This document shows positions 1-64,000 of a stretch of 64,000 bases of DNA, one piece after another. How positions within the stretch are numbered: the stretch's first letter is position 1; every line of letters begins with the position of its first letter. Made by a program: the position numbers and the translations under genes. Under the pieces are notes generated by a model. It worked only from the letters and a program-made list of their open reading frames with translations. It was not told where the DNA came from and searched no databases. Source of the DNA: Tolypothrix brevis GSE-NOS-MK-07-07A (GTDB taxonomy: Bacteria; Cyanobacteriota; Cyanobacteriia; Cyanobacteriales; Nostocaceae); the NCBI GenBank assembly GCA_019358985.1, contig JAHHIJ010000019.1:1-64000 (forward strand). The letters are read 5' to 3'.

Positions 1-280
1 TTGGACGTGACTAGGCTCATCGCTGAGTCTTTTCCGTGAGAGTAGCGGGTATGAATCCGCTAGGGAAGTCGGCTTCCCTTTCTAAACAACCTTTTCGGGT
101 CGCACCCCTGTTCCCAGCTTCACCCTGGAAGAATCGAGCTTCCTCAGTGTGGGCAGATAGGGAGTCATACCTGAGTCTGGCAGAAGGGACTTGCACCCTT
201 ATCAGACCGAGAGTTCAGCCTTGTGGCTGGAAGCGTTATGTACGGGCTTTCACCGTGATTCACACTTCAACGAATCGCAC
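1..280 (-). mobile_element. 5' part of a group II intron (domain I), continues left of the window
   Basis: Read on the minus strand, the segment starts at 280 with GTGCGATTCG, matching the group II 5' splice-site consensus GUGYG. It contains domain-I-like signatures: AAGGGTGCAAGTCCCTT (5-bp stem), GAAGCTGGGAACAGGGG, GGGAAGCCGACTTCCC, and AGCGATGAG near the left edge. The last resembles the segment following the GGGAACAG box in Ll.LtrB. No reverse transcriptase is visible; it would lie left of base 1. The 5' exon, plus-strand bases from 281, matches the left-end hairpin of a second IS copy at 29129-29164, so the insertion point can be placed precisely. Identification is by recall of group II sequence landmarks, not by a covariance model. 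A HEARO/omega RNA or a cobalamin riboswitch was considered and fits less well. Confidence 0.72.
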
Positions 281-335
281 CTGTACCCAGAATCAGTGGC
301 GGGATATAAGGTGGGCAATTAGGATTGCATCTAAT
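281..335. repeat. Half of an IS200/IS605-type left-end hairpin, interrupted by the intron
   Basis: Bases from 281 (CTGTA, then CAGAATCAGTGGCGGGA) match one arm of the hairpin at 29129-29164. There the complete stem-loop CCCACTGAATTCTG / CAGAATCAGTGGCGGG is present. Here the other arm is missing because the group II intron begins exactly where it should start. Both loci then continue with GGGCAAT and lead to a tnpB gene, so this is inferred to be the left end of the same element family. Confidence 0.6.
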
Positions 336-459
336 ATTGATTTTTTGCATAGCAAAGACAAATATTAGATGTATGACGAATCAACAATTATTTTATTTTC
401 AGGGATTATCAGAAAATATATATCATGGTAAGATACATATACCAAGGAGGTGATGTTGA

Positions 460-1746
460 GTGTTGCATAAGGTAGTACAAGTTCGTTTGTATCCGTCACA
501 AGAACAACAAATTCAATTAGCTCAAGCTTTTGGCTGCGCTCGGTGGTGGTGGAATTATGCCCTAAATAAGTCAATTGAGACTTATAAAGAAACAGGGAAA
601 GGGCTCACTCGTGCAGCACTCAACGCATTTCTCCCGACGCTCAAAAAAGCAGAAGATACTATTTGGTTGGCTGATTGTTATAGCCAAGTTTTACAAGCTA
701 CAACACTTAATCTAACCACCGCATACAAAAACTTTTTTGAAAACCGTGCTGGATTCCCTAAATTCAAATCTAGGCACGGAAAACAGTCTATTCAGTATCC
801 TCAAAACGTCAAAATTGTAGATGGTGAATCAGTTGCCGGGAACGGTTTCCGTTCCGGCAAACTGATGAACTCGAAGAGCAATGTCAAACTCCCAGGCAAT
901 ATCGGAATACTCAAAGCCAAAATACATCGGCTGATTGAGGGGAAAATAAAGACTGTAACTGTTAGTAAAACTCCTTCAGGTAAATACTTTGCATCTATCC
1001 TGACAGAAATAGAAGAGGAAAAACCTGCTATTACAGAGGGGAAGATTTACGGCATTGACTTAGGGTTGAAACATTTCGCTGTTGTAACTGATGGTGAAAA
1101 GATTTCTAAGTACGATAACCCTAAACACCTTGCCAAGTACGAAAAGAACCTCAAGCGTAAACAAAAAAAGTTAGCCCGTAAACAAAAAGGGAGTAACTCA
1201 AGAAATAGATATAGAAAAGTTGTTGCCAAAGTGTACGAGCGAGTTAGTAATTCGCGGCAGGATTTTCTACATAAACTTAGTTATAAGTTGGTCAGCGATA
1301 GCCAAGCTGTCATAGTAGAGAATCTTCACCTTCTAGGCATGGTACGCAATCACAAATTGGCGAAATCAATATCTGATGCAGGATGGGGAACATTTACCAA
1401 CTTTTTAGCCTACAAGCTAGAACGCAAGGGTGGAAAGTTGGTTGAGATTGATAGATGGTTTCCCAGTTCCAAACTCTGCTCTAATTGTTTCTATCAGATT
1501 GGTGAGATGCCATTGGATGTCCGTGAATGGACTTGTCCTCATTGTGGTACTCATCATGATAGAGATGGAAATGCAGCCATAAATATTAGAGCCGAAGGCA
1601 TCAGAATGATAAAGGCGGAAGGTTCAGCCGTCTCTGCTGTAGGAGGGGAAGTAAGTCCTAAACTTGGACGAAAGTCTAGGTTTGGGCATTCCCCCGTGAT
1701 TACAGAAGCCGACACTGTACTTGGTACTCCAAGTCAGTGTGGGTAG
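460..1746 (+). CDS. tnpB: TnpB, RNA-guided endonuclease of an IS200/IS605-type element, apparently intact
   Basis: A 428-residue TnpB. The order is an N-terminal helical/WED-type region (residues 1-190), then a split RuvC nuclease with D200 in GIDLGLKHF, E287 in VIVENL and D367/D369 in HHDRDGNAA. A zinc-binding CSNC...CPHC pair lies before the last motif. All catalytic residues are present and the length is normal. The GTG start is fixed by a strong AAGGAGG Shine-Dalgarno (444-450). In this family TnpB cuts DNA guided by an omega RNA transcribed from the 3' part of the gene and the right end, which keeps the element in the genome; here the last 40 codons run into the right-end hairpin. No tnpA is present, so the element is not autonomous. 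Left and right ends match those of the copy at 29.1-30.5 kb. Confidence 0.93.
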   Translation: MLHKVVQVRLYPSQEQQIQLAQAFGCARWWWNYALNKSIETYKETGKGLTRAALNAFLPTLKKAEDTIWLADCYSQVLQATTLNLTTAYKNFFENRAGFPKFKSRHGKQSIQYPQNVKIVDGESVAGNGFRSGKLMNSKSNVKLPGNIGILKAKIHRLIEGKIKTVTVSKTPSGKYFASILTEIEEEKPAITEGKIYGIDLGLKHFAVVTDGEKISKYDNPKHLAKYEKNLKRKQKKLARKQKGSNSRNRYRKVVAKVYERVSNSRQDFLHKLSYKLVSDSQAVIVENLHLLGMVRNHKLAKSISDAGWGTFTNFLAYKLERKGGKLVEIDRWFPSSKLCSNCFYQIGEMPLDVREWTCPHCGTHHDRDGNAAINIRAEGIRMIKAEGSAVSAVGGEVSPKLGRKSRFGHSPVITEADTVLGTPSQCG

Positions 1747-1751
1747 TTCAC
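1711..1751 (+). repeat. Right-end hairpin of the tnpB element, likely omega-RNA 3' part
   Basis: A hairpin ACACTG.ACTTGG / CCAAGT.CAGTGT (1712-1740) covers the tnpB stop codon and is followed by GGTAGTTCAC. The copy at 30443-30483 has the same arrangement: a CTACACTGA...TCAGTGTAG stem followed by GGTAGTTTAC. The shared CAGTGT.GGTAGTT.AC suggests the element ends near 1751, so the bases after it would serve as the omega-RNA guide. The exact end is inferred from two copies only. Confidence 0.6.
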
Positions 1752-1828
1752 ATGCAAATCCACAAGAAGATAATGGTTCGGACGGGGGGACGTTTACATT
1801 TACCGGACAGCGCGTTACTGCCGAATAA
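1748..1828 (+). pseudogene. Possible 3' remnant of the gene hit by the tnpB element
   Basis: Directly after the element's right end a frame reads about 26 codons to a TAA at 1826-1828, ending in TFTFTGQRVTAE. Its composition is protein-like, but it has no start of its own, and no matching 5' part is visible in the window. It could be the tail of an interrupted gene or chance coding potential. Confidence 0.25.
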
Positions 1829-2035
1829 CGCTTGAGTTATTGCGCTTAATAGCCCTCAGGCTATAGCGGTTCCAATAAGGTTCGGTTAGGCAGGAGACGC
1901 GATAAATCGCCGTCTTTACAATAATAAGCCCTTTGTAGAGACGGCGATTTATCGCGTCTTTGTGATCTATAATTTTCATCAAAAAATCTTATCCGAACCG
2001 TATTGATAGCAGTTCTCATTTGAATCACATACATA
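1829..2035. other. Intergenic stretch with a 25-bp inverted repeat
   Basis: No gene is seen. The segment holds an inverted pair, AGACGCGATAAATCGCCGTC (from 1895) and its reverse complement ending at 1959, separated by about 17 bases. The arms belong to the GTAGAGACG...CGTCTCTAC palindrome family seen throughout the window; here two copies face each other and could form one large hairpin. Confidence 0.6.
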
Positions 2036-2286
2036 TGTTATTTCGGCGATCGCAATTGCTTGTTTGGCGATCGCATTTGTTATTTCGGCGAGAGCAATTG
2101 TTATTTCGGCGAGAGCAATTGCTTGTTTGGCGAGAGCAAAAGCTTGTTTGGCGATCGCATTTGTTATTTCGGAGAGAGCAAAAGCTTGTTTGGCGATCGC
2201 AATTGCTTGTTTGGCGATCGCAATTGCTTGTTTGGCGATCGCAATTGCTTGTTTGGCGAACTCAAAAGCTTGTTTGGCGTGTCCAT
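2036..2286. repeat. 21-bp minisatellite built on HIP1 (GCGATCGC)
   Basis: About twelve units of TTTGGCGATCGCAATTGCTTG and variants (GCGAGAGC for GCGATCGC; AAAAGCTTG or TTTGTTATT for AATTGCTTG). Because 21 is a multiple of three, several frames stay open on both strands. On the minus strand a GTG-initiated frame (2293-1979, 104 codons) encodes a heptad-like AKQAIAI repeat, and plus frames read VWRSQLL. None has a recognisable ribosome-binding site, so I treat it as a repeat array, not a gene. Confidence 0.8.
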
Positions 2287-2527
2287 AACGCACTATACTG
2301 GCGTATCTAGACTAAAATGTTGCAAAAAATATGATTCTTTCCCCCTGTAGGGGTTTGAAGCCCCCACATAAAGGAGGTCTTTAATTGGGAGGGGTTACAA
2401 TCCCCTTCCAATTTCTTCCCCACCTTCCCCACCTTTCCCCTTTCCCCTTTACCCCTCTTCATGAAGACTCGTAAGCCTGGGGCTACACAAACAGAGCTTA
2501 CCTGCGTGGGCTAAAACTCTAATGGTA
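2287..2527. other. Spacer downstream of pepA with small hairpins and a dispersed repeat
   Basis: It holds a CCCCCTGTAGGGG hairpin near 2341, a pyrimidine-rich low-complexity tract (2400-2460), and at about 2482-2515 a degenerate copy of the dispersed AGCCTGGGGCTACACAAAC repeat that recurs at 11980 and 17785. No coding sequence is seen. Confidence 0.5.
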
Positions 2528-4000
2528 TTAACTCAGCACCCAGTTAACCAGGGTACGAACGCCAAAACCGGTTGCCCCAGAACCGTTGTAACCGTTTTCT
2601 TTATCTGTCCAAACGGGACCGGCTATATCTAAGTGCGCCCAAGGGGTATCTTTGACAAACTGTTTGAGAAATAAAGCTGCGGTAATCGAACCACCTGCAC
2701 GAGGACCGGTATTTTTCATGTCCGCAATGCCAGACTTCAGCCCTTCAAAGTATTTTTCTTCCATTGGCAGACGCCACAGCTTTTCCCCAGCGGTGTCAGA
2801 TGCGGTTTCTAACTGTTGAGCTACAGCATCATCGGGAGTAAACAACCCGGCAATATCGTCTCCTAAGGCAATTAAGCAAGCACCGGTTAAGGTAGCTAAA
2901 TCAACGATCGCTTCTACTCCCAATTTATCGGCAAACACCAACGCATCAGCCAAGGTTAAACGTCCTTCAGCGTCGGTGTTGTTAACTTCGATTGTTTTGC
3001 CATTTGAAGCTGTCAGCACGTCGCCTGGGTGCATGGCGCGACCGCTAATCATGTTTTCAGTTACCGCTGAGATAAAATGCACTTCCACATCTGGCTTTAA
3101 CTGACCGATCGCTTTGGCTGCACCTAATGTAGCTGCTGCACCACCCATGTCAATTTTCATCGTTTCGATACCGCTACCAGCACCTTTGATGTTGAGTCCG
3201 CCAGAGTCGAAGGTCAGACCTTTACCGATAATTGCTAGTTTACGTCTGGGTGTGCCTTGGGGTTTGTAGGTGAGGTGAATAAATTTCGGGGGCAAGTCAG
3301 AAGCTTGTGCTACTCCTAAAAAAGCACCCATCCCCAGCTTTTCACAGTCTTCTTTTTCCAGGATTTCTAGTTGCAAATCGTAATCGCTGGCGATCGCTTG
3401 AGCGGTTTCTGCCATCGTAATTGGTGTGACAGCATTCGCTGGTGCTGCTACCAACTGCCGCGCCAAAATTACCCCAGAAGTGATTTGATTAGCGCGAGTA
3501 ATTGCGGCTTCTTGTCCGCCCAAACCTAGTAAATGTACTGTTTCTACTTGCGGTCCTTTATCTTCGTTTTCCGACTTGAAGCGAGTATCTTGATAAAGTG
3601 CTAGTTCTATGCCTTCAGCGATCGCTTGCGCTGTTGCCTCTGGATTATTATTCCATACTGGCAGATTAATTGCAAGAGTTTTGCATTTTTGCTTTTTAGC
3701 TAATCGTGCCATAGATGCAGCAGCGCGGCGCAAGCTATCTAGTTTTAAAGCATCAGGTTTTCCCAAACCTACTACTATCAGCTTTCGTACCGAGCGATCG
3801 CCACCTAAGCGCGTGGAAATGCTGCTACCTGCTTTACCTTTAAATTCTTCTTCGGCAATCAGTTCTTTTAACACACCACCGACTTTTTCATCTAAAGTCG
3901 CCAATTCTCCACTTAACTCTACCGCATCTTCAAATAATCCAATCGCCAAACCATCTCCCTTCCACTCTCCTAAAGGCGTATTAATTGGTAGAATTTCCAT
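2528..4000 (-). CDS. pepA: Leucyl aminopeptidase (PepA, M17 family)
   Basis: A cytosolic two-metal aminopeptidase that removes N-terminal residues from peptides in protein turnover. The C-terminal catalytic domain shows [14 protein letters not shown] (metal/substrate lysine and aspartate) and the M17 signature [12 protein letters not shown]. The smaller N-terminal regulatory domain is also present. Starting at the ATG at 4000 ([15 protein letters not shown]) gives 490 residues, the usual length for cyanobacterial PepA. An upstream in-frame start at 4117 would add 39 residues of proline-rich sequence unlike the family, over a repeat-laden region. It appears to be transcribed alone, with repeat DNA on both sides. 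Confidence 0.95.
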
Positions 4001-4111
4001 TTGTGATATTCTCTGTAAAAGTTCTTGTACCAGTATTGCGTATAATCCCCTTTTCGTGCTTCTTTCGGGGAAGTGGGGAAGTGGGGGAGTGGATAAAGAA
4101 TTCTTACCAAT

Positions 4112-4316
4112 AGACATAGGAGTGAAAAAGAATGTAGAGACGCGGAATTTCGCGTCTCTACAAGGATTCTGGCTGACGCATATTTAATTATCGGAGATGT
4201 CTAATGACTAATGACTATTGAGTATTAGACATCGACCGCTTTTTTATTATGCATTGCCCAAAACCCTTGTAGAGACGTAGCACTGCTACGTCTCTACGTC
4301 TTTTCGTAAGATGTTT
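4112..4316. mobile_element. Two MITE-like elements (family A)
   Basis: Copy 1 (4112-4202) runs from AGACATAGG to GGAGATGTCT and contains the palindrome GTAGAGACG-CGGAATTTCG-CGTCTCTAC. Copy 2 (4227-4315) begins AGACATCGACCG, ends near AAGATGTTT, and contains GTAGAGACG-TAGCACTGCTA-CGTCTCTAC. The terminal inverted repeats (AGACAT...ATGTCT) are flanked by TA, as in IS630/Tc1-type MITEs. No coding capacity. Confidence 0.7.
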
Positions 4317-4335
4317 ATTGACCATTGACCATTGA

Positions 4336-5484
4336 CTATTGACTATTGACATTAAGATTAAATTTAGAGCTGATCGCTTTAATCACTCTTGCTTCTTCTA
4401 ATGTAGTTTTGTTGTTTAGTTGGGCTATTCTATAACATTGAGCCAGTAAAGGTACTGCAAAATCGCGGTTTAGTTGATTAAGTAATGTATCTAAAGGTTG
4501 GGGTGATTTGATGTTTTGCGCGATCGCTTCTACATTGCTTGGACTGAGGTTTAATGTTTGCAACTTCGGCGAAATTTCTTCCCAAGTCTGATCTGGATGA
4601 CTGGCGAGGATCATATGAACTAGAATTTGATCCATAATCGCTTCTTGAGCGATCGCTTTTTCTAAATAATTTTCGCTTTGTTTCTTTAACTCTGCAAGTG
4701 TTGCTTCCGAAGTCAACGAAGTCGATTTATCTAGCTTTGCTTCATAAAATCGACAAGCTGCATATCCCAACGAATATATCATTGTCGCATTAGAACTAGC
4801 ACCAATCACCGCACCGGCAAAAGGTACATTTCGCAGCAAACCTAATCCCGCAGCTTTGAGAAGACGACTTCCACCAAAAGCTAAACCAAAAATCGCTAAA
4901 GCTTCACCTTTTCGCGCAGGATCTTTTAAATCTAACCCATAGATAGATGCAATTTGATAAAGCATTTCTGATTGTAATTGCGTTGTTGCTGCCAAATCAA
5001 CCGCAAACAGCGCCAACGCTTGACCTGGTAAAAGACTAGTTGCCAGTCCAATTCCCCCTGCTTTAGTTGCTTTATCCAGCATAATCCGATGGGCAATTTG
5101 GCTGGGTGATTCTTGGGGATGCTGTTGCTGTAATTGTTTTACTTCTGCTTCGGCTTTTGCTAAATCAACTTTCTCACTAACACCAATCAGCCAATTGAGA
5201 TTTAACACTCCAGCTAATTTTCTAATTAGCCAGTTTTCACTCATCTGAGTAACTACCTCTCCAACGGTGTGAGTTGCTTGTTCAATTAGTTTATGTGTTT
5301 GTTTTACGGCTGTTTCTAAAGATGCCGCTCCTACCCCAACTGCGGTTCCAACTGCACCACCAACAGAGTTAGCAAATGATTCTAATACTGTAGGTGTATC
5401 TTCTTGTGCTGAAGTTTGCGCTTTAATTTCTATTTCTGAGGATGAATTATTCACCTCAATTTTTGTTTGGGGTTTGTCTTTCAT
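4336..5484 (-). CDS. EcsC-family protein
   Basis: A 382-residue protein. The first 95 residues are polar and Thr/Glu-rich. From about residue 100 comes an EcsC-type helical domain with small-residue, glycine-rich amphipathic segments (GGIGLATSLLPGQALALFAVDLAATTQLQ and LLRNVPFAGAVIGASSNA). The family is named after the Bacillus ecsC gene; its molecular role is unknown and a membrane association is usually assumed. A second, shorter family member is encoded at 35060-35815. The ATG at 5484 opens the frame with no strong Shine-Dalgarno visible. Family assignment is by recognition of the conserved core. Confidence 0.8.
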   Translation of the reverse strand: MKDKPQTKIEVNNSSSEIEIKAQTSAQEDTPTVLESFANSVGGAVGTAVGVGAASLETAVKQTHKLIEQATHTVGEVVTQMSENWLIRKLAGVLNLNWLIGVSEKVDLAKAEAEVKQLQQQHPQESPSQIAHRIMLDKATKAGGIGLATSLLPGQALALFAVDLAATTQLQSEMLYQIASIYGLDLKDPARKGEALAIFGLAFGGSRLLKAAGLGLLRNVPFAGAVIGASSNATMIYSLGYAACRFYEAKLDKSTSLTSEATLAELKKQSENYLEKAIAQEAIMDQILVHMILASHPDQTWEEISPKLQTLNLSPSNVEAIAQNIKSPQPLDTLLNQLNRDFAVPLLAQCYRIAQLNNKTTLEEARVIKAISSKFNLNVNSQ

Positions 5485-5582
5485 AACGTCCTACAAGTCT
5501 TTCTATTTAACTTGTAGCCGCAAACCGAGGGGTTTGACATCTCTCTGTAAGCGTAACTTCTAATATCCTTTATAGAGTCTCA

Positions 5583-5789
5583 CTAAACAGGTTCTGCGTC
5601 TTGAAAAGAATATAATTCAGGTTCATCATGCAAAAAATCAAATACTTTTCCTTTTTCAGCAACATGCATAATTTCATTACTAGAAGGATAGGAAATATTT
5701 CCAAATAACTTTTCTTCTAGCAATAAACGTTCTTCTGGTGGTAAAGCAAGAATTACTTCTAATAAGGATTCAACAAGCTTGATGTTCAT
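5583..5789 (-). CDS. Small antitoxin-like protein
   Basis: A 68-residue acidic protein. Its N-terminus (KLVESLLEVILALPPEER) resembles the short helical N-termini of cyanobacterial antitoxin-type proteins, for instance the start of the DUF433 protein at 17990. No toxin partner is adjacent, and the next gene downstream encodes the EcsC-family protein. It may be an orphan antitoxin. No DNA-binding motif is recognised with certainty. Confidence 0.55.
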   Translation of the reverse strand: MNIKLVESLLEVILALPPEERLLLEEKLFGNISYPSSNEIMHVAEKGKVFDFLHDEPELYSFQDAEPV

Positions 5790-5905
5790 GGATTTTTCAG
5801 TAAAATTTAATTTTAATGAATGATATTTTTACTTTTCAAATGAGAACAATGTTTTGAAAACATTATGTAAAGGCTGTTTTTTCGACTTTAATTAAATCAC
5901 TTCAT

Positions 5906-6718
5906 TTATACTTTATAAATGGCTTCCTCGCTATTGTCTAAAAAATTGTTCTCCTTCATAATCTCATAAAGATAAATATCTTTTTCTAACAAACAGGCAT
6001 GTCCACTATAAGGTAATACTACCATTTTTGGATTAGGTAAAATATTGACTAAACGTTCGGCTTCAGTTACAGAAGGTAAAAGGCGATCGTCACCACCAGC
6101 AATTATCAAAACTGGTTGAGTCAGGGTGCGTAATTGCTTATCATTAATATGAAATTCTCGTAATAATGATATTCGCCAGAGGACGGTTTGTGGTGGTACA
6201 TAACGCATACTTTTGAGAAGTTCTTGACGATCGCCTCTCGCAATTCTCCCCAATGATGCTAAAAATGGCAATAGCCCCAATGCTCCAACATCATAAAGAT
6301 ATCCCGGTACCATGTTAGTTAATTGCGATGTCCAATTTAACCAAGGACGAAGATTTAAAGCCGAAGCTGAGTTAATGAGAATAATTCGCTTGAATAACTG
6401 CGGTGAAGCGATCGCAACTTTCATCGCCAAACAACCCCCAAATGACTCACCACACAAGTAAACTGGTCTAGAAGAACTTTTTAATTCTTGGTCGATTAAG
6501 TCCAATACGTTCTCAGTCAGATCCTCCCAATTAGTTAAATCTTCTCTTGGTATCGCCAAACAACGCACATCAAAACCGGCTTCTAAACCGGCAGTTTGCG
6601 ATCGCAATAATTGACCCGTTCCATCCATACCTGGTAAGTATACCAACAACGGATACTCTGGCTTTAGTTTTTTAGGTGTTAAAAAACACGGTTTGATCTC
6701 AACTTTTGGAATAGTCAT
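5906..6718 (-). CDS. Alpha/beta hydrolase
   Basis: A 270-residue alpha/beta-hydrolase-fold protein. It has the nucleophile elbow GESFGG (Ser), an acid in GGDDRLLPS and the catalytic His in YSGHACLLEKD. The opening YPLLVYLPGMDGTGQLL carries the oxyanion-hole region and resembles the hydrolase half of plant phytyl ester synthase-type proteins and their cyanobacterial relatives. The substrate is unknown; a lipid or ester is plausible by that similarity only. The ATG at 6718 was chosen because the upstream extension to 6754 translates the common dispersed GGGCAATGGGCATTGGGC repeat. Confidence 0.85.
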   Translation of the reverse strand: MTIPKVEIKPCFLTPKKLKPEYPLLVYLPGMDGTGQLLRSQTAGLEAGFDVRCLAIPREDLTNWEDLTENVLDLIDQELKSSSRPVYLCGESFGGCLAMKVAIASPQLFKRIILINSASALNLRPWLNWTSQLTNMVPGYLYDVGALGLLPFLASLGRIARGDRQELLKSMRYVPPQTVLWRISLLREFHINDKQLRTLTQPVLIIAGGDDRLLPSVTEAERLVNILPNPKMVVLPYSGHACLLEKDIYLYEIMKENNFLDNSEEAIYKV

Positions 6719-6845
6719 TAGTAAATTGGGCAATGGGCATTGGGCAATGAGCATTGGGCACGCTCGAATTAAAGACGCTTGATTTTTGATACGCGTTCTA
6801 TTCTAATAGCATTCTTTCAATGCCCAATGCCCAATGCCCCATTTA

Positions 6846-7025
6846 TTAATAACAACCTTCAAGCAATAATTTAGCAATTTTGCCATGACAGTGTTCTGTC
6901 AATTCGGCTACAACTTTTTTGCCTTGCTTGCACTGGTATTTTTCCTTATGTTGGGGTATAATGCAATAGGGACGACCAATTAATAAGGGTTTTGGGACAA
7001 TTAAGGGTAAAGCAGAAGTCCTGAT
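6846..7025 (-). pseudogene. Possible small gene or gene remnant without a clear start
   Basis: A minus-strand frame, open from 7025 to a TAA at 6846-6848, reads protein-like sequence including GRPYCIIPQHKEKYQC and ELTEHCHGKIAKLLLEGCY. There is no ATG, GTG or TTG at a sensible place, so it may be a truncated gene or use an unusual start. No family recognised. Cys- and His-rich character is the only visible feature. Confidence 0.3.
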
Positions 7026-7096
7026 TTATTCTCAAGAAGCGATCGCAATCAGCAAAATTGCTAAATCCTCAACTTGCGATCGCTACTTTGCCAAAT

Positions 7097-7180
7097 AGAC
7101 ATCGACCGCTATCCTTATTATACTTTGCTCGAAACCCTTCATTAGACGTAGCACTTGGTAGTCTCTACGTCTTTTATGCC
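7097..7180. mobile_element. Degenerate family-A MITE
   Basis: Starts AGACATCGACCGCTAT and holds a decayed palindrome (TTAGACGTAGCACTTGGTAG, then TCTCTACGTC). It lies just beyond the 3' remains of the plsC pseudogene and probably contributed to that gene's truncation. Confidence 0.5.
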
Positions 7181-7242
7181 AGATGCCAAATCAGCAAATC
7201 CTCGCTGAAATTCCCCCACTTGATTCCGAGGACTCGCGTAAT

Positions 7243-7810
7243 TGGTACTTACCCCATATAATGATCATAGGCAAAGTGAATTGGACTTGACAACGCCTCC
7301 ATTAAAACTGGTGCATCCGTCAATAACTCAGGGAATCAACGCCACTGAGCTTGTAAGAAACAAGTCTTACGTGTTTGACTAGCTCATTAAGACGCAGTTT
7401 GGTACGAACTTCCGAATGCCTCCCTAGTTCGGATTATCTTCAAACTATCTTGTTAATGGTGTTGATCGAGGGCAAGACATCTTAACTGCGTTGAGCGAGG
7501 GGACTTAAACGTGAAATGCGCCGGGGGAAGCTTCCCCCGGTCACTTTCACAGGTTTGCTAGTTCCTGGAATTATATCCATTTAAAAACTAGCTTAATTTT
7601 CGCGGTGGTTAAAACCACCCGTGCCGTTTCCCTCTCAGCTTTGAAAAGCTGAGTTTCCCACATCCCGGTAAGTTTTATGAAGTTGCGATGATTGCTTACC
7701 ACCAACACATTTACATCTTGGGGAATGCGATTCTCGTAATAGCGAAACATTTTTATTGAGATCGTCCCTAGAAACGAGCGATAAATATCCAGAGGGCTAT
7801 TTACAGTCAT
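7243..7810 (-). pseudogene. plsC: 1-acylglycerol-3-phosphate acyltransferase (PlsC-like), split by an insertion
   Basis: The minus strand from 7810 reads MTVNSPLDIYRSFLGT...ENRIPQDVNVLVVSNHRNF, the N-terminus of a cyanobacterial PlsC-like acyltransferase up to the NHxxxxD motif. The continuation DAPVLMEALSSPIHFAYDHYMG resumes at 7318 after a 358-bp insert. Joining ..AACTTCAT to GGATGCACC.. restores NHRNFMDAP, including the catalytic His and Asp. After YMG the expected Gln is a TAA stop, and the rest has been lost to repeat DNA. In living members the enzyme makes phosphatidic acid. The copy cannot be functional here; a working paralogue must lie elsewhere. Confidence 0.85.
7319..7676 (-). mobile_element. 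358-bp non-autonomous IS200/IS605-like insert in plsC
   Basis: Bounds come from reconstructing the uninterrupted host gene. On the minus strand the insert follows TTCAT and creates no target duplication, as expected for IS200/IS605 elements that insert 3' of a short target motif. The left end carries hairpins CTCAGCTTTTCAAAGCTGAG and GGTGGTTTTAACCACC. The middle has the palindrome CCGGGGGAAGCTTCCCCCGG. The right end has CTCAGTGGCGTTGATTCCCTGAG. There is no tnpA or tnpB. A structured internal RNA (a solo omega RNA) is possible but unproven. Confidence 0.65.
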
Positions 7811-8298
7811 ACTTTAGTCAATATATTTATGAGAAAAAACTGCATTTTTTCTGAGAGAAGTTTTACATTTCTTTACTATAGCAACCGCCGTCTTCAGGTA
7901 TAAATGTCTGATTTAAAGAATTAGTTAAACTTTTATTAGAGCTTATGGGTGTTATTTTCAGCCACAAAAAATAGTGATAAAAAGTATGTAAGCTTTCATC
8001 CGCTGAGTATAAACAATAAAATAGCCCATCAACCAAGGGATAGGGCTTGTAGTAAATTAATCCTTAGTTTTTAGCCTTCATTTTTCTGGCTTCAGACTTG
8101 TTTCCTCATAATTGTTCAAGCAAAAAAAGCGCTGCATTCATGCTTGTGGAGCGAACAATCGCCTAGCAAAGAAATTTGCTAATATTAAATAGTTCTTTTA
8201 AAATGCGGCAAAAACATTATATATTAACGTGTTTGTCAACACAGAAGTCTGTTACAAAAGTGTTTTAACAAGTTGTTTTTGATTTTGTAAGAAAAAGA
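7811..8298. other. Intergenic region upstream of metG
   Basis: No gene is seen. It contains an imperfect hairpin AGCCCATC / GATAGGGCT around 8022-8047 and AT-rich sequence towards metG. No T-box or other known leader was recognised. Confidence 0.5.
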
Positions 8299-9891
8299 GT
8301 GGATAAATTAGAAAAGACCTTTGCGCTAACAACACCGCTATATTATGTAAACGATTTACCCCACATGGGCAGCGCTTATCCAACGATGGCAGCTGATGTG
8401 GTAGCACGGTTCCAAAGACTATTGGGACACCGGGTACTGCTGATTACAGGTACAGATGAGCATGGATTGAAAATTCAACGGGCAGCAGAAAGTAAAGAGC
8501 GATCGCCACAAGAGTACTGTGATGGAATTGTACCAAATTTTGTTGCTCTGTGGCAATTGCTAAATATTCAATACGATCGCTTTATTCGGACTACCGATCC
8601 GCGTCATGAAGCGATAGTCAAAGAATTCTTCCAGCGAGTTTGGGATCAAGGGGACATCTACCAGGGACAACAAAAAGGCTGGTATTGTGTTTCCTGTGAA
8701 GAATTTAAAGAAGAACGGGATTTGTTAGAAGGACATCGGTGTCCCATCCACACCAACAAAGAAGTCGAGTGGCGAGACGAGCAAAACTACTTCTTTCGCT
8801 TATCCAAATATCAAAGCCAACTTCAAGAATTATACCAGTCCAGACCAGATTTTATTCAACCAGAAAGCCGTCGCAATGAAGTCCTCAACTTTGTAAATCA
8901 GGGTTTGCAGGACTTTTCTATATCACGGGTAAATCTGGACTGGGGTTTTGCTGTACCAGTTGACCCCAAAGAAACCCTTTATGTCTGGTTTGACGCGCTG
9001 CTGGGCTATATAACTGCCTTAAATGAAGCAGACGCAGAACCGACTTTAGAAAATGCTTTATCCAAATGGATGCCAATCAACTTGCATTTAATCGGTAAGG
9101 ATATCCTCCGCTTTCATGCAGTTTACTGGCCCGCAATGTTAATGTCAGGCAATTTGCCATTACCAGAAAGAGTATTTGGACACGGTTTCTTGACCAAAGA
9201 TAATCAGAAAATGGGGAAAACCCTTGGCAATACCCTTGATCCCGTGGCTTTAGTTAAAACCTATGGTGCAGATGCAGTTCGTTATTACTTCCTTAAGGAA
9301 ATCGAATTTGGCAAAGATGGCGATTTTAATGAAGTTAGATTCATCAATGTTTTAAATGCAGATTTGGCAAACGATCTGGGTAATTTGCTAAATCGCACCC
9401 TGAACATGGTGAAAAAATACTGCGCTGGAAATATCCCTTCAATTACAAATGACGACATCAGTAATGAAAATCCGTTGAAAGCTATTGGTTTAAATTTAGG
9501 CAAACAGGTAAAAACTGCTTATGAAGCGCTAGCTTTTAATCAAGCCTGCGAATCTATCTTAACTCTGGTGCGAGCCGGCAATAAGTTTATCGATGACCAA
9601 GCACCTTGGACATTGTATAAAATCGGACAAACGCAGACCCTGGAGCAAGTACTGTATGCAGTTCTAGAATCAGTGAGGCTAGTAGCTTACTTGTTGTCCC
9701 CAATTATTCCGGATATCAGTAGCGATATTTATCAACAACTGGGCTTCGGAATCAACTTTAATCAACAAATAGAAAGTTCAAGTGCTGCACCTTTTGCAAT
9801 CCATTCAACATGGGGAGTACTCAGCAATGAACAAAAGTTGGGTACACCAAAACCAATTTTTCAACGTATCGAACTGCCAAAAAACGATTAG
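8299..9891 (+). CDS. metG: Methionyl-tRNA synthetase
   Basis: Charges tRNA-Met for translation in the cytoplasm. A class I synthetase of 530 residues. The HIGH-like motif is PHMGSAYPT near residue 21, the zinc-type cysteines are in CVSCEEF and GHRCPIH, and the KMSKS-like loop is KMGKT. An anticodon-binding helical domain follows. It lacks the C-terminal tRNA-binding extension, so it is the short form. The GTG start at 8299 is preceded by a purine-rich AAGAAAAAGAG. It sits alone after a long upstream region. Confidence 0.95.
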   Translation: MDKLEKTFALTTPLYYVNDLPHMGSAYPTMAADVVARFQRLLGHRVLLITGTDEHGLKIQRAAESKERSPQEYCDGIVPNFVALWQLLNIQYDRFIRTTDPRHEAIVKEFFQRVWDQGDIYQGQQKGWYCVSCEEFKEERDLLEGHRCPIHTNKEVEWRDEQNYFFRLSKYQSQLQELYQSRPDFIQPESRRNEVLNFVNQGLQDFSISRVNLDWGFAVPVDPKETLYVWFDALLGYITALNEADAEPTLENALSKWMPINLHLIGKDILRFHAVYWPAMLMSGNLPLPERVFGHGFLTKDNQKMGKTLGNTLDPVALVKTYGADAVRYYFLKEIEFGKDGDFNEVRFINVLNADLANDLGNLLNRTLNMVKKYCAGNIPSITNDDISNENPLKAIGLNLGKQVKTAYEALAFNQACESILTLVRAGNKFIDDQAPWTLYKIGQTQTLEQVLYAVLESVRLVAYLLSPIIPDISSDIYQQLGFGINFNQQIESSSAAPFAIHSTWGVLSNEQKLGTPKPIFQRIELPKND

Positions 9892-10023
9892 TTTTTTCAA
9901 TTTCTTTTGTCAACAAAATTAGCGGGGCTTAGTTGATAGCCTCGAAAGCTTATTATAAGCAACTGTGACTTGTGAAGAAAAAGATAAATTAGTATCAATT
10001 ATTACAAGGATAAAAATTGAGGT

Positions 10024-10662
10024 ATGACAACAATGTTGAATAACTTGGAAAACGACTCAATATTTACACCAGAACAAGTTTTGGAAAATCGCGGTCGTGT
10101 GGCTATTTTTATTGATGGTTCAAATCTATTTTACGCAGCGTTACAACTGGGAATAGAAATAGATTACACGAAGCTTTTGTGCAGATTGACCGGTGGATCT
10201 AGATTGTTGCGATCATTTTTCTATACTGGTGTAGACAGGACAAACGAGAAACAACAGGGATTTTTGTTGTGGATGCGTCGCAACGGGTATCGAGTAATTG
10301 CTAAAGATTTGGTGCAGTTACCAGATGGCTCAAAAAAAGCCAACCTGGATGTGGAAATTGCGGTAGATATGATGGCTTTGGTAGATTCATATGATACAGC
10401 GGTGTTAGTAAGTGGCGATGGAGATTTGGCTTACGCAGTCAATTCAGTTAGCTATCGTGGAGTGCGCGTAGAAGTGGTGAGTTTGCGCTCAATGACCAGC
10501 GATAGTTTAATTAATGTAAGCGATCGCTATATTGATCTAGAAGCCATCAAAGAAGACATTCAAAAAACCCCTCGTCAAAGCTATCCATATCGTCCTTTAT
10601 CCGGTATCGGTTTTTTAGAAGATTCCGGAGACATTGACGGACACCTAGAAATTCAAGAGTGA
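10024..10662 (+). CDS. LabA-like NYN-domain protein
   Basis: A 212-residue NYN (PIN-like) domain protein of the LabA/DUF88 family. The acidic metal-site residues are in IFIDGSN (D31), KANLDVEIAVDMM and VSGDGDLAYAV, so a ribonuclease-type active site is plausible. In Synechococcus, LabA affects circadian output from KaiC; that role is an analogy only. Its stop overlaps the start of the following lptC-like gene by 4 bases (GTGA), so the two are likely co-transcribed and translationally coupled. Confidence 0.85.
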   Translation: MTTMLNNLENDSIFTPEQVLENRGRVAIFIDGSNLFYAALQLGIEIDYTKLLCRLTGGSRLLRSFFYTGVDRTNEKQQGFLLWMRRNGYRVIAKDLVQLPDGSKKANLDVEIAVDMMALVDSYDTAVLVSGDGDLAYAVNSVSYRGVRVEVVSLRSMTSDSLINVSDRYIDLEAIKEDIQKTPRQSYPYRPLSGIGFLEDSGDIDGHLEIQE

Positions 10663-11951
10663 AGCAACAAAAGCATCGACAGGGAGACAAGGAGTTGGAG
10701 AGACTTGGAGATAAGAGGGCAGGGGGCAGGGAGCAGGGGGCAGGGGGACAAGGAGGGCAGGGGGGAAAAATTTCTCCCTCATCTCCCTCATCTCCCTCAT
10801 CTCCCTCATCTCCCCCCCTCTCCCACTCCTTCCTTTTACCCATTACCTTATTTTTGGTAATGGGGTTAACTGCTTGTGGGGGTCAAAAGCCCACAGATTC
10901 TAAGTCAGGGGATTCGGGTTCATCATCCAAAAACTCGGATAGCAATTTGACTTTCTTTAATGTGGATTTAGAGCAAGCTGATGAGGTTGGACGACCAGTT
11001 TGGCGAGTTAAAGCCAACCATGCAAAGTACACTAAAGAAAAACAAATTGGTCAAGCGGAAAATCCCTATGCTGAATTGTACCAAGATGGTCAAGTTGTTT
11101 ATCAAGTAAAAGCAGATGTAGCAGATATAAATCAAGATGGTAAGCAGCTGTTCTTGAAGGGAAAAATCATCGCTACAGATCCTCGCAACGGCATTGTGTT
11201 GCAAGGTAATGAATTAGAATGGCGTCCGAAAGAAGATTTATTAATTGTCCGCAACCAGTTAAATGGAACCCATCAACAATTACAAGCGGTAGCGCAAGAA
11301 GCGCGAGTCAAAACCCGCGAACAACGGATAGACTTTTCTGGAGGGGTAATAGCAAATTCTAGCAATCCCCAAGTGCAAATGCGAACCGAGCATTTGATTT
11401 GGCAAATTAAACAAGACAAATTAATCGCCGATCGCCCTGTGCAATTTGATCGTTACAAAGATAATTTAGTAAGCGATCGCGGTAGAGGAGATTCTGCCGA
11501 ATTTAACTTAAAAACGAAAATTGCTACCCTCAACAAAAATGCCCAAGTAGAATTACTAGACCCACCAATACAAATAGCTAGTAATTCTATGACTTGGAAT
11601 TTGAGCGCAGAAACGGTCAACACAAATGCACCGGTGCGCGTCTTCCATCGTGCTGAAAATGTTCTCGTGACTGCTAATAAAGCGCAAATGAAAATAGCGC
11701 AAAAAATAGTTTATTTAACAGGCAATGTTAACGCCATTGGGCAACGTCGTCAGGCAATTAAATCTAATATACTAACTTGGTTTCTTGAGACTAAATTAAT
11801 TGAAGCTCAGGGGAATGTAGTTTATCGACAAGTTGACCCACCATTAACTTTTAACGGTGACAAAGCCGTCGGTAATTTACAAACAGAAAACATAACCGTC
11901 AGTGGTGGCAATACTTCTGGTGGTAGGGTAGTTACAGAAATTATTCCCTAA
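10659..11951 (+). CDS. lptC: LptC/OstA-like periplasmic lipoprotein with an inserted low-complexity N-terminus
   Basis: A 430-residue LptC/LptA-type beta-jellyroll protein, expected to carry lipopolysaccharide across the periplasm. The C-terminal 330 residues hold repeated OstA-like strands (for example ADINQDGKQLFLKGKI and KIVYLTGNVNAIGQ). A lipoprotein signal, LFLVMGLTACGG, puts the lipidated Cys at residue 73. That is unusually far in because residues 8-53 translate a GGGAGACAAGGAG-type tract followed by CTCCCTCAT repeats. The frame stays open, so the signal peptide has a roughly 50-residue polar extension. It overlaps the preceding NYN gene. Whether translation really starts at the GTG at 10659 or within the insert is uncertain. 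Confidence 0.8.
   Translation: MKQQKHRQGDKELERLGDKRAGGREQGAGGQGGQGGKISPSSPSSPSSPSSPPLSHSFLLPITLFLVMGLTACGGQKPTDSKSGDSGSSSKNSDSNLTFFNVDLEQADEVGRPVWRVKANHAKYTKEKQIGQAENPYAELYQDGQVVYQVKADVADINQDGKQLFLKGKIIATDPRNGIVLQGNELEWRPKEDLLIVRNQLNGTHQQLQAVAQEARVKTREQRIDFSGGVIANSSNPQVQMRTEHLIWQIKQDKLIADRPVQFDRYKDNLVSDRGRGDSAEFNLKTKIATLNKNAQVELLDPPIQIASNSMTWNLSAETVNTNAPVRVFHRAENVLVTANKAQMKIAQKIVYLTGNVNAIGQRRQAIKSNILTWFLETKLIEAQGNVVYRQVDPPLTFNGDKAVGNLQTENITVSGGNTSGGRVVTEIIP
10679..10815. repeat. Purine-then-pyrimidine low-complexity insert inside lptC
   Basis: The first half is G/A-rich (GGGAGACAAGGAG, GGCAGGGGG) and the second half C/T-rich (TCTCCCTCA repeated four times). The halves are roughly complementary and could fold into a hairpin. 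It is in frame with lptC. A tract of the same composition and order sits inside mutS2 at 24523-24692. Confidence 0.75.
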
Positions 11952-12388
11952 AATCAATTCTATGTGAGATTGCGCTTTATAGCCTCAGGCTGGAAGCCGC
12001 TGGCTCTACGAACAAAGCCCGCCTACGCGGGCTTAATTAGGCGCATCTTCATATAGAAATGTATAAGATGCAGAAGTTAAGAATTAGAAAGTCGATAGTG
12101 GATAGTGGTTATACCATTTCACTTTAATAGTGAAACATATGTAGAGACGCGACCGGTCGCGTCTTTACAAAATTCATTTATATCAAAGTTTTCGTGAACT
12201 GGTATTAGTGGTTAGTGGCAAAGAATAAATAATTAACAACCAATAACGCTCCAACGAACAGATACAGCAGATTGCGTTATTATTAAATACACGTAGAGAC
12301 GTTCCGCCGGAACGTCTTTACAGGGTTTTGGGTTTTACTCATGTACCTCCACCTCCTGAAATCTGCTGTAACAACCAACAACCATCAA
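11952..12388. other. Repeat-filled intergenic region between lptC and dacB
   Basis: Contains a dispersed repeat (about 11980-12060: AGCCTCAGGCTGGAAGCC, then GCCCGCCTACGCGGGCTT) and two palindromes, GTAGAGACG-CGACCGGTCG-CGTCTTTAC (12141-12168) and GTAGAGACG-TTCCGCCGGAA-CGTCTTTAC (12293-12321). No gene is seen. Confidence 0.6.
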
Positions 12389-13711
12389 TTATCCCCCATA
12401 CAGAATTTCATTGCGACTGACTGAACCGAGTTCGGGTACTGTGTTAATAGCTGAGTGGGGAGTAATTGCGGTGGGAATGGTTGGTGCTACTTGCAATTTC
12501 TGTACAAGATGTTGCAAAAATTGGTCTTGTCCAGCGCGAAAACCGGATACATTGTTACCACGGTTAATAATAGCGAACCAAACCAAACCGCGATCGCGTG
12601 TGGGAATTACTCCAGCTAAAGAACTAACATCCCGCAGAGTGCCAGTTTTAAATACAGTAGCATTAGGCATGTGTCTACCGTGAATTGTTCCACGATGATC
12701 GAACCCCGAAATCAACAACAAGTCAGATAAGGTCAATTGATGGGAGAGTGCTTCTCGTTGTAGCGCCATCAACATAGCACAGACTGCTCTGGGGGAAATG
12801 CGATTTTCAGTTCCGAGTCCCGAACCATTGATTAATTGAATTTCTGACTGGGGTACTCTAGCAAGTTGAGCAGATGTTAATTGTACTACCTGCGCTCCTC
12901 CTACGGAGTCCGCTAGCATCTGTGCTATCTCGTTATTGCTGAAAACGTTCATTTCCTTGATGAGTTGCTTCAAAGGCAAAGAACGGTGACGTAATAGCAC
13001 GGTTTGTTGCGAATTTATTTGAGGCTCTAATTTCACAGTACCGGCAATTACGACTTGAGGCTTCGGAGTTCCCTTGGGCATAATTGAGTATATGTAATTA
13101 GCAGGGCGCAACCAAGTGGTATAATTGAGTGCTTGCTTGAGCGTTTGACCTGCGACTATGGGATTCGGCTGGAAATTCATCATGAAATTCCCAGTAATAA
13201 CCAAATTTCCCTTTACTTGCTTGATTCCCATTTTGTTGAGAGTATTCCCAAGAGCGATCGCTTCCTCCCAAACAAACATCGGATCGTTACTGGCAGCAAT
13301 CACCAAATCACCCTGTAAAACTCCATTTTGTATTGGTCCTGTTGCGCTGACCAAAGTATCAAATTGGTGGTCTGGTCCCCAAGTTTTCAAAGCAACTAAT
13401 GATGTAGCAATTTTTGTTAACGAAGCAGCGCTTAGAGGAGTCGTACCTTGGTGATTAGCCATAAGCATTGGTCCCGACTGCATCCAAATACCTTGACTTT
13501 CTGTCAACTTTGGATCTATCAGCTTTGATGTTACCAGTGATTTTAAATATTCTTGGACTGTAATAGCCCCAGCTGGATTTGGATCGGGGGCAATAACTAA
13601 GCCTGGGCTATTTTGCCAAGCCAATGCATCAAAAGCATTTAAAGGCTTGAGTTGTACCCCTGCCATTTCTAGCCAAAGCGTAACCAAACCTGAACCCAAT
13701 AACTCCAGCAT
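12389..13711 (-). CDS. dacB: D-alanyl-D-alanine carboxypeptidase/endopeptidase (PBP4-type, S13)
   Basis: A penicillin-binding protein that trims peptidoglycan cross-links in the periplasm. The three active-site motifs are present in order: SLTK (nucleophile Ser within AASLTKIATS), SNN (SNNEIAQMLAD) and KTGTL. At 440 residues the length fits S13 enzymes. The N-terminus is hydrophobic but short, so the signal peptide is not classical. The start at 13711 has a GGGGAATA stretch upstream. It is isolated between repeat-rich spacers. Confidence 0.88.
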   Translation of the reverse strand: MLELLGSGLVTLWLEMAGVQLKPLNAFDALAWQNSPGLVIAPDPNPAGAITVQEYLKSLVTSKLIDPKLTESQGIWMQSGPMLMANHQGTTPLSAASLTKIATSLVALKTWGPDHQFDTLVSATGPIQNGVLQGDLVIAASNDPMFVWEEAIALGNTLNKMGIKQVKGNLVITGNFMMNFQPNPIVAGQTLKQALNYTTWLRPANYIYSIMPKGTPKPQVVIAGTVKLEPQINSQQTVLLRHRSLPLKQLIKEMNVFSNNEIAQMLADSVGGAQVVQLTSAQLARVPQSEIQLINGSGLGTENRISPRAVCAMLMALQREALSHQLTLSDLLLISGFDHRGTIHGRHMPNATVFKTGTLRDVSSLAGVIPTRDRGLVWFAIINRGNNVSGFRAGQDQFLQHLVQKLQVAPTIPTAITPHSAINTVPELGSVSRNEILYGG

Positions 13712-13960
13712 TCTTTATTCCCCTGTTAGGACGTGGTAATTTATTTCCTGTGCAAATATACAACGCTTTTTGATGCTAATCAGCATTGAGTCATAATAAC
13801 TGGTATTTTTAATATCTATAGGTAGGATGGATAACATTGTTTTAGTTATTATCTTTACACTTCTAAAATTTCTACCACTTTTTGATGACTTTAAGCACAG
13901 AAAAATATAAAGTCAGTTTCTGAAAGTTAATAAATTCGTCGCCAGCGTTGCCCAATCAAT

Positions 13961-14226
13961 AGACATAGGCGTAAAAAAATGTAGAGACGTAGCACTGCTA
14001 CGTCTCTTGGCTTCGGGGCAACGCATAGTTCATTTACGGAGATGTCTAATAGACATAGGCGTAAAAAATGTAGAGACGTAGCACTGCTACGTCTCTTGGC
14101 TTCGGGCAACCCATAATAAGCATAGCGGTCGATGTCTAATAGACATCTGTTGGAAAAGAGGTAAAGACGTAGCACTGCTACGTCTCTTGGGTTCGGGCAA
14201 CGCATAATTAATTTCTGGAGATGTCT
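13961..14226. mobile_element. Three family-A MITEs in tandem
   Basis: Copies at 13961-14047, 14051-14137 and 14141-14226, all in the same orientation and separated only by AAT. Each runs AGACAT...ATGTCT around the palindrome GTAGAGACG-TAGCACTGCTA-CGTCTCTTG (AAAGACG in the third) and the GGGCAACGCATA(A/G)TT box. They fill most of the dacB-LOG intergenic region. Confidence 0.8.
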
Positions 14227-14231
14227 AATAT

Positions 14232-14257
14232 AAAAAAAGTCCGGTTGGGACGGACTT
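14232..14257 (-). terminator. Rho-independent terminator of the LOG-family gene
   Basis: On the minus strand AAGTCCG-TCCCAAC-CGGACTT is followed by a run of T, just downstream of the stop at 14289. Confidence 0.85.
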
Positions 14258-14288
14258 GAGAAAATAGAGGAATAAATCGGATTTGGTA

Positions 14289-15359
14289 TTACTTCCTTTC
14301 TGGATGAGCCGCATCCTTTGGTGAAGGAGTGCCTAGAGCATTTATTGCGGCAATCATTTGATACAAACGCCCCAAGTCGCGTTGATTGAAGTACAAAATG
14401 AGACGGGGTAGCCCAACGGCATCATCTTGTCCTTCTTGGGGTAAAGCGTGACTTTTTTCAATCCGCCCATTAACCAGGATGTCGCTAAAATTAGCATTTA
14501 GTTGCTCAACTTCAGCGTCTGATAAATCCTTATGTAAACGGATGATTAAGCGATCGCCTACGTAGCGGCTGGAGTGATAAACTTGATAAAAACTGGTAAT
14601 CGCATTACAAGCCACATCCAGATTATCTGTGACTGTGTATAGATTTGGGTCTTCAGGACTGACAAGACCTTTTTGCACCAGTTGCTTATCAATATACTCG
14701 CTCCAAGACCGCCAATAATCGCCACCAGGGTGATCGATTAAAACTAAAGGTACTGGACCGAACTTACCTGTTTGGCTCAAGGTCATGCACTCAAAAGCTT
14801 CGTCTTGAGTGCCAAAACCACCAGCAAACAAAGCTACAGCATCACTTTCTTTGAGAAGAAATAGCTTGCGGGTGAAGAAATACTTAAAGTGAATCAGCTT
14901 TGGATCACCTTCAATAAACGGGTTTGCCTCTTGCTCAAACGGCAATTGAATGTTTAAGCCAAAGGAATTTTCTCGCCCCGCACCTTCGTGACCTGCTTGC
15001 ATAATACCACCACCACCGCCTGTCATCACCATGAATCCCAACCCAGAGACATAGCGAGCAAATTCAACCGCCATGCGGTATTCTGGGCTTTCTGGCGAAA
15101 GACGGGCAGAACCGAAGATGGTTACTTTGCGAACGTGTCGGTAAGCATGAAACAGTTGAAAACCCCGTTCCATGTCTGTTAAAGAGGCAGATAATATCTT
15201 CCAGTCAAGACGATCAATGTCGCTTTCACCTAGACTCACTATTGTCGTCAGTGCCTGTTTGATAAATTGCCGATTTTTTAACGTTGGTAAGCGATCGATT
15301 AAGAGCGCGATATCCGTTTTTAGAGAGTCGAATGCGTCGAATGACGTTTCGGAGGTCAT
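14289..15359 (-). CDS. LOG-family protein (possible nucleotide 5'-monophosphate phosphoribohydrolase)
   Basis: The central Rossmann-like domain carries the LOG signature GGGGGIMQAGHEGAGR and the second motif GGFGTQDEAFE, which in the family bind and hydrolyse nucleotide monophosphates such as cytokinin riboside phosphates. It is longer than minimal LOG proteins (356 residues from the ATG at 15359), with N- and C-terminal extensions typical of the TIGR00730-related cyanobacterial group. An earlier in-frame ATG at 15416 would add 19 residues; neither start has a strong Shine-Dalgarno. Substrate not determinable. Confidence 0.85.
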   Translation of the reverse strand: MTSETSFDAFDSLKTDIALLIDRLPTLKNRQFIKQALTTIVSLGESDIDRLDWKILSASLTDMERGFQLFHAYRHVRKVTIFGSARLSPESPEYRMAVEFARYVSGLGFMVMTGGGGGIMQAGHEGAGRENSFGLNIQLPFEQEANPFIEGDPKLIHFKYFFTRKLFLLKESDAVALFAGGFGTQDEAFECMTLSQTGKFGPVPLVLIDHPGGDYWRSWSEYIDKQLVQKGLVSPEDPNLYTVTDNLDVACNAITSFYQVYHSSRYVGDRLIIRLHKDLSDAEVEQLNANFSDILVNGRIEKSHALPQEGQDDAVGLPRLILYFNQRDLGRLYQMIAAINALGTPSPKDAAHPERK

Positions 15360-15510
15360 GATAACTGCCGCCAAAATAGCACTATATTGTACCCATATTT
15401 GGTGTGTTGTTATCAAATACCGCTTTGTCTATAGAAAGAAAATGCCAAACTGGACTTGTTCGGTGAAGATGTTCTTAGAGAATTGATTAGAAGTCTGAAG
15501 ATGGAGAAAA

Positions 15511-15560
15511 AGCCGTCGTAGAACGACGGGGCTTTAGACCCAAATTTTCGGTAATTTTAA
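15511..15560 (-). repeat. Orphan IS605-type end module / possible trxA terminator
   Basis: On the minus strand ACCGAAAATTTGGGTCTAAA is followed by the hairpin GCCCCGTCG-TTCTA-CGACGG and a T run. The same module, with compensated stem changes, occurs at 23092-23136 in a clear IS200/IS605 remnant. It sits about 130 bp downstream of trxA and could end its transcript. Confidence 0.55.
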
Positions 15561-15688
15561 GAATGATTACAATTGCCAAGGATTTTTTAGAGACGCGAAT
15601 TTTCGCCCCTCTAAAAAATCGTTAACAAAAGTTCACCTAATACCACACCAAATGGACAACTTAAGAGAAGTTTTCCAGTGGTTGAGTT

Positions 15689-16012
15689 TCAAAGATACTT
15701 TTCCAAAGTGTTAGCTAATGTAGTTTTCGGTACAGCACCGACGACCATATCAACTTTTTGCCCACCCTTAAAAATCATTAATGTGGGAATGCTGCGGATG
15801 CCGTATTGACTGGCAACATTCGGATTTTCATCGGTGTTAACTTTAACCACCTTGATTTGACCTTCGTACTGAGCAGCGATTTCTTCTACAACCGGAGCTA
15901 CCATCCGGCAGGGACCGCACCACGGTGCCCAAAAATCAACTAAAACCGGTACTTCGCTATCGAGTACTTCTTGCTTAAACGTAGAATCCGAAACTTGTGC
16001 GGCTGCTGACAT
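15689..16012 (-). CDS. trxA: Thioredoxin
   Basis: A 107-residue m-type thioredoxin, a cytosolic dithiol reductant for metabolic enzymes and peroxiredoxins. The redox-active WCGPC motif lies in [13 protein letters not shown], and the conserved cis-proline is in SIPTLMIF. Length and domain are complete. It follows yfr1 on the same strand, and guaB3 lies further upstream, the gene order known for this small RNA in cyanobacteria. Confidence 0.97.
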
Positions 16013-16225
16013 GCCTAAAAACCTTTGCCTATTATATTTCTGAGCTTCGAGAAAATTCTACCATAGCAAAAACCACCGCTTCAGATTGTCGGATGTATAT
16101 TTGCAAAGAAGCTGTAGATTTTATTAACATATGGGTTGACAAACAAGCTTCCACGGTTGGCAAAATGAGCTTTATTGCTGCCCGTAACAACCTGCTTTGG
16201 CTGCCAGCTAATAGCTTTACATACA

Positions 16226-16298
16226 TAAGGAACCGCCCGAACAGTAGTCCGGGCGGAGTGTGGTGTGAGGAGTGAACGGAAACATGCGTCTCCGCTTT
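16226..16298 (-). ncRNA. yfr1: Yfr1 small RNA
   Basis: The minus strand shows a 5' hairpin CGGAGAC-GCAT-GTTTCCG, then an unpaired region with the invariant ACTCCTCACAC (16263-16273), then a 3' GC-rich terminator hairpin CCGCCCG...CGGGCGG followed by TTCCTT. A -10 box TACAAT lies at 16303-16308. Position between guaB3 and trxA is the conserved locus of yfr1. In other cyanobacteria Yfr1 base-pairs with outer-membrane protein mRNAs through the unpaired motif and is needed under stress. Ends are estimated to within a few bases. Confidence 0.9.
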
Positions 16299-16488
16299 CT
16301 CCATTGTAGGCGACATATATAATTTTTCCAGTGATTGTTTAGGAGTCACCGAAAAATTTATTTCCGGGTTGTTAGGAGATAGTCATTGGGCGCGCTCGAT
16401 TGGGGGCAATGGGTGAAGGGGAAAAAGCTTTTTATTCCTTTTCCCTTTCCCCTTTAACCTTTTCCCCTCTTTAAAATCCCCAGTCCCC

Positions 16489-17652
16489 TTATTTACCCAT
16501 GCCTAATTGTTGAGCTTTTTGGTAAACTTTTCCTTCAGTTAATAAAGAAGGAGCAATTACAATTTCAACTTGTTGCATTTCTTTAATATTTTTAGCTCCT
16601 AAAGTTCCCATACTCGTCTTTAACGCTCCCAAAAGATTATGAGTGCCATCATCTAGAGCCGCAGGTCCGGTGATAATTTGTTCTAGAGTGCCGGTAGTGC
16701 CGACGCTAATACGCGTACCACGGGGCAATATAGGGCTAGGAGTCGCCATCCCCCAATGATAACCTCGTCCTGGGGCTTCGGCGCATCTAGCAAAGGGAGA
16801 GCCAATCATCACGCCATCGGCACCGCAGGCGATGCATTTACAGATGTCTCCGCCTGTGATTAAACCGCCATCAGCAATCACGGGGACATAATTACCAGTT
16901 TCTTGATAATAATCGTTTCTAGCGGCTGCACAGTCTGCGATCGCACTCGCTTGAGGCACGCCGACACCCAATACTCCACGAGAGGTACAAGCCGCACCAG
17001 GACCAATTCCCACCATCACAGCAGCAGCACCAGCTTTCATCAAATTTAAGGTGACTTCGTAAGTTACACAATTCCCCAGGATCACAGGGATGGGCATCGA
17101 ACGACAAAATTCTGCCAAATCAAGTGGAACTATAGACTCTGGTGACAAGTGTGCTGTGGAAACTACGGTTGCTTGGACAAAAAATAAATCTGCCCCTGCT
17201 TGCGCGATCGCCGCACCATATTTACTCGCAGCTGCTGGAGTAGCACTTACTGCTGCAATACCACCTTGTTGTTTAATTTCCTGAATACGTTGTTCAATTA
17301 ATTCCTGCTTTATTGGTTCGGCATATAGTTGTTGCATTAAAGAAACAAATTCATCTTTGCCAACAGAAGCAATTTTATCTAAAATCGGCTCTGGGTCAGC
17401 ATAACGAGTTTGGATGCCCTCTAAATTGAGAACGCCCAATGCTCCTAACTGCGACAAACGTACAGCCATGTGGACATCTATCACACTATCCATCGCACTA
17501 GCAATAATCGGAATTTCTCGCTCTATATTGCCAATACGCCATTTAGTATCTGCCAAGCTCGGATCGAGTGTCCTCCCGGAGGGGACTAAAGCAATTTCAT
17601 CAATTCCGTAAGCTCTGCGAGCTGTTTTACCCCGACCAATTTGAATGTCCAC
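16489..17652 (-). CDS. guaB3: GuaB3-family IMP dehydrogenase-related protein
   Basis: A 387-residue TIM-barrel protein of the IMPDH/GMPR superfamily without CBS domains, matching the GuaB3 group. The catalytic loop is [15 protein letters not shown] with the nucleophile Cys, the phosphate-binding segment is [10 protein letters not shown], and the flap-like segment is [14 protein letters not shown]. Members convert IMP to XMP or a related step of guanine nucleotide synthesis. It starts at 17652 ([16 protein letters not shown]), the usual N-terminus, and lies upstream of yfr1 and trxA on the same strand. Confidence 0.92.
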
Positions 17653-17989
17653 GCTTTTAACATTGCGAAATCTGTTTAAGCTAGGGTATCAAATTGTGGG
17701 GGAACTTGCAGGGTTTTTGGTGAAAGTAACCCGCAAGTTGCCAAGGATAGCAAGAGGGGAGGGGAGAAGAAAAAATACCTAACGCCCTCAGGCTAGAAGC
17801 CTGGGGCTATACAAACAAAGCCTGCCTACGCAGGCTAATGATATGCATGTTCATATCGAATTGGTATTAATTCAAATGTTTATTGGCGATCGCTTATCCG
17901 AAATTGAGATTGGGCTTCAAAACAGTCGCTAGGATAATTACTATAAAATTTCAAGTTAGGATGAAATAAGCGAGAGAGATTTTGTTGTC
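17653..17989. other. Intergenic region with a dispersed hairpin repeat
   Basis: Around 17781-17870 lies CCCTCAGGCTAGAAGCCTGG, then GCCTGCCTACGCAGGCT and GATATGCATGTTCATATCG, a fuller copy of the repeat at 11980 and 2482. Sequence before the DUF433 gene is AT-rich and may hold its promoter. Confidence 0.5.
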
Positions 17990-18307
17990 ATGAATAAGAG
18001 GACTCAACTACTCGAAGTAATTGCAGCTTTACCAGAGGAACTAGTTGACCAAGCATTAAATTACGTGCAAATGTTGCAAAATCCGATTCAGATTACACCA
18101 AGAGTTTGCGGGGGACAAGCGCGAATTAGAAATACACGAATTCCCGTATGGACTTTGGTAGCATATCGTCAACAAGGTGCCCCGGATGAAGAATTATTGG
18201 CAAATTATCCTGGATTGACTGCGGAAGATTTAAGTGCAGCTTGGCATTACTACGAACAAAATCCTGAACAAATCGATCGAGAAGTTGCCCAAGATGATTT
18301 AGTTTAA
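17990..18307 (+). CDS. DUF433-family antitoxin
   Basis: A 105-residue protein. An N-terminal helical stretch precedes a DUF433 winged-helix-like domain (VCGGQARIRNTRIPVWTLVAYRQQG...LTAEDLSAAWHYY). In this family the DNA-binding antitoxin neutralises a PIN-like toxin encoded immediately downstream. The stop codon shares a base with the ATG of the next gene, indicating translational coupling. The module seems intact, unlike most other toxin-antitoxin genes in this window. Confidence 0.85.
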   Translation: MNKRTQLLEVIAALPEELVDQALNYVQMLQNPIQITPRVCGGQARIRNTRIPVWTLVAYRQQGAPDEELLANYPGLTAEDLSAAWHYYEQNPEQIDREVAQDDLV

Positions 18308-18699
18308 TGGCATTACAATTTTACTCCAATGAAAATTTTCCCATCGCAATGGTAAACTTACTCAGATCGGAGGGACACGATGTATTAACTTCCTACGAAG
18401 CAGGTCAAGCAAATCAAGGGATTCCTGACGATGTTGTTTTGCAGTATGCCACAGCGACAGGTCGCATTTTGATTACGGAAAATCGCCAAGATTTTATCGA
18501 TCTACATCGCACTGCACCAAATCATGCTGGCATGATTATTTTTAAACACGATCGTGATTATGCTGGGAAAGTCAAGGCAATAATTGATTTTTTGGATGAG
18601 GATAGTCGAACCTTAGAGAATCGTTTGTTGCGGGTTATGAAGCAAAATATCAAAGCAGTCGGACAGATTTTTTTCGTACAGGAGTATGGTAAAAGTTGA
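18307..18699 (+). CDS. DUF5615 PIN-like toxin
   Basis: A 130-residue PIN-like protein (YSNENFPIAMVNLLRSEGHDV, then GRILITENRQDF and KHDRDYAGK). Acidic residues at E/D positions of the fold suggest a metal-dependent ribonuclease site, as for other PIN toxins. It is the partner of the upstream DUF433 antitoxin and overlaps it by one base. No frame disruption is seen. Confidence 0.85.
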   Translation: MALQFYSNENFPIAMVNLLRSEGHDVLTSYEAGQANQGIPDDVVLQYATATGRILITENRQDFIDLHRTAPNHAGMIIFKHDRDYAGKVKAIIDFLDEDSRTLENRLLRVMKQNIKAVGQIFFVQEYGKS

Positions 18700-18829
18700 T
18701 TGCGATCGCTGTTGAATATTGCAGAATTAAACAGCGATCGCCTACAACTTTCATCTCATAAACCCTAACTAATTATTTCTTGTGCCTTCAGCATATAGCG
18801 TTTCCTAATAAGCGTAAGGTACAGTTTAA

Positions 18830-18895
18830 CCTCACCCCGATAAAGCTGTGCTTTATCTCCCCTCTCCTTACCAAGGAGAGGGGTTGGGGGTGAGG
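18830..18895. repeat. Dispersed hairpin repeat CCTCACCCC...GGGGTGAGG
   Basis: Outer arms CCTCACCCC / GGGGGTGAGG and inner arms CCCCTCTCCTTA / AAGGAGAGGGG enclose AAAGCTGTGCTTT. A near-identical copy occurs at 47962-48027. It lies between converging genes. Confidence 0.8.
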
Positions 18896-18943
18896 TTTCT
18901 AGCAGTGTAGAGACGCTGCATTAACTATGTATTGCTGCCTTTT

Positions 18944-21900
18944 TCATGGCACAATACAGTTAACCTGATTAGAACCCACACCTTCAGAACTTGCATTAGA
19001 AGCAATCAGCGTAACTTCCCCTGTTTTGTCATTAAACACCCAGCCAGTAGCAGGTATAATCGCCACACCCTCAGCAGTTTTGAGAACTGATGGCGTAATA
19101 CGAGAATTAGTTGAAACAGGTAACGCCGTCAACCGAGTATCTGACCACACCACATCACTACTGAGGAAGTCATCAGGGCTGAGAGGTAAACCACCGCGTC
19201 CAGTAACAGTAAATTCGCTACCCCCTTTACCAAAAGCGGAACAGCTTTGAGCCACTAACCCTGGCGTATTAACTACATTTGTTGGTAAATTAATAAACCC
19301 ACGATTGGGGTCAATATCGAGTGTATTTATATCGACAACCCCATTAATTCCCCCACCTGTGGAAGATGCTGTAATATCACTTTGGGGAGTGGGTTGTTGC
19401 CGTGGCTGGATGCCAAAAATACCTTGAGCGTTGATTGTCACAGTGCCTCCATTACCTGAGAAAGCGTTAGCAGTAATATCGCTATTCTCTTGTGGCACAG
19501 CAACAATAAAGCCTGCATCAATTTTAATATTGCCCCCATTACCACCAGCTAGTGCCGTGCCTGCGGTGGTAGAGATTTGACCGCCACGACGCAGAAGGAG
19601 TAAATTACTTTGTAAGTTGATGTCGCCACCATTACCCGATGCAGATTCGGCGTTGAGTCTGCCACCGTTGTCTAGGGTAACTCTAGGTGAGGTGACGATA
19701 ATATCTCCAGCAGTACCCATCGGACTTTGGGAGTCAACGAACAAGCCACTGGTAAAGTTTGAACTGCTACCAGAAATGGTGAACAAATCAGCCGCATTCA
19801 CTTTAATTGTACCCGCATTACCTTGTCCAGAAGTTGAGGCAGTAAGTACAGCGCCATCGCGTAACGAGAATGAACCAGAGTTAATAGTAATATTACCACC
19901 ATTGCCAACTGTACCCGTATTCACCCGGCTGCGAATTCCACTGGGGAAACCGTTTCTCTCCCCAGCAATATCAACAGCCCCATTCACTTTTACATTGACA
20001 TTCCCCGCATCCCCCCGTCCCCCTGGCTGGGTAGCAGATGCTTCACGGGTAATAGTTAGCAATTGAGCGCCATCAATTAGTGATAGTGTTGCAGCATTAA
20101 TGTCGATATTGCCTCCCTTACCCACACCCCCAGCTTCCACCGTGCTGAGTATGCTACCACCTACAAGGTCAACAGAATCGAGTGCATTCACTATAACATT
20201 CCCCGCATTCCCTTGTCCAAATGTTGCGGCAGTAAGTACAGCGCCATTTTGTAACGAGAAAGAACCAGAATCGATAGTAATATTACCCCCATTGCCAACT
20301 GTCCCCGTTTCTACACTGCTGCGAATCCCACTGGGGAATGTGCCTCTCCTCCCAGCAATATTAACAGCCCCAGTCACTTTCACATTGACATTCCCCGCAT
20401 CCCCCCGTCCCCCTGGCTGGGTAGCAGATGCTTCACGGGTAATAGTTACCAGTTGAGCGCCATCAATTAGTGATAGTGTTGCAGCATTGATGTCGATATT
20501 GCCACCCTTACCCACACCTCCTGCTTGCACCGTACTGAGTATGCTACCACCTACAAGAGAAACAGAATCGAGTGCACGCACTGTCACATTCCCCGCATTC
20601 CCTTGTCCAGATGTTGAGGCAGTAAGTTGAGCACCATCGCGTAACGAGAATGAACCAGAGTCAATGGTAATATTACCACTATTGCCAACTGTACCCGTTT
20701 CCACCTGACTGAAAATCGCACTTCTAAAACCGTTTTTCTCTCCAGCAATATCAACAGCCCCAGTCACTTTCACATTGACATTCCCCGCATCCCCCCGTCC
20801 TGCTGGCTGGATATCAGATGCACGAAAAGTAGAGGTTTGCAGTTGAGTATTATCACTAATTGATAGTGTTGCAGCATTAATGTCGATATTGCCACCCTTA
20901 CCCACACCCCCTGCTTCCACCGTGCTGAGGATGTTAGCATTTGCAAGAGAAACAGAATCGAGTGCACTCACTGTCACATTCCCCCCATTGCCTTGTCCAG
21001 ATGTTGAGGCAGCAAGTACAGCGCCATCGCGTAACGAGAATGAACCAGAGTCAATAGTAATATTACCACTATTGCCAACTGTACCCGTTTGCACCTGACT
21101 CAAAATCGCACTGGGGAATGTGCCTCTCCTCCCAGCAATATCAACAGCCCCAGTCACTTTCACATTGACATTCCCCGCATCCCCCCGTCCTGCTGGCTGG
21201 GTATCAGATGCACTAAGAGTAGAGGTTTGCAGTTGAGCGCGATCAATTAGTGATAGTGTTGCAGCATTAATGTCGATATTGCCTCCCTTACCCACACCCC
21301 CAGCTTCCACCGTGCTGAGTATGCTACCACCTACAAGGTCAACAGAATCGAGTGCCCGCACTCTCACATTCCCCGAATTCCCTTGTCCAGAAGTTGAGGT
21401 AGCAAGTACAGCACCATCTCGTAACGAGAACGAACCAGAATCGATAGTAATATTACCCCCATTGCCAACTGTCCCCGTTTCCACACTGCTGCGAATCCCA
21501 CTGAGGAAACCGCCTCTCCTCCCAGCAATATCAACAGCCCCAGTCACTTTCACATTGACATTCCCCGCATCCCCCCGTCCTGTTGGCTGGGTATCAGATG
21601 CACTACGAGTAGAGGTTATCAGTTGAGCACTATCAATTAGTGATAATGTTGCAGCATTGATGTCGATATTGCCTCCCTTACCCACACCCCCATCCACCGT
21701 GCTGAAGATGTTAGCATTTGCAAGAGAAACAGAATCGAGTGCACTCACTGTCACATTCCCCCCATCGCCTTGTCCAAATGTTGAGGCAGAAAGTACAGCG
21801 CCATCGCGTAACGAGAATGAGCCTGAGGTAATGCTAATGTTGCCAGAATTACCAGTACCATTACTACTTACATTGTTTTGAACCCGACTGTTCTGCCCCT

Positions 21901-22843
21901 GAATACTGATTGCGCCTGTAGCATTAAGCGTTACATCTCCAGCTTGACTATCAACAGTACCCAATCCTGAGCTTATCCCCGCTACCAACCGACTCCCTGA
22001 GAGAATGTCTATATTTCTGGCGTTAATGGCAATACTACCTCCATTCCCAGCAAGAGTATCTAAAGTAGCTCCATTAGTGAGGGATACATCACCCCGCGCT
22101 AAATTCTCTGGAAAGTTTAAACTGAGAATATTCCCGTTGGTATTCAGCCCGACAGTTCCCGGTTCTGCCACTGCTCCTAGTTCAATTCTTCCACCCTCTG
22201 TAAAATCGACAAACAAGTTGCTGCCGTCTAAGTTGACATTTCCTCCCAGCAAAAGCAAGCTTTGCCCTTGAGAGACTCTCAAAGTACTACGGTTAACGTC
22301 TATGGGTGGGGGTGTTCTCAAAGTTGATAAAAACCCACTTGGATCGCCGACAATTGTTAACAAACTACTCGCACCACCGGGATTTGTCGCACTAAATTGG
22401 CTACCATTTGACCACACAAGTGCATTCGCTGTACTCGCCACAAACGAACCACCTACATTTAAGCTGGCATTGGGACCAAAGACAATTCCACTGGGATTAA
22501 TCAAAAATAGGTTGACGTTAGTACTGTTGGTAAAAATTAAACCATCAATCAACGAACGAGAGCCACCTGTGACACGCGACAATATATTTCTGATATCCGC
22601 AGCACTCCCAAAGTTTGCTCTCTCCCCCATATTCAGGTTAAAAATACCAAAGCTCTGAAATAAATTGCTACCGACTGTTTGACCGACTGACTGGGGAATT
22701 GTGTATACCGGACCAGTTAAAGTTTGTGCCGGACTCAGCGTGCCATCTATGGTGATACTCTGTGCTAATACGCTAGTTGGAGCGATCGCTCCACCAAGAG
22801 CTAAAATTACTGCTAGTCCTAAATGTTGCCAACTTTTAGTCAT
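18944..22843 (-). CDS. Filamentous-haemagglutinin-type (two-partner secretion) adhesin with 130-residue repeats
   Basis: A secreted protein of 1,299 residues. A cleavable signal (LAVILALGGAIAPTSVLAQ) is followed by the TPS domain with the typical NVNLFLINPSGIVFGPNA segment needed for export through a TpsB/FhaC pore. The middle is a beta-helix passenger made of about six 130-residue repeats (GNGGNITIDSGSFSLRDGA, GKGGNIDINAATLSLID, GDAGNVNVKVTGAVDIAG). At the DNA level the repeats have a 390-bp period from about 19.85 to 21.9 kb. The ATG at 22843 was chosen for its GGGAGGCAG Shine-Dalgarno and immediate signal peptide; an upstream in-frame start at 22945 adds 34 implausible residues. No TpsB gene lies in the window. 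Expected to be released or displayed on the cell surface. Confidence 0.9.
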   Translation of the reverse strand: MTKSWQHLGLAVILALGGAIAPTSVLAQSITIDGTLSPAQTLTGPVYTIPQSVGQTVGSNLFQSFGIFNLNMGERANFGSAADIRNILSRVTGGSRSLIDGLIFTNSTNVNLFLINPSGIVFGPNASLNVGGSFVASTANALVWSNGSQFSATNPGGASSLLTIVGDPSGFLSTLRTPPPIDVNRSTLRVSQGQSLLLLGGNVNLDGSNLFVDFTEGGRIELGAVAEPGTVGLNTNGNILSLNFPENLARGDVSLTNGATLDTLAGNGGSIAINARNIDILSGSRLVAGISSGLGTVDSQAGDVTLNATGAISIQGQNSRVQNNVSSNGTGNSGNISITSGSFSLRDGAVLSASTFGQGDGGNVTVSALDSVSLANANIFSTVDGGVGKGGNIDINAATLSLIDSAQLITSTRSASDTQPTGRGDAGNVNVKVTGAVDIAGRRGGFLSGIRSSVETGTVGNGGNITIDSGSFSLRDGAVLATSTSGQGNSGNVRVRALDSVDLVGGSILSTVEAGGVGKGGNIDINAATLSLIDRAQLQTSTLSASDTQPAGRGDAGNVNVKVTGAVDIAGRRGTFPSAILSQVQTGTVGNSGNITIDSGSFSLRDGAVLAASTSGQGNGGNVTVSALDSVSLANANILSTVEAGGVGKGGNIDINAATLSISDNTQLQTSTFRASDIQPAGRGDAGNVNVKVTGAVDIAGEKNGFRSAIFSQVETGTVGNSGNITIDSGSFSLRDGAQLTASTSGQGNAGNVTVRALDSVSLVGGSILSTVQAGGVGKGGNIDINAATLSLIDGAQLVTITREASATQPGGRGDAGNVNVKVTGAVNIAGRRGTFPSGIRSSVETGTVGNGGNITIDSGSFSLQNGAVLTAATFGQGNAGNVIVNALDSVDLVGGSILSTVEAGGVGKGGNIDINAATLSLIDGAQLLTITREASATQPGGRGDAGNVNVKVNGAVDIAGERNGFPSGIRSRVNTGTVGNGGNITINSGSFSLRDGAVLTASTSGQGNAGTIKVNAADLFTISGSSSNFTSGLFVDSQSPMGTAGDIIVTSPRVTLDNGGRLNAESASGNGGDINLQSNLLLLRRGGQISTTAGTALAGGNGGNIKIDAGFIVAVPQENSDITANAFSGNGGTVTINAQGIFGIQPRQQPTPQSDITASSTGGGINGVVDINTLDIDPNRGFINLPTNVVNTPGLVAQSCSAFGKGGSEFTVTGRGGLPLSPDDFLSSDVVWSDTRLTALPVSTNSRITPSVLKTAEGVAIIPATGWVFNDKTGEVTLIASNASSEGVGSNQVNCIVP

Positions 22844-22944
22844 TTCGGTATCTGCCTCCCTAATGCCTTTAAGTAGTTTACCAGCCATCGAATGCCCATA
22901 CGTGTTGCAAGTGCAAGTATTCAATTTGATTTCTTCAAGCCGCA

Positions 22945-23272
22945 CACTCGTGACTTCCAGTCATGAGTTAGGCGCTCCATATTTCTATGTTATTTTGTTT
23001 CAACAGACGCGTGAAAATACAGAAGCGCAAGTCAAAAAGTACATAGAAAACCAAAATGCAGAAAGCGTTTAAAGTTACACTCATTCCTAATCACCGAAAA
23101 ATTGGGTTTAAAGCCCCGTCCTTGTAGGACGGCTTTCTGATAAAATAGTGTGAACAGGCAGGGCATTGTCTGTTGGGCGAGATAGTGTAAGACGGGCTAG
23201 GGACTGCAACTGTTGTTTGAACCCAGAATCCCCGCACTTTTAGGGCGGGGAGTATGTCAAGATAGTTTCAGA
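22945..23272 (+). mobile_element. IS200/IS605 remnant: tnpA tail, tnpB start and right end fused by deletion
   Basis: A frame ending at TAA 23070-23072 reads FQQTRENTEAQVKKYIENQ, the C-terminus of a Y1 transposase TnpA. Overlapping it by 17 bases, ATG 23056 opens MQKAFKVTLIPNH, a TnpB N-terminus, which then runs into the right-end module (GGGTTTAAAGCCCCGTCC hairpin at 23110-23136) and stops. The element ends with the hairpin CCCCGC.../GCGGGG and AGTATGTCA, the typical cyanobacterial IS605 right end, just before mutS2. An internal deletion removed nearly all of tnpB but kept the omega-RNA-like 3' region. Confidence 0.75.
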
Positions 23273-23287
23273 TTAAATGTTGAAGCC

Positions 23288-25813
23288 TTGATCCAGTCTG
23301 AAACTTTAGAATTACTAGAATGGCATCGGCTCTGCCAGCATATGAGCACATTTGCGGCAACTAAACTAGGAGCGCGAGCCTCACGTCATCTGCCGATTCC
23401 TGAGTCGAGAGCGGAAAGCGAGTACTTGGTTAAGCAAACCAAGGAAATATACGAATTAGAAATTCGTCTCACCACGGGACTGTCTTTTGAGGGAATTCAA
23501 GATATTGGTGATTCTCTTGAACGGGCAGAAATCCAAGCTGTTTTAACTGGTGAGGAACTTTTGGCGATCGCTACTACTCTTGCGGGAACCAGAAATTTGC
23601 GCCGTGTAATTGACAACCAACCTGATTTTCCCATATTGAATCAGCTAATTGCCGATTTACGGACTTATCCAGAACTAGAGCAAGAAATTCACCGTTGTAT
23701 TGACGATCGCGCACAAGTAAGCGATCGCGCTAGCCAAAAACTTAATGATATTCGCAATGATTTGCGGAAATTACGCACCCAAATCACTCAAAAATTGCAA
23801 AATATTTTACAAGTTAAATATGGCGCAGTTCAAGAACAAATAATTACCCAAAGAGGCGATCGCTATGTCATCCCCGTGAAAGCGCCTCAAAAAGACGCAG
23901 TTCCCGGCATTGTCCACGATACCTCTACCAGCGGCGCAACGCTGTATATAGAACCTAATTCCATTGTGCCTTGGGGCAATCAACTACGACAAACAATTAA
24001 AAAAGAACAAGTTGAAGAGGAAGCGATTCGCCGCATTTTAACACAGCAAGTTGCAGCAGTCAAACCAGATTTGGAACGATTGCTCGCAATTGTCACAACT
24101 TTGGATTTAGCAACTGCTAGAGCGCGTTATAGTTTCTGGTTAGGAGCAAATCCCCCCCGATTTATCAAGCGGGAGGAAAATGAAACTATTACCCTACGGC
24201 AGTTGCGTCATCCGCTTTTAGTTTGGCAGCATCAACACGAACAAGGTTTGGCAGTAATTCCCGTGGATTTACTGATTCAACCGCAAATTCGGGTGGTGAC
24301 GATCACAGGACCAAACACCGGCGGGAAAACTGTCAGCTTGAAAACCCTCGGTTTAGCTGCATTGATGGCGAAGGTGGGTTTATTTGTCCCTGCCCGCGAA
24401 CCTGTAGAAATACCTTGGTTTGAGAAAATATTAGCAGATATTGGCGATGAACAATCGCTACAGCAAAGTTTATCCACATTTTCCGGTCACATCCGCCGGA
24501 TAAGTCGGATTTTGGAAGCTTTGGGAAATGGGGAAACTGGGGGAGTGGGGGAGTGGGGGAGTGGGGGAGTGGGGCACGAGGAGGACAAGGGAGACAAGGA
24601 GACAGGGAGACAAGGAGACAAGGAGAATAATCTTCTTTCCCCCTCTCCCCCCCTCTCCCCCTCCCCCCATCTCCCCAGTCCCCAGTCCCTCGTCTTACTA
24701 GACGAAGTTGGTGCGGGAACTGATCCGGCTGAGGGTAGTGCTTTAGCGATCGCTTTGTTGCATTATCTCGCCGATCATGCTCAGTTAACTATGGCGACAA
24801 CTCACTTTGGTGAACTCAAAGCGCTAAAGTACGAGGATGAGCGGTTTGAAAATGCTTCTGTAGAATTTGACGAAAGTACTCTTTCGCCTACGTATCGTTT
24901 GCTTTGGGGAATTCCCGGACGTTCCAATGCTTTGGCGATCGCCCTGCGTCTGGGGTTGAAAGCAGAAGTTGTCGAACAGGCGAAAAGCCAAGTAGGGGAA
25001 GCATCAGACGAAGTAAATCAGGTGATTGCTGGTTTGGAAGCACAACGCCGTCGTCAGGAAACTAAAGCTGCTGAAGCTCAAAGTCTGTTGCAGCAAGCAG
25101 AACGTTTATACAAAGAGGTATTGGATAAATCCGCAAATTTACAGGAGAGAGAGCGCTCTTTGCGGGCTTCGCAAGAAATCGCCGTACAACAAGCGATCGC
25201 TAGCGCTAAAGGTGAAATCGCCTCTATAATTCGTCGCTTGCAGCAAGGTACACCCACAGCTCAAGATGCTCAAGAAGCCACAAATACTTTAAATCGAATT
25301 AATCAAAAGTATCAAGCGATACAGGAAAGTAAAGCAAAAGCTGGATTTATGCCCAAAGTAGGCGATCGCATTCGCATCCCGAAGTTAGGGCAAACAGCGG
25401 AAGTTTTAACTGCACCTGATAATGATGGTGAATTAAGTGTGCGCTTTGGCATCATGAAAATGACGGTGAAGCTGGAAGATGTGGAATCTCTGGATGGGAA
25501 AAAACCGGAAGCGATCGCACAAACACCCAGCAAACCTGCCAAGGTTACACCACCACCCCAATCAGCCCCAGCTATTCGCACATCTCAAAATACAGTAGAT
25601 TTACGTGGTAAACGTGTAGCGGATAGCGAAATAATTTTAGACAAAGCAATTTCTGAAGCAGCAGGTCCAATCTGGATTATTCACGGACACGGCACTGGTA
25701 AGCTGCGGCAAGGTGTTCACGCCTTTTTGCACCAGCACAAGCGAGTTAGCCGTTTTGAAGCCGCAGAACAGGCAGATGGCGGAGCTGGCGTTACAGTTGC
25801 TTACATTGAATAA
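23288..25813 (+). CDS. mutS2: Endonuclease MutS2 with an in-frame low-complexity insert
   Basis: MutS2 suppresses recombination or rescues collided ribosomes in different bacteria. It has an N-terminal MutS core, Walker A in GPNTGGKTVSLKTLG, Walker B in LVLLDEVGAGTDP, a long coiled coil, and a C-terminal Smr nuclease domain (VDLRGKRV and IIHGHGTGKLR). Between Walker A and Walker B, 24523-24692 encodes about 55 extra residues (GGVGEWGSGG, then SPSPPLSPSP) that usual MutS2 proteins lack. TTG at 23288 gives the family N-terminus (MIQSETLELLEWHRL). An upstream TTG at 23213 would translate the IS right end and is rejected. Confidence 0.92.
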   Translation: MIQSETLELLEWHRLCQHMSTFAATKLGARASRHLPIPESRAESEYLVKQTKEIYELEIRLTTGLSFEGIQDIGDSLERAEIQAVLTGEELLAIATTLAGTRNLRRVIDNQPDFPILNQLIADLRTYPELEQEIHRCIDDRAQVSDRASQKLNDIRNDLRKLRTQITQKLQNILQVKYGAVQEQIITQRGDRYVIPVKAPQKDAVPGIVHDTSTSGATLYIEPNSIVPWGNQLRQTIKKEQVEEEAIRRILTQQVAAVKPDLERLLAIVTTLDLATARARYSFWLGANPPRFIKREENETITLRQLRHPLLVWQHQHEQGLAVIPVDLLIQPQIRVVTITGPNTGGKTVSLKTLGLAALMAKVGLFVPAREPVEIPWFEKILADIGDEQSLQQSLSTFSGHIRRISRILEALGNGETGGVGEWGSGGVGHEEDKGDKETGRQGDKENNLLSPSPPLSPSPHLPSPQSLVLLDEVGAGTDPAEGSALAIALLHYLADHAQLTMATTHFGELKALKYEDERFENASVEFDESTLSPTYRLLWGIPGRSNALAIALRLGLKAEVVEQAKSQVGEASDEVNQVIAGLEAQRRRQETKAAEAQSLLQQAERLYKEVLDKSANLQERERSLRASQEIAVQQAIASAKGEIASIIRRLQQGTPTAQDAQEATNTLNRINQKYQAIQESKAKAGFMPKVGDRIRIPKLGQTAEVLTAPDNDGELSVRFGIMKMTVKLEDVESLDGKKPEAIAQTPSKPAKVTPPPQSAPAIRTSQNTVDLRGKRVADSEIILDKAISEAAGPIWIIHGHGTGKLRQGVHAFLHQHKRVSRFEAAEQADGGAGVTVAYIE
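24523..24692. repeat. Purine-then-pyrimidine insert inside mutS2
   Basis: Four GGGGGAGTG units and GGGAGACAAGGAGACA repeats are followed by CTCCCC/CCCAGTCC repeats. The halves are imperfectly complementary, like the insert in lptC at 10679-10815. It is in frame and sits in a surface loop between the two Walker motifs. Confidence 0.8.
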
Positions 25814-25839
25814 TGGGGCATGGGGCATGGGGCATCTGT

Positions 25840-25982
25840 AGGACTTACCCAAAATATCTCTAAAACTCTTATTCCTTCTCCTTCGGAGACGCCAAGGGCG
25901 AACGTGTCCTTCGTGCCTTCTCCTTCGGAGACGCGAAGCGCGAACGCGGTTCGTCCCGTCCGTGAAGGAGTGCGTAAGTCCT
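25840..25982. mobile_element. Family-B MITE, copy 1
   Basis: Terminal inverted repeats AGGACTTAC... and ...TGCGTAAGTCCT enclose CCTTCTCCTTCGGAGACG motifs repeated twice. No coding capacity. Confidence 0.65.
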
Positions 25983-25984
25983 AA

Positions 25985-26073
25985 TCTAGTAGAAATTAAT
26001 GATGCGTTACCTGAAACCCTTGATTAGACGTAGCAGTGCTACGTCTCTACATTCATTTTCACGACGTTTGTCT
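25985..26073 (-). mobile_element. Family-A MITE, reverse orientation
   Basis: On the minus strand it reads TTAGACAAACG...GTAGAGACG-TAGCACTGCTA-CGTCTAATC and then the GTAACGCATCATTAATTT box. It directly abuts the family-B element to its left. Confidence 0.6.
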
Positions 26074-26314
26074 AATGGGCAATGGAAATAAAAAGAAGGT
26101 AGACATATTCCACTTGTGCCATACCCCCTTCCCATTGCCCAATTCCCAATGCCCACCTGCTGACTTATACTATGTACTTAAGTATCAGTTAAGGCAAAGA
26201 CCAAATCGTGATTGGGGGCATTACTAAAGTAGATGCAAATCCCTAATATTTATACTTTGTTAAGAGAGACTTTCGTCATAAAGTAAGACAAAGACACCTG
26301 CTGTTGACCTAACT

Positions 26315-26405
26315 AGGACTTACGCACTCGTTACCAGAAAACAAGACTTTGAGATTGCTTCCTTGCGTCGCAATGACGGAAATACGTAGTCCGTGCGTAA
26401 GTCCT
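26315..26405. mobile_element. Family-B MITE, copy 2
   Basis: AGGACTTACGCAC at the left and GTGCGTAAGTCCT at the right are perfect inverted repeats of 13 bases. The interior carries GATTGCTTCCTTGCG and CGCAATGACG, shared with the repeat at 46807-46903. Confidence 0.75.
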
Positions 26406-26552
26406 GCTAACTTAATAAAAGCTGCTTCATAGCAAGTTTAGCGATGTTTTTCAGCTAGCTTCCGGCTTGTAGCTATGGGAAACCAACCTTAATTATTGGG
26501 AGTCTGGTTTCAAAATGGGTAACAGCAACAGCCCAAACCCGCCCGATCACCT

Positions 26553-27164
26553 ATGCTAAAAGTTATGCACTCCACAGCCAACTCAGCCCATCCAAATTCC
26601 CAGTGGGAGGACTTAACCCAGCTTTCGGCTCCAAACACAGTCCAGTGGGATAATATCAAAACCCAATTAGACTTAGCACTTTTGGCGCTAGAAACTTTAA
26701 CTGGTATTGGTTCTGAAGCAATGCTCTCGGCGGCAATTATTCTGAATTTAGAATCAAAAGTGCCAGATCGTGTGGCGTTGTGGAGACTACGGCAGTCGAA
26801 TCCTCTACGTAAAAGTACTGGAGGGCGAAAAAACCTAGATGTAGAAGAAGCGCGATCGCTAGTTCTGATTATTTGTTACCTTGCAAAAGAGGATCAAGAA
26901 TTGATTCGTCGTGCTGTAGGGTTATTAGAACAAATGGCGGAAACTAACCGCGAACCCCATCAAGCTGCTTTACTGGGGGATTATATTGATACTTTCTGCA
27001 ACACGTATCAAGATCGGATGGAGTCTGATGAGAAAATTTCCACAGATGCACTTACGCACTTAGGATTGAAACTACTCGTAGATTTACTATTTTACAGTAG
27101 TCCTGGTGGACACCGCCGCCTCTGGCTAGCACTTATAGATCGTTCCACACAATTTGAGATTTGA
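26553..27164 (+). CDS. DUF3038-family protein
   Basis: A 203-residue all-helical protein conserved in cyanobacteria, recognised from the pattern WDNIKTQLDLALLALETLTGIGSEAML and the LRQSNPLR...EARSLVLIICYLA segment. Function unknown. An alternative start 12 bases downstream (MHSTANSAHPNS) is equally possible. It is followed after 87 bp by the DUF4335 gene on the same strand. The two families are commonly neighbours in cyanobacteria, so a shared role is likely but undefined. Confidence 0.8.
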   Translation: MLKVMHSTANSAHPNSQWEDLTQLSAPNTVQWDNIKTQLDLALLALETLTGIGSEAMLSAAIILNLESKVPDRVALWRLRQSNPLRKSTGGRKNLDVEEARSLVLIICYLAKEDQELIRRAVGLLEQMAETNREPHQAALLGDYIDTFCNTYQDRMESDEKISTDALTHLGLKLLVDLLFYSSPGGHRRLWLALIDRSTQFEI

Positions 27165-27251
27165 GATTTTAGGTTACTAATCCAAATCCCAAATCCAATT
27201 CCAAAATCCCAAATCCACGCATCCCTAATTGTCCCCCTCGCACTTTCTGTC

Positions 27252-28922
27252 ATGCCTGTATCAAACCCTGTAATCCGCCGATACACACCCCCAACCTGTA
27301 CGCTAGAAGTTATGGCACAAAGCTCATCTTTGTCCGGTTGGACGGGGAAATCTGTGCTAAAGCAGTTAAACTTTGAGCTTCGCTTTGACGATCCGCGACT
27401 ACCAGAAGAACGGAGAATATCAATTAAAGGCGATCGCAATCAACTTGAAGCCTTGTATAATGCAGTGACAAACTACGTGCAGGAATTTCTTCAAAAGTCT
27501 CCAGAAAGCTTTTGGGCAAATTTCTCCGAACCAAAAGACTCAACCAAAGTATCAGAAGACCCAGAATTAAAAGCCTTTAATCAAACCTTAATACCAAAAG
27601 AAACTTTAAAATCTTTTAATAATTTCCAGATGCCAGGGGCAGAGATACACTTAGAATCAAACAGTTATTTAACTCACAACTTGTTTCTCGGTTCCCTCGC
27701 GAACCAGATATCTGGAGGTGTAATTCAACTAACTTTACTGCAACTCTTCGATTTAGCAACCGCCTTAGATGAATACTCAGCAGAGGTAATGGCATTACCA
27801 GCCCTTAACGCAAGGAGTTCAACTTTTAGCTTGCCTAGTTGGGCACCTGCTGCCGCTGTGGTATTGGTAGCTTTGGGTTTAACGCCATTTACTTGGCAAT
27901 ATGCTAATAATATCAGGCAAAAGCAGTTAGCAGCTAAAAAAACAGCTTCTACACAAGAAGTCGCCCTGCAACCTTCCCCCTCAGAGCTTTTCCCAACACC
28001 CCAACCTGGACTTACCCCCCCAGACAAGTTAGTGCCACCGCTAGGAACTACCCCAGCAGTACCAGGTTCTACGCTTCCTACACCCCCAGCACCTGGTTCA
28101 ATACTTCCGACAACGCCAATACCCGGTTCGACACTTCCCACAACGTCTCAACTGCCCACATCTGCCAAAACTGCACCCGGTTCTTTCCCCCCCATACCCC
28201 AAACAGCCCCAGGATCGACTTTCTCCACAGCGCCATTACCATCAAGGGGCAGCGCTTTAAATATACCTGGGACAACTACACCAACTCTTTCTCGGTCTTC
28301 AGGGAAAACACCAAGCACCAAACTATCAGATCCCTTTGCGATTCCCACAAATTCTCAACAAACTAGCCGTACAAGTTCAATTCCTAAGAATGGAATTGCT
28401 CTACCAAGTACAACAAATTTACCATCAAATTTACCTCCCGCCACCGGCGATATATCCTCCCGTATCTCCCCTGTTTCCCCTCCTCTTGCCGCCGGAACTA
28501 ATGCTAGGGGCAGTAGTAACACCGATATCTCAGCTTCCTCGCCCACAGCCCCTTCCCTGGGAAAGACCGATAATTCCTTAGCCGATAAATTGAGGCAAGG
28601 GCGCGACACTCCCTCAGCGGTAGCAACAGGCACATTGTTTGACACGCCCCAAGTGGCAGAAGCGAGAGACTTTTTGAAAAAGCGCTGGCAGCCACCCACA
28701 GGATTAAAGCAAACGCTAGAGTACAGTTTGTTAATCGGTGTTGACGGCAAAGTTGAAAGAATTTTGCCTTTAGGAAAAGCTGCCAGAGATTACATTGACA
28801 CCACCGGAATGCCAGGAATTGGGCAACCTTTTGTCTCACCCAATACAAATGGACAAAATGTCAGAATTCGAGCGGTTTTCAGTCCTGATGGCAAAGTGCA
28901 GACATTTCCGGAGTCACAATGA
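27252..28922 (+). CDS. DUF4335-family protein
   Basis: A 556-residue protein in three parts. The N-terminal conserved domain (IRRYTPPTCTLEV, ELRFDDPRLPEE) covers residues 1-190. One transmembrane helix (AAAVVLVALGLTPFTWQY) is near residue 205. A Pro/Ser/Thr-rich linker of about 230 residues leads to a C-terminal domain of about 100 residues (EARDFLKKRWQPP, VRIRAVFSPDGKVQTFPES). The layout suggests a cytoplasmic domain tethered to a periplasmic one by a long flexible stretch, as in TonB-like proteins, but this is inference only. Neighbour of the DUF3038 gene. Confidence 0.82.
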   Translation: MPVSNPVIRRYTPPTCTLEVMAQSSSLSGWTGKSVLKQLNFELRFDDPRLPEERRISIKGDRNQLEALYNAVTNYVQEFLQKSPESFWANFSEPKDSTKVSEDPELKAFNQTLIPKETLKSFNNFQMPGAEIHLESNSYLTHNLFLGSLANQISGGVIQLTLLQLFDLATALDEYSAEVMALPALNARSSTFSLPSWAPAAAVVLVALGLTPFTWQYANNIRQKQLAAKKTASTQEVALQPSPSELFPTPQPGLTPPDKLVPPLGTTPAVPGSTLPTPPAPGSILPTTPIPGSTLPTTSQLPTSAKTAPGSFPPIPQTAPGSTFSTAPLPSRGSALNIPGTTTPTLSRSSGKTPSTKLSDPFAIPTNSQQTSRTSSIPKNGIALPSTTNLPSNLPPATGDISSRISPVSPPLAAGTNARGSSNTDISASSPTAPSLGKTDNSLADKLRQGRDTPSAVATGTLFDTPQVAEARDFLKKRWQPPTGLKQTLEYSLLIGVDGKVERILPLGKAARDYIDTTGMPGIGQPFVSPNTNGQNVRIRAVFSPDGKVQTFPESQ

Positions 28923-29014
28923 AAAAGAGGGGGAAAGGGGAAAGGGGAAAGGGGAAAGGGTAAGAAATATAGAGTCATCTGAATAAATCCGTATTTTATT
29001 TCCGTCCCTTTCCC

Positions 29015-29053
29015 TTATCAGAAGTTTGGGTTTAAAACCCAAACTTCTGATAA
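29015..29053. repeat. Near-perfect palindrome after the DUF4335 gene
   Basis: TTATCAGAAGTTTGGGTTT is followed after one base by its exact reverse complement, giving a stem of about 17 bp. No T run follows on either strand, so it may be a transcription or cruciform signal rather than a simple terminator. Confidence 0.6.
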
Positions 29054-29082
29054 AAAACAAAAGAGCTGTTTAGACAGCCCTT
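29052..29082 (-). terminator. Probable terminator for the minus-strand small gene
   Basis: On the minus strand GGGCTGT-CTAA-ACAGCTC is followed by TTTTGTTTTTT. The next minus-strand gene upstream is the 67-codon gene at 29259-29462. Confidence 0.6.
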
Positions 29083-29128
29083 TATATTTGAAATTGAAAT
29101 ATAAAATTTCAATTAAAACAGCAGGAGT

Positions 29129-29164
29129 CCCCCACTGAATTCTGTAATCAGAATCAGTGGCGGG
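29129..29164. repeat. Intact left-end hairpin of the tnpB element
   Basis: CCCACTGAATTCTG and CAGAATCAGTGGCGGG form a stem-loop. At the other copy of this element (281 onward) the group II intron begins at the position corresponding to 29141/29142. Confidence 0.65.
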
Positions 29165-29258
29165 AGGAATGATGGGCAATGACGAATTGACCGACCACCA
29201 AAAATAACCCTTGTTGTTGTTACGGGATGTCGGTCGATGATAGCGAAGCGGTAGCGAG

Positions 29259-29462
29259 TCATCGAGCGTCGGAGTTGCCAATCTGGTTACGCCACTCAAC
29301 GATTAAATCGGGTAAAACGTCTCTGAGCCTTTTTTGCCAATCGGGTATTGCTTTAATCTGTTCCTTCATCTCACTACTTAGCTTGAAGCAAAGTGGCTTA
29401 GAGTCTAAAGCTTTTTCGCCATCTGGTTTCCAGCAGTATTCGTGGTTTTTCCGAAAAGGCAT
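29259..29462 (-). CDS. Small basic protein carried with a tnpB element
   Basis: A 67-residue protein, MPFRKNHEYCWKP...AIPDWQKRLRDVLPDLIVEW, with charged helical character. It is transcribed away from the neighbouring tnpB, their starts only about 20 bp apart, and lies between the element's left-end hairpin and tnpB, with its own probable terminator. I recall similar small proteins near cyanobacterial tnpB genes but know no function; a regulator of the element or a helper is possible. No good Shine-Dalgarno is visible, so it could be a fragment. Confidence 0.5.
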   Translation of the reverse strand: MPFRKNHEYCWKPDGEKALDSKPLCFKLSSEMKEQIKAIPDWQKRLRDVLPDLIVEWRNQIGNSDAR

Positions 29463-29480
29463 AATTTCTGAATTTATTTA

Positions 29481-30452
29481 GTGGTATACTACTATAAAGT
29501 AGCAGAAGTATCAGAGTTTAAATCTGGCTCGGTTCTGTATGATGCACGAACCTTCTCCCTTGCCCGTGACTTAAAAACAGTTAGTTTATCAGTTTTAGGT
29601 AAGCGAATTAAGGTTGACTTGATACTTGGGGATTATCAACGCGAAATGCTGGATATGAACCAGGACGAGCCTAGTAGTGCGACGCTTGTTAAACGTAAAG
29701 TTAGTTGGTACTTGCACATTCAGGTAAAGGTAAACGCGAAAAATGATGTTCCACAAATAACGAGTAAGGACAACTATTTGGGCGTTGATTTGGGAAGGAA
29801 AGACATCGCGAGTCTTAGTGATGGGACATCTTTCTCAGGCAAAGACATTGAAAAAGTGCGAACTAAATATTCTAAAATTCGTGCTAGATTACAACACAAA
29901 GCTAGTTCAGGCACTCGTAGTAGTCGCAGACGTTCTCGACAACTACAGAAACGGTTAGCTGGCAAAGAGCGCAGATTCCAAGCATGGTTAAACCATAATA
30001 TATCCTTGCAAATCGTTTTAGGAGCGCTTCTGGGCGTCTCGTATTCGCATATTGTCTTAGAGGATTTGACCGGAATTAGAGATAGAACCAATACCCAACC
30101 TAGAAGCCGTGAACAGCGTTTTTTGGCTAACTCTTGGTCGTTCTATCAGTTAAAACTGTTTATTCAGTACAAGGCTAATATTTATGGTGTTCCCGTTGTT
30201 TTGATAAATCCGCGCTATACCTTGCAAACTTGCCACAACTGCCTGCACATCCATCCCGTACAAGAAAAATCTTATCGTAACTCTAAAGATTACCATTGCC
30301 TTCATTGTGGCTGGAAAGGAGATGCTGATTACAACGCAGCAAATGTCATTAAACAATTAGGGGCGACTGTAAACCGTCCCTGCGGTTCGGAATACCTTAG
30401 CTGCGATACTTCTGCGTTATTGGTTTCTAGGGCTTCTGAAAGCCTACACTGA
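29481..30452 (+). pseudogene. tnpB: TnpB, N-terminally truncated
   Basis: The 323 codons begin in the middle of the TnpB WED region (YYYKVAEVSEFKSGSVLYDARTF) and lack roughly the first 90 residues. The RuvC motifs are present: GVDLGRKD, VLEDLTGIRD and GDADYNAA, with zinc cysteines CHNC and CLHC. The GTG start at 29481 has no Shine-Dalgarno and falls inside a TATACT-like promoter sequence. Without the N-terminal domain the protein probably cannot hold its guide RNA. It could be a decayed nuclease or a repurposed fragment. The element's right end follows directly. Confidence 0.8.
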
Positions 30453-30483
30453 ACGGAGTACCGTTTCAGTGTAGGTAGTTTAC
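30443..30483 (+). repeat. Right-end hairpin of the truncated tnpB element
   Basis: CCTACACTGAACGG / CCGTTTCAGTGTAGG is followed by GGTAGTTTAC. Its last base coincides with the stop codon of the minus-strand ferredoxin gene (30483-30485), so the insertion lies at the very end of that gene. Confidence 0.65.
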
Positions 30484-30938
30484 TAACGGGATTTTTTATG
30501 GGTTAACCTTCGCTTTTGACGACGCCGTGCAGTAGTGGCAACTGCTTGTTCTACCGGATAACCTACCACAGGAATTACCTGATATTTGCGCTCTTCTTCT
30601 AACTTTCTCAATTCAGTGTAATCTACCCATTGGATGCAATCAACCGGACAAGTGTCAATTGCTTCTTGAATTATTTCTTCTGTGTCCCCTTCTTGTCGAA
30701 TTACACGCGATCGCCCGTAATCTGGTTCAATATAAAAAGTGTTACGAGCAACATGGGCACAGTGCAAGCAGCCAATACAGGTGATTTCATCAACATAAAC
30801 ACCCTTTTGACGCAGCATTCCCCCCAATTCCGGCTCTAAACCAGAGCGTTCCGGTTCATCCCGCAATAAACCGCCTAATTCTGGTTCTAAACCGGAGCGA
30901 TCGCTTTCTTGTTCTTCCTGCGGTAGATAATCAGACAT
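30483..30938 (-). CDS. Bacterial-type ferredoxin with a duplicated N-terminal segment
   Basis: A 151-residue protein with cluster-binding cysteines in CIGCLHCAHVA and CPVDCIQW, so a 4Fe-4S electron carrier, followed by a basic C-terminal tail (RRRQKRRLTHKK). The N-terminus contains a tandem duplication, RSGLEPELGGLL then RSGLEPELGGML. It is the last gene of an operon with DUF1257 (Ycf35-like) and DUF2997 proteins; start and the previous stop abut at 30938. The stop codon touches the right end of an IS element, which may have altered the last residues. Redox partner unknown. Confidence 0.85.
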   Translation of the reverse strand: MSDYLPQEEQESDRSGLEPELGGLLRDEPERSGLEPELGGMLRQKGVYVDEITCIGCLHCAHVARNTFYIEPDYGRSRVIRQEGDTEEIIQEAIDTCPVDCIQWVDYTELRKLEEERKYQVIPVVGYPVEQAVATTARRRQKRRLTHKKSR

Positions 30939-31324
30939 TACGCACTCCAGCGCTGTACTACTAAACGAATAGAACCATCTTTATTTTTCTGTTGTTCAGC
31001 CACTTCAAAGCCAGCACGAGTAGTTTCTTTCACAACCGTCTGATATGCATAACGCTGGGTTACTTGCCGCAAAAACCCATCAACAGACAAGTTTTGCTGC
31101 CAATATTGTAAGTCAGAAACTAATTCGTATTCTTTGCCATTCCATTTAAAGCCGATATCATAACCATTATCTTGTTCAATGGTAACTTCGGCAGCATGAG
31201 TTTGACCTTGATAACCGCGCACTTCCCGTGTACCAGGTTTCCAATTTATACCCAAGTCGGTGAGAGCTTCTTTCAATGAATCAAGATTACGGATTTGCGT
31301 CTTAATTTGGCTAAAGTGTGACAT
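30938..31324 (-). CDS. ycf35: DUF1257 (Ycf35-like) protein
   Basis: A 128-residue protein with the N-terminal MSHFSQIKTQI, characteristic of Ycf35/DUF1257 proteins encoded in cyanobacteria and some plastids. Function unknown. It lies between the DUF2997 gene (36 bp upstream) and the ferredoxin gene (sharing one base), an arrangement commonly seen in cyanobacteria. Confidence 0.85.
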   Translation of the reverse strand: MSHFSQIKTQIRNLDSLKEALTDLGINWKPGTREVRGYQGQTHAAEVTIEQDNGYDIGFKWNGKEYELVSDLQYWQQNLSVDGFLRQVTQRYAYQTVVKETTRAGFEVAEQQKNKDGSIRLVVQRWSA

Positions 31325-31360
31325 GGTGGTTGTGATTTGAGTAAACTAAATTTGTTTGAA

Positions 31361-31570
31361 TTACCAATCGCTGAAAGTGGTTTGCGTATTTACCACATTA
31401 GATTCCAACACCTGAGCGGTGAAGAATTCTGAAGTTGGTTCATGACTAAGTACTAGCCCTAGCTGTGCCTCTATTGCTGCGGTAACTTCAGCACAAGAAG
31501 CACCCACAATACCAGTGACTTTTTCTTGTACCCGACCATCTGGAAAAATGATGAATTCTAGTGTTTCCAT
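31361..31570 (-). CDS. DUF2997-family small protein
   Basis: A 69-residue protein, METLEFIIFPDGRVQEKVTGI, fitting the DUF2997 family. First gene of the DUF2997-DUF1257-ferredoxin operon. Upstream on the minus strand a short hairpin (AATGGCTATATTTTTTTAGCC, near 31621-31644) lies in the presumed leader. Function unknown. Confidence 0.8.
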   Translation of the reverse strand: METLEFIIFPDGRVQEKVTGIVGASCAEVTAAIEAQLGLVLSHEPTSEFFTAQVLESNVVNTQTTFSDW

Positions 31571-32066
31571 GCTTTTGGCAAACCACGCTCTTTACGGAAG
31601 GGACGGTACTGTTCTCTTGTGATGGCTAAAAAAATATAGCCATTGGAACTTTGCTACTTAGATACAAACGTGCCACTTTGTTAACTAATGTTTCATCTCT
31701 CAAAATATATATCTCAGAATTTTTACAAAAATTATTGATTTTATCAGTCTACACATCTGTCATATGTAAGTTTCCCTTAACCTTCTAAATTAGTCAAGGT
31801 GGAAATTAAGCAGCGTTATGTATCCTCAAAAGCTGTAAAAACAAGCATTAGAGAGCATATAAGCAGCAATGCATGTTAGGAAATGACTAAAAGTGTTGAC
31901 ATAAGTTATCATTACTAGTCATGAGAGTGCAATTCTCAGCGATCGCTGTATAAGGTGGATTATAAGTATAAATACTATAGCTTTAATTTATATCTTTGGT
32001 TGTATAACCAGAGAGGTATATATTATATTTTTGGAGAGCGATCGCAAATAAAATGCAATCTACTTT
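31571..32066. other. Intergenic region
   Basis: Holds the presumed promoter and leader of the DUF2997 operon on its left side. The remainder is AT-rich with one GCGATCGC near 31940 and another near 32039. No gene or known RNA is recognised. Confidence 0.45.
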
Positions 32067-32358
32067 CTAGATTCCACCTTCTAGATCATCTAGCTCATCA
32101 ACAGTCAGTAGTGCTTGGGCACTATGACGCACGAATAATACATGAACAGTTGTGTCTCGAATGGTAAACAGTACACGGTAGATGTTTTTGGATTTTCCGT
32201 AAAGTAACTGTCGGACTTCTTCAGAAAAAATCTCGTGTTCAACTGAAGTTCGCACAGCGTTGAGGCTTTTCTTGCAAGGTTGCGATCGCATTCATTAATC
32301 CTCGAAACCAACGATCAGCAAATTCGAGATTATAGTTCCAAATCGCATAGTCAAACAT
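32067..32358 (-). pseudogene. RelE/ParE-family toxin, frameshifted
   Basis: From ATG 32358 the frame reads MFDYAIWNYNLEFADRWFRG...QEKPQRC and stops soon after. The remainder, SVEHEIFSEEVRQLLYGKSK...IYRVLFTIRDTTVHVLFVRHSAQ, continues in another frame to 32067. Together they form one RelE/ParE-type mRNA interferase or gyrase toxin. The break is a small deletion around 32242. The antitoxin gene expected just upstream is missing; a truncated tnpB copy stands there, 23 bp before the ATG. Confidence 0.8.
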
Positions 32359-32381
32359 AGTCAGACATCTGCAACTCAGTT

Positions 32382-33407
32382 TTAAGCAACCCTACTTTCA
32401 GCATGGACACGCTTAAATAGTGGAGTTATCCGCCTTGGATGTACTACCTGACACCCCTTATCCCTTAGAATAGACTTGAAAGAGTCAAAGCCTTCAGGAT
32501 TACTTTTTCTGCCGATGTTCAATGCACCATTTACGTCGGCATGAATCTTCAAACCAGTCTTACTGATATACCACGCACGTTTGACACGCCTTCCTGAGAA
32601 TACGTGCTTTACCTTATTGTTAGGTTGGTATGTTGGGATAATGTCCCAATCAATAAAAGATGCCTTGCTAGTGTAGGATTCTTCTGTAACCTTAACGGTA
32701 ATGCCGACTCGTTCTAATTTATAAGTCAGCATTTCAATAAATTTAGCGTGTGGTATTTGAGTAAAATTCTGGTTTGTACGTTTACCTAAATTAAGACGTG
32801 TTTTCCATTGTTCATTTTTTCCTATTGAGACATGAGTTACACCAAGAGATACAAACTCATCCACAATCATTTTTGTGGACTGATGTAAATATGAATCTAC
32901 GAATTGATTCCGATTACGAACTAGAGAGGCAATTCGCCTTGACTTACCTTTCCCTAAGGAGCGAAAACCTCTATTCCTTGCAATTTGCTTGTTGTAAAAC
33001 TGGTTTGCTGATTTCAATGGTTTGCCATTTACAATAATCGGCTGTATTGCTAAGTCGTTAAAAACAATCGTCGCTAGATTGTCTAAACCAATGTCTATTG
33101 CCGCATTCAACTCAGGATTTAAGCTACAAAAGAACTCGCTTGTTTGAGGAATTTCATAGACTACCTCGATAACATAGCATCCGGTTTTTGGGATAATTCG
33201 TACTTCGCATAAGTCCTCAAACCTTAGCCCAGGTTTTACCGGAATTCTGATTGGCGACATCGAAGGAGCCACAGAACCCTTGCTAAATTCCCTTTTACTA
33301 ATTGCTTGATTATTGAACTTAACTAGGTTTTTTACATCAATATAATTCGGTGGCTTTGGTCTACCTGTGAACTTATAGGTAGCAACATTGGTGGACGATA
33401 GAATGCT
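32382..33407 (-). pseudogene. tnpB: TnpB of a second subfamily, 5'-truncated
   Basis: An open frame from 33407 to 32382 encodes TNVATYKFTGRPKPPNY through the RuvC motif AIDIGLDNLATI, the SYTSKASFIDWD segment that replaces the zinc finger in this subgroup, and HADVNGALNIGRK with the final catalytic Asp. The first hundred or so residues are missing and a TGA closes the frame upstream; the first ATG (33272) is well inside the conserved region. Probably inactive. It lies between the remains of a RelE-type toxin and another toxin-antitoxin pair. Confidence 0.8.
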
Positions 33408-33455
33408 TCAACTAAGGGAAGTAAAACATAAAAACCAGTCCAAGACAAGATTTTT

Positions 33456-33788
33456 TTACAGGTCGTCATTCTCAAGAAAACCCTCTAAATCCTCATCCTT
33501 CAAGGGTTTTCGTGAGGTGTGGCGAACCGCAAGAACATAAACTATCTCATCCTAGATCGTAAAAATAATCCGATATTTTTGGTAAATGAGTTGACGAATT
33601 TCCTGATTAAGGTCGCCCGTCTCAGGTATTAACGAACATCGATAGGGCAAGTTTTTCAGGGATTGAAGGGCGTTTATAATACCATCGAACCACTCATCTA
33701 AAGCGCCAGGGTTGGTTTCCTGTATCCACGAATACGCATCCTCAATATGCTCAGTGGCAAGGGCGGAAAGCTTAACCGTGAATGCCAT
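33456..33788 (-). pseudogene. RelE/ParE-family toxin with an internal stop codon
   Basis: ATG 33788 opens MAFTVKLSALATEHIEDAYSWI...YQKYRIIFTI, then an in-frame TAG at about 33552. Reading through it continues without shift as DEIVYVLAVRHTSRKPLK to TAA 33456-33458. This is a full-length RelE/ParE toxin inactivated by one nonsense codon, apart from possible suppression. It overlaps the intact Phd-type antitoxin gene upstream by 17 bp. Confidence 0.85.
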
Positions 33789-34059
33789 GTTTTTTCCGCA
33801 TATCAGCTATAAAATCCTCTAAAACAACGGTTTTACCGTCCTTTACGTCCTGTAACCCCTGCTCTATCGCTTTCATTGTTTCCAGGTAGTCAACACGGTC
33901 AAGAAGCGCTTGGTATGCCTGGGCATCCTGTACAACAAGTTCAGCCTTGCCGTTAATCGTCAATACAACAGGTTCCCTAGTTTTTTTCATTTGTTCAAGA
34001 AACTTAACCGTGTTTCGTTTGAAGTTAGAAAGTGATTCAATGTCGCGGCTAATATCCAT
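33772..34059 (-). CDS. Phd/YefM-family antitoxin
   Basis: A 95-residue antitoxin: the N-terminal DNA-binding fold (RDIESLSNFKRNTVKFLEQMKKTREPVVLTINGKAELVVQ) followed by a helical toxin-binding tail. It would repress its own promoter and neutralise the RelE-type toxin downstream. It is intact while the toxin carries a stop codon, the order of decay expected when a module is lost safely. Confidence 0.9.
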   Translation of the reverse strand: MDISRDIESLSNFKRNTVKFLEQMKKTREPVVLTINGKAELVVQDAQAYQALLDRVDYLETMKAIEQGLQDVKDGKTVVLEDFIADMRKKHGIHG

Positions 34060-34197
34060 AACGCCCTTTGGTGAAGCTGCACACTAAATATAATGCAAAT
34101 TTAATGCTAATCAATTTTGAGGCAATAAGCAAGCTGTTTGTTTGGCAGTCCATCTTGTCAATCAAGTTGACGGAGAAGCAGATTATCAACTTCTTCT

Positions 34198-34683
34198 TCA
34201 ACTAGTTTTTTTTAGCTCCTGAACTAAATCATCTCGCCCAATGTCACTTAAAGCAACTTCTAATTCACCAAGTCTGCTTCTTTGCTCTAACCATTCCCAA
34301 ATTCGATATGGCTGTCTTCCCGCTTCAAAACTAGCGCGTTGTTCTAAGGGAATATCAAAATAATCTGCTAAACCTTGCCAGTCTTGAATCAGGTTTTGGC
34401 AGACTTTCATCTTAAGTTTACCAGAATAGCGCTTAATAGCTGGATTCACAGGTTTTAAAATAAAAGTTTTTTGTTGACTCTCTTTTTTTAACGTTTCTAT
34501 TTGTTTAGCTCTTCTTTCAACTTGTTGCTGACATTCTTCAATTCTCTTTATTAATTCAAATTTTTGAGATGCACTGCTAGTTGTGGCAAGTTCCTTCTCT
34601 AGAAAAGCAAGTTTTTCTTCCCAGATATTCCTCACTTCCTCTAGTTGTCTTAACAAGATATGTTCTCGATTATCTGCTGACAT
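34198..34683 (-). CDS. Coiled-coil protein with a C-terminal death-like module
   Basis: 161 residues. The N-terminal 75 (EKLAFLEKELATTSS..., KRIEECQQQVERRAKQIETLKKES) are predicted coiled coil and closely match the N-terminus of the 593-residue protein at 36384-38165. The C-terminal 70 (NLIQDWQGLADYFDIPLEQ...RIWEWLEQRSRLGELEVALSDIGRDDLVQEL) has the hydrophobic and Trp spacing of death-domain-like effector-associated domains used as adaptors in bacterial conflict systems. This fold call is pattern-based. It follows the 73-codon gene at 34687 after only 3 bp. Confidence 0.8.
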   Translation of the reverse strand: MSADNREHILLRQLEEVRNIWEEKLAFLEKELATTSSASQKFELIKRIEECQQQVERRAKQIETLKKESQQKTFILKPVNPAIKRYSGKLKMKVCQNLIQDWQGLADYFDIPLEQRASFEAGRQPYRIWEWLEQRSRLGELEVALSDIGRDDLVQELKKTS

Positions 34684-34686
34684 TAC

Positions 34687-34908
34687 TTATCTCCGAACTA
34701 TTTTCTTAATTTTCTCCCAAGTTTTGTACATCAATCCATCTATTGCCATCTCCATTTCGTAAGATGCGGCAGGAATTAACGGCAAAACTACCTTCAACTT
34801 GGCTGAAGCTGCTTTATCTTGTTTCTCTAACTTGTATCGAATCTTTTGCACGAGATAAATTAGTTCTGAAGGATAAGTAATAGTCCTATTATTAAGAATT
34901 AATGCCAT
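34687..34908 (-). CDS. Short paralogue of the 159-residue cassette protein
   Basis: 73 residues, nearly all matching the C-terminal half of the protein at 38169-38648 (TYPSELI.L.Q.IRYKLEKQDKAASAKLKVVLPLIPA...YKTWEKIKKIVRR). The N-terminal half of that protein is missing. DNA identity between the copies is high, with a 3-base deletion removing a HIP1 site. No known domain recognised; a helical protein-protein module is likely. Confidence 0.75.
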   Translation of the reverse strand: MALILNNRTITYPSELIYLVQKIRYKLEKQDKAASAKLKVVLPLIPAASYEMEMAIDGLMYKTWEKIKKIVRR

Positions 34909-34982
34909 AATAATTTTTACTTTTCATCGCTAAATTACCTCCATATATACATTTGAGGCTATTTTGTCTGTGTTTTTTGTCT

Positions 34983-35055
34983 AAGTCCCACTAGAAATTA
35001 ATTATGGCTTGTCCGAAACCCTTGTAGAGACGTAGCAATGCTACGTCTCTTTTAT
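34983..35055. mobile_element. Truncated family-A MITE
   Basis: Contains GAAATTAATTATGGC and GTAGAGACG-TAGCAATGCTA-CGTCTCTTT. The outer terminal repeat is recognisable only on one side (AGTCCCACT). It lies just after the EcsC gene. Confidence 0.5.
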
Positions 35056-35059
35056 ACCA

Positions 35060-35815
35060 TTAACTATCTTCTTTTTCTTCTTCTTTCGTATCTTTTCCGT
35101 TCGTCAAATGGGTATTCTTCGAGGGGGAAGGAAGTAATCCTTTTGGTTCGTCGTGGATATCTGAATAACTCGCTACCCCCAAATTTAGAGGGGATACAAT
35201 AAATGTTTCTCTCGCGATGTTACCGACTTTTTTAGTTGCTATTCCATCAATAGATGCTCCAATAACACCACCAACAAAGGGAACAGCACGACCTAAAACA
35301 ATTGTTCCTTTTTCACTGAATTTAGTGACCAGTTTAAAGCCAACTTTTTTGTTGATTGCTCCTAATGTCTGTTTAGAAATATTCTTGATAGCTGATTCAG
35401 TCAGCTTACGACCTATTATTATTCCTGAGTCTTTAAGAATATCTTTGGCAGAATTTCCTACCAAACAAGCATAGATCAGAGTCTTTACCTTATCGTCTTT
35501 AAGATCGTATCCACCCATGTAGGCAATAGCTGCGATCATTGTGACATGAACATAAATTACACTGGCGAAATTAGCAGGTACAGTAATAGGTAGCGTGAGT
35601 AGACCACCTAAGCCAGTAAGAAAGCCTGATGTTCCAGCTTTGACAATTTGCCACTTGATTAGATCATTAACACTATCATTTAGACTACCGCCTTTAGCAA
35701 GATATTTTTGAGCCATTTCTGGTGCGGAATCCAAACCAGGTATTCCATTGATTGCTCTTTGGTAGAGCCATTCAAAAGCCTTCTCGATATTAGATTGAGT
35801 TAATTCTGTTTCCAT
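35060..35815 (-). CDS. EcsC-family protein (short form)
   Basis: 251 residues with the EcsC helical core: GTSGFLTGLGGLLTLPITVPANFASVIYVHVTMIAAIAYMGGYD and LGRAVPFVGGVIGASIDGIATKKVG. Shorter than the protein at 4336-5484 and without its polar N-terminal extension. It lies between the two coiled-coil cassettes on the same strand, so it may belong with them. EcsC domains have no established biochemical role; membrane association is plausible from the glycine-rich hydrophobic helices. Confidence 0.78.
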   Translation of the reverse strand: METELTQSNIEKAFEWLYQRAINGIPGLDSAPEMAQKYLAKGGSLNDSVNDLIKWQIVKAGTSGFLTGLGGLLTLPITVPANFASVIYVHVTMIAAIAYMGGYDLKDDKVKTLIYACLVGNSAKDILKDSGIIIGRKLTESAIKNISKQTLGAINKKVGFKLVTKFSEKGTIVLGRAVPFVGGVIGASIDGIATKKVGNIARETFIVSPLNLGVASYSDIHDEPKGLLPSPSKNTHLTNGKDTKEEEKEDS

Positions 35816-35957
35816 TGTGGTAAAGGAATGATTAGATTAATTGTTGTCTAATGAATAATACTTGAGAAGCGGTATTATTTGATGCAATTACTTGGCAGAT
35901 AGACCCTGAATTCTCAATACAATTGGAATATAAGTGATGTTTTATTCGTCTTGAATT

Positions 35958-36212
35958 CTAAACATCAAACCCATATTTTTCTTTTAATAAAGCTTTTAGC
36001 TCATCATTAGGTTCTTCTCCATAGCAAGAACCAATAACCTTTCCATAATCCTCTAAATCGATACTTTGATTTGATTCTAGTGCTTTCAAGAATTCCTGTT
36101 CTAAAGCAGCTCTTATGTAAACGAAGTAATAAGCCCATCGACCAGTGCTATCTTTCGCTTTGAGTTTATGAACAAGATGACCTTGTTGTGAAATAAATCT
36201 GTCTACATTCAT
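35958..36212 (-). CDS. Hypothetical protein, 84 residues
   Basis: MNVDRFISQQGHLVHKLKAKDSTGRWAYYFVYI..., an alpha/beta-looking acidic protein ending in EEPNDELKALLKEKYGFDV. Composition and codon use look like a real gene. No family recognised. It lies between the EcsC gene and the 593-residue cassette protein, all on the minus strand, with spacers of roughly 140-170 bp. Confidence 0.65.
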   Translation of the reverse strand: MNVDRFISQQGHLVHKLKAKDSTGRWAYYFVYIRAALEQEFLKALESNQSIDLEDYGKVIGSCYGEEPNDELKALLKEKYGFDV

Positions 36213-36383
36213 ACCATTATTAGGAGATCAGTTTGGACTAATTTGATGATAGGTTGCGTCTAATCTGCGTTAAATGCAGCCCTTTGATATCAAGGCTTTC
36301 AGGAATTAGCTTCAACAGTTAGTATCTTTATTTGGACGAAATTGCATGTCCTTTGATCAACTAATTCACATCAGGTATATATT

Positions 36384-38165
36384 CTAAGACTTCCATTGAT
36401 TTGATTTAGACAAGGCATTAATCACAGCATTACGAACCTCCTTTTCCTTATGATTCTTCATAGACTCTAAAACCTTCCGTCCCTGTGGATTCGCAACTCC
36501 AGCTAATGCACAAGCTAGAGCATTGATATCTAGTTGATCCTTTATACCAAGTTCAATTTGTTGCTTAAGCGCATCTACATTACCCATGCCAATAAGTGCT
36601 AGAAAGCAACGTCCAGGTAAGTCATACTTATCTGTATCATCCTTCTGGCGATTCAATCCCTGTCTGAGTGTAGAGATAACTTGAGAATTACCTATGAACA
36701 CTAAATAAACTAATGCTTCGTCACGTTCATCAAAAATGCACATATCATCCTGAAAAACTTGCAGGAGCGGGTCTATCATTTCTGGTATAAAGCATCCTAG
36801 TCGTCCAAGTGCAATGGCTGCATATCTTTTAGTTTTGATCGGTAAATTTGAAAAGACTAAATTTTTCATAACCTCAATATCTTTCGGACGATTGAGAGGT
36901 GATATTTTTGGTAATTTCCTTTGAGGTTTCCCTCCATCTGCCACAACTGCCCATTCGTAAATCCAATCTGCTTGGGCAAATATAGTTTTTTCAGAAGTAC
37001 AGATACTCAAAATAAGAGCAGACCAACTTCGAGCAAAAGCATCATGTTTCTCATTGATAACAACTTGCCGTAAAAGGTTAAGTTCTTCATCAGCAAAAGC
37101 ATAAGTTGTGTAAGAATAGCAAGTTTTAGCGCTGGTTAGCCATACAATAGCCCATATAGCGGTGGTTGACACTGCATCATTACCCACCGTCTTTTGTTCA
37201 GCAGCCGTAAGCAATACTTTGACCACTTTACGCAAGAGTCCGTTCGGTAAAAAATCTATTCTTGCACCATTCTTTTGACCCTGTGGACGAAAAAATACTT
37301 CAACTAAATGCAGTGCTGCGGAAACACGCTCTTGGACTGAACAGAAGATAGTTAACTCCTCCAAAAAGGGTATTAATATTTGAGTGGCGTTTTCTGCATT
37401 GAGGATTTCAGTGTTTGTTATTGCTATATTTAAGAAGATACAACCAATCTTATTTCGACGCGCATCACGAGTTTGTATATAACTTTGTAACAATCGTTCA
37501 TGCAATAGTTGTCCAAAACGTGACTGCATCACTGAATAAAATGCTTCATCCATTAAAGTATTCAGCTTGTTGTTCAAACCATCCAGTTCGTTGAGGTTAT
37601 CTATAGCTTTATCTATTACTAAATGAACTGTCTCGTTCTTCAAGTCAGGCTCTGTTCCAAGGCATTGCATAGCAAAACTAGACAAAGCACGAGCTTCTCT
37701 CGACGATCTATTGGAAGATAACAGCATTAACATCACGTCATCAGCAGTGACAACACCTAAGTACTCCGATTTGCTGTTTTTTTGACCCAATTTCAATATC
37801 CAAAAGCGCATAAACTCTTGCCACTGAGCAGCGACAACTGGCTCAGTTTTTTGACTTGCACCAAGAACTTCAATTGGTCTGTCTACAATCGGTATGTCAT
37901 GCATTTTCTGACACAAAGAATCCAAGATATCTAAAGTTTTTTGTTGACTCTCTTTTTGCCTCTCTTTTTTTGAAGATTCTATTTCTTTAGTTATTCTTTC
38001 AATGTGTTGCCGACATTCTTCAATTCTCTTTGGTAATGCAAATCGTTGTTCTGTACTGTTAGTCAAAGCAAGATCCTTCTCTAGAAAAGCAAGTCTTTCT
38101 CGCCAGTTATTCTTCGCTTGCTCTAGTTCCCTTAAAAAGCTATGTTCTTTATTATCTGCTGACAT
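36384..38165 (-). CDS. Coiled-coil plus HEAT-like repeat protein
   Basis: 593 residues. The first 80 share the coiled-coil start of the 161-residue protein (MSADN.EH..LR.LE, KRIEEC.Q..ER..K.IE..K), but from residue 85 it is unrelated. The long C-terminal part is helical with HEAT-like character towards its end (RYAAIALGRLGCFIPEMIDPLL, LALIGMGNVDALKQQI, KNHKEKEVRNAVINALSKS). No enzyme motif is seen. It is likely a sensor or scaffold partner of the 159-residue protein encoded 3 bp upstream. Expression is presumably coupled. Confidence 0.75.
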   Translation of the reverse strand: MSADNKEHSFLRELEQAKNNWRERLAFLEKDLALTNSTEQRFALPKRIEECRQHIERITKEIESSKKERQKESQQKTLDILDSLCQKMHDIPIVDRPIEVLGASQKTEPVVAAQWQEFMRFWILKLGQKNSKSEYLGVVTADDVMLMLLSSNRSSREARALSSFAMQCLGTEPDLKNETVHLVIDKAIDNLNELDGLNNKLNTLMDEAFYSVMQSRFGQLLHERLLQSYIQTRDARRNKIGCIFLNIAITNTEILNAENATQILIPFLEELTIFCSVQERVSAALHLVEVFFRPQGQKNGARIDFLPNGLLRKVVKVLLTAAEQKTVGNDAVSTTAIWAIVWLTSAKTCYSYTTYAFADEELNLLRQVVINEKHDAFARSWSALILSICTSEKTIFAQADWIYEWAVVADGGKPQRKLPKISPLNRPKDIEVMKNLVFSNLPIKTKRYAAIALGRLGCFIPEMIDPLLQVFQDDMCIFDERDEALVYLVFIGNSQVISTLRQGLNRQKDDTDKYDLPGRCFLALIGMGNVDALKQQIELGIKDQLDINALACALAGVANPQGRKVLESMKNHKEKEVRNAVINALSKSNQWKS

Positions 38166-38168
38166 TAC

Positions 38169-38648
38169 TTATCTCCGAACTATTTTCTTAATTTTCTCCC
38201 AAGTTTTGTACATCAATCCCTCTGTTCCCATCTCCATTTCGTAAGATGCGATCGCAGGAATTAACGGCAAAACTACCTTCAACTTAGCTGAAGCTGCTTT
38301 ATCTTGTTTCTCTAACTTGTATCGAATCTCTTGCAGGAGAGAAATTAATTCTGATGGATAAGTAATAGAAGTTATATTTTCGATAGATACAACTGCTTGT
38401 TCTACCTTAACCAGTTGGGTTTCTGCTTCCTCATCAGAGATAATAATTGCCTCTTGTGGATAAAGTTCCCAGTATTCTGTCTCGTATTTACGAATATTAG
38501 GGAGAATCTCTCGCTTAATGCGCTGCTTTAACTCAAAATTCGCAGGTTTACTACTACTTGTAAATAACTCTTTTTCAAACTCTCCCAGCTTTTCGTAGAG
38601 TAAGTCTAAAATATCTTTTAAGTCATTTAGTCTGTCGTAATCGCTCAT
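38169..38648 (-). CDS. Cassette protein, 159 residues
   Basis: The N-terminal half (YDRLNDLKDILDLLYEKLGEFEKELFTSSSKPANFELKQRIKREILPNIRKYE) is a helical segment that recurs at N-termini of cyanobacterial conflict-system proteins as I recall them. The C-terminal half is the KLEKQDKAASAKLKVVLPLIPAIASYEME module duplicated in the 73-residue protein at 34687. No catalytic motif. First gene of a two-gene unit with the HEAT-like protein. Function unknown. Confidence 0.75.
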   Translation of the reverse strand: MSDYDRLNDLKDILDLLYEKLGEFEKELFTSSSKPANFELKQRIKREILPNIRKYETEYWELYPQEAIIISDEEAETQLVKVEQAVVSIENITSITYPSELISLLQEIRYKLEKQDKAASAKLKVVLPLIPAIASYEMEMGTEGLMYKTWEKIKKIVRR

Positions 38649-38987
38649 AATTTATTCTTAATTTGTAGTTGTTAAAGTCATCAAGTTTTGGGCGTTACTG
38701 AATGATATGATGAGATGAATAAAATTATGCAGGTGCAGTTTTCTGCTTTAAATAATCAAGTAATCATTTCACGTTAATAGCAATAGATATGAATCTTTTA
38801 AAGACGCGAAATTTCGCGTCTTTATTGTATTTGTATCAAGGTTTTTTTAAATGGGCATTCTCAAGAAAACCCTATTTTTAGCATTAAATTCTATTATTGA
38901 GAATCAATGCCATAATAATTTTTAATTTTCGTCTACGGAAAAAATAAGATTAACGAAAAATCTTATTTTTGCGTCCAATGGACAAAA
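38649..38987. other. Intergenic region with a palindrome and a cassette remnant
   Basis: Contains TAAAGACGCGAAATTTCGCG (from 38799, full palindrome to 38824). It also holds a stretch at 38880-38925 that copies the start of the 73-residue cassette gene: the minus strand reads ATGGCATTGATTCTCAATAA before hitting a stop. A 28-bp inverted repeat ATGGACAAAA...TTTTGTCCAT ends the region at about 38977-39003. Confidence 0.6.
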
Positions 38988-39254
38988 CTAGACTTTTGTC
39001 CATTTATTTTTGTTAATTTTAGATGCCCTTGCCCTGACCCGATCCCAGTCTGTTATATTAATATGATTTAGCAGAACATCATTGTGTTGCTCTGCCATTG
39101 CTGCAAAAACTTCATCCCACCCAAGCCGTAATCGTGGTACTGCGCGAATAATTAGGCGATCGCCATGAACCTCAATTTCCACGTCTGTGTGAATACCGCT
39201 TTATTCTAATAACGGTTTGAGAACATGAACACCTTTAGAATTGGCGATTCTCAC
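38988..39254 (-). pseudogene. MazE/AbrB-type antitoxin with an internal stop codon
   Basis: The minus strand from GTG 39254 reads RIANSKGVHVLKPLLE, a TAA, then SGIHTDVEIEVHGDRLIIRAVPRLRLGWDEVFAAMAEQ. This is a MazE-type swapped-hairpin DNA-binding domain in which the usual Gln codon (CAA) has become TAA. The part after the stop could start at GTG 39182 but would lack half the DNA-binding fold. No MazF toxin follows. Confidence 0.8.
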
Positions 39255-39379
39255 AATTCAGCTTCTATCTAACAGATGCACCCATATTTAGCCATGTGAG
39301 TGAAAACACAGTGATCATATTATAGACACATATATAAAAAATTTCAAGTGCAGTAAAAAGACAAGCTAGAGCTAGATAA

Positions 39380-39502
39380 GTGCGATCGCTTTTTTGTAGG
39401 CAGAAGTGCGATCGCTTTTTTTATGGGAGATTGGGGAGTGCGATCGCTTTTTTGTAGGGAGTGCGATCGCTTTTTTTATGGGAGATTGGGGAGTGCGATC
39501 GC
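39380..39502. repeat. Tandem GTGCGATCGCTTTTTT array
   Basis: Five GTGCGATCGC sites. The first four are followed by TTTTTT(T), and two nearly identical units of about 55 bp include TTATGGGAGATTGGGGA. Hairpin plus T-run character resembles repeated terminators on the plus strand. No gene lies here. Confidence 0.7.
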
Positions 39503-39521
39503 GCAAAAGTGTGGCAAGTTC

Positions 39522-39748
39522 CTATTCTTGATAATCACTAAGCAGTATAGGTTCTTTATTCGGAATTCTGACAATAATTTCGATAGTTCCACCCAAAGCA
39601 TTCACAATTGCTCGAAGTGTATTTAATTCCAGATTTTGCCTACGTTCCAGCTTGGATATTGCTGGTTGCTGCACTTCCAGACGCTCTGCTAATTCTGATT
39701 GAGATAAACCGAGTTTTTCCCGCAGATGTCTAAGAGGGTTAGTTTCAT
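39522..39748 (-). pseudogene. XRE-family antitoxin, frameshifted at the start
   Basis: The main frame reads LRHLREKLGLSQSELAERLEVQQPAISKLERRQNLELNTLRAIVNALGG, a helix-turn-helix of the HigA/XRE type, and ends at 39522-39524. It has no in-frame start. An ATG at 39746-39748 with a GGAG Shine-Dalgarno is one base out of phase; ATGAAACTAACC would need one more A (ATGAAAACTAACC) to restore MKTNPLRHLRE. A one-base loss in an A run is the simplest explanation. No toxin gene adjoins. Confidence 0.75.
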
Positions 39749-39767
39749 ATCATCTCCGGTTAATTAA

Positions 39768-39848
39768 GTAACCCTCGTAAAGACGTTCCAGCGGAACGTC
39801 TCTACAAGGGTTACGGGCAACGCATAGTTTCTTTCTACGAGATGTTTA
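39768..39848. mobile_element. Family-A MITE with a different palindrome core
   Basis: GTAAAGACG-TTCCAGCGGAA-CGTCTCTAC is followed by AAGGGTTACGGGCAACGCAT and ends at GAGATGTTTA. It overlaps the 3' end of the next minus-strand gene by three bases. Confidence 0.55.
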
Positions 39849-41249
39849 TTGCAAATTAATTGAGAAATGAGCAATTAAAGTATTCCTTTCGTAGGACAGC
39901 AAGTAAATATGCAGGAGATTGGGGTCATCTTTATCAAGGTGCATAGCTGTCCCATCTAGTGCTAAGTGGTGATGATCTATCCACTTATCTTTTGAATCTA
40001 GCAAAACACTGAAGTAGGGGCTTTTATCTGGATGATTCTTTTCTAATTCTTCGTAGCTTTGATAAAAAGGAGGTATTCCAATTCCTAAAGGCATATACAA
40101 ACCCTTGGAATAGTCTGTTACTGCCAGCTTTGGAAGTTCCTTTAAATTGACACCGCTGATGAATAATTTATTTGTTTCACCAGTCTTTGTATCGCTGAAT
40201 AACAACTCAATTTCCTGTAAATTCTGCTCAACACCTACAGGTTTAATGTTCCTCAAAATAGTCTTTTGAAATTTGCCTATTCTCCAGTATTCATTTCCCC
40301 AAGGTTTTTGAGAATCGTAAAATCCTGGTGGACGGAAACTTGCAAATTTTATGTCATTTTCCTGATTGTAAAAATCTTTCCAAGTTGTCAGATTTTTTGC
40401 GAGTGTAGTTCTAACTTTTCTTCCTTGCTCTCCTGATACAATTATTCTTTCATCAGGCAGAAATTTAGTAGCGATTTCTTTTTGATCAATTACTTTTCTA
40501 AGTAAATCAGTTTTGACTACTGTCCCGCTCGGATCTTGCCAATGTTCTAATCTCCGCCAATGCTTCCAATAAGACATCTTATTGATATTTTCAAAGACAT
40601 TTTTGTAGAGTCCCATCGGAAATGTAAACCAGCTTTGATAATAAAGAGATTTATTATTATCCTCTTTAGTAAAAAGCAAAATTTCCCAATATCCTGCATT
40701 TAAACAGTTATTAGCTAAAGCAATTTCAGTGAGATTTTGCTTTTCAAAACCATCTCCTCCGCTAATTTCTATATGTTCGGAATTAGCAGGAAAACTAATC
40801 TGTTGTCTGTTCCATTCTCTATCTGTTAAGGCGATTACTTCTAAACCTTCATCTTTTTTAACCCATTCAGGTACTTTCGGTACTAAGAGTTTCAGATCAA
40901 CATTTTTTACAACTATCTTTGCTGTTTTTTCGTTAGTCGGTTCCAGTACAAAATCGAAGTGAGTATTATCTCTTTTGATAACTGTGAGCTTTCTGCTGGA
41001 ATATCTTTGGAAACTTTTGGCTAATGGAGCAGGATTATCGGGATACTCGGCATTAGATAGCTCTTGTAGTTTTACTGAGGTTTTATTGTCATATTTATAT
41101 TTAGAGGTAAACCAAAAACCTCCCACACAAATCACACCAAGAGATACAGCCAGAGTAGTAAATAAAATCTGTTTCTTCGTAACTCGGAAATGAGCTTTGC
41201 CAAGTCGTATATTGCTCTTGACTCTTTGCCGCTCTGATGTATTACTCAT
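39846..41249 (-). CDS. Membrane-anchored hypothetical protein, 467 residues
   Basis: A basic N-terminus and one transmembrane helix (ILFTTLAVSLGVICVGGFWF, residues 29-48) are followed by about 415 residues expected outside the cytoplasm. The large domain is rich in aromatic residues and beta-like pattern (WEILLFTKEDNNKSLYYQSWFTF; FSVLLDSKDKWIDHHHLALDGTAMHLD). No family recognised. Signal-anchor topology suggests an inner-membrane or periplasmic role. It stands alone between MITE clusters. Confidence 0.75.
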   Translation of the reverse strand: MSNTSERQRVKSNIRLGKAHFRVTKKQILFTTLAVSLGVICVGGFWFTSKYKYDNKTSVKLQELSNAEYPDNPAPLAKSFQRYSSRKLTVIKRDNTHFDFVLEPTNEKTAKIVVKNVDLKLLVPKVPEWVKKDEGLEVIALTDREWNRQQISFPANSEHIEISGGDGFEKQNLTEIALANNCLNAGYWEILLFTKEDNNKSLYYQSWFTFPMGLYKNVFENINKMSYWKHWRRLEHWQDPSGTVVKTDLLRKVIDQKEIATKFLPDERIIVSGEQGRKVRTTLAKNLTTWKDFYNQENDIKFASFRPPGFYDSQKPWGNEYWRIGKFQKTILRNIKPVGVEQNLQEIELLFSDTKTGETNKLFISGVNLKELPKLAVTDYSKGLYMPLGIGIPPFYQSYEELEKNHPDKSPYFSVLLDSKDKWIDHHHLALDGTAMHLDKDDPNLLHIYLLSYERNTLIAHFSINLQ

Positions 41250-42055
41250 TTGGAGAAGTCCCGGAAACTAAAATTATTGTCGAATAGCATACCATATACA
41301 TTACACATTGAGGATTTCTATTAGACATCTCCGGTAAAAAATGTAGAGACGCGACCAGTCGGCTCTCTACAAGGGTTTTGTTTTGGTTGATGCACATTTA
41401 ATTTTCACTCCTAGCGGGACTTAGACATATGCGTGAAAAACAATCTATAGAGGTAGTATTGCTAGCTTTCTAGGGATTCTGGATAACGCATATTTACTTA
41501 TGTCTAATCAAAAATCCTCCAAAAGACATCTCCGGAAAAGAGGTAAAGACGTAGCAGTGCTACGTCTCTACAAGGGTTTGGGGCAACGCATAATTAATTT
41601 TTGGAGATGTCTAAAGCATAAAGCTGTTGGGGGGTACTTGCAAATTTTTTATCCTATAGACATCTCCAGAAAAGACGTAGAGACGTAGCATTGCAACGTC
41701 TATACATTGCGGCAACGCATAATTAATTTCTGGAGACGTCTTATGGGAATGCGATCGCCCGGTTATTAACCTAATGATATAACTCTAGATTGGTCGAAAT
41801 TACACTACCAGCATACGACTGCGGTTAGATCGATATTAATGGAAAATACAGTAAGAGCGCGATTCGTTGCAATTGAGCCATGTGATTTTACGCACACTTG
41901 AAGATATGAATGATATCATATCCGGAATGAGTTTTGGTGGAGTGAAGTATTTTTATATCTCTTTATAAAAACATTAAAGTGAAAGAATATACTTAAGTAA
42001 TTTTTGGTAAGTGCGCTGGTGCAAGTTTAACAAACTTTATATTTAGTCATAAACG
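41250..42055. other. MITE cluster and promoter region of the CHAT gene
   Basis: About 800 bp without a supported gene. The left half is a run of four family-A MITEs. The right half (41742-42055) has an inverted repeat GATATGAATGATATCATATC near 41903 and AT-rich sequence before the CHAT start. A 20-codon frame MENTVRARFVAIEP near 41840 is probably a fragment. Confidence 0.6.
41323..41741. mobile_element. Four family-A MITEs
   Basis: Copies at about 41323-41417, 41423-41505, 41524-41612 and 41658-41741. The third is the best preserved: AGACATCTCCGG at the left and TTGGAGATGTCT at the right around GTAGCAGTGCTACGTC and GGGCAACGCATAATTAAT. The second has a nearly destroyed palindrome; the first has the core CGACCAGTCG. 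Confidence 0.8.
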
Positions 42056-43264
42056 ATGGTAAATAATTTAAGCTTGAGCAACGATCGCCCGATTAAAATT
42101 CTGTTTTTGACTGCTGAACCCACTGATAGTGCTAAACTTCGTTTAGGGCGTGAATTGGAAGATATTAAAGAAAGGCTGCGACTAGCGAACCTGCAAGGAA
42201 TGTTTGTACTAGAAGAGCGACGTTCTGCACGTCCGCAAGATATAAGCCAAGCCATACATGATTTTAAGCCAAATATAGTGCATTTTTCTGGACATGGGGA
42301 AAGTACTGGTGAGCTTTGTTTTGAAAATGAGCTTGGTAACACAAAACCAGTAACACCTGAGGCTTTAGCTGCATTGTTTAAATTAGTTACGGCTCATGTT
42401 AATTGTGTGGTGTTGAACGCTTGTTATTCAGATATTCAGGCTCTTGCTATTGTTGAGCATATACCTTTTGTGATTGGCATGAAAAGAGCGATCGGCGATA
42501 AAGCAGCGATCGCTTTTGCAGTTGGTTTTTATAAAGCGCTGGGGGCAAAACGCTCAATCGAAGAAGCTTATGAGTTTGGCTGTGTGGAAATTCAACTACA
42601 AGGAATTCCCGAAGAGTCAACCCCAGTTTTGCGGAAAAAACAACAGCGATGTCTCCGACAAGCTGACGCAACGCCTGCGATGTTTTATCTAGAACGTCCT
42701 ACGATTGAAAAGCGTTGTTATGAAGAGATTAAGCAACCCGGTTGTCTGATTCGCATCAAAGCACCTGAGAACATGGGCAAAACGTGGTTGATGAATCGGG
42801 TAGTCGCTTATGCGAGAGGAAATGGTTATAAGACAGTAAATTTAAGCTTTAAAGGATTAGTTGATGGGATTTGCAGCGATGAGGAGACATTCATGCGATC
42901 GCTATGTGTGGCTGTAAGTGACGAGTTAGAATTACCGAATAATTTAAATCAATATTGGGACAATCAAGCGACTTGCATCTACAACAGCACGATGTATTTT
43001 CAAAAATACTTGTTAGCAAATTCTAGTCCTGTAGTACTAGCCTTGAATGACGTGGATCTGGTTTTTGAACAGCCTGCGATCGCTAACAACTTTTGTAATA
43101 TGCTGCGAGATTGGCACGACAAAGCAAGACGTGGCGATAAAGTTAGTGAAATTTGGCAAAAACTCCGCTTAATAATTGTCCATTCCACCGAAGTTTATGC
43201 TTCCCTAGATATTAATAACTCACCACTTGCTAATCATCCAATACACAACAATCTAAATTTGTGA
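42056..43264 (+). CDS. CHAT-domain (caspase-like) protein with a truncated AAA-type domain
   Basis: 402 residues. The N-terminal CHAT domain has the catalytic His in VHFSGHGE (H80) and Cys in LNACYS (C123), a caspase-like cysteine protease dyad. From residue 200 follows an AAA_35-type P-loop domain (RIKAPENMGKTWLMNRVVAYA; Walker B-like VVLALNDVDLVF). The protein stops at NNSPLA plus a short unrelated tail, where relatives continue with the rest of the ATPase. The next frame is a periplasmic binding-protein fragment, so a deletion probably removed the middle of a larger gene. CHAT proteases act as effectors or signal processors in bacterial conflict and cell-death systems. Confidence 0.82.
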   Translation: MVNNLSLSNDRPIKILFLTAEPTDSAKLRLGRELEDIKERLRLANLQGMFVLEERRSARPQDISQAIHDFKPNIVHFSGHGESTGELCFENELGNTKPVTPEALAALFKLVTAHVNCVVLNACYSDIQALAIVEHIPFVIGMKRAIGDKAAIAFAVGFYKALGAKRSIEEAYEFGCVEIQLQGIPEESTPVLRKKQQRCLRQADATPAMFYLERPTIEKRCYEEIKQPGCLIRIKAPENMGKTWLMNRVVAYARGNGYKTVNLSFKGLVDGICSDEETFMRSLCVAVSDELELPNNLNQYWDNQATCIYNSTMYFQKYLLANSSPVVLALNDVDLVFEQPAIANNFCNMLRDWHDKARRGDKVSEIWQKLRLIIVHSTEVYASLDINNSPLANHPIHNNLNL

Positions 43265-43518
43265 AAGACGCTACGAATAGATGGCAAGGGGAAAAAATTA
43301 GCTGGCGAATGGCTACCAGTTATGATGCGACTCAGGCTTTTATTAAAGCTATGTCTTCGTCTAATAATCCTTCTCGACAAAGTGTGCTAGAAAAACTCCC
43401 ATCTATTAACCTTTCACCAAATGAAAGTTCAGGAAATGGACTAAAGTTTATCGAAGGTGAGCCTAAAAAAGAACCAGTCTTGGTTAAAGTCGCTAACGGT
43501 GAGTTTAAAAAAAATTGA
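43261..43518 (+). pseudogene. C-terminal fragment of a type I periplasmic binding protein
   Basis: Residues such as RWQGEKISWRMATSYDATQAFIKAM, RQSVLEKLPSINLSPNESSGNG and VLVKVANGEFK match the C-terminal end of branched-chain amino-acid-type binding proteins (Peripla_BP_6), which in cyanobacteria are often fused to AAA-like or kinase domains. The bulk of the domain is missing. Its GTG overlaps the CHAT stop by 4 bases, probably a by-product of the deletion. Confidence 0.7.
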
Positions 43519-43687
43519 TGAAAATTAGTTCCCATTCAATTCTTTTTTTCCATTCCATAACGAAATTTCTAACAAAAACTCTGCGTTACTCTGCGCTTCC
43601 CTCAGCGTCCCTTTGCGTTTAAAAACAAATAGTAAATAGCCCCCTCTCTGCAAACAAAGAGGGGAAAATAAAGCGTGAGATTCTCGC

Positions 43688-45685
43688 TTACGCTTGATTC
43701 TCAAAGTAAGCTTCTAGGGCTTTGTTCACCAACTCACTCATCGGTTTACCTTGACTAGTTGCAGCAGCTTTCAACTTGACGTAAATATCATCTTGAATGC
43801 TGACTCGACGCCGACTTTTACTGCTGGCAATGGTAGTATTAGCGATCGCAACCTCTTTCCCTCCACTTTCTTCTACCACCAAACCATCGCTATCATCTGT
43901 AATTTCTGGCTCCCCAACAACTTCAGATTCGTAATTAGCGGCAAATTCTCGAATCGCATCAAAACCAACGCGATCGCAAAAATCACCAAAGCTTTCCCCA
44001 GATTTCCGCGATCGCTTAAAGAACACAAAAATCGGCTCTAGCTGCGTTTCTATGTCATTATGGTGCAGCTTTTCCATATAAGGTAACGCCAATCTAGTTT
44101 GATCTGGCGAACCCCCCAGCCATACTTGGTAACTTTCTGGAGCGCTACCGACAAAAGCCAATTCTGCCATGTAAGGACGAGCGCAACCGTTCGGGCAACC
44201 GGTCATCCTTACCACAAAATGCTCGTTTTGTAAACCAACTTTATCTAATGACGAGCGAATTCTTTCTAAAATACCTGGTATTGCTCGTTCTGATTCGGTG
44301 ATTGCCAAGCCACAAGTCGGCATCGCAGGGCAAGCCATCGCATAGCGCACCAAGGAATCTATTTTATCAGGGTTTGTGACGACACCGTGACGCTGAAGAA
44401 TCTCTTCAATAAGTTGTTTATTCTCAGGTTCAATATCGAAGAGAATTGCATTATGATGCGGTGTCAAGCGAATAGGCAAATTTAATTGCTCGACAACTTG
44501 CCGCAAAGCAGTTTTGAGTTGCAAGGAACCTTCATCTTTGATGCGACCATTTTCGATGGAAACCCCTAAAAACAGCTTACCATCACCTTGAGAGTGCCAG
44601 CCGAGGAAGTCTTGATATTTCCATTCTGGCAGTTCTTTAAAAGGTGTGAGGGATTTGCCAAAGTATTCTGCAACCTTTGACTTGAATTTCTCAACCCCCC
44701 AATCGTGGATGAGATATTTTAGTCTAGCGTGACGCCGGTCAGTGCGATCGCCATAATCTCTTTGAGTCGCAACAACCGCTTTCACTATCTCATAAACGTC
44801 ATCTTTCGTTACATAGCAAATCGGGTCAGCGATGCGTGCGAAGGTTTCTTCTTTGTTGTGGGTTCTTCCTAAACCACCACCTGCGAAGACGTTAAATCCT
44901 TCTAATTTCCCTTTTTTATCAGTAATTACCACCAAGGTCAAGTCTTGGGTATACAAATCTATAGAATTGTCTCCCGGAACCGTCACGCAAACTTTGAATT
45001 TGCGTGGCATGTAGAGATTGCCGTAAATTGGTTCTAAACTATCTTCAACAATCGACTTACTATTATTTTGCCGTGCTGCCTTGACTTCTGGCTTTTCTTC
45101 GGCACTAATTACTTTTTCTCCATCCAGCCAAATCTCGTAATATGCGCCGGTTTGCGGTTTGAGCAAATCAGAGATATTCTTGGCATATTCCCAAGCATAC
45201 TGATATTCTGGGCGATTTTTGAATGGTGCTGGGCAAGCCATGACGTTACGATTGACATCACCGCAAGCGGATAAAGTCGAACCCATACTTTTCACCATAC
45301 CAGCGATCGCCGCTTTGAGATTTTTCTTCAAAATCCCGTGTAACTGAAACCCTTGACGGGTAGTTACTCGCATTGTATGGTTGCCATAATCATCAGCGAG
45401 CTTATCTATAGTCAGATACAATTGTGGCGGAATAAACCCACCCGGACTGGTGGTTCGCAGCATAAACTGGTAATCTTTTTCCTGTCCCTTGACGCGATTA
45501 TCGCGGTTATCTTGCTGGTAAGAACCGTGAAACTTGAGAATTTGTACCGCATCTTCGCTAAAATGAGTTGTGTCCTGAAGTAGTTCGCTGGCGACAGGTT
45601 CACGTAAAAAATTACTATGTTCTTTTAGACCTTCGACTTTGGAAGGTTTACGTTTGGCGGTAGGGGCAGGAGCAGATTTAACCAT
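43688..45685 (-). CDS. sir: Ferredoxin-dependent sulfite reductase with a ribbon-helix-helix-like C-terminus
   Basis: Reduces sulfite to sulfide in assimilatory sulfur metabolism in the cytoplasm. 665 residues. Both nitrite/sulfite reductase half-domains are present, and the siroheme/4Fe-4S cysteines are in [10 protein letters not shown] and [10 protein letters not shown]. The N-terminal [17 protein letters not shown] is typical of sulfite rather than nitrite reductase. After about residue 615 an extra segment, [20 protein letters not shown] then [16 protein letters not shown], has the pattern of a ribbon-helix-helix DNA-binding domain. It is encoded alone. Confidence 0.93.
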
Positions 45686-45977
45686 TAGAGTTGTATAGTG
45701 TTCTTAATAAGGCATTATTCAACACCGTCCTGTGCTAGTTCTTAGCACTGATTCGGCGATCGATCCCCGGTAATTCGGTCGGAATAAAGAGGAATTTTTT
45801 ACATCTTAACATGGTAAAAGCTGGGTTTATCAGTGATGCAACACTTAACAAACCCAGCAATATTTTATATGGTTTTGAGTGGCTTCTTAAAATTATTTGA
45901 AGCTATGATTTAAACCAAAGGAGAGCGCTAAAAGTTATAGAAGTCTTGTGTGAGGAGCTTTCTGGGTAGATTAAATT

Positions 45978-46514
45978 TTACTTGAAGCGAACACCAATAC
46001 CACTTTGGATGCTCAGAGCAGAAGCAGAGCTATTTTTGTAGGCATCAATTCCTAAAGTAGCATTACTGTAGAGCAAGAAATTTTTAGTAACTTCAGATTC
46101 TATCCCAGCAGTTACAGCTACGCCATCTTTGTTACCGAGGGGAGTTGGTTTGCCGTTTGCTTCCACAAAAGAGTAACCAAGACCTAAAAATGCGTTGGTG
46201 TTTTTAGCAATACCCACATCTGCGGAAACTTGGGGGATAATGGCAGTTGTTTGGTCGCTCCAAAGAACATGACCGCGTGCTGAAAATGGAGTATCTCCTA
46301 ATTTCAGACGACCTGTAAGATTACCACCAAATGTTGCCGCATCACCATTTTGTCCACCATTGGTAACACCAACTCCCACACCACCACCGACATAGCTGGC
46401 GTCAGTACCATTTTTGGTTTCAGCAGAAGCTTGACCGGCAGAGAGAAAAATAGGAGCAATTACTAAAGAAGACAATGCGGAAATTGTCACAAAAGACTTG
46501 ATAAAGCGCTTCAT
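45978..46514 (-). CDS. Small outer-membrane beta-barrel-type protein
   Basis: 178 residues from the ATG at 46514, chosen because it directly precedes a signal peptide (RFIKSFVTISALSSLVIAPIFLSAGQASAE) and has a GGTGA-type Shine-Dalgarno. The mature part alternates polar and apolar residues with glycine-rich turns (YVGGGVGVGVTNGG, NAFLGLGYSFVEAN) and ends in IGVRFK, a C-terminal aromatic typical of porin-like barrels. Probably an OmpX/OmpW-like barrel; ligand unknown. Confidence 0.75.
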   Translation of the reverse strand: MKRFIKSFVTISALSSLVIAPIFLSAGQASAETKNGTDASYVGGGVGVGVTNGGQNGDAATFGGNLTGRLKLGDTPFSARGHVLWSDQTTAIIPQVSADVGIAKNTNAFLGLGYSFVEANGKPTPLGNKDGVAVTAGIESEVTKNFLLYSNATLGIDAYKNSSASALSIQSGIGVRFK

Positions 46515-46993
46515 AATGTCACCGAATATGTAGGTGTTGCATTTAAACTCTAGGTCGAGAATCAATGAAAAAAGTTCCAGAAAATTTCGATATTTTCTGA
46601 ATAAATTGTCACTATTAATGCACGTCAGCAAGCCCTAATTAGCCACAAATAGTAATAAGCTGTTCTCGTTACGGAGATTTCTCTTTCCATCCGGCATTTT
46701 TTAACATAAATAGACAGTTTTTTAACTGGTACATAAAAGTTTGTCTACTTAAGCCAAAAAAACAGCCTTTATTAACGGTGTAAGGGAGTATCCCACTTTT
46801 TAGTATGTCATTGCGAGAGCAACGAAGTGAAGCGCGGCAATCCCATCAACTGTTTCGTAGTGAGATATTGTGGGATTGCTTCGTCGTTCCTCCTCGCAAT
46901 GACTGATTATTCTATGGCTACGAAATAAAAACTGGGATGTACCCATGGTGTAATTTATAAATATTGTTGAAAATTATCCCAGCGAGTAATATC
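46515..46993. other. Intergenic region with a BIME-like repeat
   Basis: 46807-46903 runs from GTCATTGCGAG to CTCGCAATGAC with internal GGCAATCCCATCAA and GTGGGATTGCTTCG, a long imperfect hairpin. The same motif family appears inside MITE-B at 26355. The remaining sequence holds the divergent promoters of the barrel protein and the hydrolase. Confidence 0.6.
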
Positions 46994-47935
46994 ATGTTAA
47001 CTACCACAAAAACGTTGTCTGGTTTGATGGGTTTGTGCATCGGCGATGCAATAGGTGTTCCGGTAGAGTTCACTAGCCGTGCTGAACGAATTGCATCTCC
47101 TGTAACATCGATGCAGGGTTACGGTACTTGGGATATGCCACCAGGCACATGGTCTGATGACAGTTCCCTGACCTTTTGTTTAGCAGAATGTCTTTGTAAC
47201 GGTTTTTCGTTGGATATGATTGCTAATTCATTCTGGCGTTGGTATGATGAAGCGTACTGGACTGCTCGTGATGAAGTATTTGACGTTGGTAACACCACAT
47301 TTTTAGCGATCGCCAACTTGAAACAAGGAATTCCACCCTTGGAAGCGGGAGGAAAGACGGAAAACAGTAATGGTAATGGTTCTTTGATGAGAATCTTACC
47401 TATGGCTTATTGTCACAAAAGCTTAACTTTTGCCGAATTGATTTCGCGGGTACATCAAGTTTCTTGTATTACCCATGCCCATATGCGATCGCAAATTGCC
47501 TGCGGTATATATATCAGTATCACAGTTTGTCTTTTACAAGGACTTGATCCACAACCAGCTTATTTACAAGGTTTAGAAAACATTCGCCAAATTTACTCTA
47601 CACCTGAATACGCTTTGGAAATACCGCATTTTTCCAGAGTCTTCAGCGGCGAAATTGACAAGTTGCCACTGGAAGAAATTCGTTCTAGCGGCTATGTTAT
47701 TGATACTTTAGAAGCATCGCTTTGGTGTTTGTTAAATAGTTCTAACTACGCCGAGGCAGTACTCAAAGCGGTAAATTTAGGTGGAGACACTGATACTACT
47801 GCCGCTGTTACTGGTGGGTTGGCAGGAATTTACTATGGAGTGGAAAATATTCCTTCAGAATGGGTTGAGCAAATTGCCCGAAAACAGGACATTATGAATT
47901 TAGCAGAGCGTTTAGCAGCGGCTGTTTACACTTAG
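46994..47935 (+). CDS. ADP-ribosylglycohydrolase-family protein
   Basis: 313 residues of the DraG/ARH fold. Metal-binding motifs are GDAIGVPVE, SDDSSL and GGDTDTTAAVTGGLAG near the C-terminus, which coordinate two divalent ions and remove ADP-ribose from proteins or nucleic acids. All ligands are present. The ATG at 46994 is preferred over a TTG at 46964. No ADP-ribosyltransferase is adjacent, so the substrate cannot be deduced. Confidence 0.88.
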   Translation: MLTTTKTLSGLMGLCIGDAIGVPVEFTSRAERIASPVTSMQGYGTWDMPPGTWSDDSSLTFCLAECLCNGFSLDMIANSFWRWYDEAYWTARDEVFDVGNTTFLAIANLKQGIPPLEAGGKTENSNGNGSLMRILPMAYCHKSLTFAELISRVHQVSCITHAHMRSQIACGIYISITVCLLQGLDPQPAYLQGLENIRQIYSTPEYALEIPHFSRVFSGEIDKLPLEEIRSSGYVIDTLEASLWCLLNSSNYAEAVLKAVNLGGDTDTTAAVTGGLAGIYYGVENIPSEWVEQIARKQDIMNLAERLAAAVYT

Positions 47936-47961
47936 GAATGCGGACTAAATAAAATACAAGA

Positions 47962-48027
47962 CCTCACCCCGACAAAGCTGTGCTTTATCTCCCCTCTCCT
48001 TATTAAGGAGAGGGGTAGGGGGTGAGG
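47962..48027. repeat. Dispersed hairpin repeat, second copy
   Basis: Near-identical to 18830-18895: CCTCACCCC / GGGGGTGAGG outer arms and CCCCTCTCCTTA / TAAGGAGAGGGG inner arms. It lies between converging genes, as does the other copy. Confidence 0.8.
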
Positions 48028-48103
48028 TAGCTCGTAATTTAAGTAGAATTCGACAAGTCAGGAGCGAGGAATATTATTTATTCTGGCTCCTGGCTAACAA
48101 TGA

Positions 48104-49162
48104 TTAAACAGAAGACAAAGAATATACCTGACCATCAATTAAGAGTCGGGTGATCCCCTTAGCTTCCAAATGAGTTCGGGCTTTATGGAGCATTTTACTA
48201 TCTGGAACTTTAATCACGCGATCGCGCTTGGTAGAGAAGCGCTTTGCTACTCGGTGGTTATCAAATATCGGCAAAGTTCTTTGCTGAGTTTCGATGGTGG
48301 GAATTTGCCCCAAATCGCCAAAATCCTTCAGTGGTCGAGTGATTAACTCTGAGCAACGATCGATCACTAAATAGCAAGTTTTGGGCAAATGAGCTGACGA
48401 CAACGGCAAAACTTGCACCGCTGCATCACCTAAAGCTCGTCTTGTGACTAAAGGTCTTGGCTCCTCAAAGTCGTCATCCTCTTCATCGAAATCATCATCA
48501 TCTAAATCGTCGTCTAAATCGTCCAAATCCTCTGACTCGTCTAGCAAGTCTTCGCCGAGCATTTGCGCTATGACCGTCGGGTTTGGAAGTTCACCCTCTA
48601 ACATTGGGCTAGGAATACTAGCTATTACAGTCGGCTTTTGTTCTAAAAGTTCTAATTGCTCCCCGACTGGTTGTCTTGGTATCGGTGCTGACGAACGCCG
48701 GCGTACCCGTCTGTTAGCCGCTTCTTCCTCCTCGGTTTCATCTTCTTGGTAAGGAAAATTTTCTACTACTGGCTGTGGAGGCACAACAACTTTGACTTTT
48801 GGAGTTGTCTTGCGCGGACTTGGCAAAGAAGTTTTCGGCAATTCCGGTGGAAAGCTTTCTTCCTTGGGAGTTGCTTTCACCTCGACTTGTTTGACTTCTT
48901 TCTCTTTTTGTGGTGTTACCCTGGTTTGTAGTTGGTCATAGTTTACCTGCGCTCTGCCTTCAGGAGTTCGGGCAGCACGCTTTAAAGAAACGAGATATTC
49001 ATACTCGTCTTCTGGTAAGGTACTTTTGAGCAAGCGACTAATTGTCGAATTACTAACTTCATAGCGTTCTGCCAAAGTTGAAGTTGTTTCGGCAGTCTCT
49101 CGATATAATTTAAGAATTTCTTGTTTATCAGAATCTGTTAGTTTTCTCACGGTAGACACCAA
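48104..49162 (-). CDS. Helix-turn-helix protein with acidic disordered middle
   Basis: 352 residues. An N-terminal transposase-like HTH (LTDSDKQEILKLYRETAETTSTLAERYEVSNSTISRLLK) is followed by a Pro/Lys/Glu-rich linker, then a strongly acidic stretch (LDDDLDDDDFDEEDDDFEE, about residues 215-235). A compact C-terminal domain (KTCYLVIDRCSELITRPLKDF... ITRLLIDGQVYSL) follows. Conserved in cyanobacteria as far as I recall, function unknown; a DNA-binding regulator or nucleoid factor is plausible. It follows the membrane protein gene by 8 bp on the same strand, so the two form an operon. Confidence 0.78.
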   Translation of the reverse strand: MVSTVRKLTDSDKQEILKLYRETAETTSTLAERYEVSNSTISRLLKSTLPEDEYEYLVSLKRAARTPEGRAQVNYDQLQTRVTPQKEKEVKQVEVKATPKEESFPPELPKTSLPSPRKTTPKVKVVVPPQPVVENFPYQEDETEEEEAANRRVRRRSSAPIPRQPVGEQLELLEQKPTVIASIPSPMLEGELPNPTVIAQMLGEDLLDESEDLDDLDDDLDDDDFDEEDDDFEEPRPLVTRRALGDAAVQVLPLSSAHLPKTCYLVIDRCSELITRPLKDFGDLGQIPTIETQQRTLPIFDNHRVAKRFSTKRDRVIKVPDSKMLHKARTHLEAKGITRLLIDGQVYSLSSV

Positions 49163-49170
49163 AATTTTTG

Positions 49171-50085
49171 TTAAGCTCTTTTTCGTCCGCCGACACGCCG
49201 CGATCGGCTTGATGATGCGTCATACTCTAAGGCGGCACCCATGCCAAATAACACTCCACTCATTACCCAAAATACCTCTAGTATCTCTCCACTTTGATAG
49301 TTGGGAATCCAATTAGTGGCATATTGAAACCACATATCTGCTATGTAGAGCGAAAACGCTGCCGCTGCAATCATTCGCCAAGACAAAGAAACTCGTCCGC
49401 CCCAAAAAGCTAGCAGTAGCGTTGTGGCGATAATTAACAATAACACGTCGCTGACAATATAAATGGTACTTAAAACCGGAGCGATATTTTCTGTCCATGA
49501 TGGCACTTGTTGGCTGACTTTATCTGCTCCTTGTGGTTGATGAGAAATCAGCCATGCCAAAGCGCTGCCAAAAGCTCCAATTGCCGACACAATCATCCAC
49601 TGCCATTTTTCCAGATTGAGTCGCGAAGATGCAACTGCTAAAATCATGCCTACACCAAGGAACAAATATGTCACCACGAAAAATACATCACCTAGTGAAA
49701 CGATTGGCTCTTCTTTTAATACTATTTCCGTATAGCCGAAAAATATTCCGCCAAGAAAATAAGAAAGCATCCCGATGCCAATTGCCAGCCAAACATTGCG
49801 ATCGCTAACAATTTGCGGATTGCGCCAATTCCTTAAGCATAATATCCCAGCACTTAAATAAGCCAATGCTTCAAAAATATTTGTACCAATTACGTACCAT
49901 GCCGCACGACTTTGTGTGCCGTCCGCTCCGGGAATTTTGGCACTAAACAACAAAAAGTACAATAGTGCCAGCATACCCCAGGCAATACTAGCTAAAACGA
50001 TGTTTTGAGTGGTCAACAGTGAGTTAGGAGGATATGAATTCTTGTAAGATTCTCTCATATGGCTTAACTGTATAAATACATTCAC
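49171..50085 (-). CDS. Polytopic membrane protein
   Basis: 304 residues with about eight hydrophobic helices (for instance IVLASIAWGMLALLYFLLF, WLAIGIGMLSYFLGGIFFG, VLLLIIATTLLLAFWGG) and a basic C-terminal tail SSRSRRVGGRKRA. Overall pattern resembles cyanobacterial seven/eight-helix sensory-type membrane proteins but no family is certain. It is co-transcribed with the HTH/acidic protein downstream. A signal passed from membrane to DNA-binding partner is an attractive but untested idea. Confidence 0.72.
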   Translation of the reverse strand: MNVFIQLSHMRESYKNSYPPNSLLTTQNIVLASIAWGMLALLYFLLFSAKIPGADGTQSRAAWYVIGTNIFEALAYLSAGILCLRNWRNPQIVSDRNVWLAIGIGMLSYFLGGIFFGYTEIVLKEEPIVSLGDVFFVVTYLFLGVGMILAVASSRLNLEKWQWMIVSAIGAFGSALAWLISHQPQGADKVSQQVPSWTENIAPVLSTIYIVSDVLLLIIATTLLLAFWGGRVSLSWRMIAAAAFSLYIADMWFQYATNWIPNYQSGEILEVFWVMSGVLFGMGAALEYDASSSRSRRVGGRKRA

Positions 50086-50187
50086 AGGAGTATTTTGGCA
50101 AAAACGATGTGAAACTTAACGGGTTCATTTAACTTCGGAGCCTAGTAAAAAATTTTTTCACCAAAAAAACTGCCGATGATATGTTGG

Positions 50188-50847
50188 TTATTGCCATAGT
50201 TTACTCAGTGTAGATTGATTTAGCCAACTGATAAAGTGCGATCGCTCCTCCGATGGCATATTTTGTAAGGTACCAGCTATAAGTTTTGCAAAGTTGGCAT
50301 TGCCAAAATATCCTTTCCCTAATCGATGCAGCTCTTGCAAAAGTAGAATTACATGATTTTCTTGCCAAGGGGAAAGTTTGGCTAACTCCAATGGGTTGGT
50401 TGTCAGCAAGTTATGAGCTGTCTCTGATGAGGATACCTGGGCAAATTGCTTTTGTTGCAATAACTCACCAATATCTTTCTCAAATAATGACGCTTGTCGA
50501 GTCCCTAAAAACTCTTCAATGTCAATATAAACCCCTTGCAATAGTAATAAACACCCTTGGATCAAAATTTCTGTGTTGCTATGACTACCAGTGTCACTAT
50601 CTAGTTGCTCTAAACGGATTTTACCCCAAACGCTGTAGCGCTCCGGTTCCTCTAGCAAAACACACGCTTTACCTCGGTTATCAGTTAATTCCCTCCACAA
50701 GGCTCTCGCTTCTTCCTCTTGATTAGCCTTGAAGACGCTAATCAAACGAAACGTTAGCCCCTGATAATGGAGGATAGGCACTTGCTGATCCCGTTTTGGG
50801 TGCTGAATCGACGATATTTCAACATCCTGCCGTTTAAGAATAAACAT
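50188..50847 (-). CDS. Conserved hypothetical protein, 219 residues
   Basis: A soluble protein. The N-terminal half is beta-rich with KACVLLEEPERYSVWGKIRLEQL, and the C-terminal half helical (LSPWQENHVILLLQELHRLGKGYFGNANFAKLIAGTLQNM). I believe it is conserved among cyanobacteria, with no assigned function. It is encoded just downstream of a tRNA-containing spacer in the opposite orientation. The gene ends before a 100-bp gap to the membrane protein. Confidence 0.7.
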   Translation of the reverse strand: MFILKRQDVEISSIQHPKRDQQVPILHYQGLTFRLISVFKANQEEEARALWRELTDNRGKACVLLEEPERYSVWGKIRLEQLDSDTGSHSNTEILIQGCLLLLQGVYIDIEEFLGTRQASLFEKDIGELLQQKQFAQVSSSETAHNLLTTNPLELAKLSPWQENHVILLLQELHRLGKGYFGNANFAKLIAGTLQNMPSEERSHFISWLNQSTLSKLWQ

Positions 50848-51162
50848 GGCACACTGAAATTAACTCCTGACAGGGGCATTCTTGATATGCTATCTATAAT
50901 CGCACCGAGAGCTATATTGGCTCATAGTGCTTTCTTCTGGGCTTTTAGTTTGAGCGCATCCATTTCACCAACTGATTTACTAGACAATATACAAGCATGT
51001 AACACTCCAGCTTGTGAACGTCTTTCGTCTAAATTGGTAAGAAGGCACAGTCTTCAAGCCTTGGGAGTGAAAATGCATAATCTATAATAGATTGCATTTT
51101 GCCCTTAAGCACATATATAATAATTTAAAGACTGACTCTTGTGGGAGCCAGTAACTTGATTT
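50848..51162. other. Intergenic region upstream of tRNA-Arg
   Basis: Divergent promoter space for the 219-residue protein and the tRNA. AT-rich sequence near 51108-51130 (ATATATAATAATTTAAAG) is the likely tRNA promoter. No gene is supported. Confidence 0.45.
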
Positions 51163-51235
51163 GGGTGTGTAACTCAGGGGATAGAGTAACTGCCTTCTAA
51201 GCAGTCAGTCGCAGGTTCGATTCCTGCCACACCCG
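51163..51235 (+). tRNA. tRNA-Arg (anticodon TCT)
   Basis: 73 nt. The acceptor arms GGGTGTG / CACACCC pair fully, with discriminator G. D arm ACTC/GAGT, anticodon stem ACTGC/GCAGT with loop CTTCTAA (anticodon TCT), and T arm GCAGG-TTCGATT-CCTGC. CCA is not encoded. It reads AGA, and by wobble AGG, codons. Confidence 0.95.
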
Positions 51236-51368
51236 TTTTAGCTAAATAAGTAGATGGGCATAAATAAACGCTCCTCAACGTAGTAACGGCTTTAGCCGTT
51301 AAAATTGAGCGGTTTACCCCTCACTACGAAGAGCGGAGAGTGTTTTACGTTTAATTTTGCCCACTTAC

Positions 51369-52754
51369 TTAACCACTAACCAAATCTTCTATAGTACTAG
51401 CGTTATTTGGCAATGCAGCTGTTAAAACTTCGCTGCCTTGTGTTGTAACTAAAACATCATCCTCGATGCGGATTCCGCGTACATCGGCAAATTGAGATAA
51501 ACGTTCCCAATTGACGATATGATGATACTTTGAGCGCAGATTAGCATCATTTAAAATTGCTGGAACTTGATAAAAACCAGGTTCAATTGTAACTAACATT
51601 CCCGATCGCAGTGGACGATTTAAACGTAGGTAGCTTAAACCAAAGCGATCGCTTCTTTCTCTTTCCTCTTCATACCCAGCTAAATCCCCCAAATCTTCCA
51701 TGTCATGCACATCCAAACCCAACAAATGACCGATTCCGTGGGGGAAAAACAGCGCGTGAGCATCCATTTCTACTAAGTCTTCCGGATTTCCTTTGAAAAT
51801 GCCCAAATTTACCAAACCTTCAGCAATGACACTGCAAGCTAGTAAATGAATATCTTCATACTCTACACCAGGACGGATTTTGGCAATACACGCATCATGA
51901 GCCGCCAATATTACATCATAAATATCTCTCTGGGTAGATGAAAACTTTCCAGATACTGCCCAAGTGCGAGTGACATCAGCTGCCCAACCCATTTCAGTTT
52001 CCGCACCAACATCTGCAAGTAGTAAATCACCAGGTTGCAAAGAATGGTGATAGTGTTCATTATGGAGAACTTCGCCATGAACGGTGACAATACTGTTGTA
52101 GGAAGTAGTCATATTATGTGCTATAATAACTCCTTCCATCGCAGCCCGGACTTCGGCTTCTATTTTGGCACCAGTTGTAGCACGCATACCAGCTTTGTGC
52201 GCTTCGACGGTGACAGCAGCGGCTTTTCTTAACTCAATTAATGCGGCTTCGTCGTGGGTTAGACGTACCGTAACAATTGCTTTGGCTAACTCTAGGTCAA
52301 TTTCGGCTGGCTGAATTTGCGGTAAAACTAATCTATCCAACAGTTGCGACTGCTGAGTCCAAGTGGCAGCATCTTGCACGGCAATTGTTGCCACACCTTT
52401 TACCGACAATTGTAATTCCACCATTGGTTTAGCAACATCCGCGCCAATTTTTTGGGCAATTTCTTCTCGAATTGGCGTTTCTCCATGCCATAAAGCGCTA
52501 CTCGGTTTAGGATCGTCCATGAATAGTTCTAACTTGCCGGCTTCTAAGCGAATTACCGCATTTGGCAAGGGTAGTCCAGCAAAATAGAGGAAATGACTGC
52601 TAGCGCGAAAAGGAAAGACATTTGCTGGAAAGTTACGCGGACTGCTGTTTCCCGACCAGAGAATTACCGGAAAATCAATCAAACTGGCTAGTTTTTGTCT
52701 TCGCTGCCGTAGAGTATCCACAAGGTAGTTAGAAGTCCATGCTTGATTACCCAT
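51369..52754 (-). CDS. pepP: Xaa-Pro aminopeptidase (aminopeptidase P, M24B)
   Basis: Removes N-terminal residues followed by proline. An N-terminal AMP_N domain is followed by the M24 pita-bread fold. Metal ligands are visible in LLADVGAETEMGWAADVTRTW (two Asp), FFPHGIGHLLGLDVHD (His), VTIEPGFY (Glu) and GIRIEDDV (Glu). The ATG at 52754 (MGNQAWTSNYLVDTLRQRR) gives 461 residues; the alternative 52793 start would overlap the upstream lipoprotein gene. It follows that gene on the same strand after about 10 bp. Confidence 0.9.
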   Translation of the reverse strand: MGNQAWTSNYLVDTLRQRRQKLASLIDFPVILWSGNSSPRNFPANVFPFRASSHFLYFAGLPLPNAVIRLEAGKLELFMDDPKPSSALWHGETPIREEIAQKIGADVAKPMVELQLSVKGVATIAVQDAATWTQQSQLLDRLVLPQIQPAEIDLELAKAIVTVRLTHDEAALIELRKAAAVTVEAHKAGMRATTGAKIEAEVRAAMEGVIIAHNMTTSYNSIVTVHGEVLHNEHYHHSLQPGDLLLADVGAETEMGWAADVTRTWAVSGKFSSTQRDIYDVILAAHDACIAKIRPGVEYEDIHLLACSVIAEGLVNLGIFKGNPEDLVEMDAHALFFPHGIGHLLGLDVHDMEDLGDLAGYEEERERSDRFGLSYLRLNRPLRSGMLVTIEPGFYQVPAILNDANLRSKYHHIVNWERLSQFADVRGIRIEDDVLVTTQGSEVLTAALPNNASTIEDLVSG

Positions 52755-52764
52755 TACCCATTCC

Positions 52765-53022
52765 CTAGTTTTTGTCGTCGTCTTTATCGTCATCTTTCTC
52801 GTCGTCTCTGTCGTCTTTTTGGTCGTTATTAGACCGGATAGGCTGTTGGTTAGTCTGATTGTTGTACTGAGTATTTTGTTGATTTTGTTGCTGGGTTTCA
52901 GTCTGTGGCTTTGATTCGTCGTTACCGCAGCTGACTAACCCCGCAGAAATTAGCGCGGTTGTTATAGCAGCAAGGATGTTGGCGATCGCTTTTCTCCTCA
53001 AGCTTCCGTTTTTATTTAACAT
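52765..53022 (-). CDS. Small acidic lipoprotein
   Basis: 85 residues with a lipoprotein signal ending in LVSCG, a Gln/Asn-rich middle and a C-terminus of mostly Asp/Lys/Glu (KDDRDDEKDDDKDDDK). Such acidic tails may bind cations or be disordered linkers. Function unknown. It lies directly upstream of the aminopeptidase gene. Confidence 0.75.
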   Translation of the reverse strand: MLNKNGSLRRKAIANILAAITTALISAGLVSCGNDESKPQTETQQQNQQNTQYNNQTNQQPIRSNNDQKDDRDDEKDDDKDDDKN

Positions 53023-53159
53023 TGGCTTAAACTCTTGGAGTTAGAATTACTAATCCTACACTACTGCGTCAGGTTCTTGTTGTTATCTAACTATCGACAA
53101 GTATCTCAAGGAATGAATTTGTCACAATAGTTAAATAAACTTATTTCTCAGGTTAAAAA

Positions 53160-53609
53160 ATGTCTGCTAAAAATCAAGCTAAATTGGACAATACGCCAAC
53201 TGGCGATTGGTCGATTGAACAATTGCCGGGATTAAGTCAGGAAGAACTATCCCAATTCCAAAACTGCGGTATCTTTACCACAAAAGCGCTCTTTCAACAA
53301 GGAAATAGTTTGCAATCTAAGGTAGCGCTGGCAAATAAATTACAAGTTCATCTTCAGTATGTAAATAAATGGGTGGCTTTGGCGGATTTGGCTCGGATTC
53401 CCAGTGTGGGGACGCAATATTGTGGATTATTGCTTCATGCGGGTATAGGTTCGGTGGCACAGTTGGCTGAAACTCCCACCCACAGATTGCATCAACAAAT
53501 TATGCGCTTGCAGGTAGCAACTATGCAGCGACGAGATTTATGTCCGGCGATCGGGTTAGTGCAACAATGGTGTCAGCAAGCAAAAACAGTTAGGGGTTAT
53601 AAATTATAA
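53160..53609 (+). CDS. DUF4332-family helix-hairpin-helix protein
   Basis: 149 residues. The pattern WSIEQLPGLSQEELSQFQNCGIFTTKALFQQG...VALADLARIPSVGTQYCGLLLHAGIGSVAQLAETP matches DUF4332, built of two helix-hairpin-helix-like units expected to bind nucleic acid or act as a structural module. Cyanobacterial members are typically single-domain. Transcribed alone with its own promoter region from 53023. Confidence 0.85.
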   Translation: MSAKNQAKLDNTPTGDWSIEQLPGLSQEELSQFQNCGIFTTKALFQQGNSLQSKVALANKLQVHLQYVNKWVALADLARIPSVGTQYCGLLLHAGIGSVAQLAETPTHRLHQQIMRLQVATMQRRDLCPAIGLVQQWCQQAKTVRGYKL

Positions 53610-53674
53610 ATTCACTTTTGCGTGATTGATTATACTGCAAATGTTTGTTAAGCAAAGTTCAAATTACATTAATA

Positions 53675-54403
53675 TTAAATCCGTTCATTAATAGGCAAAC
53701 ATTTAATCTGCTCAATTAAGCAAGAATAACGCTGCCAAATCGGCGTTATCCTCTTTGGATCATTTATATCTAACTTATAGATTTTGCAATATAAAATAAA
53801 CCAACCAAGATACTTCAAATTTTGTTGTTCATGACTATTTAAAACCTTAAATTTATTAATAATCTCAGTATGATTAGGAATTTTGTTGTTATCTTTGGAA
53901 TCTAATCCTTGATGACTCTTTTGAAACTGTTCCTCAACTTTGCGCTTGTAGTCTTCGCCTTCACACTTTATTTTTTGAATTAGCTCTCCATATAAACTCA
54001 TTATTTTCTTAAACTGTTCTGTCAGATCGCACTTGTACTCTTTGTCTTTAAGCTTTATTTTTTGAATTAGCTCTCCATATAAAATACTTATGTCATGTTT
54101 TTGAGAAGGAGAAGTATCAGGTAAGTAATAGTAATATAAGTTTAAGAAATTGATAATATAAAATAAATTCCAATTTTGTTCATCATCTAATCGAGACATT
54201 AGAGATGTTATGGTTTCTTCTATTAATGAGGAAACCATATCTGCTACCAAATTTACTATATTTCCTATAGATTTACCTACCTCAACAAATACAATTGTGG
54301 ATTCTTCTCCGGTTGATGTGGAGCTTGCACCGGGGATGGAAATCCGAGAATTATGAACAATATCACTATTACTCCCACTATCACCATTATGATTATGCGC
54401 CAA
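53675..54403 (-). CDS. Helical protein at the end of the GTPase cluster
   Basis: 242 residues if started at 54403. The first 50 (HNHNGDSGSNSDIVHNS...) overlap the preceding gene by 127 bp in another frame. An internal ATG at 54238 gives 187 residues and avoids the overlap. A repeated segment SLYGELIQKIK.K..EYK...EQFKK / SLYGELIQKIKCEGEDYKRKVEEQF suggests a duplicated helical hairpin. No enzyme motif or family recognised. Last gene of a four-gene minus-strand set. Confidence 0.6.
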   Translation of the reverse strand: MAHNHNGDSGSNSDIVHNSRISIPGASSTSTGEESTIVFVEVGKSIGNIVNLVADMVSSLIEETITSLMSRLDDEQNWNLFYIINFLNLYYYYLPDTSPSQKHDISILYGELIQKIKLKDKEYKCDLTEQFKKIMSLYGELIQKIKCEGEDYKRKVEEQFQKSHQGLDSKDNNKIPNHTEIINKFKVLNSHEQQNLKYLGWFILYCKIYKLDINDPKRITPIWQRYSCLIEQIKCLPINERI

Positions 54404-55236
54404 GAAGTTGGAATTGGCTGATGAGGTATTTGAGTTTGTTCTGCTGGTAGTGTCGGCACGAGTGGCAATGTTTCCGTTTTTTTTTGCGGTAATTCATCTA
54501 CTACTTTTACAGGTTCTTCTACATTAGTTGCAAAACCTCTCCAGACTCCAGCTTCGTGCAGAATAGTTCTTTTTTCTAAATTTTCTGTGACAACAATTAA
54601 AACGCCATCGTTTTTTATTTCTCCATCCCAATTCACCCATTGTTTAGGTAGGGGATAATTTCGGAGTTCTTCTGCCAATTTCTCTAAACTTTCAGACGAT
54701 TTATGTTCTATTTGATATTCTTGATATGATTCTATATCAAGAATATCAACTGGTTCAAGATGCCCAATATATTCGTTAACTTCTTTTAGATTGACTCGAA
54801 ATTCTTCTAGTCCATAGAATTCTACTGATTTCTCAATCATTCCACTAAAGGAGAAATCTTTCTGTAAAATATTCTGGATTGCACTATAAGCAATCTTTCG
54901 TAAGACTACTTCATTTTCTTCTGTATCATCAGCTATCCAAACCATAGAATTGAAAACTTTTCGTCCCAGTCTAATAGAGCGTTGGGGTGATTCAATTCCT
55001 GTAATTTCTAATAGAAGCTTTTCGTTATCCTTATTTCTAAATATAAGTAGGGAGGGTTTAACTTCATTAATTAAATCGTTAACAATAGCTATTTGACCAT
55101 TTTTTTCTTCTATAACTTGACGTTTTATCAAACTAGGAACTTCTACAGGTTGACGTTCTTCACTCTCGATATGACGCCAGTGAATGCCTGTCTGACCTAG
55201 TGCTGAAGTTTTAACATAAATTTCAAAGTTACTCAT
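54277..55236 (-). CDS. Membrane-anchored protein of the GTPase cluster
   Basis: 319 residues. The N-terminal region (MSNFEIYVKTSALGQTGIHWRHIESEERQPV...) looks like a beta-rich soluble domain and includes VFNSMVWIADDTEENEVVLRKIAYSAIQNIL. Near the C-terminus one strong transmembrane helix (WRIIIMVIVGVIVILFIILGF) anchors it, with a short tail. No family is certain; the position beside a P-loop protein suggests a GTPase-associated adaptor. It starts 24 bp after the upstream gene. Confidence 0.65.
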   Translation of the reverse strand: MSNFEIYVKTSALGQTGIHWRHIESEERQPVEVPSLIKRQVIEEKNGQIAIVNDLINEVKPSLLIFRNKDNEKLLLEITGIESPQRSIRLGRKVFNSMVWIADDTEENEVVLRKIAYSAIQNILQKDFSFSGMIEKSVEFYGLEEFRVNLKEVNEYIGHLEPVDILDIESYQEYQIEHKSSESLEKLAEELRNYPLPKQWVNWDGEIKNDGVLIVVTENLEKRTILHEAGVWRGFATNVEEPVKVVDELPQKKTETLPLVPTLPAEQTQIPHQPIPTSWRIIIMVIVGVIVILFIILGFPSPVQAPHQPEKNPQLYLLR

Positions 55237-55259
55237 AACTCAACTATCCTTGTTGCTTA

Positions 55260-56537
55260 CTAAAAAATAGACTGGGGTAAATTGAACCATTTATGCCCTT
55301 GAACAATCGCAAACCCATCATTATTTTTACAGCCGATCGCAAATTTATATAAGGCATTGTTGAATGCATTAATTTCTTCTTGAGTTGCTTGAACTTTGAG
55401 CGAAGTTGACTCAACATTTGATTGGGTTTCTTGAAAATCAACTTGTTTTTGGTCAAATTGCTCTTTCGCTGTATAGTACGGTGATTCTCTATCATCAAAG
55501 ATATTGAATATAGCTCTAGTTAGCCACCATCTATTATTACGTTGATTGAAGAGTCTTTGTTTTTCATCAAATTCTCTTTTTGCATTGTCTAGCTTACTTT
55601 TATCCCTACCAAGCTCACTTGTAAGTGTTTCAAACTTCTGTTGTTCTTTTTTAAGAATTTCTTTTTTCTTTTCTAAGAAAACATTAATGAGAAACAATAA
55701 AATATATCGCAGAGGTTGATCGCCATCTTTAGGTTCGTAGGGAGCATTAATAGGAGTTTTATGGTAGTAAAACTTAGTATACCCATCGTTATCAGTCTTG
55801 GCATAACTAAAAACTACATTTCCAATAGTTTGGACTGGAGCTATTACTACAGCTACCTTATCAATTAAAGAATCTGATTTAAAAAAATTGAGTAATTCAC
55901 CATATCCGATTCTGACATGGTATAGTAGGCTCTCTGCATCTCTAGGTGTTTTAGTATAGGTTTCGCACTTGACAGGAGCTAAAATCACTAGTCTAGGCGA
56001 TTTTACATTAGTATAAGCATCTTTTAATAGTTGAGTAATGCGCTGAGAACTATTTTTTTCTTCATGCCATGTGCCGATTTCTGCATTATTTACCTTTCCC
56101 GTCTTTTTTTGCATGAGTGCAGTAGCATCAATAGGAATTACTACAGCATCACATTCATTTAGCTGTCTTTTAACATATTGTCTTTGTTCATCTGACGCAT
56201 TTGGATTAAAGTATTCACCAGAGGGATCAGTGAACCTCAATTTCATAAACTTTTTTCCACTACTACCAAGCTCAAAGCTGAAACCTTGGTCACTCCAAGG
56301 GTTGTCTTTCGGCTGTGTAGGAGTAACTTTATTTTCTAATTTTGCATCTATATTTTTCAAGACAGACTTACATTCTTCTATGGCACGTAATGTATTGTTA
56401 TCATCTACGAAAGTTTGGAGATTAGCTCTCTCGAAAGTTTTGTGAAATTCTTCGTGCATGGCTGCTAAAAGACTGGTTTTACCCATTCCTCTGAGAGCAA
56501 CCATAATGATTTTTAATTCTTCATTTCCATCTGTCAT
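55260..56537 (-). CDS. P-loop GTPase/ATPase-like protein with a coiled coil
   Basis: 425 residues. Walker A is ALRGMGKTSLLAAM at residues 14-27. A DPSGEYF segment matches a G3/Walker-B-like position, and VILAPVKCE sits where a G4-type base-recognition motif would fall but does not match NKxD. The C-terminal third is coiled coil (EKKKEILKKEQQKFETLTSELGRDKSKLDNAKREFDEKQR) and another stretch near 370-400. It may belong to the GTPase families found in bacterial conflict systems; not confirmed. It begins about 380 bp downstream of the dynamin-like gene. Confidence 0.72.
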   Translation of the reverse strand: MTDGNEELKIIMVALRGMGKTSLLAAMHEEFHKTFERANLQTFVDDNNTLRAIEECKSVLKNIDAKLENKVTPTQPKDNPWSDQGFSFELGSSGKKFMKLRFTDPSGEYFNPNASDEQRQYVKRQLNECDAVVIPIDATALMQKKTGKVNNAEIGTWHEEKNSSQRITQLLKDAYTNVKSPRLVILAPVKCETYTKTPRDAESLLYHVRIGYGELLNFFKSDSLIDKVAVVIAPVQTIGNVVFSYAKTDNDGYTKFYYHKTPINAPYEPKDGDQPLRYILLFLINVFLEKKKEILKKEQQKFETLTSELGRDKSKLDNAKREFDEKQRLFNQRNNRWWLTRAIFNIFDDRESPYYTAKEQFDQKQVDFQETQSNVESTSLKVQATQEEINAFNNALYKFAIGCKNNDGFAIVQGHKWFNLPQSIF

Positions 56538-56915
56538 AATTTCTCCTTAGAGGTTGTTTGAAAAGTGGTATGTTATGATACTAATCGAATGATTACCCCC
56601 CTTAATCCCCCCTTATAAAGGGGGGAAACAAGAAAATCCGGTTCCCTCCCCTTTACAAGGGCAGGGTTAGGGTGGGGTAATTCGAGAACTGGTAGTGATT
56701 CGATAACTTGTGTGTACACCGTAGCCTTATAAAGGGGGGAAACAAGAAAATCCGGTTCCCTCCCCTTTGTAAGGGGAGGGTTAGGGTGGGGTAAAAGAAT
56801 TATAAAGGGGGGAAACAAGAAAATCCGGTTCCCTCCCCTTACAAAGGGGAGGGTTAGGGTGGGGTAAAAGAATATTTAATACATTAATCATGACTTTTCA
56901 AACATCCTCTTACTA
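56538..56915. repeat. Three copies of a 68-bp repeat between the two P-loop genes
   Basis: Units at 56611-56680, 56725-56794 and 56800-56867, each TATAAAGGGGGGAAACAAGA...TCCCTCCCCTTT..AAGGG.AGGGTTAGGGTGGGGTAA. The arms GGGGGGAAAC / GTTCCCTCCCC can pair. The repeat fills the spacer between the dynamin-like gene and the next gene of the cluster. Confidence 0.8.
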
Positions 56916-59168
56916 CTATTGAGCTAAATTAAAAGATTCAAGTTGATTAACTAGAGTAACTTGATTAACTGATTCCAGCCATTGTTTTCTCATCTCTCTA
57001 TCCCTTTCTTTTTTGCCAAAAATGTCTGACCATATCTTTCCCCGAAGTCCCCTGAGAAAATTTTTCCATTCTTTTTGAATGTCTTTTTGACGAATGATGT
57101 TATCAATAAATTCCTCTACCATTGCATGGGTAGCTTCATTGGGTTCACACAGCAATTCCTCTATGGCTGGTTTAATAGTATTAATTGCTTTATCATAATC
57201 GATTTCCAGAGCCGTTAAAATGTCTTCAGCGGTTGTATCTTTAGAAACTGTAAGTGTTTTATCTTGTTGTTCCGAAATTCCTCCTGATTGACCAGTCATA
57301 GCACTAATATTAGTCAGTCCGTCTAAGTGTTGACGAATACGAGGAAGAATTAACCCACGATATGATAATTGAAAGCCTGCTATGATTTTAAATCCGGCTT
57401 TTAGCTTTGTAAAACGCTCTGGTATCAGTTCAGATATTTCAGTAAAAAACTCTGAACCTTCAATATTGCTGATAATGCCTAAACGTCCTTTTTCTTTTAA
57501 AAGATCAACAACCTGATTTTTAACTAACTCCACTGTCCGCTTGAGGTTTTCATCTAAAGATAAGAAACGATGAGAGATAAATACCCTCAGTTCATCCTGA
57601 TAATCAGGATAAGTTCTGAATGCACTACTAATCATAATTCGATCATTAATCTCTTGTAGAGCATTTTCTGATGATAAAATACCTTTATCTCGTTCACAAT
57701 TTTCAATAGCAGCAATGACACCATTATGTAACTCTTCATTGGGAGTTTGACGCAGATACCAAAGCTGTGTTCTCAGTCCTTGAAGTCCTAATGCAACGTC
57801 TTTCCACCAACCACTATCATTATCTCCGAATAAGTCGCTAAAGAGTTCTTCAGTTTCTTGAGAATCGTCTTCTAAACTTTGATTAAAGACAGTTTTTGCT
57901 TTGTTTAATTCAGCATTGACGATTTTATTAATTTCTAATAAACGTTCTTGACAAGCCGAAGTGTATTGTTGATCAAGGATATTCATATTATTAGTTAAAT
58001 AATCCAAAACTTGATCTAAAAGTTGAGTTGCTTCTGTGTCATTACCACAGTTAGCAATCAAAGATTTTTCTACCTTAATATGTTTTTCTTCTACTGTATC
58101 TAATAAATCTTGGCAATTTTTCAAATTATCGCCATTATTTGATTCAGCATTAGTCCTATTAAGTACCACAAATGACCATAAGTTAACTGGTAAATCCGTT
58201 AAAGCTGAACGAGCCGTATCGTATAACTTAACATCTACATCTGCCCAATAATCCCCGGCAGATTTAGGCATTCTTACAAATAAAACAAAGTCAATATCTT
58301 TTCCTAATGCTTGAATTAACCTTTCTTCATCTCCAAGTCCTGTATCTCCTAAACCTGGCATATCTACTAAAGCAATTTTCCCAATATCAACATTCGGGAA
58401 TGTGCAGGTAATTTTTACTTCTTTAACCGCTAAATAGTTAAATAAAATTCGTTGACCATCAAGAGTATCTTGAGAAACATATTCTCGAATCTGATGTTTC
58501 TGAATAATTCGAGGGGAAGTTTCTCTGAAGAGATGACGATATTGATCTAGATGAGTATGATATCGCTTTAAGTGTTCATACATTGCCCCAGGTGCTGCAT
58601 AACCAGGGATATCTTGAGGTAATGGTGGTAAAGGTTTATTGGCAAATTCTTCTAAAGTGATCGGTTTTATGCCTAAATGAAGTTTTTCATAATAAGGAGT
58701 AATCACCTCATCTAAAAACGATCGCTCTGTATGAAACCACACCTCTCCATAAGTATCCACATTGGGGTTATGGTGAATTATACTCCGAACGCCTGTACAA
58801 TGTTGCCGATCGCCATCAGGGATTTCGGCTGCACTTAATCTGGTTAAACTTTGCAGGAGACGGCTTTTTCCTTGTCTAGCACGTCCCACTACACCTATAT
58901 TGAGAGTATCGCGAGAAAAACGGTTTTTCAGCTTAGTTAAGGCTTCTAACTCAGAGGCAATAGTCAACTGAATGTTAGAAAAACTAATCTCTTCAAGTTT
59001 CCCAATAACATTCGGATCATCAACTTGTTTTAAAAGGTGATTGCGGTACTGCTCCACTTGATGCAAGGCTGTGGAAAGAGTTTTCAAGTTCCCCTCTACC
59101 AGTTGAATCCTCTGAGCAAGGGGTTTACGCTTCTCAAGAATGTTAGTAATGAGTGTGGTTCTGTCCAT
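56916..59168 (-). CDS. Dynamin-family GTPase
   Basis: 750 residues. G1 is GVVGRARQGKSRLLQSL (residues about 88-104), a Thr of the switch I region lies in RQHCTGVRS, G3 is LVDMPGLGD and G4-like is LNRTNAE. Helical stalk segments follow. At the C-terminus is a basic/acidic helical end. Dynamin-like proteins remodel membranes, and some bacterial ones act in phage defence. The G4 motif is not a canonical NKxD, so nucleotide choice is unproven. First gene of a minus-strand set with 55260, 54277 and 53675. Regulation is not visible. Confidence 0.82.
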   Translation of the reverse strand: MDRTTLITNILEKRKPLAQRIQLVEGNLKTLSTALHQVEQYRNHLLKQVDDPNVIGKLEEISFSNIQLTIASELEALTKLKNRFSRDTLNIGVVGRARQGKSRLLQSLTRLSAAEIPDGDRQHCTGVRSIIHHNPNVDTYGEVWFHTERSFLDEVITPYYEKLHLGIKPITLEEFANKPLPPLPQDIPGYAAPGAMYEHLKRYHTHLDQYRHLFRETSPRIIQKHQIREYVSQDTLDGQRILFNYLAVKEVKITCTFPNVDIGKIALVDMPGLGDTGLGDEERLIQALGKDIDFVLFVRMPKSAGDYWADVDVKLYDTARSALTDLPVNLWSFVVLNRTNAESNNGDNLKNCQDLLDTVEEKHIKVEKSLIANCGNDTEATQLLDQVLDYLTNNMNILDQQYTSACQERLLEINKIVNAELNKAKTVFNQSLEDDSQETEELFSDLFGDNDSGWWKDVALGLQGLRTQLWYLRQTPNEELHNGVIAAIENCERDKGILSSENALQEINDRIMISSAFRTYPDYQDELRVFISHRFLSLDENLKRTVELVKNQVVDLLKEKGRLGIISNIEGSEFFTEISELIPERFTKLKAGFKIIAGFQLSYRGLILPRIRQHLDGLTNISAMTGQSGGISEQQDKTLTVSKDTTAEDILTALEIDYDKAINTIKPAIEELLCEPNEATHAMVEEFIDNIIRQKDIQKEWKNFLRGLRGKIWSDIFGKKERDREMRKQWLESVNQVTLVNQLESFNLAQ

Positions 59169-59239
59169 CGGATAGCCTGATCAATTTGTGTAGCTCTAAC
59201 TCTACTCTAAAACCATAATTTTTTGTCTTTCCTAGCTCC

Positions 59240-59854
59240 TCACTCTTTTGCCAACACACCATTAAGAAATATATCAGCGAGTCCTTCTGCCATTTGTTGC
59301 ATTTCTTGAGGAGAAGCATCAGGTTCCATTAAGGTATTATTGGAAAAGCCAGCGATCGCAAACATTCCTAAAAAAACTTTGGCAACCAGTTTAGCATTCG
59401 TTTGGCGATAGATGCCTTTATCCATCGCACTTTGAAAGAAAGCTTCGGCAACATCGCTCATTTTATCAATGACTTCTAATTGAATGCGATCGCGCAAATC
59501 TGGGTGAAACTGCGCTTCTAAAAAACAAACTCGCATCAAATCGACATTTTTGTGCATATTCCACATCCGCCGGCGCATCACTTGTGCGATCGCCTTATAA
59601 CTGCCCATTTCACTCAATTCTGTCAGCAAATCTGTCAGAATCTCTACCCAGCCGTTAGTTGCTACCTCAATCAAAATCGCCTTTTTATTAGGAAAATGAC
59701 GAAACAAAGTACCTTCCGCTACACTCGCTGCCTGGGCTAAATCGCGGGTAGTCGTACCGTCAAATCCCTGTGAAGCAAACAGCCGCAGTGCTGCGCTTAA
59801 AATGCGGGTACGGGTTTGTGCCTCAGCAGGTGGGGAAGAATTAAAAACTCGCAT
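59240..59854 (-). CDS. TetR/AcrR-family regulator
   Basis: 204 residues. The N-terminal HTH reads RTRILSAALRLFASQGFDGTTTRDLAQAASVAEGTLFRHFPNKKAIL, complete TetR signature. The C-terminal ligand-binding part is all-helical with no recognised effector site. It lies upstream of the dynamin-like gene on the same strand, 71 bp apart, so it could control that cluster or itself. The target is not visible. Confidence 0.9.
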   Translation of the reverse strand: MRVFNSSPPAEAQTRTRILSAALRLFASQGFDGTTTRDLAQAASVAEGTLFRHFPNKKAILIEVATNGWVEILTDLLTELSEMGSYKAIAQVMRRRMWNMHKNVDLMRVCFLEAQFHPDLRDRIQLEVIDKMSDVAEAFFQSAMDKGIYRQTNAKLVAKVFLGMFAIAGFSNNTLMEPDASPQEMQQMAEGLADIFLNGVLAKE

Positions 59855-60008
59855 AATATTTACGGTAATATCTCCGGTACAGGATTTGTAGCATTATTGT
59901 CTAATGTGAAGTATAAAAATCATAGAAAGCTTAATACAAGATTAACGCTTTGTTTGATTGAGGGATTGGAAATTAGGCATGAGGGAATGGCACTAAGAAA
60001 GGCAAAAA

Positions 60009-60209
60009 ATGAAACAAGAAACATTTACTATTTTGTCGAGAGTGTATACACAGTTACAGCAGATAGCAGCACAATTGTACGCAGCCGCTGAAGTGGCACT
60101 TCAAGCCGATGATTTTGACGATGCCAGTTTGCTTCAAAGTAGAGCGGATAAAATTTATGAAGAAGCTGAAAATATAGACACCTTGATTTCGGAACTGGAG
60201 AGCGAATGA
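60009..60209 (+). CDS. Small helical protein, first of a pair
   Basis: 66 residues, MKQETFTILSRVYTQLQQIAAQLYAAAEVALQADDFDDASLLQ..., strongly helical and acidic towards the end. It overlaps the next gene by four bases (ATGA), so they are translationally coupled. No family is recognised; the size and coupled layout fit a toxin-antitoxin or a heteromeric complex. Confidence 0.6.
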   Translation: MKQETFTILSRVYTQLQQIAAQLYAAAEVALQADDFDDASLLQSRADKIYEEAENIDTLISELESE

Positions 60210-60394
60210 AAACTGTTGAACAATTAAAAACTCGGATTCAAGAACTAGGTAAACAAGCAGCACAGTTTAGTCAGCAAGCAGTTGAAATTAGTATTACTAA
60301 TCGAGAACAAAGTAAAACTCTAATGAGACAAGCCAAAGAAGCTAGTAAACGCTGTCAATTGTTGATACAAGAGTTAAAAAGACAAAGCACTTAG
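60206..60394 (+). CDS. Small helical protein, second of a pair
   Basis: 62 residues, MKTVEQLKTRIQELGKQAAQFSQQAVEISITNREQSKTLMRQ..., helical and basic (RCQLLIQELKRQST), opposite in charge to its partner. A complex between the two is plausible. No family recognised. Confidence 0.6.
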   Translation: MKTVEQLKTRIQELGKQAAQFSQQAVEISITNREQSKTLMRQAKEASKRCQLLIQELKRQST

Positions 60395-60785
60395 GATACA
60401 TAGTAATTAACATCGCCGCATCCATTTCGCAGTGCTTGCTTGTCTGCGATCGCCTGACCCCTCTGCCCACCGGAAAACGCTATTAAAGGCTGTAGTGCTA
60501 GAACGTCCTAACGCACCAAAATCTCGGATGGTGTCGTTGAGCCTCTAAGTCGTCAAGTCCGTTTTTTATACAATTTTTTATAAAGTATGGTATTTTGTAT
60601 GGTGTGCCTTTTTCTACTATTATAAGCTTTTTATAAATTTATGAATATACAAAGGATAATTACATAATTGCGAAAGCAGAGGAGAGGGAAACTCCTAGAA
60701 AAAGCCCACCAATTAATTCGATTTTGTCCGGTATGAAGAATCCGATGGTTTCGTAACACATAAGACAGATTTTTCCAAAACCCAT
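60395..60785. other. Intergenic region with an open frame of unclear meaning
   Basis: A start-less frame from about 60410 to 60548 reads RRIHFAVLACLRSPDPSAHR and KAVVLERPNAPKSRMVSLSL before a TAA. It resembles coding sequence but has no match I recognise, so it may be a gene remnant. The rest is AT-rich, probably the EamA promoter. Confidence 0.35.
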
Positions 60786-61751
60786 ATGATTATTATGTCC
60801 AATACATTAGAATCGCCACAGCAGCAATTAGAGCCAATATCAAATTTGATGCTGCTTATTTTATTAGTCATAGGTGTATTTACTTTATCCTTAGCAGCAA
60901 TATTTATCAAATTAAGTGAACAGTATATTGGTCCTAATGCTACAGTATTCAATCGTTTTTGGATCTCCTTTATTGTACTAGGACTTATACAAGGAATCCA
61001 GACAATAGCTTCACATTTTTTCCATAAATCACCGACACAACAGCAGACTTACACACTACAAGATATATTGCTTTTATTAGTATCAGCTATTGTAATGTCT
61101 ATTTCCCATATTTCCTGGTCTTGGTCTTTGACTAAAACTAGTGTTAGCAACGCTAATTTACTGCACAATTTGACACCTGTTTTTACTACTCTAGGTGCGT
61201 GGCTGCTATTAGGTCATTACTTTGAAAGGAAATTCCTTGTAGGAATGGCTCTTGCTGTAGGAGGTGCATTCAGTATTGGCATTCAAGATTTACATATCTC
61301 TGGAGATAACCTAACTGGTGATGCTTGGGCTTTACTCTCTGCTGTGTTCTATGCAGCGAATCTTTTGGTGTCTGAAAAACTGAGAGTTAAGTTTCCGACA
61401 ACTACCATATTACTTTGGTCTTGTTTACTCAGAAGTTTTTTTACATTTCCTATAGTTATACTCACTGAAAATCGATTATTCCCTTCTTCTATACAAGGAT
61501 GGTTAGCAATTCTTTCCTTAGCTGTTTTATGCCAAGTCATAGGTGCTGGAATACTCATTTATAGCGTCAAGCGTTTTTCCTCAGGGTTTACTTCTCTGTT
61601 CCTTATGCTTGAGCCAATTTTGACTACAACATTTGCATGGATTTTCTTTGCTGAATACTTAAGTCTTTTCAACTTACTGGCTTTTATTGTAGTTTTGAGC
61701 GGTATATATATAGCAAAATCTAGTCAAGGATCTGACAAAACAGTCATTTAG
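60786..61751 (+). CDS. EamA-family (DMT) transporter
   Basis: 321 residues with ten hydrophobic helices arranged as two EamA repeats (FTLSLAAIFIKLSEQYIGPNATVFNRFWISF...; ISWSWSLTKTSVSNANLLHNLTPVFTTLGAWLLLG; AILSLAVLCQVIGAGILIYSVKRFSSGFTSLFLMLEPILTT...). Drug/metabolite-type exporters move small metabolites; the substrate is unknown. A second ATG 9 bases in is an alternative start. It is followed 39 bp later by the pyruvyl transferase gene, suggesting an operon. Confidence 0.88.
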   Translation: MIIMSNTLESPQQQLEPISNLMLLILLVIGVFTLSLAAIFIKLSEQYIGPNATVFNRFWISFIVLGLIQGIQTIASHFFHKSPTQQQTYTLQDILLLLVSAIVMSISHISWSWSLTKTSVSNANLLHNLTPVFTTLGAWLLLGHYFERKFLVGMALAVGGAFSIGIQDLHISGDNLTGDAWALLSAVFYAANLLVSEKLRVKFPTTTILLWSCLLRSFFTFPIVILTENRLFPSSIQGWLAILSLAVLCQVIGAGILIYSVKRFSSGFTSLFLMLEPILTTTFAWIFFAEYLSLFNLLAFIVVLSGIYIAKSSQGSDKTVI

Positions 61752-61790
61752 CTATCAAGTAAGAGCAACATATTCTTGAGGATTAATCAT

Positions 61791-63053
61791 ATGAATAAAA
61801 AGTTCCGCGTGAAAGATTTTGCTATCATCAACGCTTGGGGATGTAATAGAGGGAGCGAAGCTATGCATAGCACAATCTGTAGCTACCTCAACCAGCATTG
61901 CCCTGATTTAGATATTACTATCTACGCTCGCGATTGGATTGATTTGTCACGATTCAAAAATGTTCAAGTCAAACCGATGATAAAAATTCAAGATTTATGT
62001 CCGAATGATTCTAAATCACAACAGAAAGAGTTACGCAATCAATATGTCAGAGATCCTTCGCTTTTGAGTCCGCTTTTAGACAACATTTTTAATCATGATC
62101 TCGTCATTAGTTCGCCTGAGTACCCTTACCTTGGTGACCTTTTCCCTGAAGATGAGATGGAGAGCCTGCTTCATCTCGCACTATGTAAAGCAAAAAATAT
62201 TCCATTTGGTATCCTAGCGAACAGTGCGGGTCCTTTTAACAATCCCGAAAGGAAAGACATTAGATTAAACCTTTTCAAAGCGGCACTTTTTTGGACTGTC
62301 AGAGAGGATCTGTCGTTTAATTACGTCAAGAATTTTGTTGCAGGTACTCAATTTCCTAACCATTTAGGTGCTGATGTTGCATTTGCTCATCCTAATAGAT
62401 CTACCACTGATTTCCTTCCTCCTTGGCAAAGTAAAGACTTTTATCATGCCCTTGAGTTCATTAAGTCCAAACCTACAATAGTCGTGACGCTCACAGATTC
62501 TGACGGTTATCGAAGACTAGACATGACCCAAGAACTTTTGAAACCTTCTACTTACCTTCCAAAGTTGGGTAAGTTTTTAAAGCATGTAGTGGAAAAAACG
62601 GGATGTCAGCTAATTATTTTCCCACATTTTTATGGGAAATTAGAGGAACAGCAGATCATACAAACGGTTATAGAAGAGAGTGGTATTCTAAGTGGTATAT
62701 ACGTCCTTAACCCCTTGCTTAATAGCGAAGCACATTTATACCTTTATAAAGCCGCAGAGTTTGCGGTGACCTTTCGATATCATCCTTTGGTCTTTGCAGC
62801 TCGAAGTAGTTGCCCATTTATGGCTGTTAGTTATCAATACAAGTTTGATGGTGTATTAAAGTTTTTTGAAGATCCATGTCCAGTCGTTACACCCTTTGAT
62901 TCTCTTGATAGTTGGATGGAGGCATTTGCAGTTTGCTGGGATAACAGAGAGGTGACACGTCAGCAAATTAAAAATCAGCTACCTTCCATAGTTACTTCGA
63001 GTAGAAAACACCTAGATATTTTGCTTAACGTGATTAAACAAGGTTCTGATTGA
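61791..63053 (+). CDS. Polysaccharide pyruvyl transferase-family protein
   Basis: 420 residues from the ATG at 61791 (GAGG Shine-Dalgarno nine bases upstream; the TTG at 61776 is not needed). The N-terminal AIINAWGCNRGSEAMHSTI and the later SPEYPYLG, ILANSAGPFNN and AVTFRYHPLVFAARS are characteristic of the CsaB/PssM-type GT-B-like fold that adds ketal pyruvate to sugars of cell-surface polysaccharides or handles nucleotide-sugar-type donors. The acceptor is unknown. A transporter upstream fits export or modification of a surface glycan. Confidence 0.85.
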   Translation: MNKKFRVKDFAIINAWGCNRGSEAMHSTICSYLNQHCPDLDITIYARDWIDLSRFKNVQVKPMIKIQDLCPNDSKSQQKELRNQYVRDPSLLSPLLDNIFNHDLVISSPEYPYLGDLFPEDEMESLLHLALCKAKNIPFGILANSAGPFNNPERKDIRLNLFKAALFWTVREDLSFNYVKNFVAGTQFPNHLGADVAFAHPNRSTTDFLPPWQSKDFYHALEFIKSKPTIVVTLTDSDGYRRLDMTQELLKPSTYLPKLGKFLKHVVEKTGCQLIIFPHFYGKLEEQQIIQTVIEESGILSGIYVLNPLLNSEAHLYLYKAAEFAVTFRYHPLVFAARSSCPFMAVSYQYKFDGVLKFFEDPCPVVTPFDSLDSWMEAFAVCWDNREVTRQQIKNQLPSIVTSSRKHLDILLNVIKQGSD

Positions 63054-63068
63054 GTTCACCAAGTCTTG

Positions 63069-63114
63069 AGCGACAGATTATTTGACTACCCTTTCGGTCA
63101 AATAATCTGTCGCT
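63069..63114. terminator. Bidirectional terminator hairpin
   Basis: An 18-bp perfect stem AGCGACAGATTATTTGAC / GTCAAATAATCTGTCGCT with a ten-base loop. It lies between the converging pyruvyl transferase and DUF3326 genes, so it probably ends both transcripts. Confidence 0.75.
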
Positions 63115-63143
63115 TTAAATTTGATGCAAGATATGAGCCGATT

Positions 63144-64000
63144 TTAATATCTCAAGGTTTTGAGAGGTCTAAATATAGCGCCTAAATCTATTCCGTGTTT
63201 CAAGGACAAAATAATACCTGCTGCTTCAGCATAGCTATGAGCTTGAACCACATTATTCAACTGAAGTTTTTCTTGAGTGACATTCAGGATAGTACGGTTG
63301 TCTCCAACCGCAATTACAGGTATACCGTACTTTTGAGCATATAAAACAGGTACACCTCCCAAACTGCTTGCTGGCATGACAACTGCTAATAAATTGTTAA
63401 TGTTGATAATATCTGCAATACGGTTGTTTAGTTGAGTCCTAAGCTGTGGAGCCTTTTTTAGACCGATGAGTATGCAAGCTAAACCACTTATAGATGTCAT
63501 TTCTCCAGAACCCCTGGCATCGACAATATTATGAACCAAGTCTAACTGCTTTATATTAAGTAGTGGAGCATGGGCTGTCGGTATTTGAAATGTCTTGGCA
63601 ATAAGATGTGAGATAACTGCCTCAACACCACCAACTGGATTGGGATATTCACCTGTGAAGTGTTTAGCGTAATTCTCTAGAGGTAAGTCTTGAACATTAC
63701 TCGTTACCGCGATCGCATTGGCACCTTTGTTGATCAGCTTTTCACAGGCTTCAAGCAATATGAGTGGATTATCAACTGTTCCTACAAACGCTCCAGCCTT
63801 ATTTTGACAGCACCGACTGGCAATTGGTTCACTCGTAATGACATAGTCTACAATATCAACACCGTGTACTGCTCTAACAGCATTAACAACGTTGAATATA
63901 ATATCTAACTTCCAATCATCTGATTTATCAATAATCAGTCCTATTTTGTTAGCATATGGCAGATATAGATTAACTTTCCCTTGAGAAAATAGGTCGATAA
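63144..64000 (-). CDS. DUF3326-family protein (partial, runs off the right edge)
   Basis: The frame stays open from the right edge to the stop at 63144. It includes PYANKIGLIIDKSDDWKL, VHGVDIVDYVITSEP, GAFVGTVDNPLILLEACEKL, EYPNPVGGVEAVISHLIAK and VVMPASSLGGVPVLYAQKYG, a pattern I assign to cyanobacterial DUF3326 proteins. An internal TTG at 63758 is not the start, since coding continues upstream. Function unknown; a metabolic enzyme is possible. About 285 codons are visible. Confidence 0.75.
   Translation of the reverse strand, partial: IDLFSQGKVNLYLPYANKIGLIIDKSDDWKLDIIFNVVNAVRAVHGVDIVDYVITSEPIASRCCQNKAGAFVGTVDNPLILLEACEKLINKGANAIAVTSNVQDLPLENYAKHFTGEYPNPVGGVEAVISHLIAKTFQIPTAHAPLLNIKQLDLVHNIVDARGSGEMTSISGLACILIGLKKAPQLRTQLNNRIADIININNLLAVVMPASSLGGVPVLYAQKYGIPVIAVGDNRTILNVTQEKLQLNNVVQAHSYAEAAGIILSLKHGIDLGAIFRPLKTLRY

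Follow-up and report, generated by a model that had tools for sequence, protein, structure and literature searches.

What kind of DNA can split a plsC gene exactly inside its catalytic motif, how did it arrive there, and might it carry a guide RNA that acts on the gene it interrupts? These questions are raised by a locus in the window, a stretch of 64,000 nucleotides from contig C61 of the 6.5-Mb genome of a Nostocales cyanobacterium.

A 358-bp insert interrupts plsC inside its catalytic motif

The plsC pseudogene lies on the minus strand, with its ATG at 7810. Its 5′ part (7677-7810; PF01553 in its homologue) comprises codons 1-44 and part of codon 45, and is cut after NHRNF and the bases AT at 7677. 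The frame picks up at 7318 with MDAPVLMEALSSP, then TAA; in the locus alignment, the continuation reads MDAPVLMEALSSPIHFAYDHYMG (7256-7318, minus strand) and ends on TAA in place of the CAA of congeners. When the gene is rejoined through GGATGCACC at 7318, 358 bp further on, by cutting out 7319-7676, NHRNFMDAP is restored, and the split inside the catalytic motif claimed by the original prediction is exact in its coordinates.

The flank search covered four other congeneric genomes. The flank is present in four of the five genomes of the genus, namely the host genome and congeners L056, L057 and L058, and the fifth genome is 54% complete. Each of the three congeners has plsC beside metG and a gene encoding an alpha/beta hydrolase, and reads GCAGCTTCAT directly followed by GGATGCACC at the junction (gap 0, duplication 0), with the empty site joined exactly between TTCAT and GGATGC. 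Hence, the empty site that had been reconstructed from the window alone exists as an uninterrupted locus in three congeners, and the proposed absence of a target duplication is borne out at each of the three junctions. In L057 and L058 the PlsC frame runs without interruption for 241 aa, and that of L057 matches PF01553 at 74.8 bits. We found 246 homologues of the congener protein and kept 80 named ones, the closest of which is from Hassallia byssoidea (95%); the motif NH[RH]SFMDA is uninterrupted in 80 of 80, and the insertion site reads TTCAT in 8 and TTTAT in 72.

Besides the change from CAA to TAA, alignment with the congeners reveals two further deletions in plsC of the window, the remnants of which extend beyond the TAA to about 6853; with the insert, the stop codon and the deletions, no intact acyltransferase with the NHx4D motif is encoded. 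The Gln-to-stop change that had been noted is therefore real, but its placement after the insertion is unsupported, since the order of the two events cannot be told. A MITE had also been held to complete the decay. The sequence in question, at 6714-6853, is an inverted repeat of 37 bp, imperfect and built from ATTGGGCA units, that sits directly behind the retained plsC stop codon and thus had no part in completing the decay, and we rejected it as a cause. Similar repeats occur at the same place behind plsC in L057 and L058. The plsC gene of L056, from which the insert is absent, is also broken by a frame break of its own, indicating that plsC is undergoing independent loss. There are five other acyltransferase matches in the host genome, from which we infer that loss of plsC may be tolerable. 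We regard the loss as a side effect; the gene also decays without the insert in one congener.

The insert carries an omega-RNA scaffold and lacks isrB

What the original prediction overlooked is that the insert (7319-7676, plus strand) is an isrB-less OMEGA element with the plsC flank as the guide of its omega-RNA. An omega-RNA scaffold starting with GTCA occupies 7319-7510 on the plus strand, and matches HEARO, the Rfam model (RF02033) for the omega-RNAs of IsrB and IscB, over its full length (positions 1-211) with 44 bits and an E-value of 3.2e-7 in a 2.1-kb search. This score does not reach the RF02033 gathering score of 83 bits; two isrB-bearing copies in the same genome, on contigs C41 and C64, also score low (41.6 and 40.3 bits). 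The host genome has 39 HEARO matches, 26 of them over the cut-off. A group of HEARO matches that share a hairpin in the 5′ flank (L023 and L033 among them) was considered as RNAs with a fixed guide and set aside: these matches lie on the opposite strand of elements whose GTCA start is on the other one.

Downstream of the scaffold, the place of isrB is taken by a linker with a hairpin, GCTAGTT...AACTAGC (7557-7592, plus strand), that we regard as the counterpart of the terminal hairpin of the omega-RNA. A second hairpin, CTCAGC...GCTGAG (7634-7653), is isrB-distal and presumably forms the left end for transposition, a role assigned from the IS200/IS605 superfamily; together with the first stem of the omega-RNA it provides the subterminal hairpins expected at both ends of an IS200/IS605 element. 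Neither the ORF list nor our reading of the linker contains an isrB ORF within the 358 bp, and the window has the triplet ATT where relatives carry the isrB ATG. An IsrB element would have isrB, whose product has PLMP, a RuvC split by the bridge helix and no HNH; because this gene is absent, we class the insert among isrB-less derivatives and not among IsrB elements proper.

A 40-bp palindrome (7511-7550) stands at the border of omega-RNA and linker. Its core, CCGGGGGAAGCTTCCCCCGG, has two exact and three two-mismatch sites in the host genome (window 7511-7550, C43:80042-80061, C1:12892, C43:141231 and C44:65664), and the 40-bp palindrome also stands alone at C43:80042; possibly, it is a small dispersed palindromic repeat. 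Since a palindrome occupies the same place in L112, a copy from another genus, it marks a sublineage and is not a late local accident. In the linker hairpin of the window the closing pair is mispaired and one inner pair is broken, and these mismatches and the palindrome suggest that the window copy may itself be decaying.

DNA relatives of the insert were found in 64 of 117 genomes of the family, the host genome included. The closest, at locus L111 of genome G103 from another genus, shares 94% identity with the insert across 192 nt; its omega-RNA region, homologous to that of the insert and in the same orientation, is followed by a gene for a 383-aa protein. This protein matches DtIsrB (PDB 8dmb) over residues 2-356 (E 5.9e-51), with the Pfam domain RRXRR and no HNH. 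In the host genome we detected 10 matches to an IsrB-like protein, including those that identify L071 and L072 as carrying isrB; the isrB copies on C41 and C64 sit behind omega-RNAs that resemble the insert's, with identities of 76% and 71% to portions of the insert. One locus of the same genome, L034, has a full IscB profile with HNH and encodes a true IscB. HNH was thus detectable where present, so the domain test tells IscB from IsrB. We rejected an HNH-containing IscB as the partner of this subfamily: the proteins of C41 (L071), L111 and L053 have RRXRR only, and that of L111 matches IsrB. The Y1 transposase has six matches in the host genome, none of them in the insert and, by comparison of match positions in this genome, none adjoining an isrB match. 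Taking these features together, we consider it highly probable that the insert is a non-autonomous, isrB-less OMEGA transposon of the IsrB type.

The predicted guide lies in plsC beside ATGA

Because the scaffold begins at the very edge of the element, the guide would be plsC sequence. According to the accessible text of PMC9581776, DtIsrB has a guide length of 20 and a target-adjacent motif NTGA, and ATGA targets are cut. The predicted 20-nt guide of the insert occupies 7299-7318 (plus strand). These last 20 bases before the insert are matched 20 of 20 in all three congener empty sites, and over 30 bases 29-30 match. On the other side of the insert, ATGA (7677-7680, plus strand) combines the insertion target, TCAT on the other strand, with the predicted target-adjacent motif; thus, in three of three congeners, the sequence 5′ of the scaffold matches a target next to ATGA, an instance of NTGA.

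We then asked which bases follow the right end in other copies. ATGA is found in 21 of 21 ORF-less relatives (22 of 22 with the window) and in 11 of 12 isrB-bearing elements, counts that cover 33 of 48 loci, the right end being unrecognizable, cut or not taken further in the other 15, and that may favour ATGA insofar as right ends were picked by eye from the end motif. The IS200/IS605-style target put forward for this insert therefore stands, with one amendment: what the copies have in common is TCAT (ATGA in the opposite orientation) rather than TTCAT. In L146 two right ends stand in tandem, of which the second was used in the count; each has ATGA directly behind it, which looks like reuse of the place by a second insertion. 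In four of the 12 isrB-bearing elements (L071, L111, L120 and L139) isrB terminates at the TGA contained in the flanking ATGA, such that the stop overlaps with a possible downstream start.

ORF-less relatives occupy sites that are empty in congeners

The design of the insert, in which a short linker without isrB joins the omega-RNA to the right end, recurs in 21 of the 48 loci that we read, from the host genome and several other genera. A tblastn search with the IsrB of G103 gave no match in 19 of these 21 copies; in L112 and L114 the match comprises the last residues only, located in the right end. When the flanks of other ORF-less copies in the host genome were joined and searched against the genus, an uninterrupted site came back for five of the five copies tested. 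For four of the five, alignment yielded gapless junctions in ten congener loci, one of which reads ATCA instead of ATGA and one of which has a gap further on; for the fifth, congener matches span the junction. Hence, these insertions are not common to the congeners that hold the empty sites. The original prediction would have been contradicted by direct repeats flanking other copies, and these were not seen at the four gapless junctions or the spanned one. In the window and in these five other copies, insertion has occurred next to a short fixed target, and duplication is absent. These related elements suggest that transposons consisting of little more than a guide RNA persist and spread among such cyanobacteria. 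L143 and L150, from two genomes, are ORF-less copies with identical flanks on both sides, indicating that some copies are inherited. The host genome also has a second, larger family of ORF-less HEARO elements with about 20 copies (L023-L046; for example L032:1501-1895; 19 of 26 loci tried were used), in which a conserved linker of about 190 nt replaces the protein gene.

Compensatory changes in the linker hairpin and scaffold

In IsrB elements, the terminal hairpin of the omega-RNA holds the ribosome-binding site before isrB, as described in the accessible part of PMC9581776. In 13 sequences from our isrB-bearing relatives, a hairpin within the first codons joins TACTC to GAGTA, and 85.9% of its cells are paired; the test is weak in that just one pair has a two-sided change. 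The ORF-less copies have instead a linker of about 40 nt that reads GGTTTGCTRGTTCCTGGGATTATATCCATTYAAAAACYAGCA with small changes, most of them with GGGATTATATCCATT at the place of the ribosome-binding site and ATG, and an 8-pair stem formed by GCTGGTT and AACCAGC or compensated variants. We examined covariation in 10 distinct linker sequences, having merged identical copies and dropped L115 (insertion), L142, L144 and L148 (indels) and L150 (identical to L143). Helix 1 has 97.5% of cells paired and three pairs with two-sided change. Of 500 shuffles, 0 reached the covariation score calculated for the structure as a whole, and this score was lower when partners were slid. Among the copies read, this hairpin is present in ORF-less copies alone. 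We read it as a rebuilt SL7, the terminal hairpin of the omega-RNA, a putative equivalence based on position.

The scaffold itself has two-sided changes at 34 of 47 pairs in 16 of the 22 ORF-less copies (left out were L074 and L112, which have long insertions, and L076, L124, L126 and L150). However, ORF-less and isrB-bearing copies are mixed in a scaffold tree of 48 rows, with 12 label changes, at least four of them forced, although several rows labelled isrB-bearing later proved unverified; with 37 checked rows (17 isrB-bearing, 20 ORF-less) there are 8 label changes, again at least four forced. Thus, either copies have swapped scaffolds or the ORF-less form originated repeatedly, and scaffold covariation may therefore partly predate loss of the ORF. 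Given this mixing, we do not accept scaffold covariation on its own as demonstrating that ORF-less copies are under selection. We also compared four sets of close ORF-less copies, one of which (L114/L115) is not a purely ORF-less clade in the tree: 24 two-sided changes kept pairing, 6 one-sided changes kept it and 17 broke it, with 0-2 two-sided changes in six slid controls. The linker hairpin and the close-set comparison are less open to the caveat of exchange or repeated origin.

These data bear on whether the insert is a dead relic, a possibility we take seriously and rate a little under even. On that account it is an internally deleted IsrB element in plsC that makes no useful RNA; TnpA alone would move ORF-less copies, and the omega-RNA would be carried along as its DNA overlaps the transposon end. 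The mixed trees agree with this, since scaffolds track the isrB-bearing copies, as does the state of the window copy, with its 40-bp insertion, mispaired closing pair, broken inner linker pair and low HEARO score; moreover, the accessible text of PMC9581776 indicates that the guide-adaptor region is important for transposition at the DNA level. A relic would not be expected, however, to have compensatory changes in a linker hairpin that lies outside the transposon ends, or to keep scaffold pairs distant from the end within ORF-less sets.

ORF-less copies frequently end at a putative start codon

At the end of 17 of the 21 ORF-less copies, ATGA begins a frame 40 codons or more in length, compared with 24% of 2,525 background ATGA sites. 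Some of these frames, judged by eye, are presumably those of MiaB, ClpP or AtpA. The right end often reads GAGGTCTT immediately before ATGA (window 7670-7680; L073-L077, L112-L150), and the element may thus supply a ribosome-binding site to the gene downstream. The excess at start codons would fit a role in which ORF-less omega-RNAs serve IsrB or a relative in regulation at these codons and not in retention of the element. We regard this as very unlikely: what the guide matches is the empty site of the very element that carries it, the copy in the window does not adjoin a start codon, and survival bias, which may explain the location of ORF-less copies, accounts for such sites equally well. 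That the insert is a separate MITE whose likeness to HEARO arose by chance would suit a score under the Rfam cut-off, but is hardly credible, being contradicted by a 192-nt stretch that is 94% identical to the RNA region of a relative with an intact isrB and by a GTCA start, an ATGA end and an isrB leader core all the same as in isrB-bearing relatives.

Discussion

Miniature IS200/IS605 derivatives (MITE-like elements, PATEs) lack an ORF, keep their ends and are presumably moved in trans; the insert differs from them in carrying a whole guide-RNA gene and a conserved extra hairpin. ORF-less derivatives of IS200/IS605 elements, like IsrB and HEARO RNAs, have been described before. Reportedly, Weinberg in 2009 and Altae-Tran in 2021 described HEARO integration at ATGA or GTGA and standalone omega-RNAs, so the concept as such has probably been published. 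A literature search, at the level of titles and abstract openings, found no paper on isrB-less IsrB elements in cyanobacteria. The insert matches the full-length HEARO model RF02033 with the same start and orientation, and differs as a divergent subfamily that it has in common with the isrB-bearing copies on C41 and C64. It belongs with IscB elements (ISC) in superfamily and RNA family, whereas its closest partner protein lacks HNH. With the OMEGA system of DtIsrB (PDB 8dmb), as presented in the accessible text of PMC9581776, it has in common a 5′ guide, NTGA 3′ of the target and the IS200/IS605 superfamily; it differs by the absence of isrB, the new stem of the terminal hairpin and the ATT at the place of the isrB start codon. 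Without the palindrome, about 234 nt extend from the edge of the insert through the linker hairpin, compared with 284 nt for DtIsrB including the 20-nt guide. HEARO RNAs of Limnospira are set aside as mobile-intron remnants in the available text of PMC8400943, whereas in that of PMC12286853 a Limnospira HEARO RNA works with IsrB.

We propose that the insert, which appears to retain both transposon ends and a whole omega-RNA with its terminal hairpin but neither isrB nor tnpA, was placed beside TCAT in plsC by the Y1 transposase TnpA of another element, acting in trans. An omega-RNA would then be transcribed from the insert and, if made, would direct IsrB to nick an unoccupied plsC allele with ATGA. 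The isrB copies elsewhere in the genome could be the source of this IsrB. That IsrB uses this omega-RNA in trans is, on sequence grounds, conceivable at slightly less than an even chance. Nicking of the empty allele would favour restoration of the element after excision; restoration through cutting of the empty site has been proposed for TnpB. More broadly, and with comparable reserve, we put forward that Nostocaceae host long-lived transposons reduced to a guide RNA, which would have lost isrB, rebuilt the terminal hairpin around a new stem, without the coding constraint imposed by an adjacent isrB, and swapped scaffolds with isrB elements, and which would re-enter empty sites nicked by IsrB in trans, as parasites of the nickase.

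If the ORF-less copies supply omega-RNAs, one IsrB would serve many self-targeting guides per cell, and this, if true, would represent a step between a transposon nuclease acting in cis and a multi-guide, CRISPR-like system. The many guides in these genomes whose empty sites are known in sister species would form a natural set for testing what the transposon gains from nicking by IsrB.

Follow-up and report, generated by a model that had tools for sequence, protein, structure and literature searches.

A dynamin-like GTPase, a DO-GTPase2-family GTPase and a membrane-anchored protein form a conserved three-gene unit in cyanobacteria

Introduction

Two P-loop proteins, a protein with a predicted membrane helix and a helical protein are encoded side by side in the cyanobacterium Tolypothrix brevis GSE-NOS-MK-07-07A, which raises the question of whether these four genes belong together and, if so, what kind of system they form. 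The initial annotation, made from the DNA letters and the open reading frames, proposed a four-gene cluster that could be a new variant of the GTPase-centred conflict modules and act at the membrane. We followed up this proposal for the 64,000-nucleotide stretch of contig JAHHIJ010000019.1 that contains the genes (the window) and for related loci in other genomes.

Results

Layout of the locus

The ORF coordinates within the window place all four genes, named A to D, on the minus strand in the order A-B-C-D (Table 1). The single direction and the reality of the ORFs in the proposed cluster therefore stand, but the conserved unit is the three genes A-B-C, and D is an accessory outside this core. 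The gap between A and B contains a MITE-like element with three 73-nt internal repeats. In the closest relative this gap is 15 bp long and without the insertion; fragments of the element occur elsewhere in the assembly, with no second full copy in it. Two flanking genes were ruled out as parts of the system: a TetR gene upstream of A (59240-59854), which only the same-genus locus shares, and a downstream DUF4332 gene, which is on the opposite strand and recurs only in the same-genus locus. Elsewhere in the assembly, an 80-aa ORF (G000:C27:8568-8756; L190 3539-3781) matches A over its first 63 residues only and is perhaps a remnant of a second module.

Table 1 Features of the locus (window coordinates)
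Feature	Position	Strand	Description
Gene A	56916..59168	-	750 aa, dynamin-superfamily GTPase; from Foldseek, Dynamin_N and motifs
MITE-like insertion, A/B gap	56549..56910	.	362 bp, 18-nt terminal inverted repeats; outside the module
Gene B	55260..56537	-	425 aa, long form, DO-GTPase2-family switch GTPase; PF19993
Coiled-coil insertion of B	55362..55673	-	about residues 288-392; missing in short-form B (alignment)
Gene C	54277..55236	-	319 aa; ~240 conserved residues at the N-terminus and a membrane anchor at the C-terminus
Predicted membrane helix of C	54343..54408	-	residues 277-298; AF2 helix and hydrophobic IIIMVIVGVIVILFIILGF
Gene D	53675..54238	-	187 aa with corrected start; accessory, helical; accompanies long-form B
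Tandem duplication in D	53919..54091	-	two 86-nt copies, 78% identical; 29 aa

Genes A and B encode two different GTPases

The dynamin-like GTPase proposed for A was borne out. Its P-loop GRARQGKS (residues 95-102) and the DMPGLGD motif (269-275) are followed by a long helical remainder, and its AF2 model (pLDDT 85.6) retrieved BDLP (9e-12, probability 1.00), SynDLP (2.8e-11) and IniA (4.6e-11) in Foldseek. Dynamin_N matched all 15 members of the A family that were searched (best 2.4e-10), with a weak match, below cut-off, for the window protein alone (0.0011). As judged from the predicted model, A is a dynamin-superfamily protein with a GTPase domain, a helical bundle and a stalk; by analogy with this superfamily, it would be expected to hydrolyze GTP and assemble on membranes.

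Gene B encodes the P-loop/coiled-coil protein described initially, with RGMGKTS and DPSGEYF in place and a coiled-coil insertion that the alignment delimits. PF19993 (DO-GTPase2) matched residues 18-193 with 8.4e-13 and 48.9 bits, against a curated Pfam cut-off of 27, and 17 of 18 family members also matched, so that by profile B is a member of the DO-GTPase2 family. It is the sole DO-GTPase2 gene found in the assembly. PDB sequence searches with A, B and C gave nothing strong; the FtsY and Rab6 matches of B were rejected as weak P-loop matches.

The motifs of both proteins are kept across 58 loci. In A, G-x3-QGKS is present in 57/57 ungapped rows and DxPGLGD in 58/58; in B, GK[TS] is found in 57/57, and APVKCE keeps its P, C and E in 58/58. 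The window B has Ala for the first Gly of the P-loop, as do 16 of the 58 loci and the long-form alignment rows. The earlier remark that neither P-loop protein has a canonical NKxD is literally correct, but a conserved site stays at that place in both: an invariant Asn without the Asp at the G4 place of A (58/58), and AP[VI][KR]CE-type residues, a degenerate TKxD, in B. These patterns suggest that A and B are nucleotide binders with relaxed base recognition.

Gene C encodes a predicted membrane-anchored protein family

The AF2 model of C (pLDDT 82.5) shows a mixed alpha/beta N-terminal part and the C-terminal membrane helix that the initial annotation had assigned to it; most C members have such a helix. 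The tails differ by host and comprise a bare helix, proline-rich or coiled-coil segments, WD40, Ig-like He_PIG repeats or pentapeptide repeats. No named family for C was found in Pfam, NCBIfam or PADLOC, and C is thus a protein family that is now delimited and has no description in the libraries searched. Matches to POPDC, Collectrin, Imm68 and similar Pfam families were discarded, being below cut-offs and inconsistent between members. Among PDB structures, FNIP2, the Lst4 longin and a roadblock-longin protein were in the top 7, none of them significant (best match E 0.037, TM-scores 0.2-0.4), so a longin-type GTPase regulator is a suggestive lead only.

The family of B was described for predicted GTPase-centric conflict systems, in which GAP1-N2 systems combine DO-GTPases with a GAP1 protein that often ends in membrane helices, sometimes with cadherin, and have vWA or kinase neighbors (Kaur et al. 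2020, PMC7159879). The triad might accordingly be an ordinary GAP1-type system, with C a shortened GAP1 that has diverged strongly and A in the place of the second GTPase, as the membrane helix of C and the Ig-like repeats attached to it in one locus would allow. However, none of 18 C proteins matched a Pfam model of GAP1-N, -M or -C, even with E values up to 1 admitted, GAP1-M is absent from 194 cyanobacterial genomes, and dynamin is not mentioned by Kaur et al. The other component of such systems was not seen either: D and the other tail genes match neither GASH (type 1) nor the FNIII-repeat protein (type 2), and all-against-all clustering gave no gene common to the loci that could correspond to them. 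With no GAP1, GASH or FNIII component found, the triad does not appear to be a GAP1 system, and we consider this explanation improbable.

Gene D accompanies the long form of B

The ORF of D spans 242 aa from a TTG inside C; most homologues begin just past the C stop, and D therefore more likely starts at the ATG at 54238. The D protein is helical and matched no known family. The duplicated segment reported initially is present, but it is shared only with the closest relative, Plectonema radiosum NIES-515 (L038), and is missing in other D proteins. The loci contain 18 long and 62 short forms of B, and a single-sequence search found D in 8/18 long-form and 0/62 short-form loci (p 1.5e-6). Since the long-form B proteins probably make up one clade, this link may reflect a single event. 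That D binds the coiled coil of B is a natural guess.

A, B and C are inherited together

The initial annotation suggested a neighborhood survey for conserved gene order, and noted that the idea would fall if the genes failed to co-occur elsewhere or each belonged to a well-known unrelated family. No such family was matched, and the survey found A, B and C together, in the same order, across loci from two phyla. An even sample of 292 cyanobacterial genomes contained 22 with full B, all of which (22/22) also have full A, and one further genome has a divergent A only; carriers thus make up ~8% of the sample. In 59 related genomes A is just upstream and C just downstream of B, with two exceptions, one locus without a detected C and one with a diverged C.

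A scan of 84,980 species yielded 80 kept loci, essentially all cyanobacterial; two contigs are labelled Chloroflexaceae, one of which equals in size a contig filed under Cyanobacteriales. Where the sequence allows, A is present at 66/75 loci (59 within 300 bp) and C at 74/76 (69 within 400 bp). A, B and C are the only families that all-against-all clustering placed in more than 8 of the 80 loci, and their pairwise divergences are correlated (rho 0.55 for A-B, 0.79 for B-C and 0.64 for A-C; permutation maximum 0.24). The A-B-C order recurs in Nonomuraea (673, 291 and 60 bits) and on a Streptomyces plasmid (A 278 bits, B hhalign 1e-18, a C-like gene 1e-5). Accidental proximity of the four genes in the window could be entertained for D, which is confined to one subgroup, and the upstream TetR gene is likewise a neighbor that recurs only at the same-genus locus. 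For A, B and C it is refuted by an order kept in dozens of distinct genomic places in two phyla, and as an account of the whole cluster it retains almost no probability. A-B-C is a conserved three-gene unit of many cyanobacteria and two actinobacteria, beyond chance.

The module occupies varied genomic places, is patchily present, has plasmid copies and occurs twice in several hosts. Neither phage records nor viral contigs yielded relatives of B. In the plasmid records of Nostoc and Streptomyces that we examined, the module genes are annotated only as 'hypothetical protein', and open papers, to which our literature search was confined, contain no earlier account of the triad; a prior description in subscription papers or preprints, outside that scope, is possible. 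In the Okeania/Hydrocoleum group (L103, L114, L117, L099, L105, L106), A was not found near B, and in L103, L114 and L117 the B-C distance is 1.4-2.8 kb, which suggests decay or rewiring of the module in this group.

Effector-type domains are attached in some loci

Several loci carry fusions or neighbors of the types known from conflict systems. A is fused to AAA_35 in one locus (L078) and to AAA_35 and HEPN_Swt1 in another (L087); in a third, a CHAT domain replaces the G domain of A and the C-terminal helical part is retained (L107 5985-7925). B is fused to a Ser/Thr kinase in L115. Genes downstream of the module across loci encode AAA_35-vWA, vWA, CHAT-TPR and kinase proteins. Such domains were seen at a minority of the loci, and they are widespread in filamentous cyanobacteria as a group; no enzymatic effector is linked in the window or in most short-form loci. 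Downstream in L107 are a vWA gene and a NACHT-pentapeptide gene. Upstream of the module in Nonomuraea gerenzanensis (L148 87-10182), on the same strand, we noticed a LuxR-type AAA regulator, a caspase gene and a 1566-aa CHAT-TPR gene.

Discussion

What could the triad do? Because A, B and C are co-inherited and often stand beside cell-death or immune-type domains, they are probably a membrane-linked immune system. We infer a conflict role and action at the membrane from genomics: the PF19993 match of B, the co-occurrence of A and C, the helix of C and the conflict-type fusions all support the initially proposed new variant of a GTPase-centred module. Our preferred reading, which we hold with some confidence, is that A-B-C is a GTP-switched, membrane-tethered conflict module, probably anti-phage or acting by altruistic death, and, among the GTPase-centric systems, a new variant that contains a dynamin. 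The kind of system to which we assign it is itself still a prediction.

In the scheme we infer, the three proteins would form a physical complex, with the C-terminal helix of C anchoring it in the membrane and its cytosolic part holding both GTPases there. The variable C tail or a neighboring gene would serve as sensor or effector, and B would be the switch that sets the threshold. Upon a trigger, an invasion or membrane-damage signal, the nucleotide state of B would change and A would then assemble on the membrane, either remodeling or sealing it directly or scaffolding the activation of a linked effector where one exists; the outcome would be protective. As the window lacks a linked enzymatic effector, A itself, with D bound to the coiled coil of B, would most likely be the output there. 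More broadly, the triad might stand for a separate class of bacterial immune machinery, in which a small switch GTPase and a membrane adaptor license a dynamin to assemble on the membrane, and HEPN RNases, CHAT or caspase proteases and kinases are plugged in as fusions or neighbors, in parallel with the immunity GTPases Mx, IRG and GBP; this wider idea is tentative, and we would sooner doubt it than rely on it.

Alternatively, A-B-C might repair or stabilize the plasma or thylakoid membrane under stress, with the immune-type domains only as regulators. In structure the A model comes closest to BDLP, SynDLP and IniA, and such a role has been suggested for bacterial dynamins such as IniA and SynDLP; most loci also lack an enzymatic effector, and one DO-GTPase has been connected with phage-shock operons of membrane stress (PMC11237479). 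However, being rare (a small fraction of cyanobacterial genomes), mobile, plasmid-borne and attached to HEPN, CHAT and caspase domains, the module has a pattern unlike that of housekeeping genes, and we regard membrane maintenance as rather unlikely.

How does the proposed conflict module compare with known systems? With the DO-GTPase/GAP1 systems it shares a DO-GTPase2 member, the combination of two GTPases with a third component anchored in the membrane, attached domains that vary (vWA and kinases among them) and a patchy, mobile distribution, and C resembles membrane-anchored GAP1 in role. Their logic, a constant switch and coordinator with exchangeable sensors and effectors (PMC7159879), is also seen here: the core is constant, and the effector-like components vary and are often associated with the membrane. 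The triad differs in having a dynamin as its second GTPase and a C protein that cannot be detected as GAP1, and in lacking zinc ribbons and a GASH or FNIII component. It is also common in cyanobacteria, from which DO-GTPase/GAP1 systems were reported nearly absent (PMC7159879). If our reading is true, GTPase-switched conflict systems extend to this phylum, and bacterial dynamins and switch-GTPase immunity, until now separate themes, meet in one operon, offering a defined three-protein unit for studying how a dynamin is triggered at a bacterial membrane.

Eleos (LeoA/LeoBC) is likewise an anti-phage system centred on dynamin-like GTPases, and some A proteins match it weakly to moderately (best members 5.6e-9 to LeoBC and 1.9e-6 to LeoA; the window protein 0.024 to LeoBC). 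Eleos has LeoA and LeoBC side by side, whereas A is partnered by the small switch DO-GTPase B and the membrane adaptor C, with no second dynamin. BDLP, SynDLP, IniA and DynA, the last of which delays phage lysis and gives population-level phage protection (PMC8844932), share the fold of A, but no association of these dynamins with a DO-GTPase and a C-type adaptor is known. The MoxR-vWA ternary conflict systems have a similar switch/coordinator/variable effector logic and overlap in linked vWA and kinase genes; unlike these, the A-B-C core has no MoxR, VMAP or vWA.

A 992-aa Stanieria protein beside an A homologue was rejected both as a C (hhalign probability 0.2) and as a GAP1 (no GAP1 model matched). 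On a Stanieria plasmid (L152 5734-13640) and a Nostoc plasmid (L153 389-8379), A-like dynamins are found with DO-GTPase-like genes replacing B, together with large unnamed partner genes, which suggests that dynamins pair with DO-GTPases more widely.
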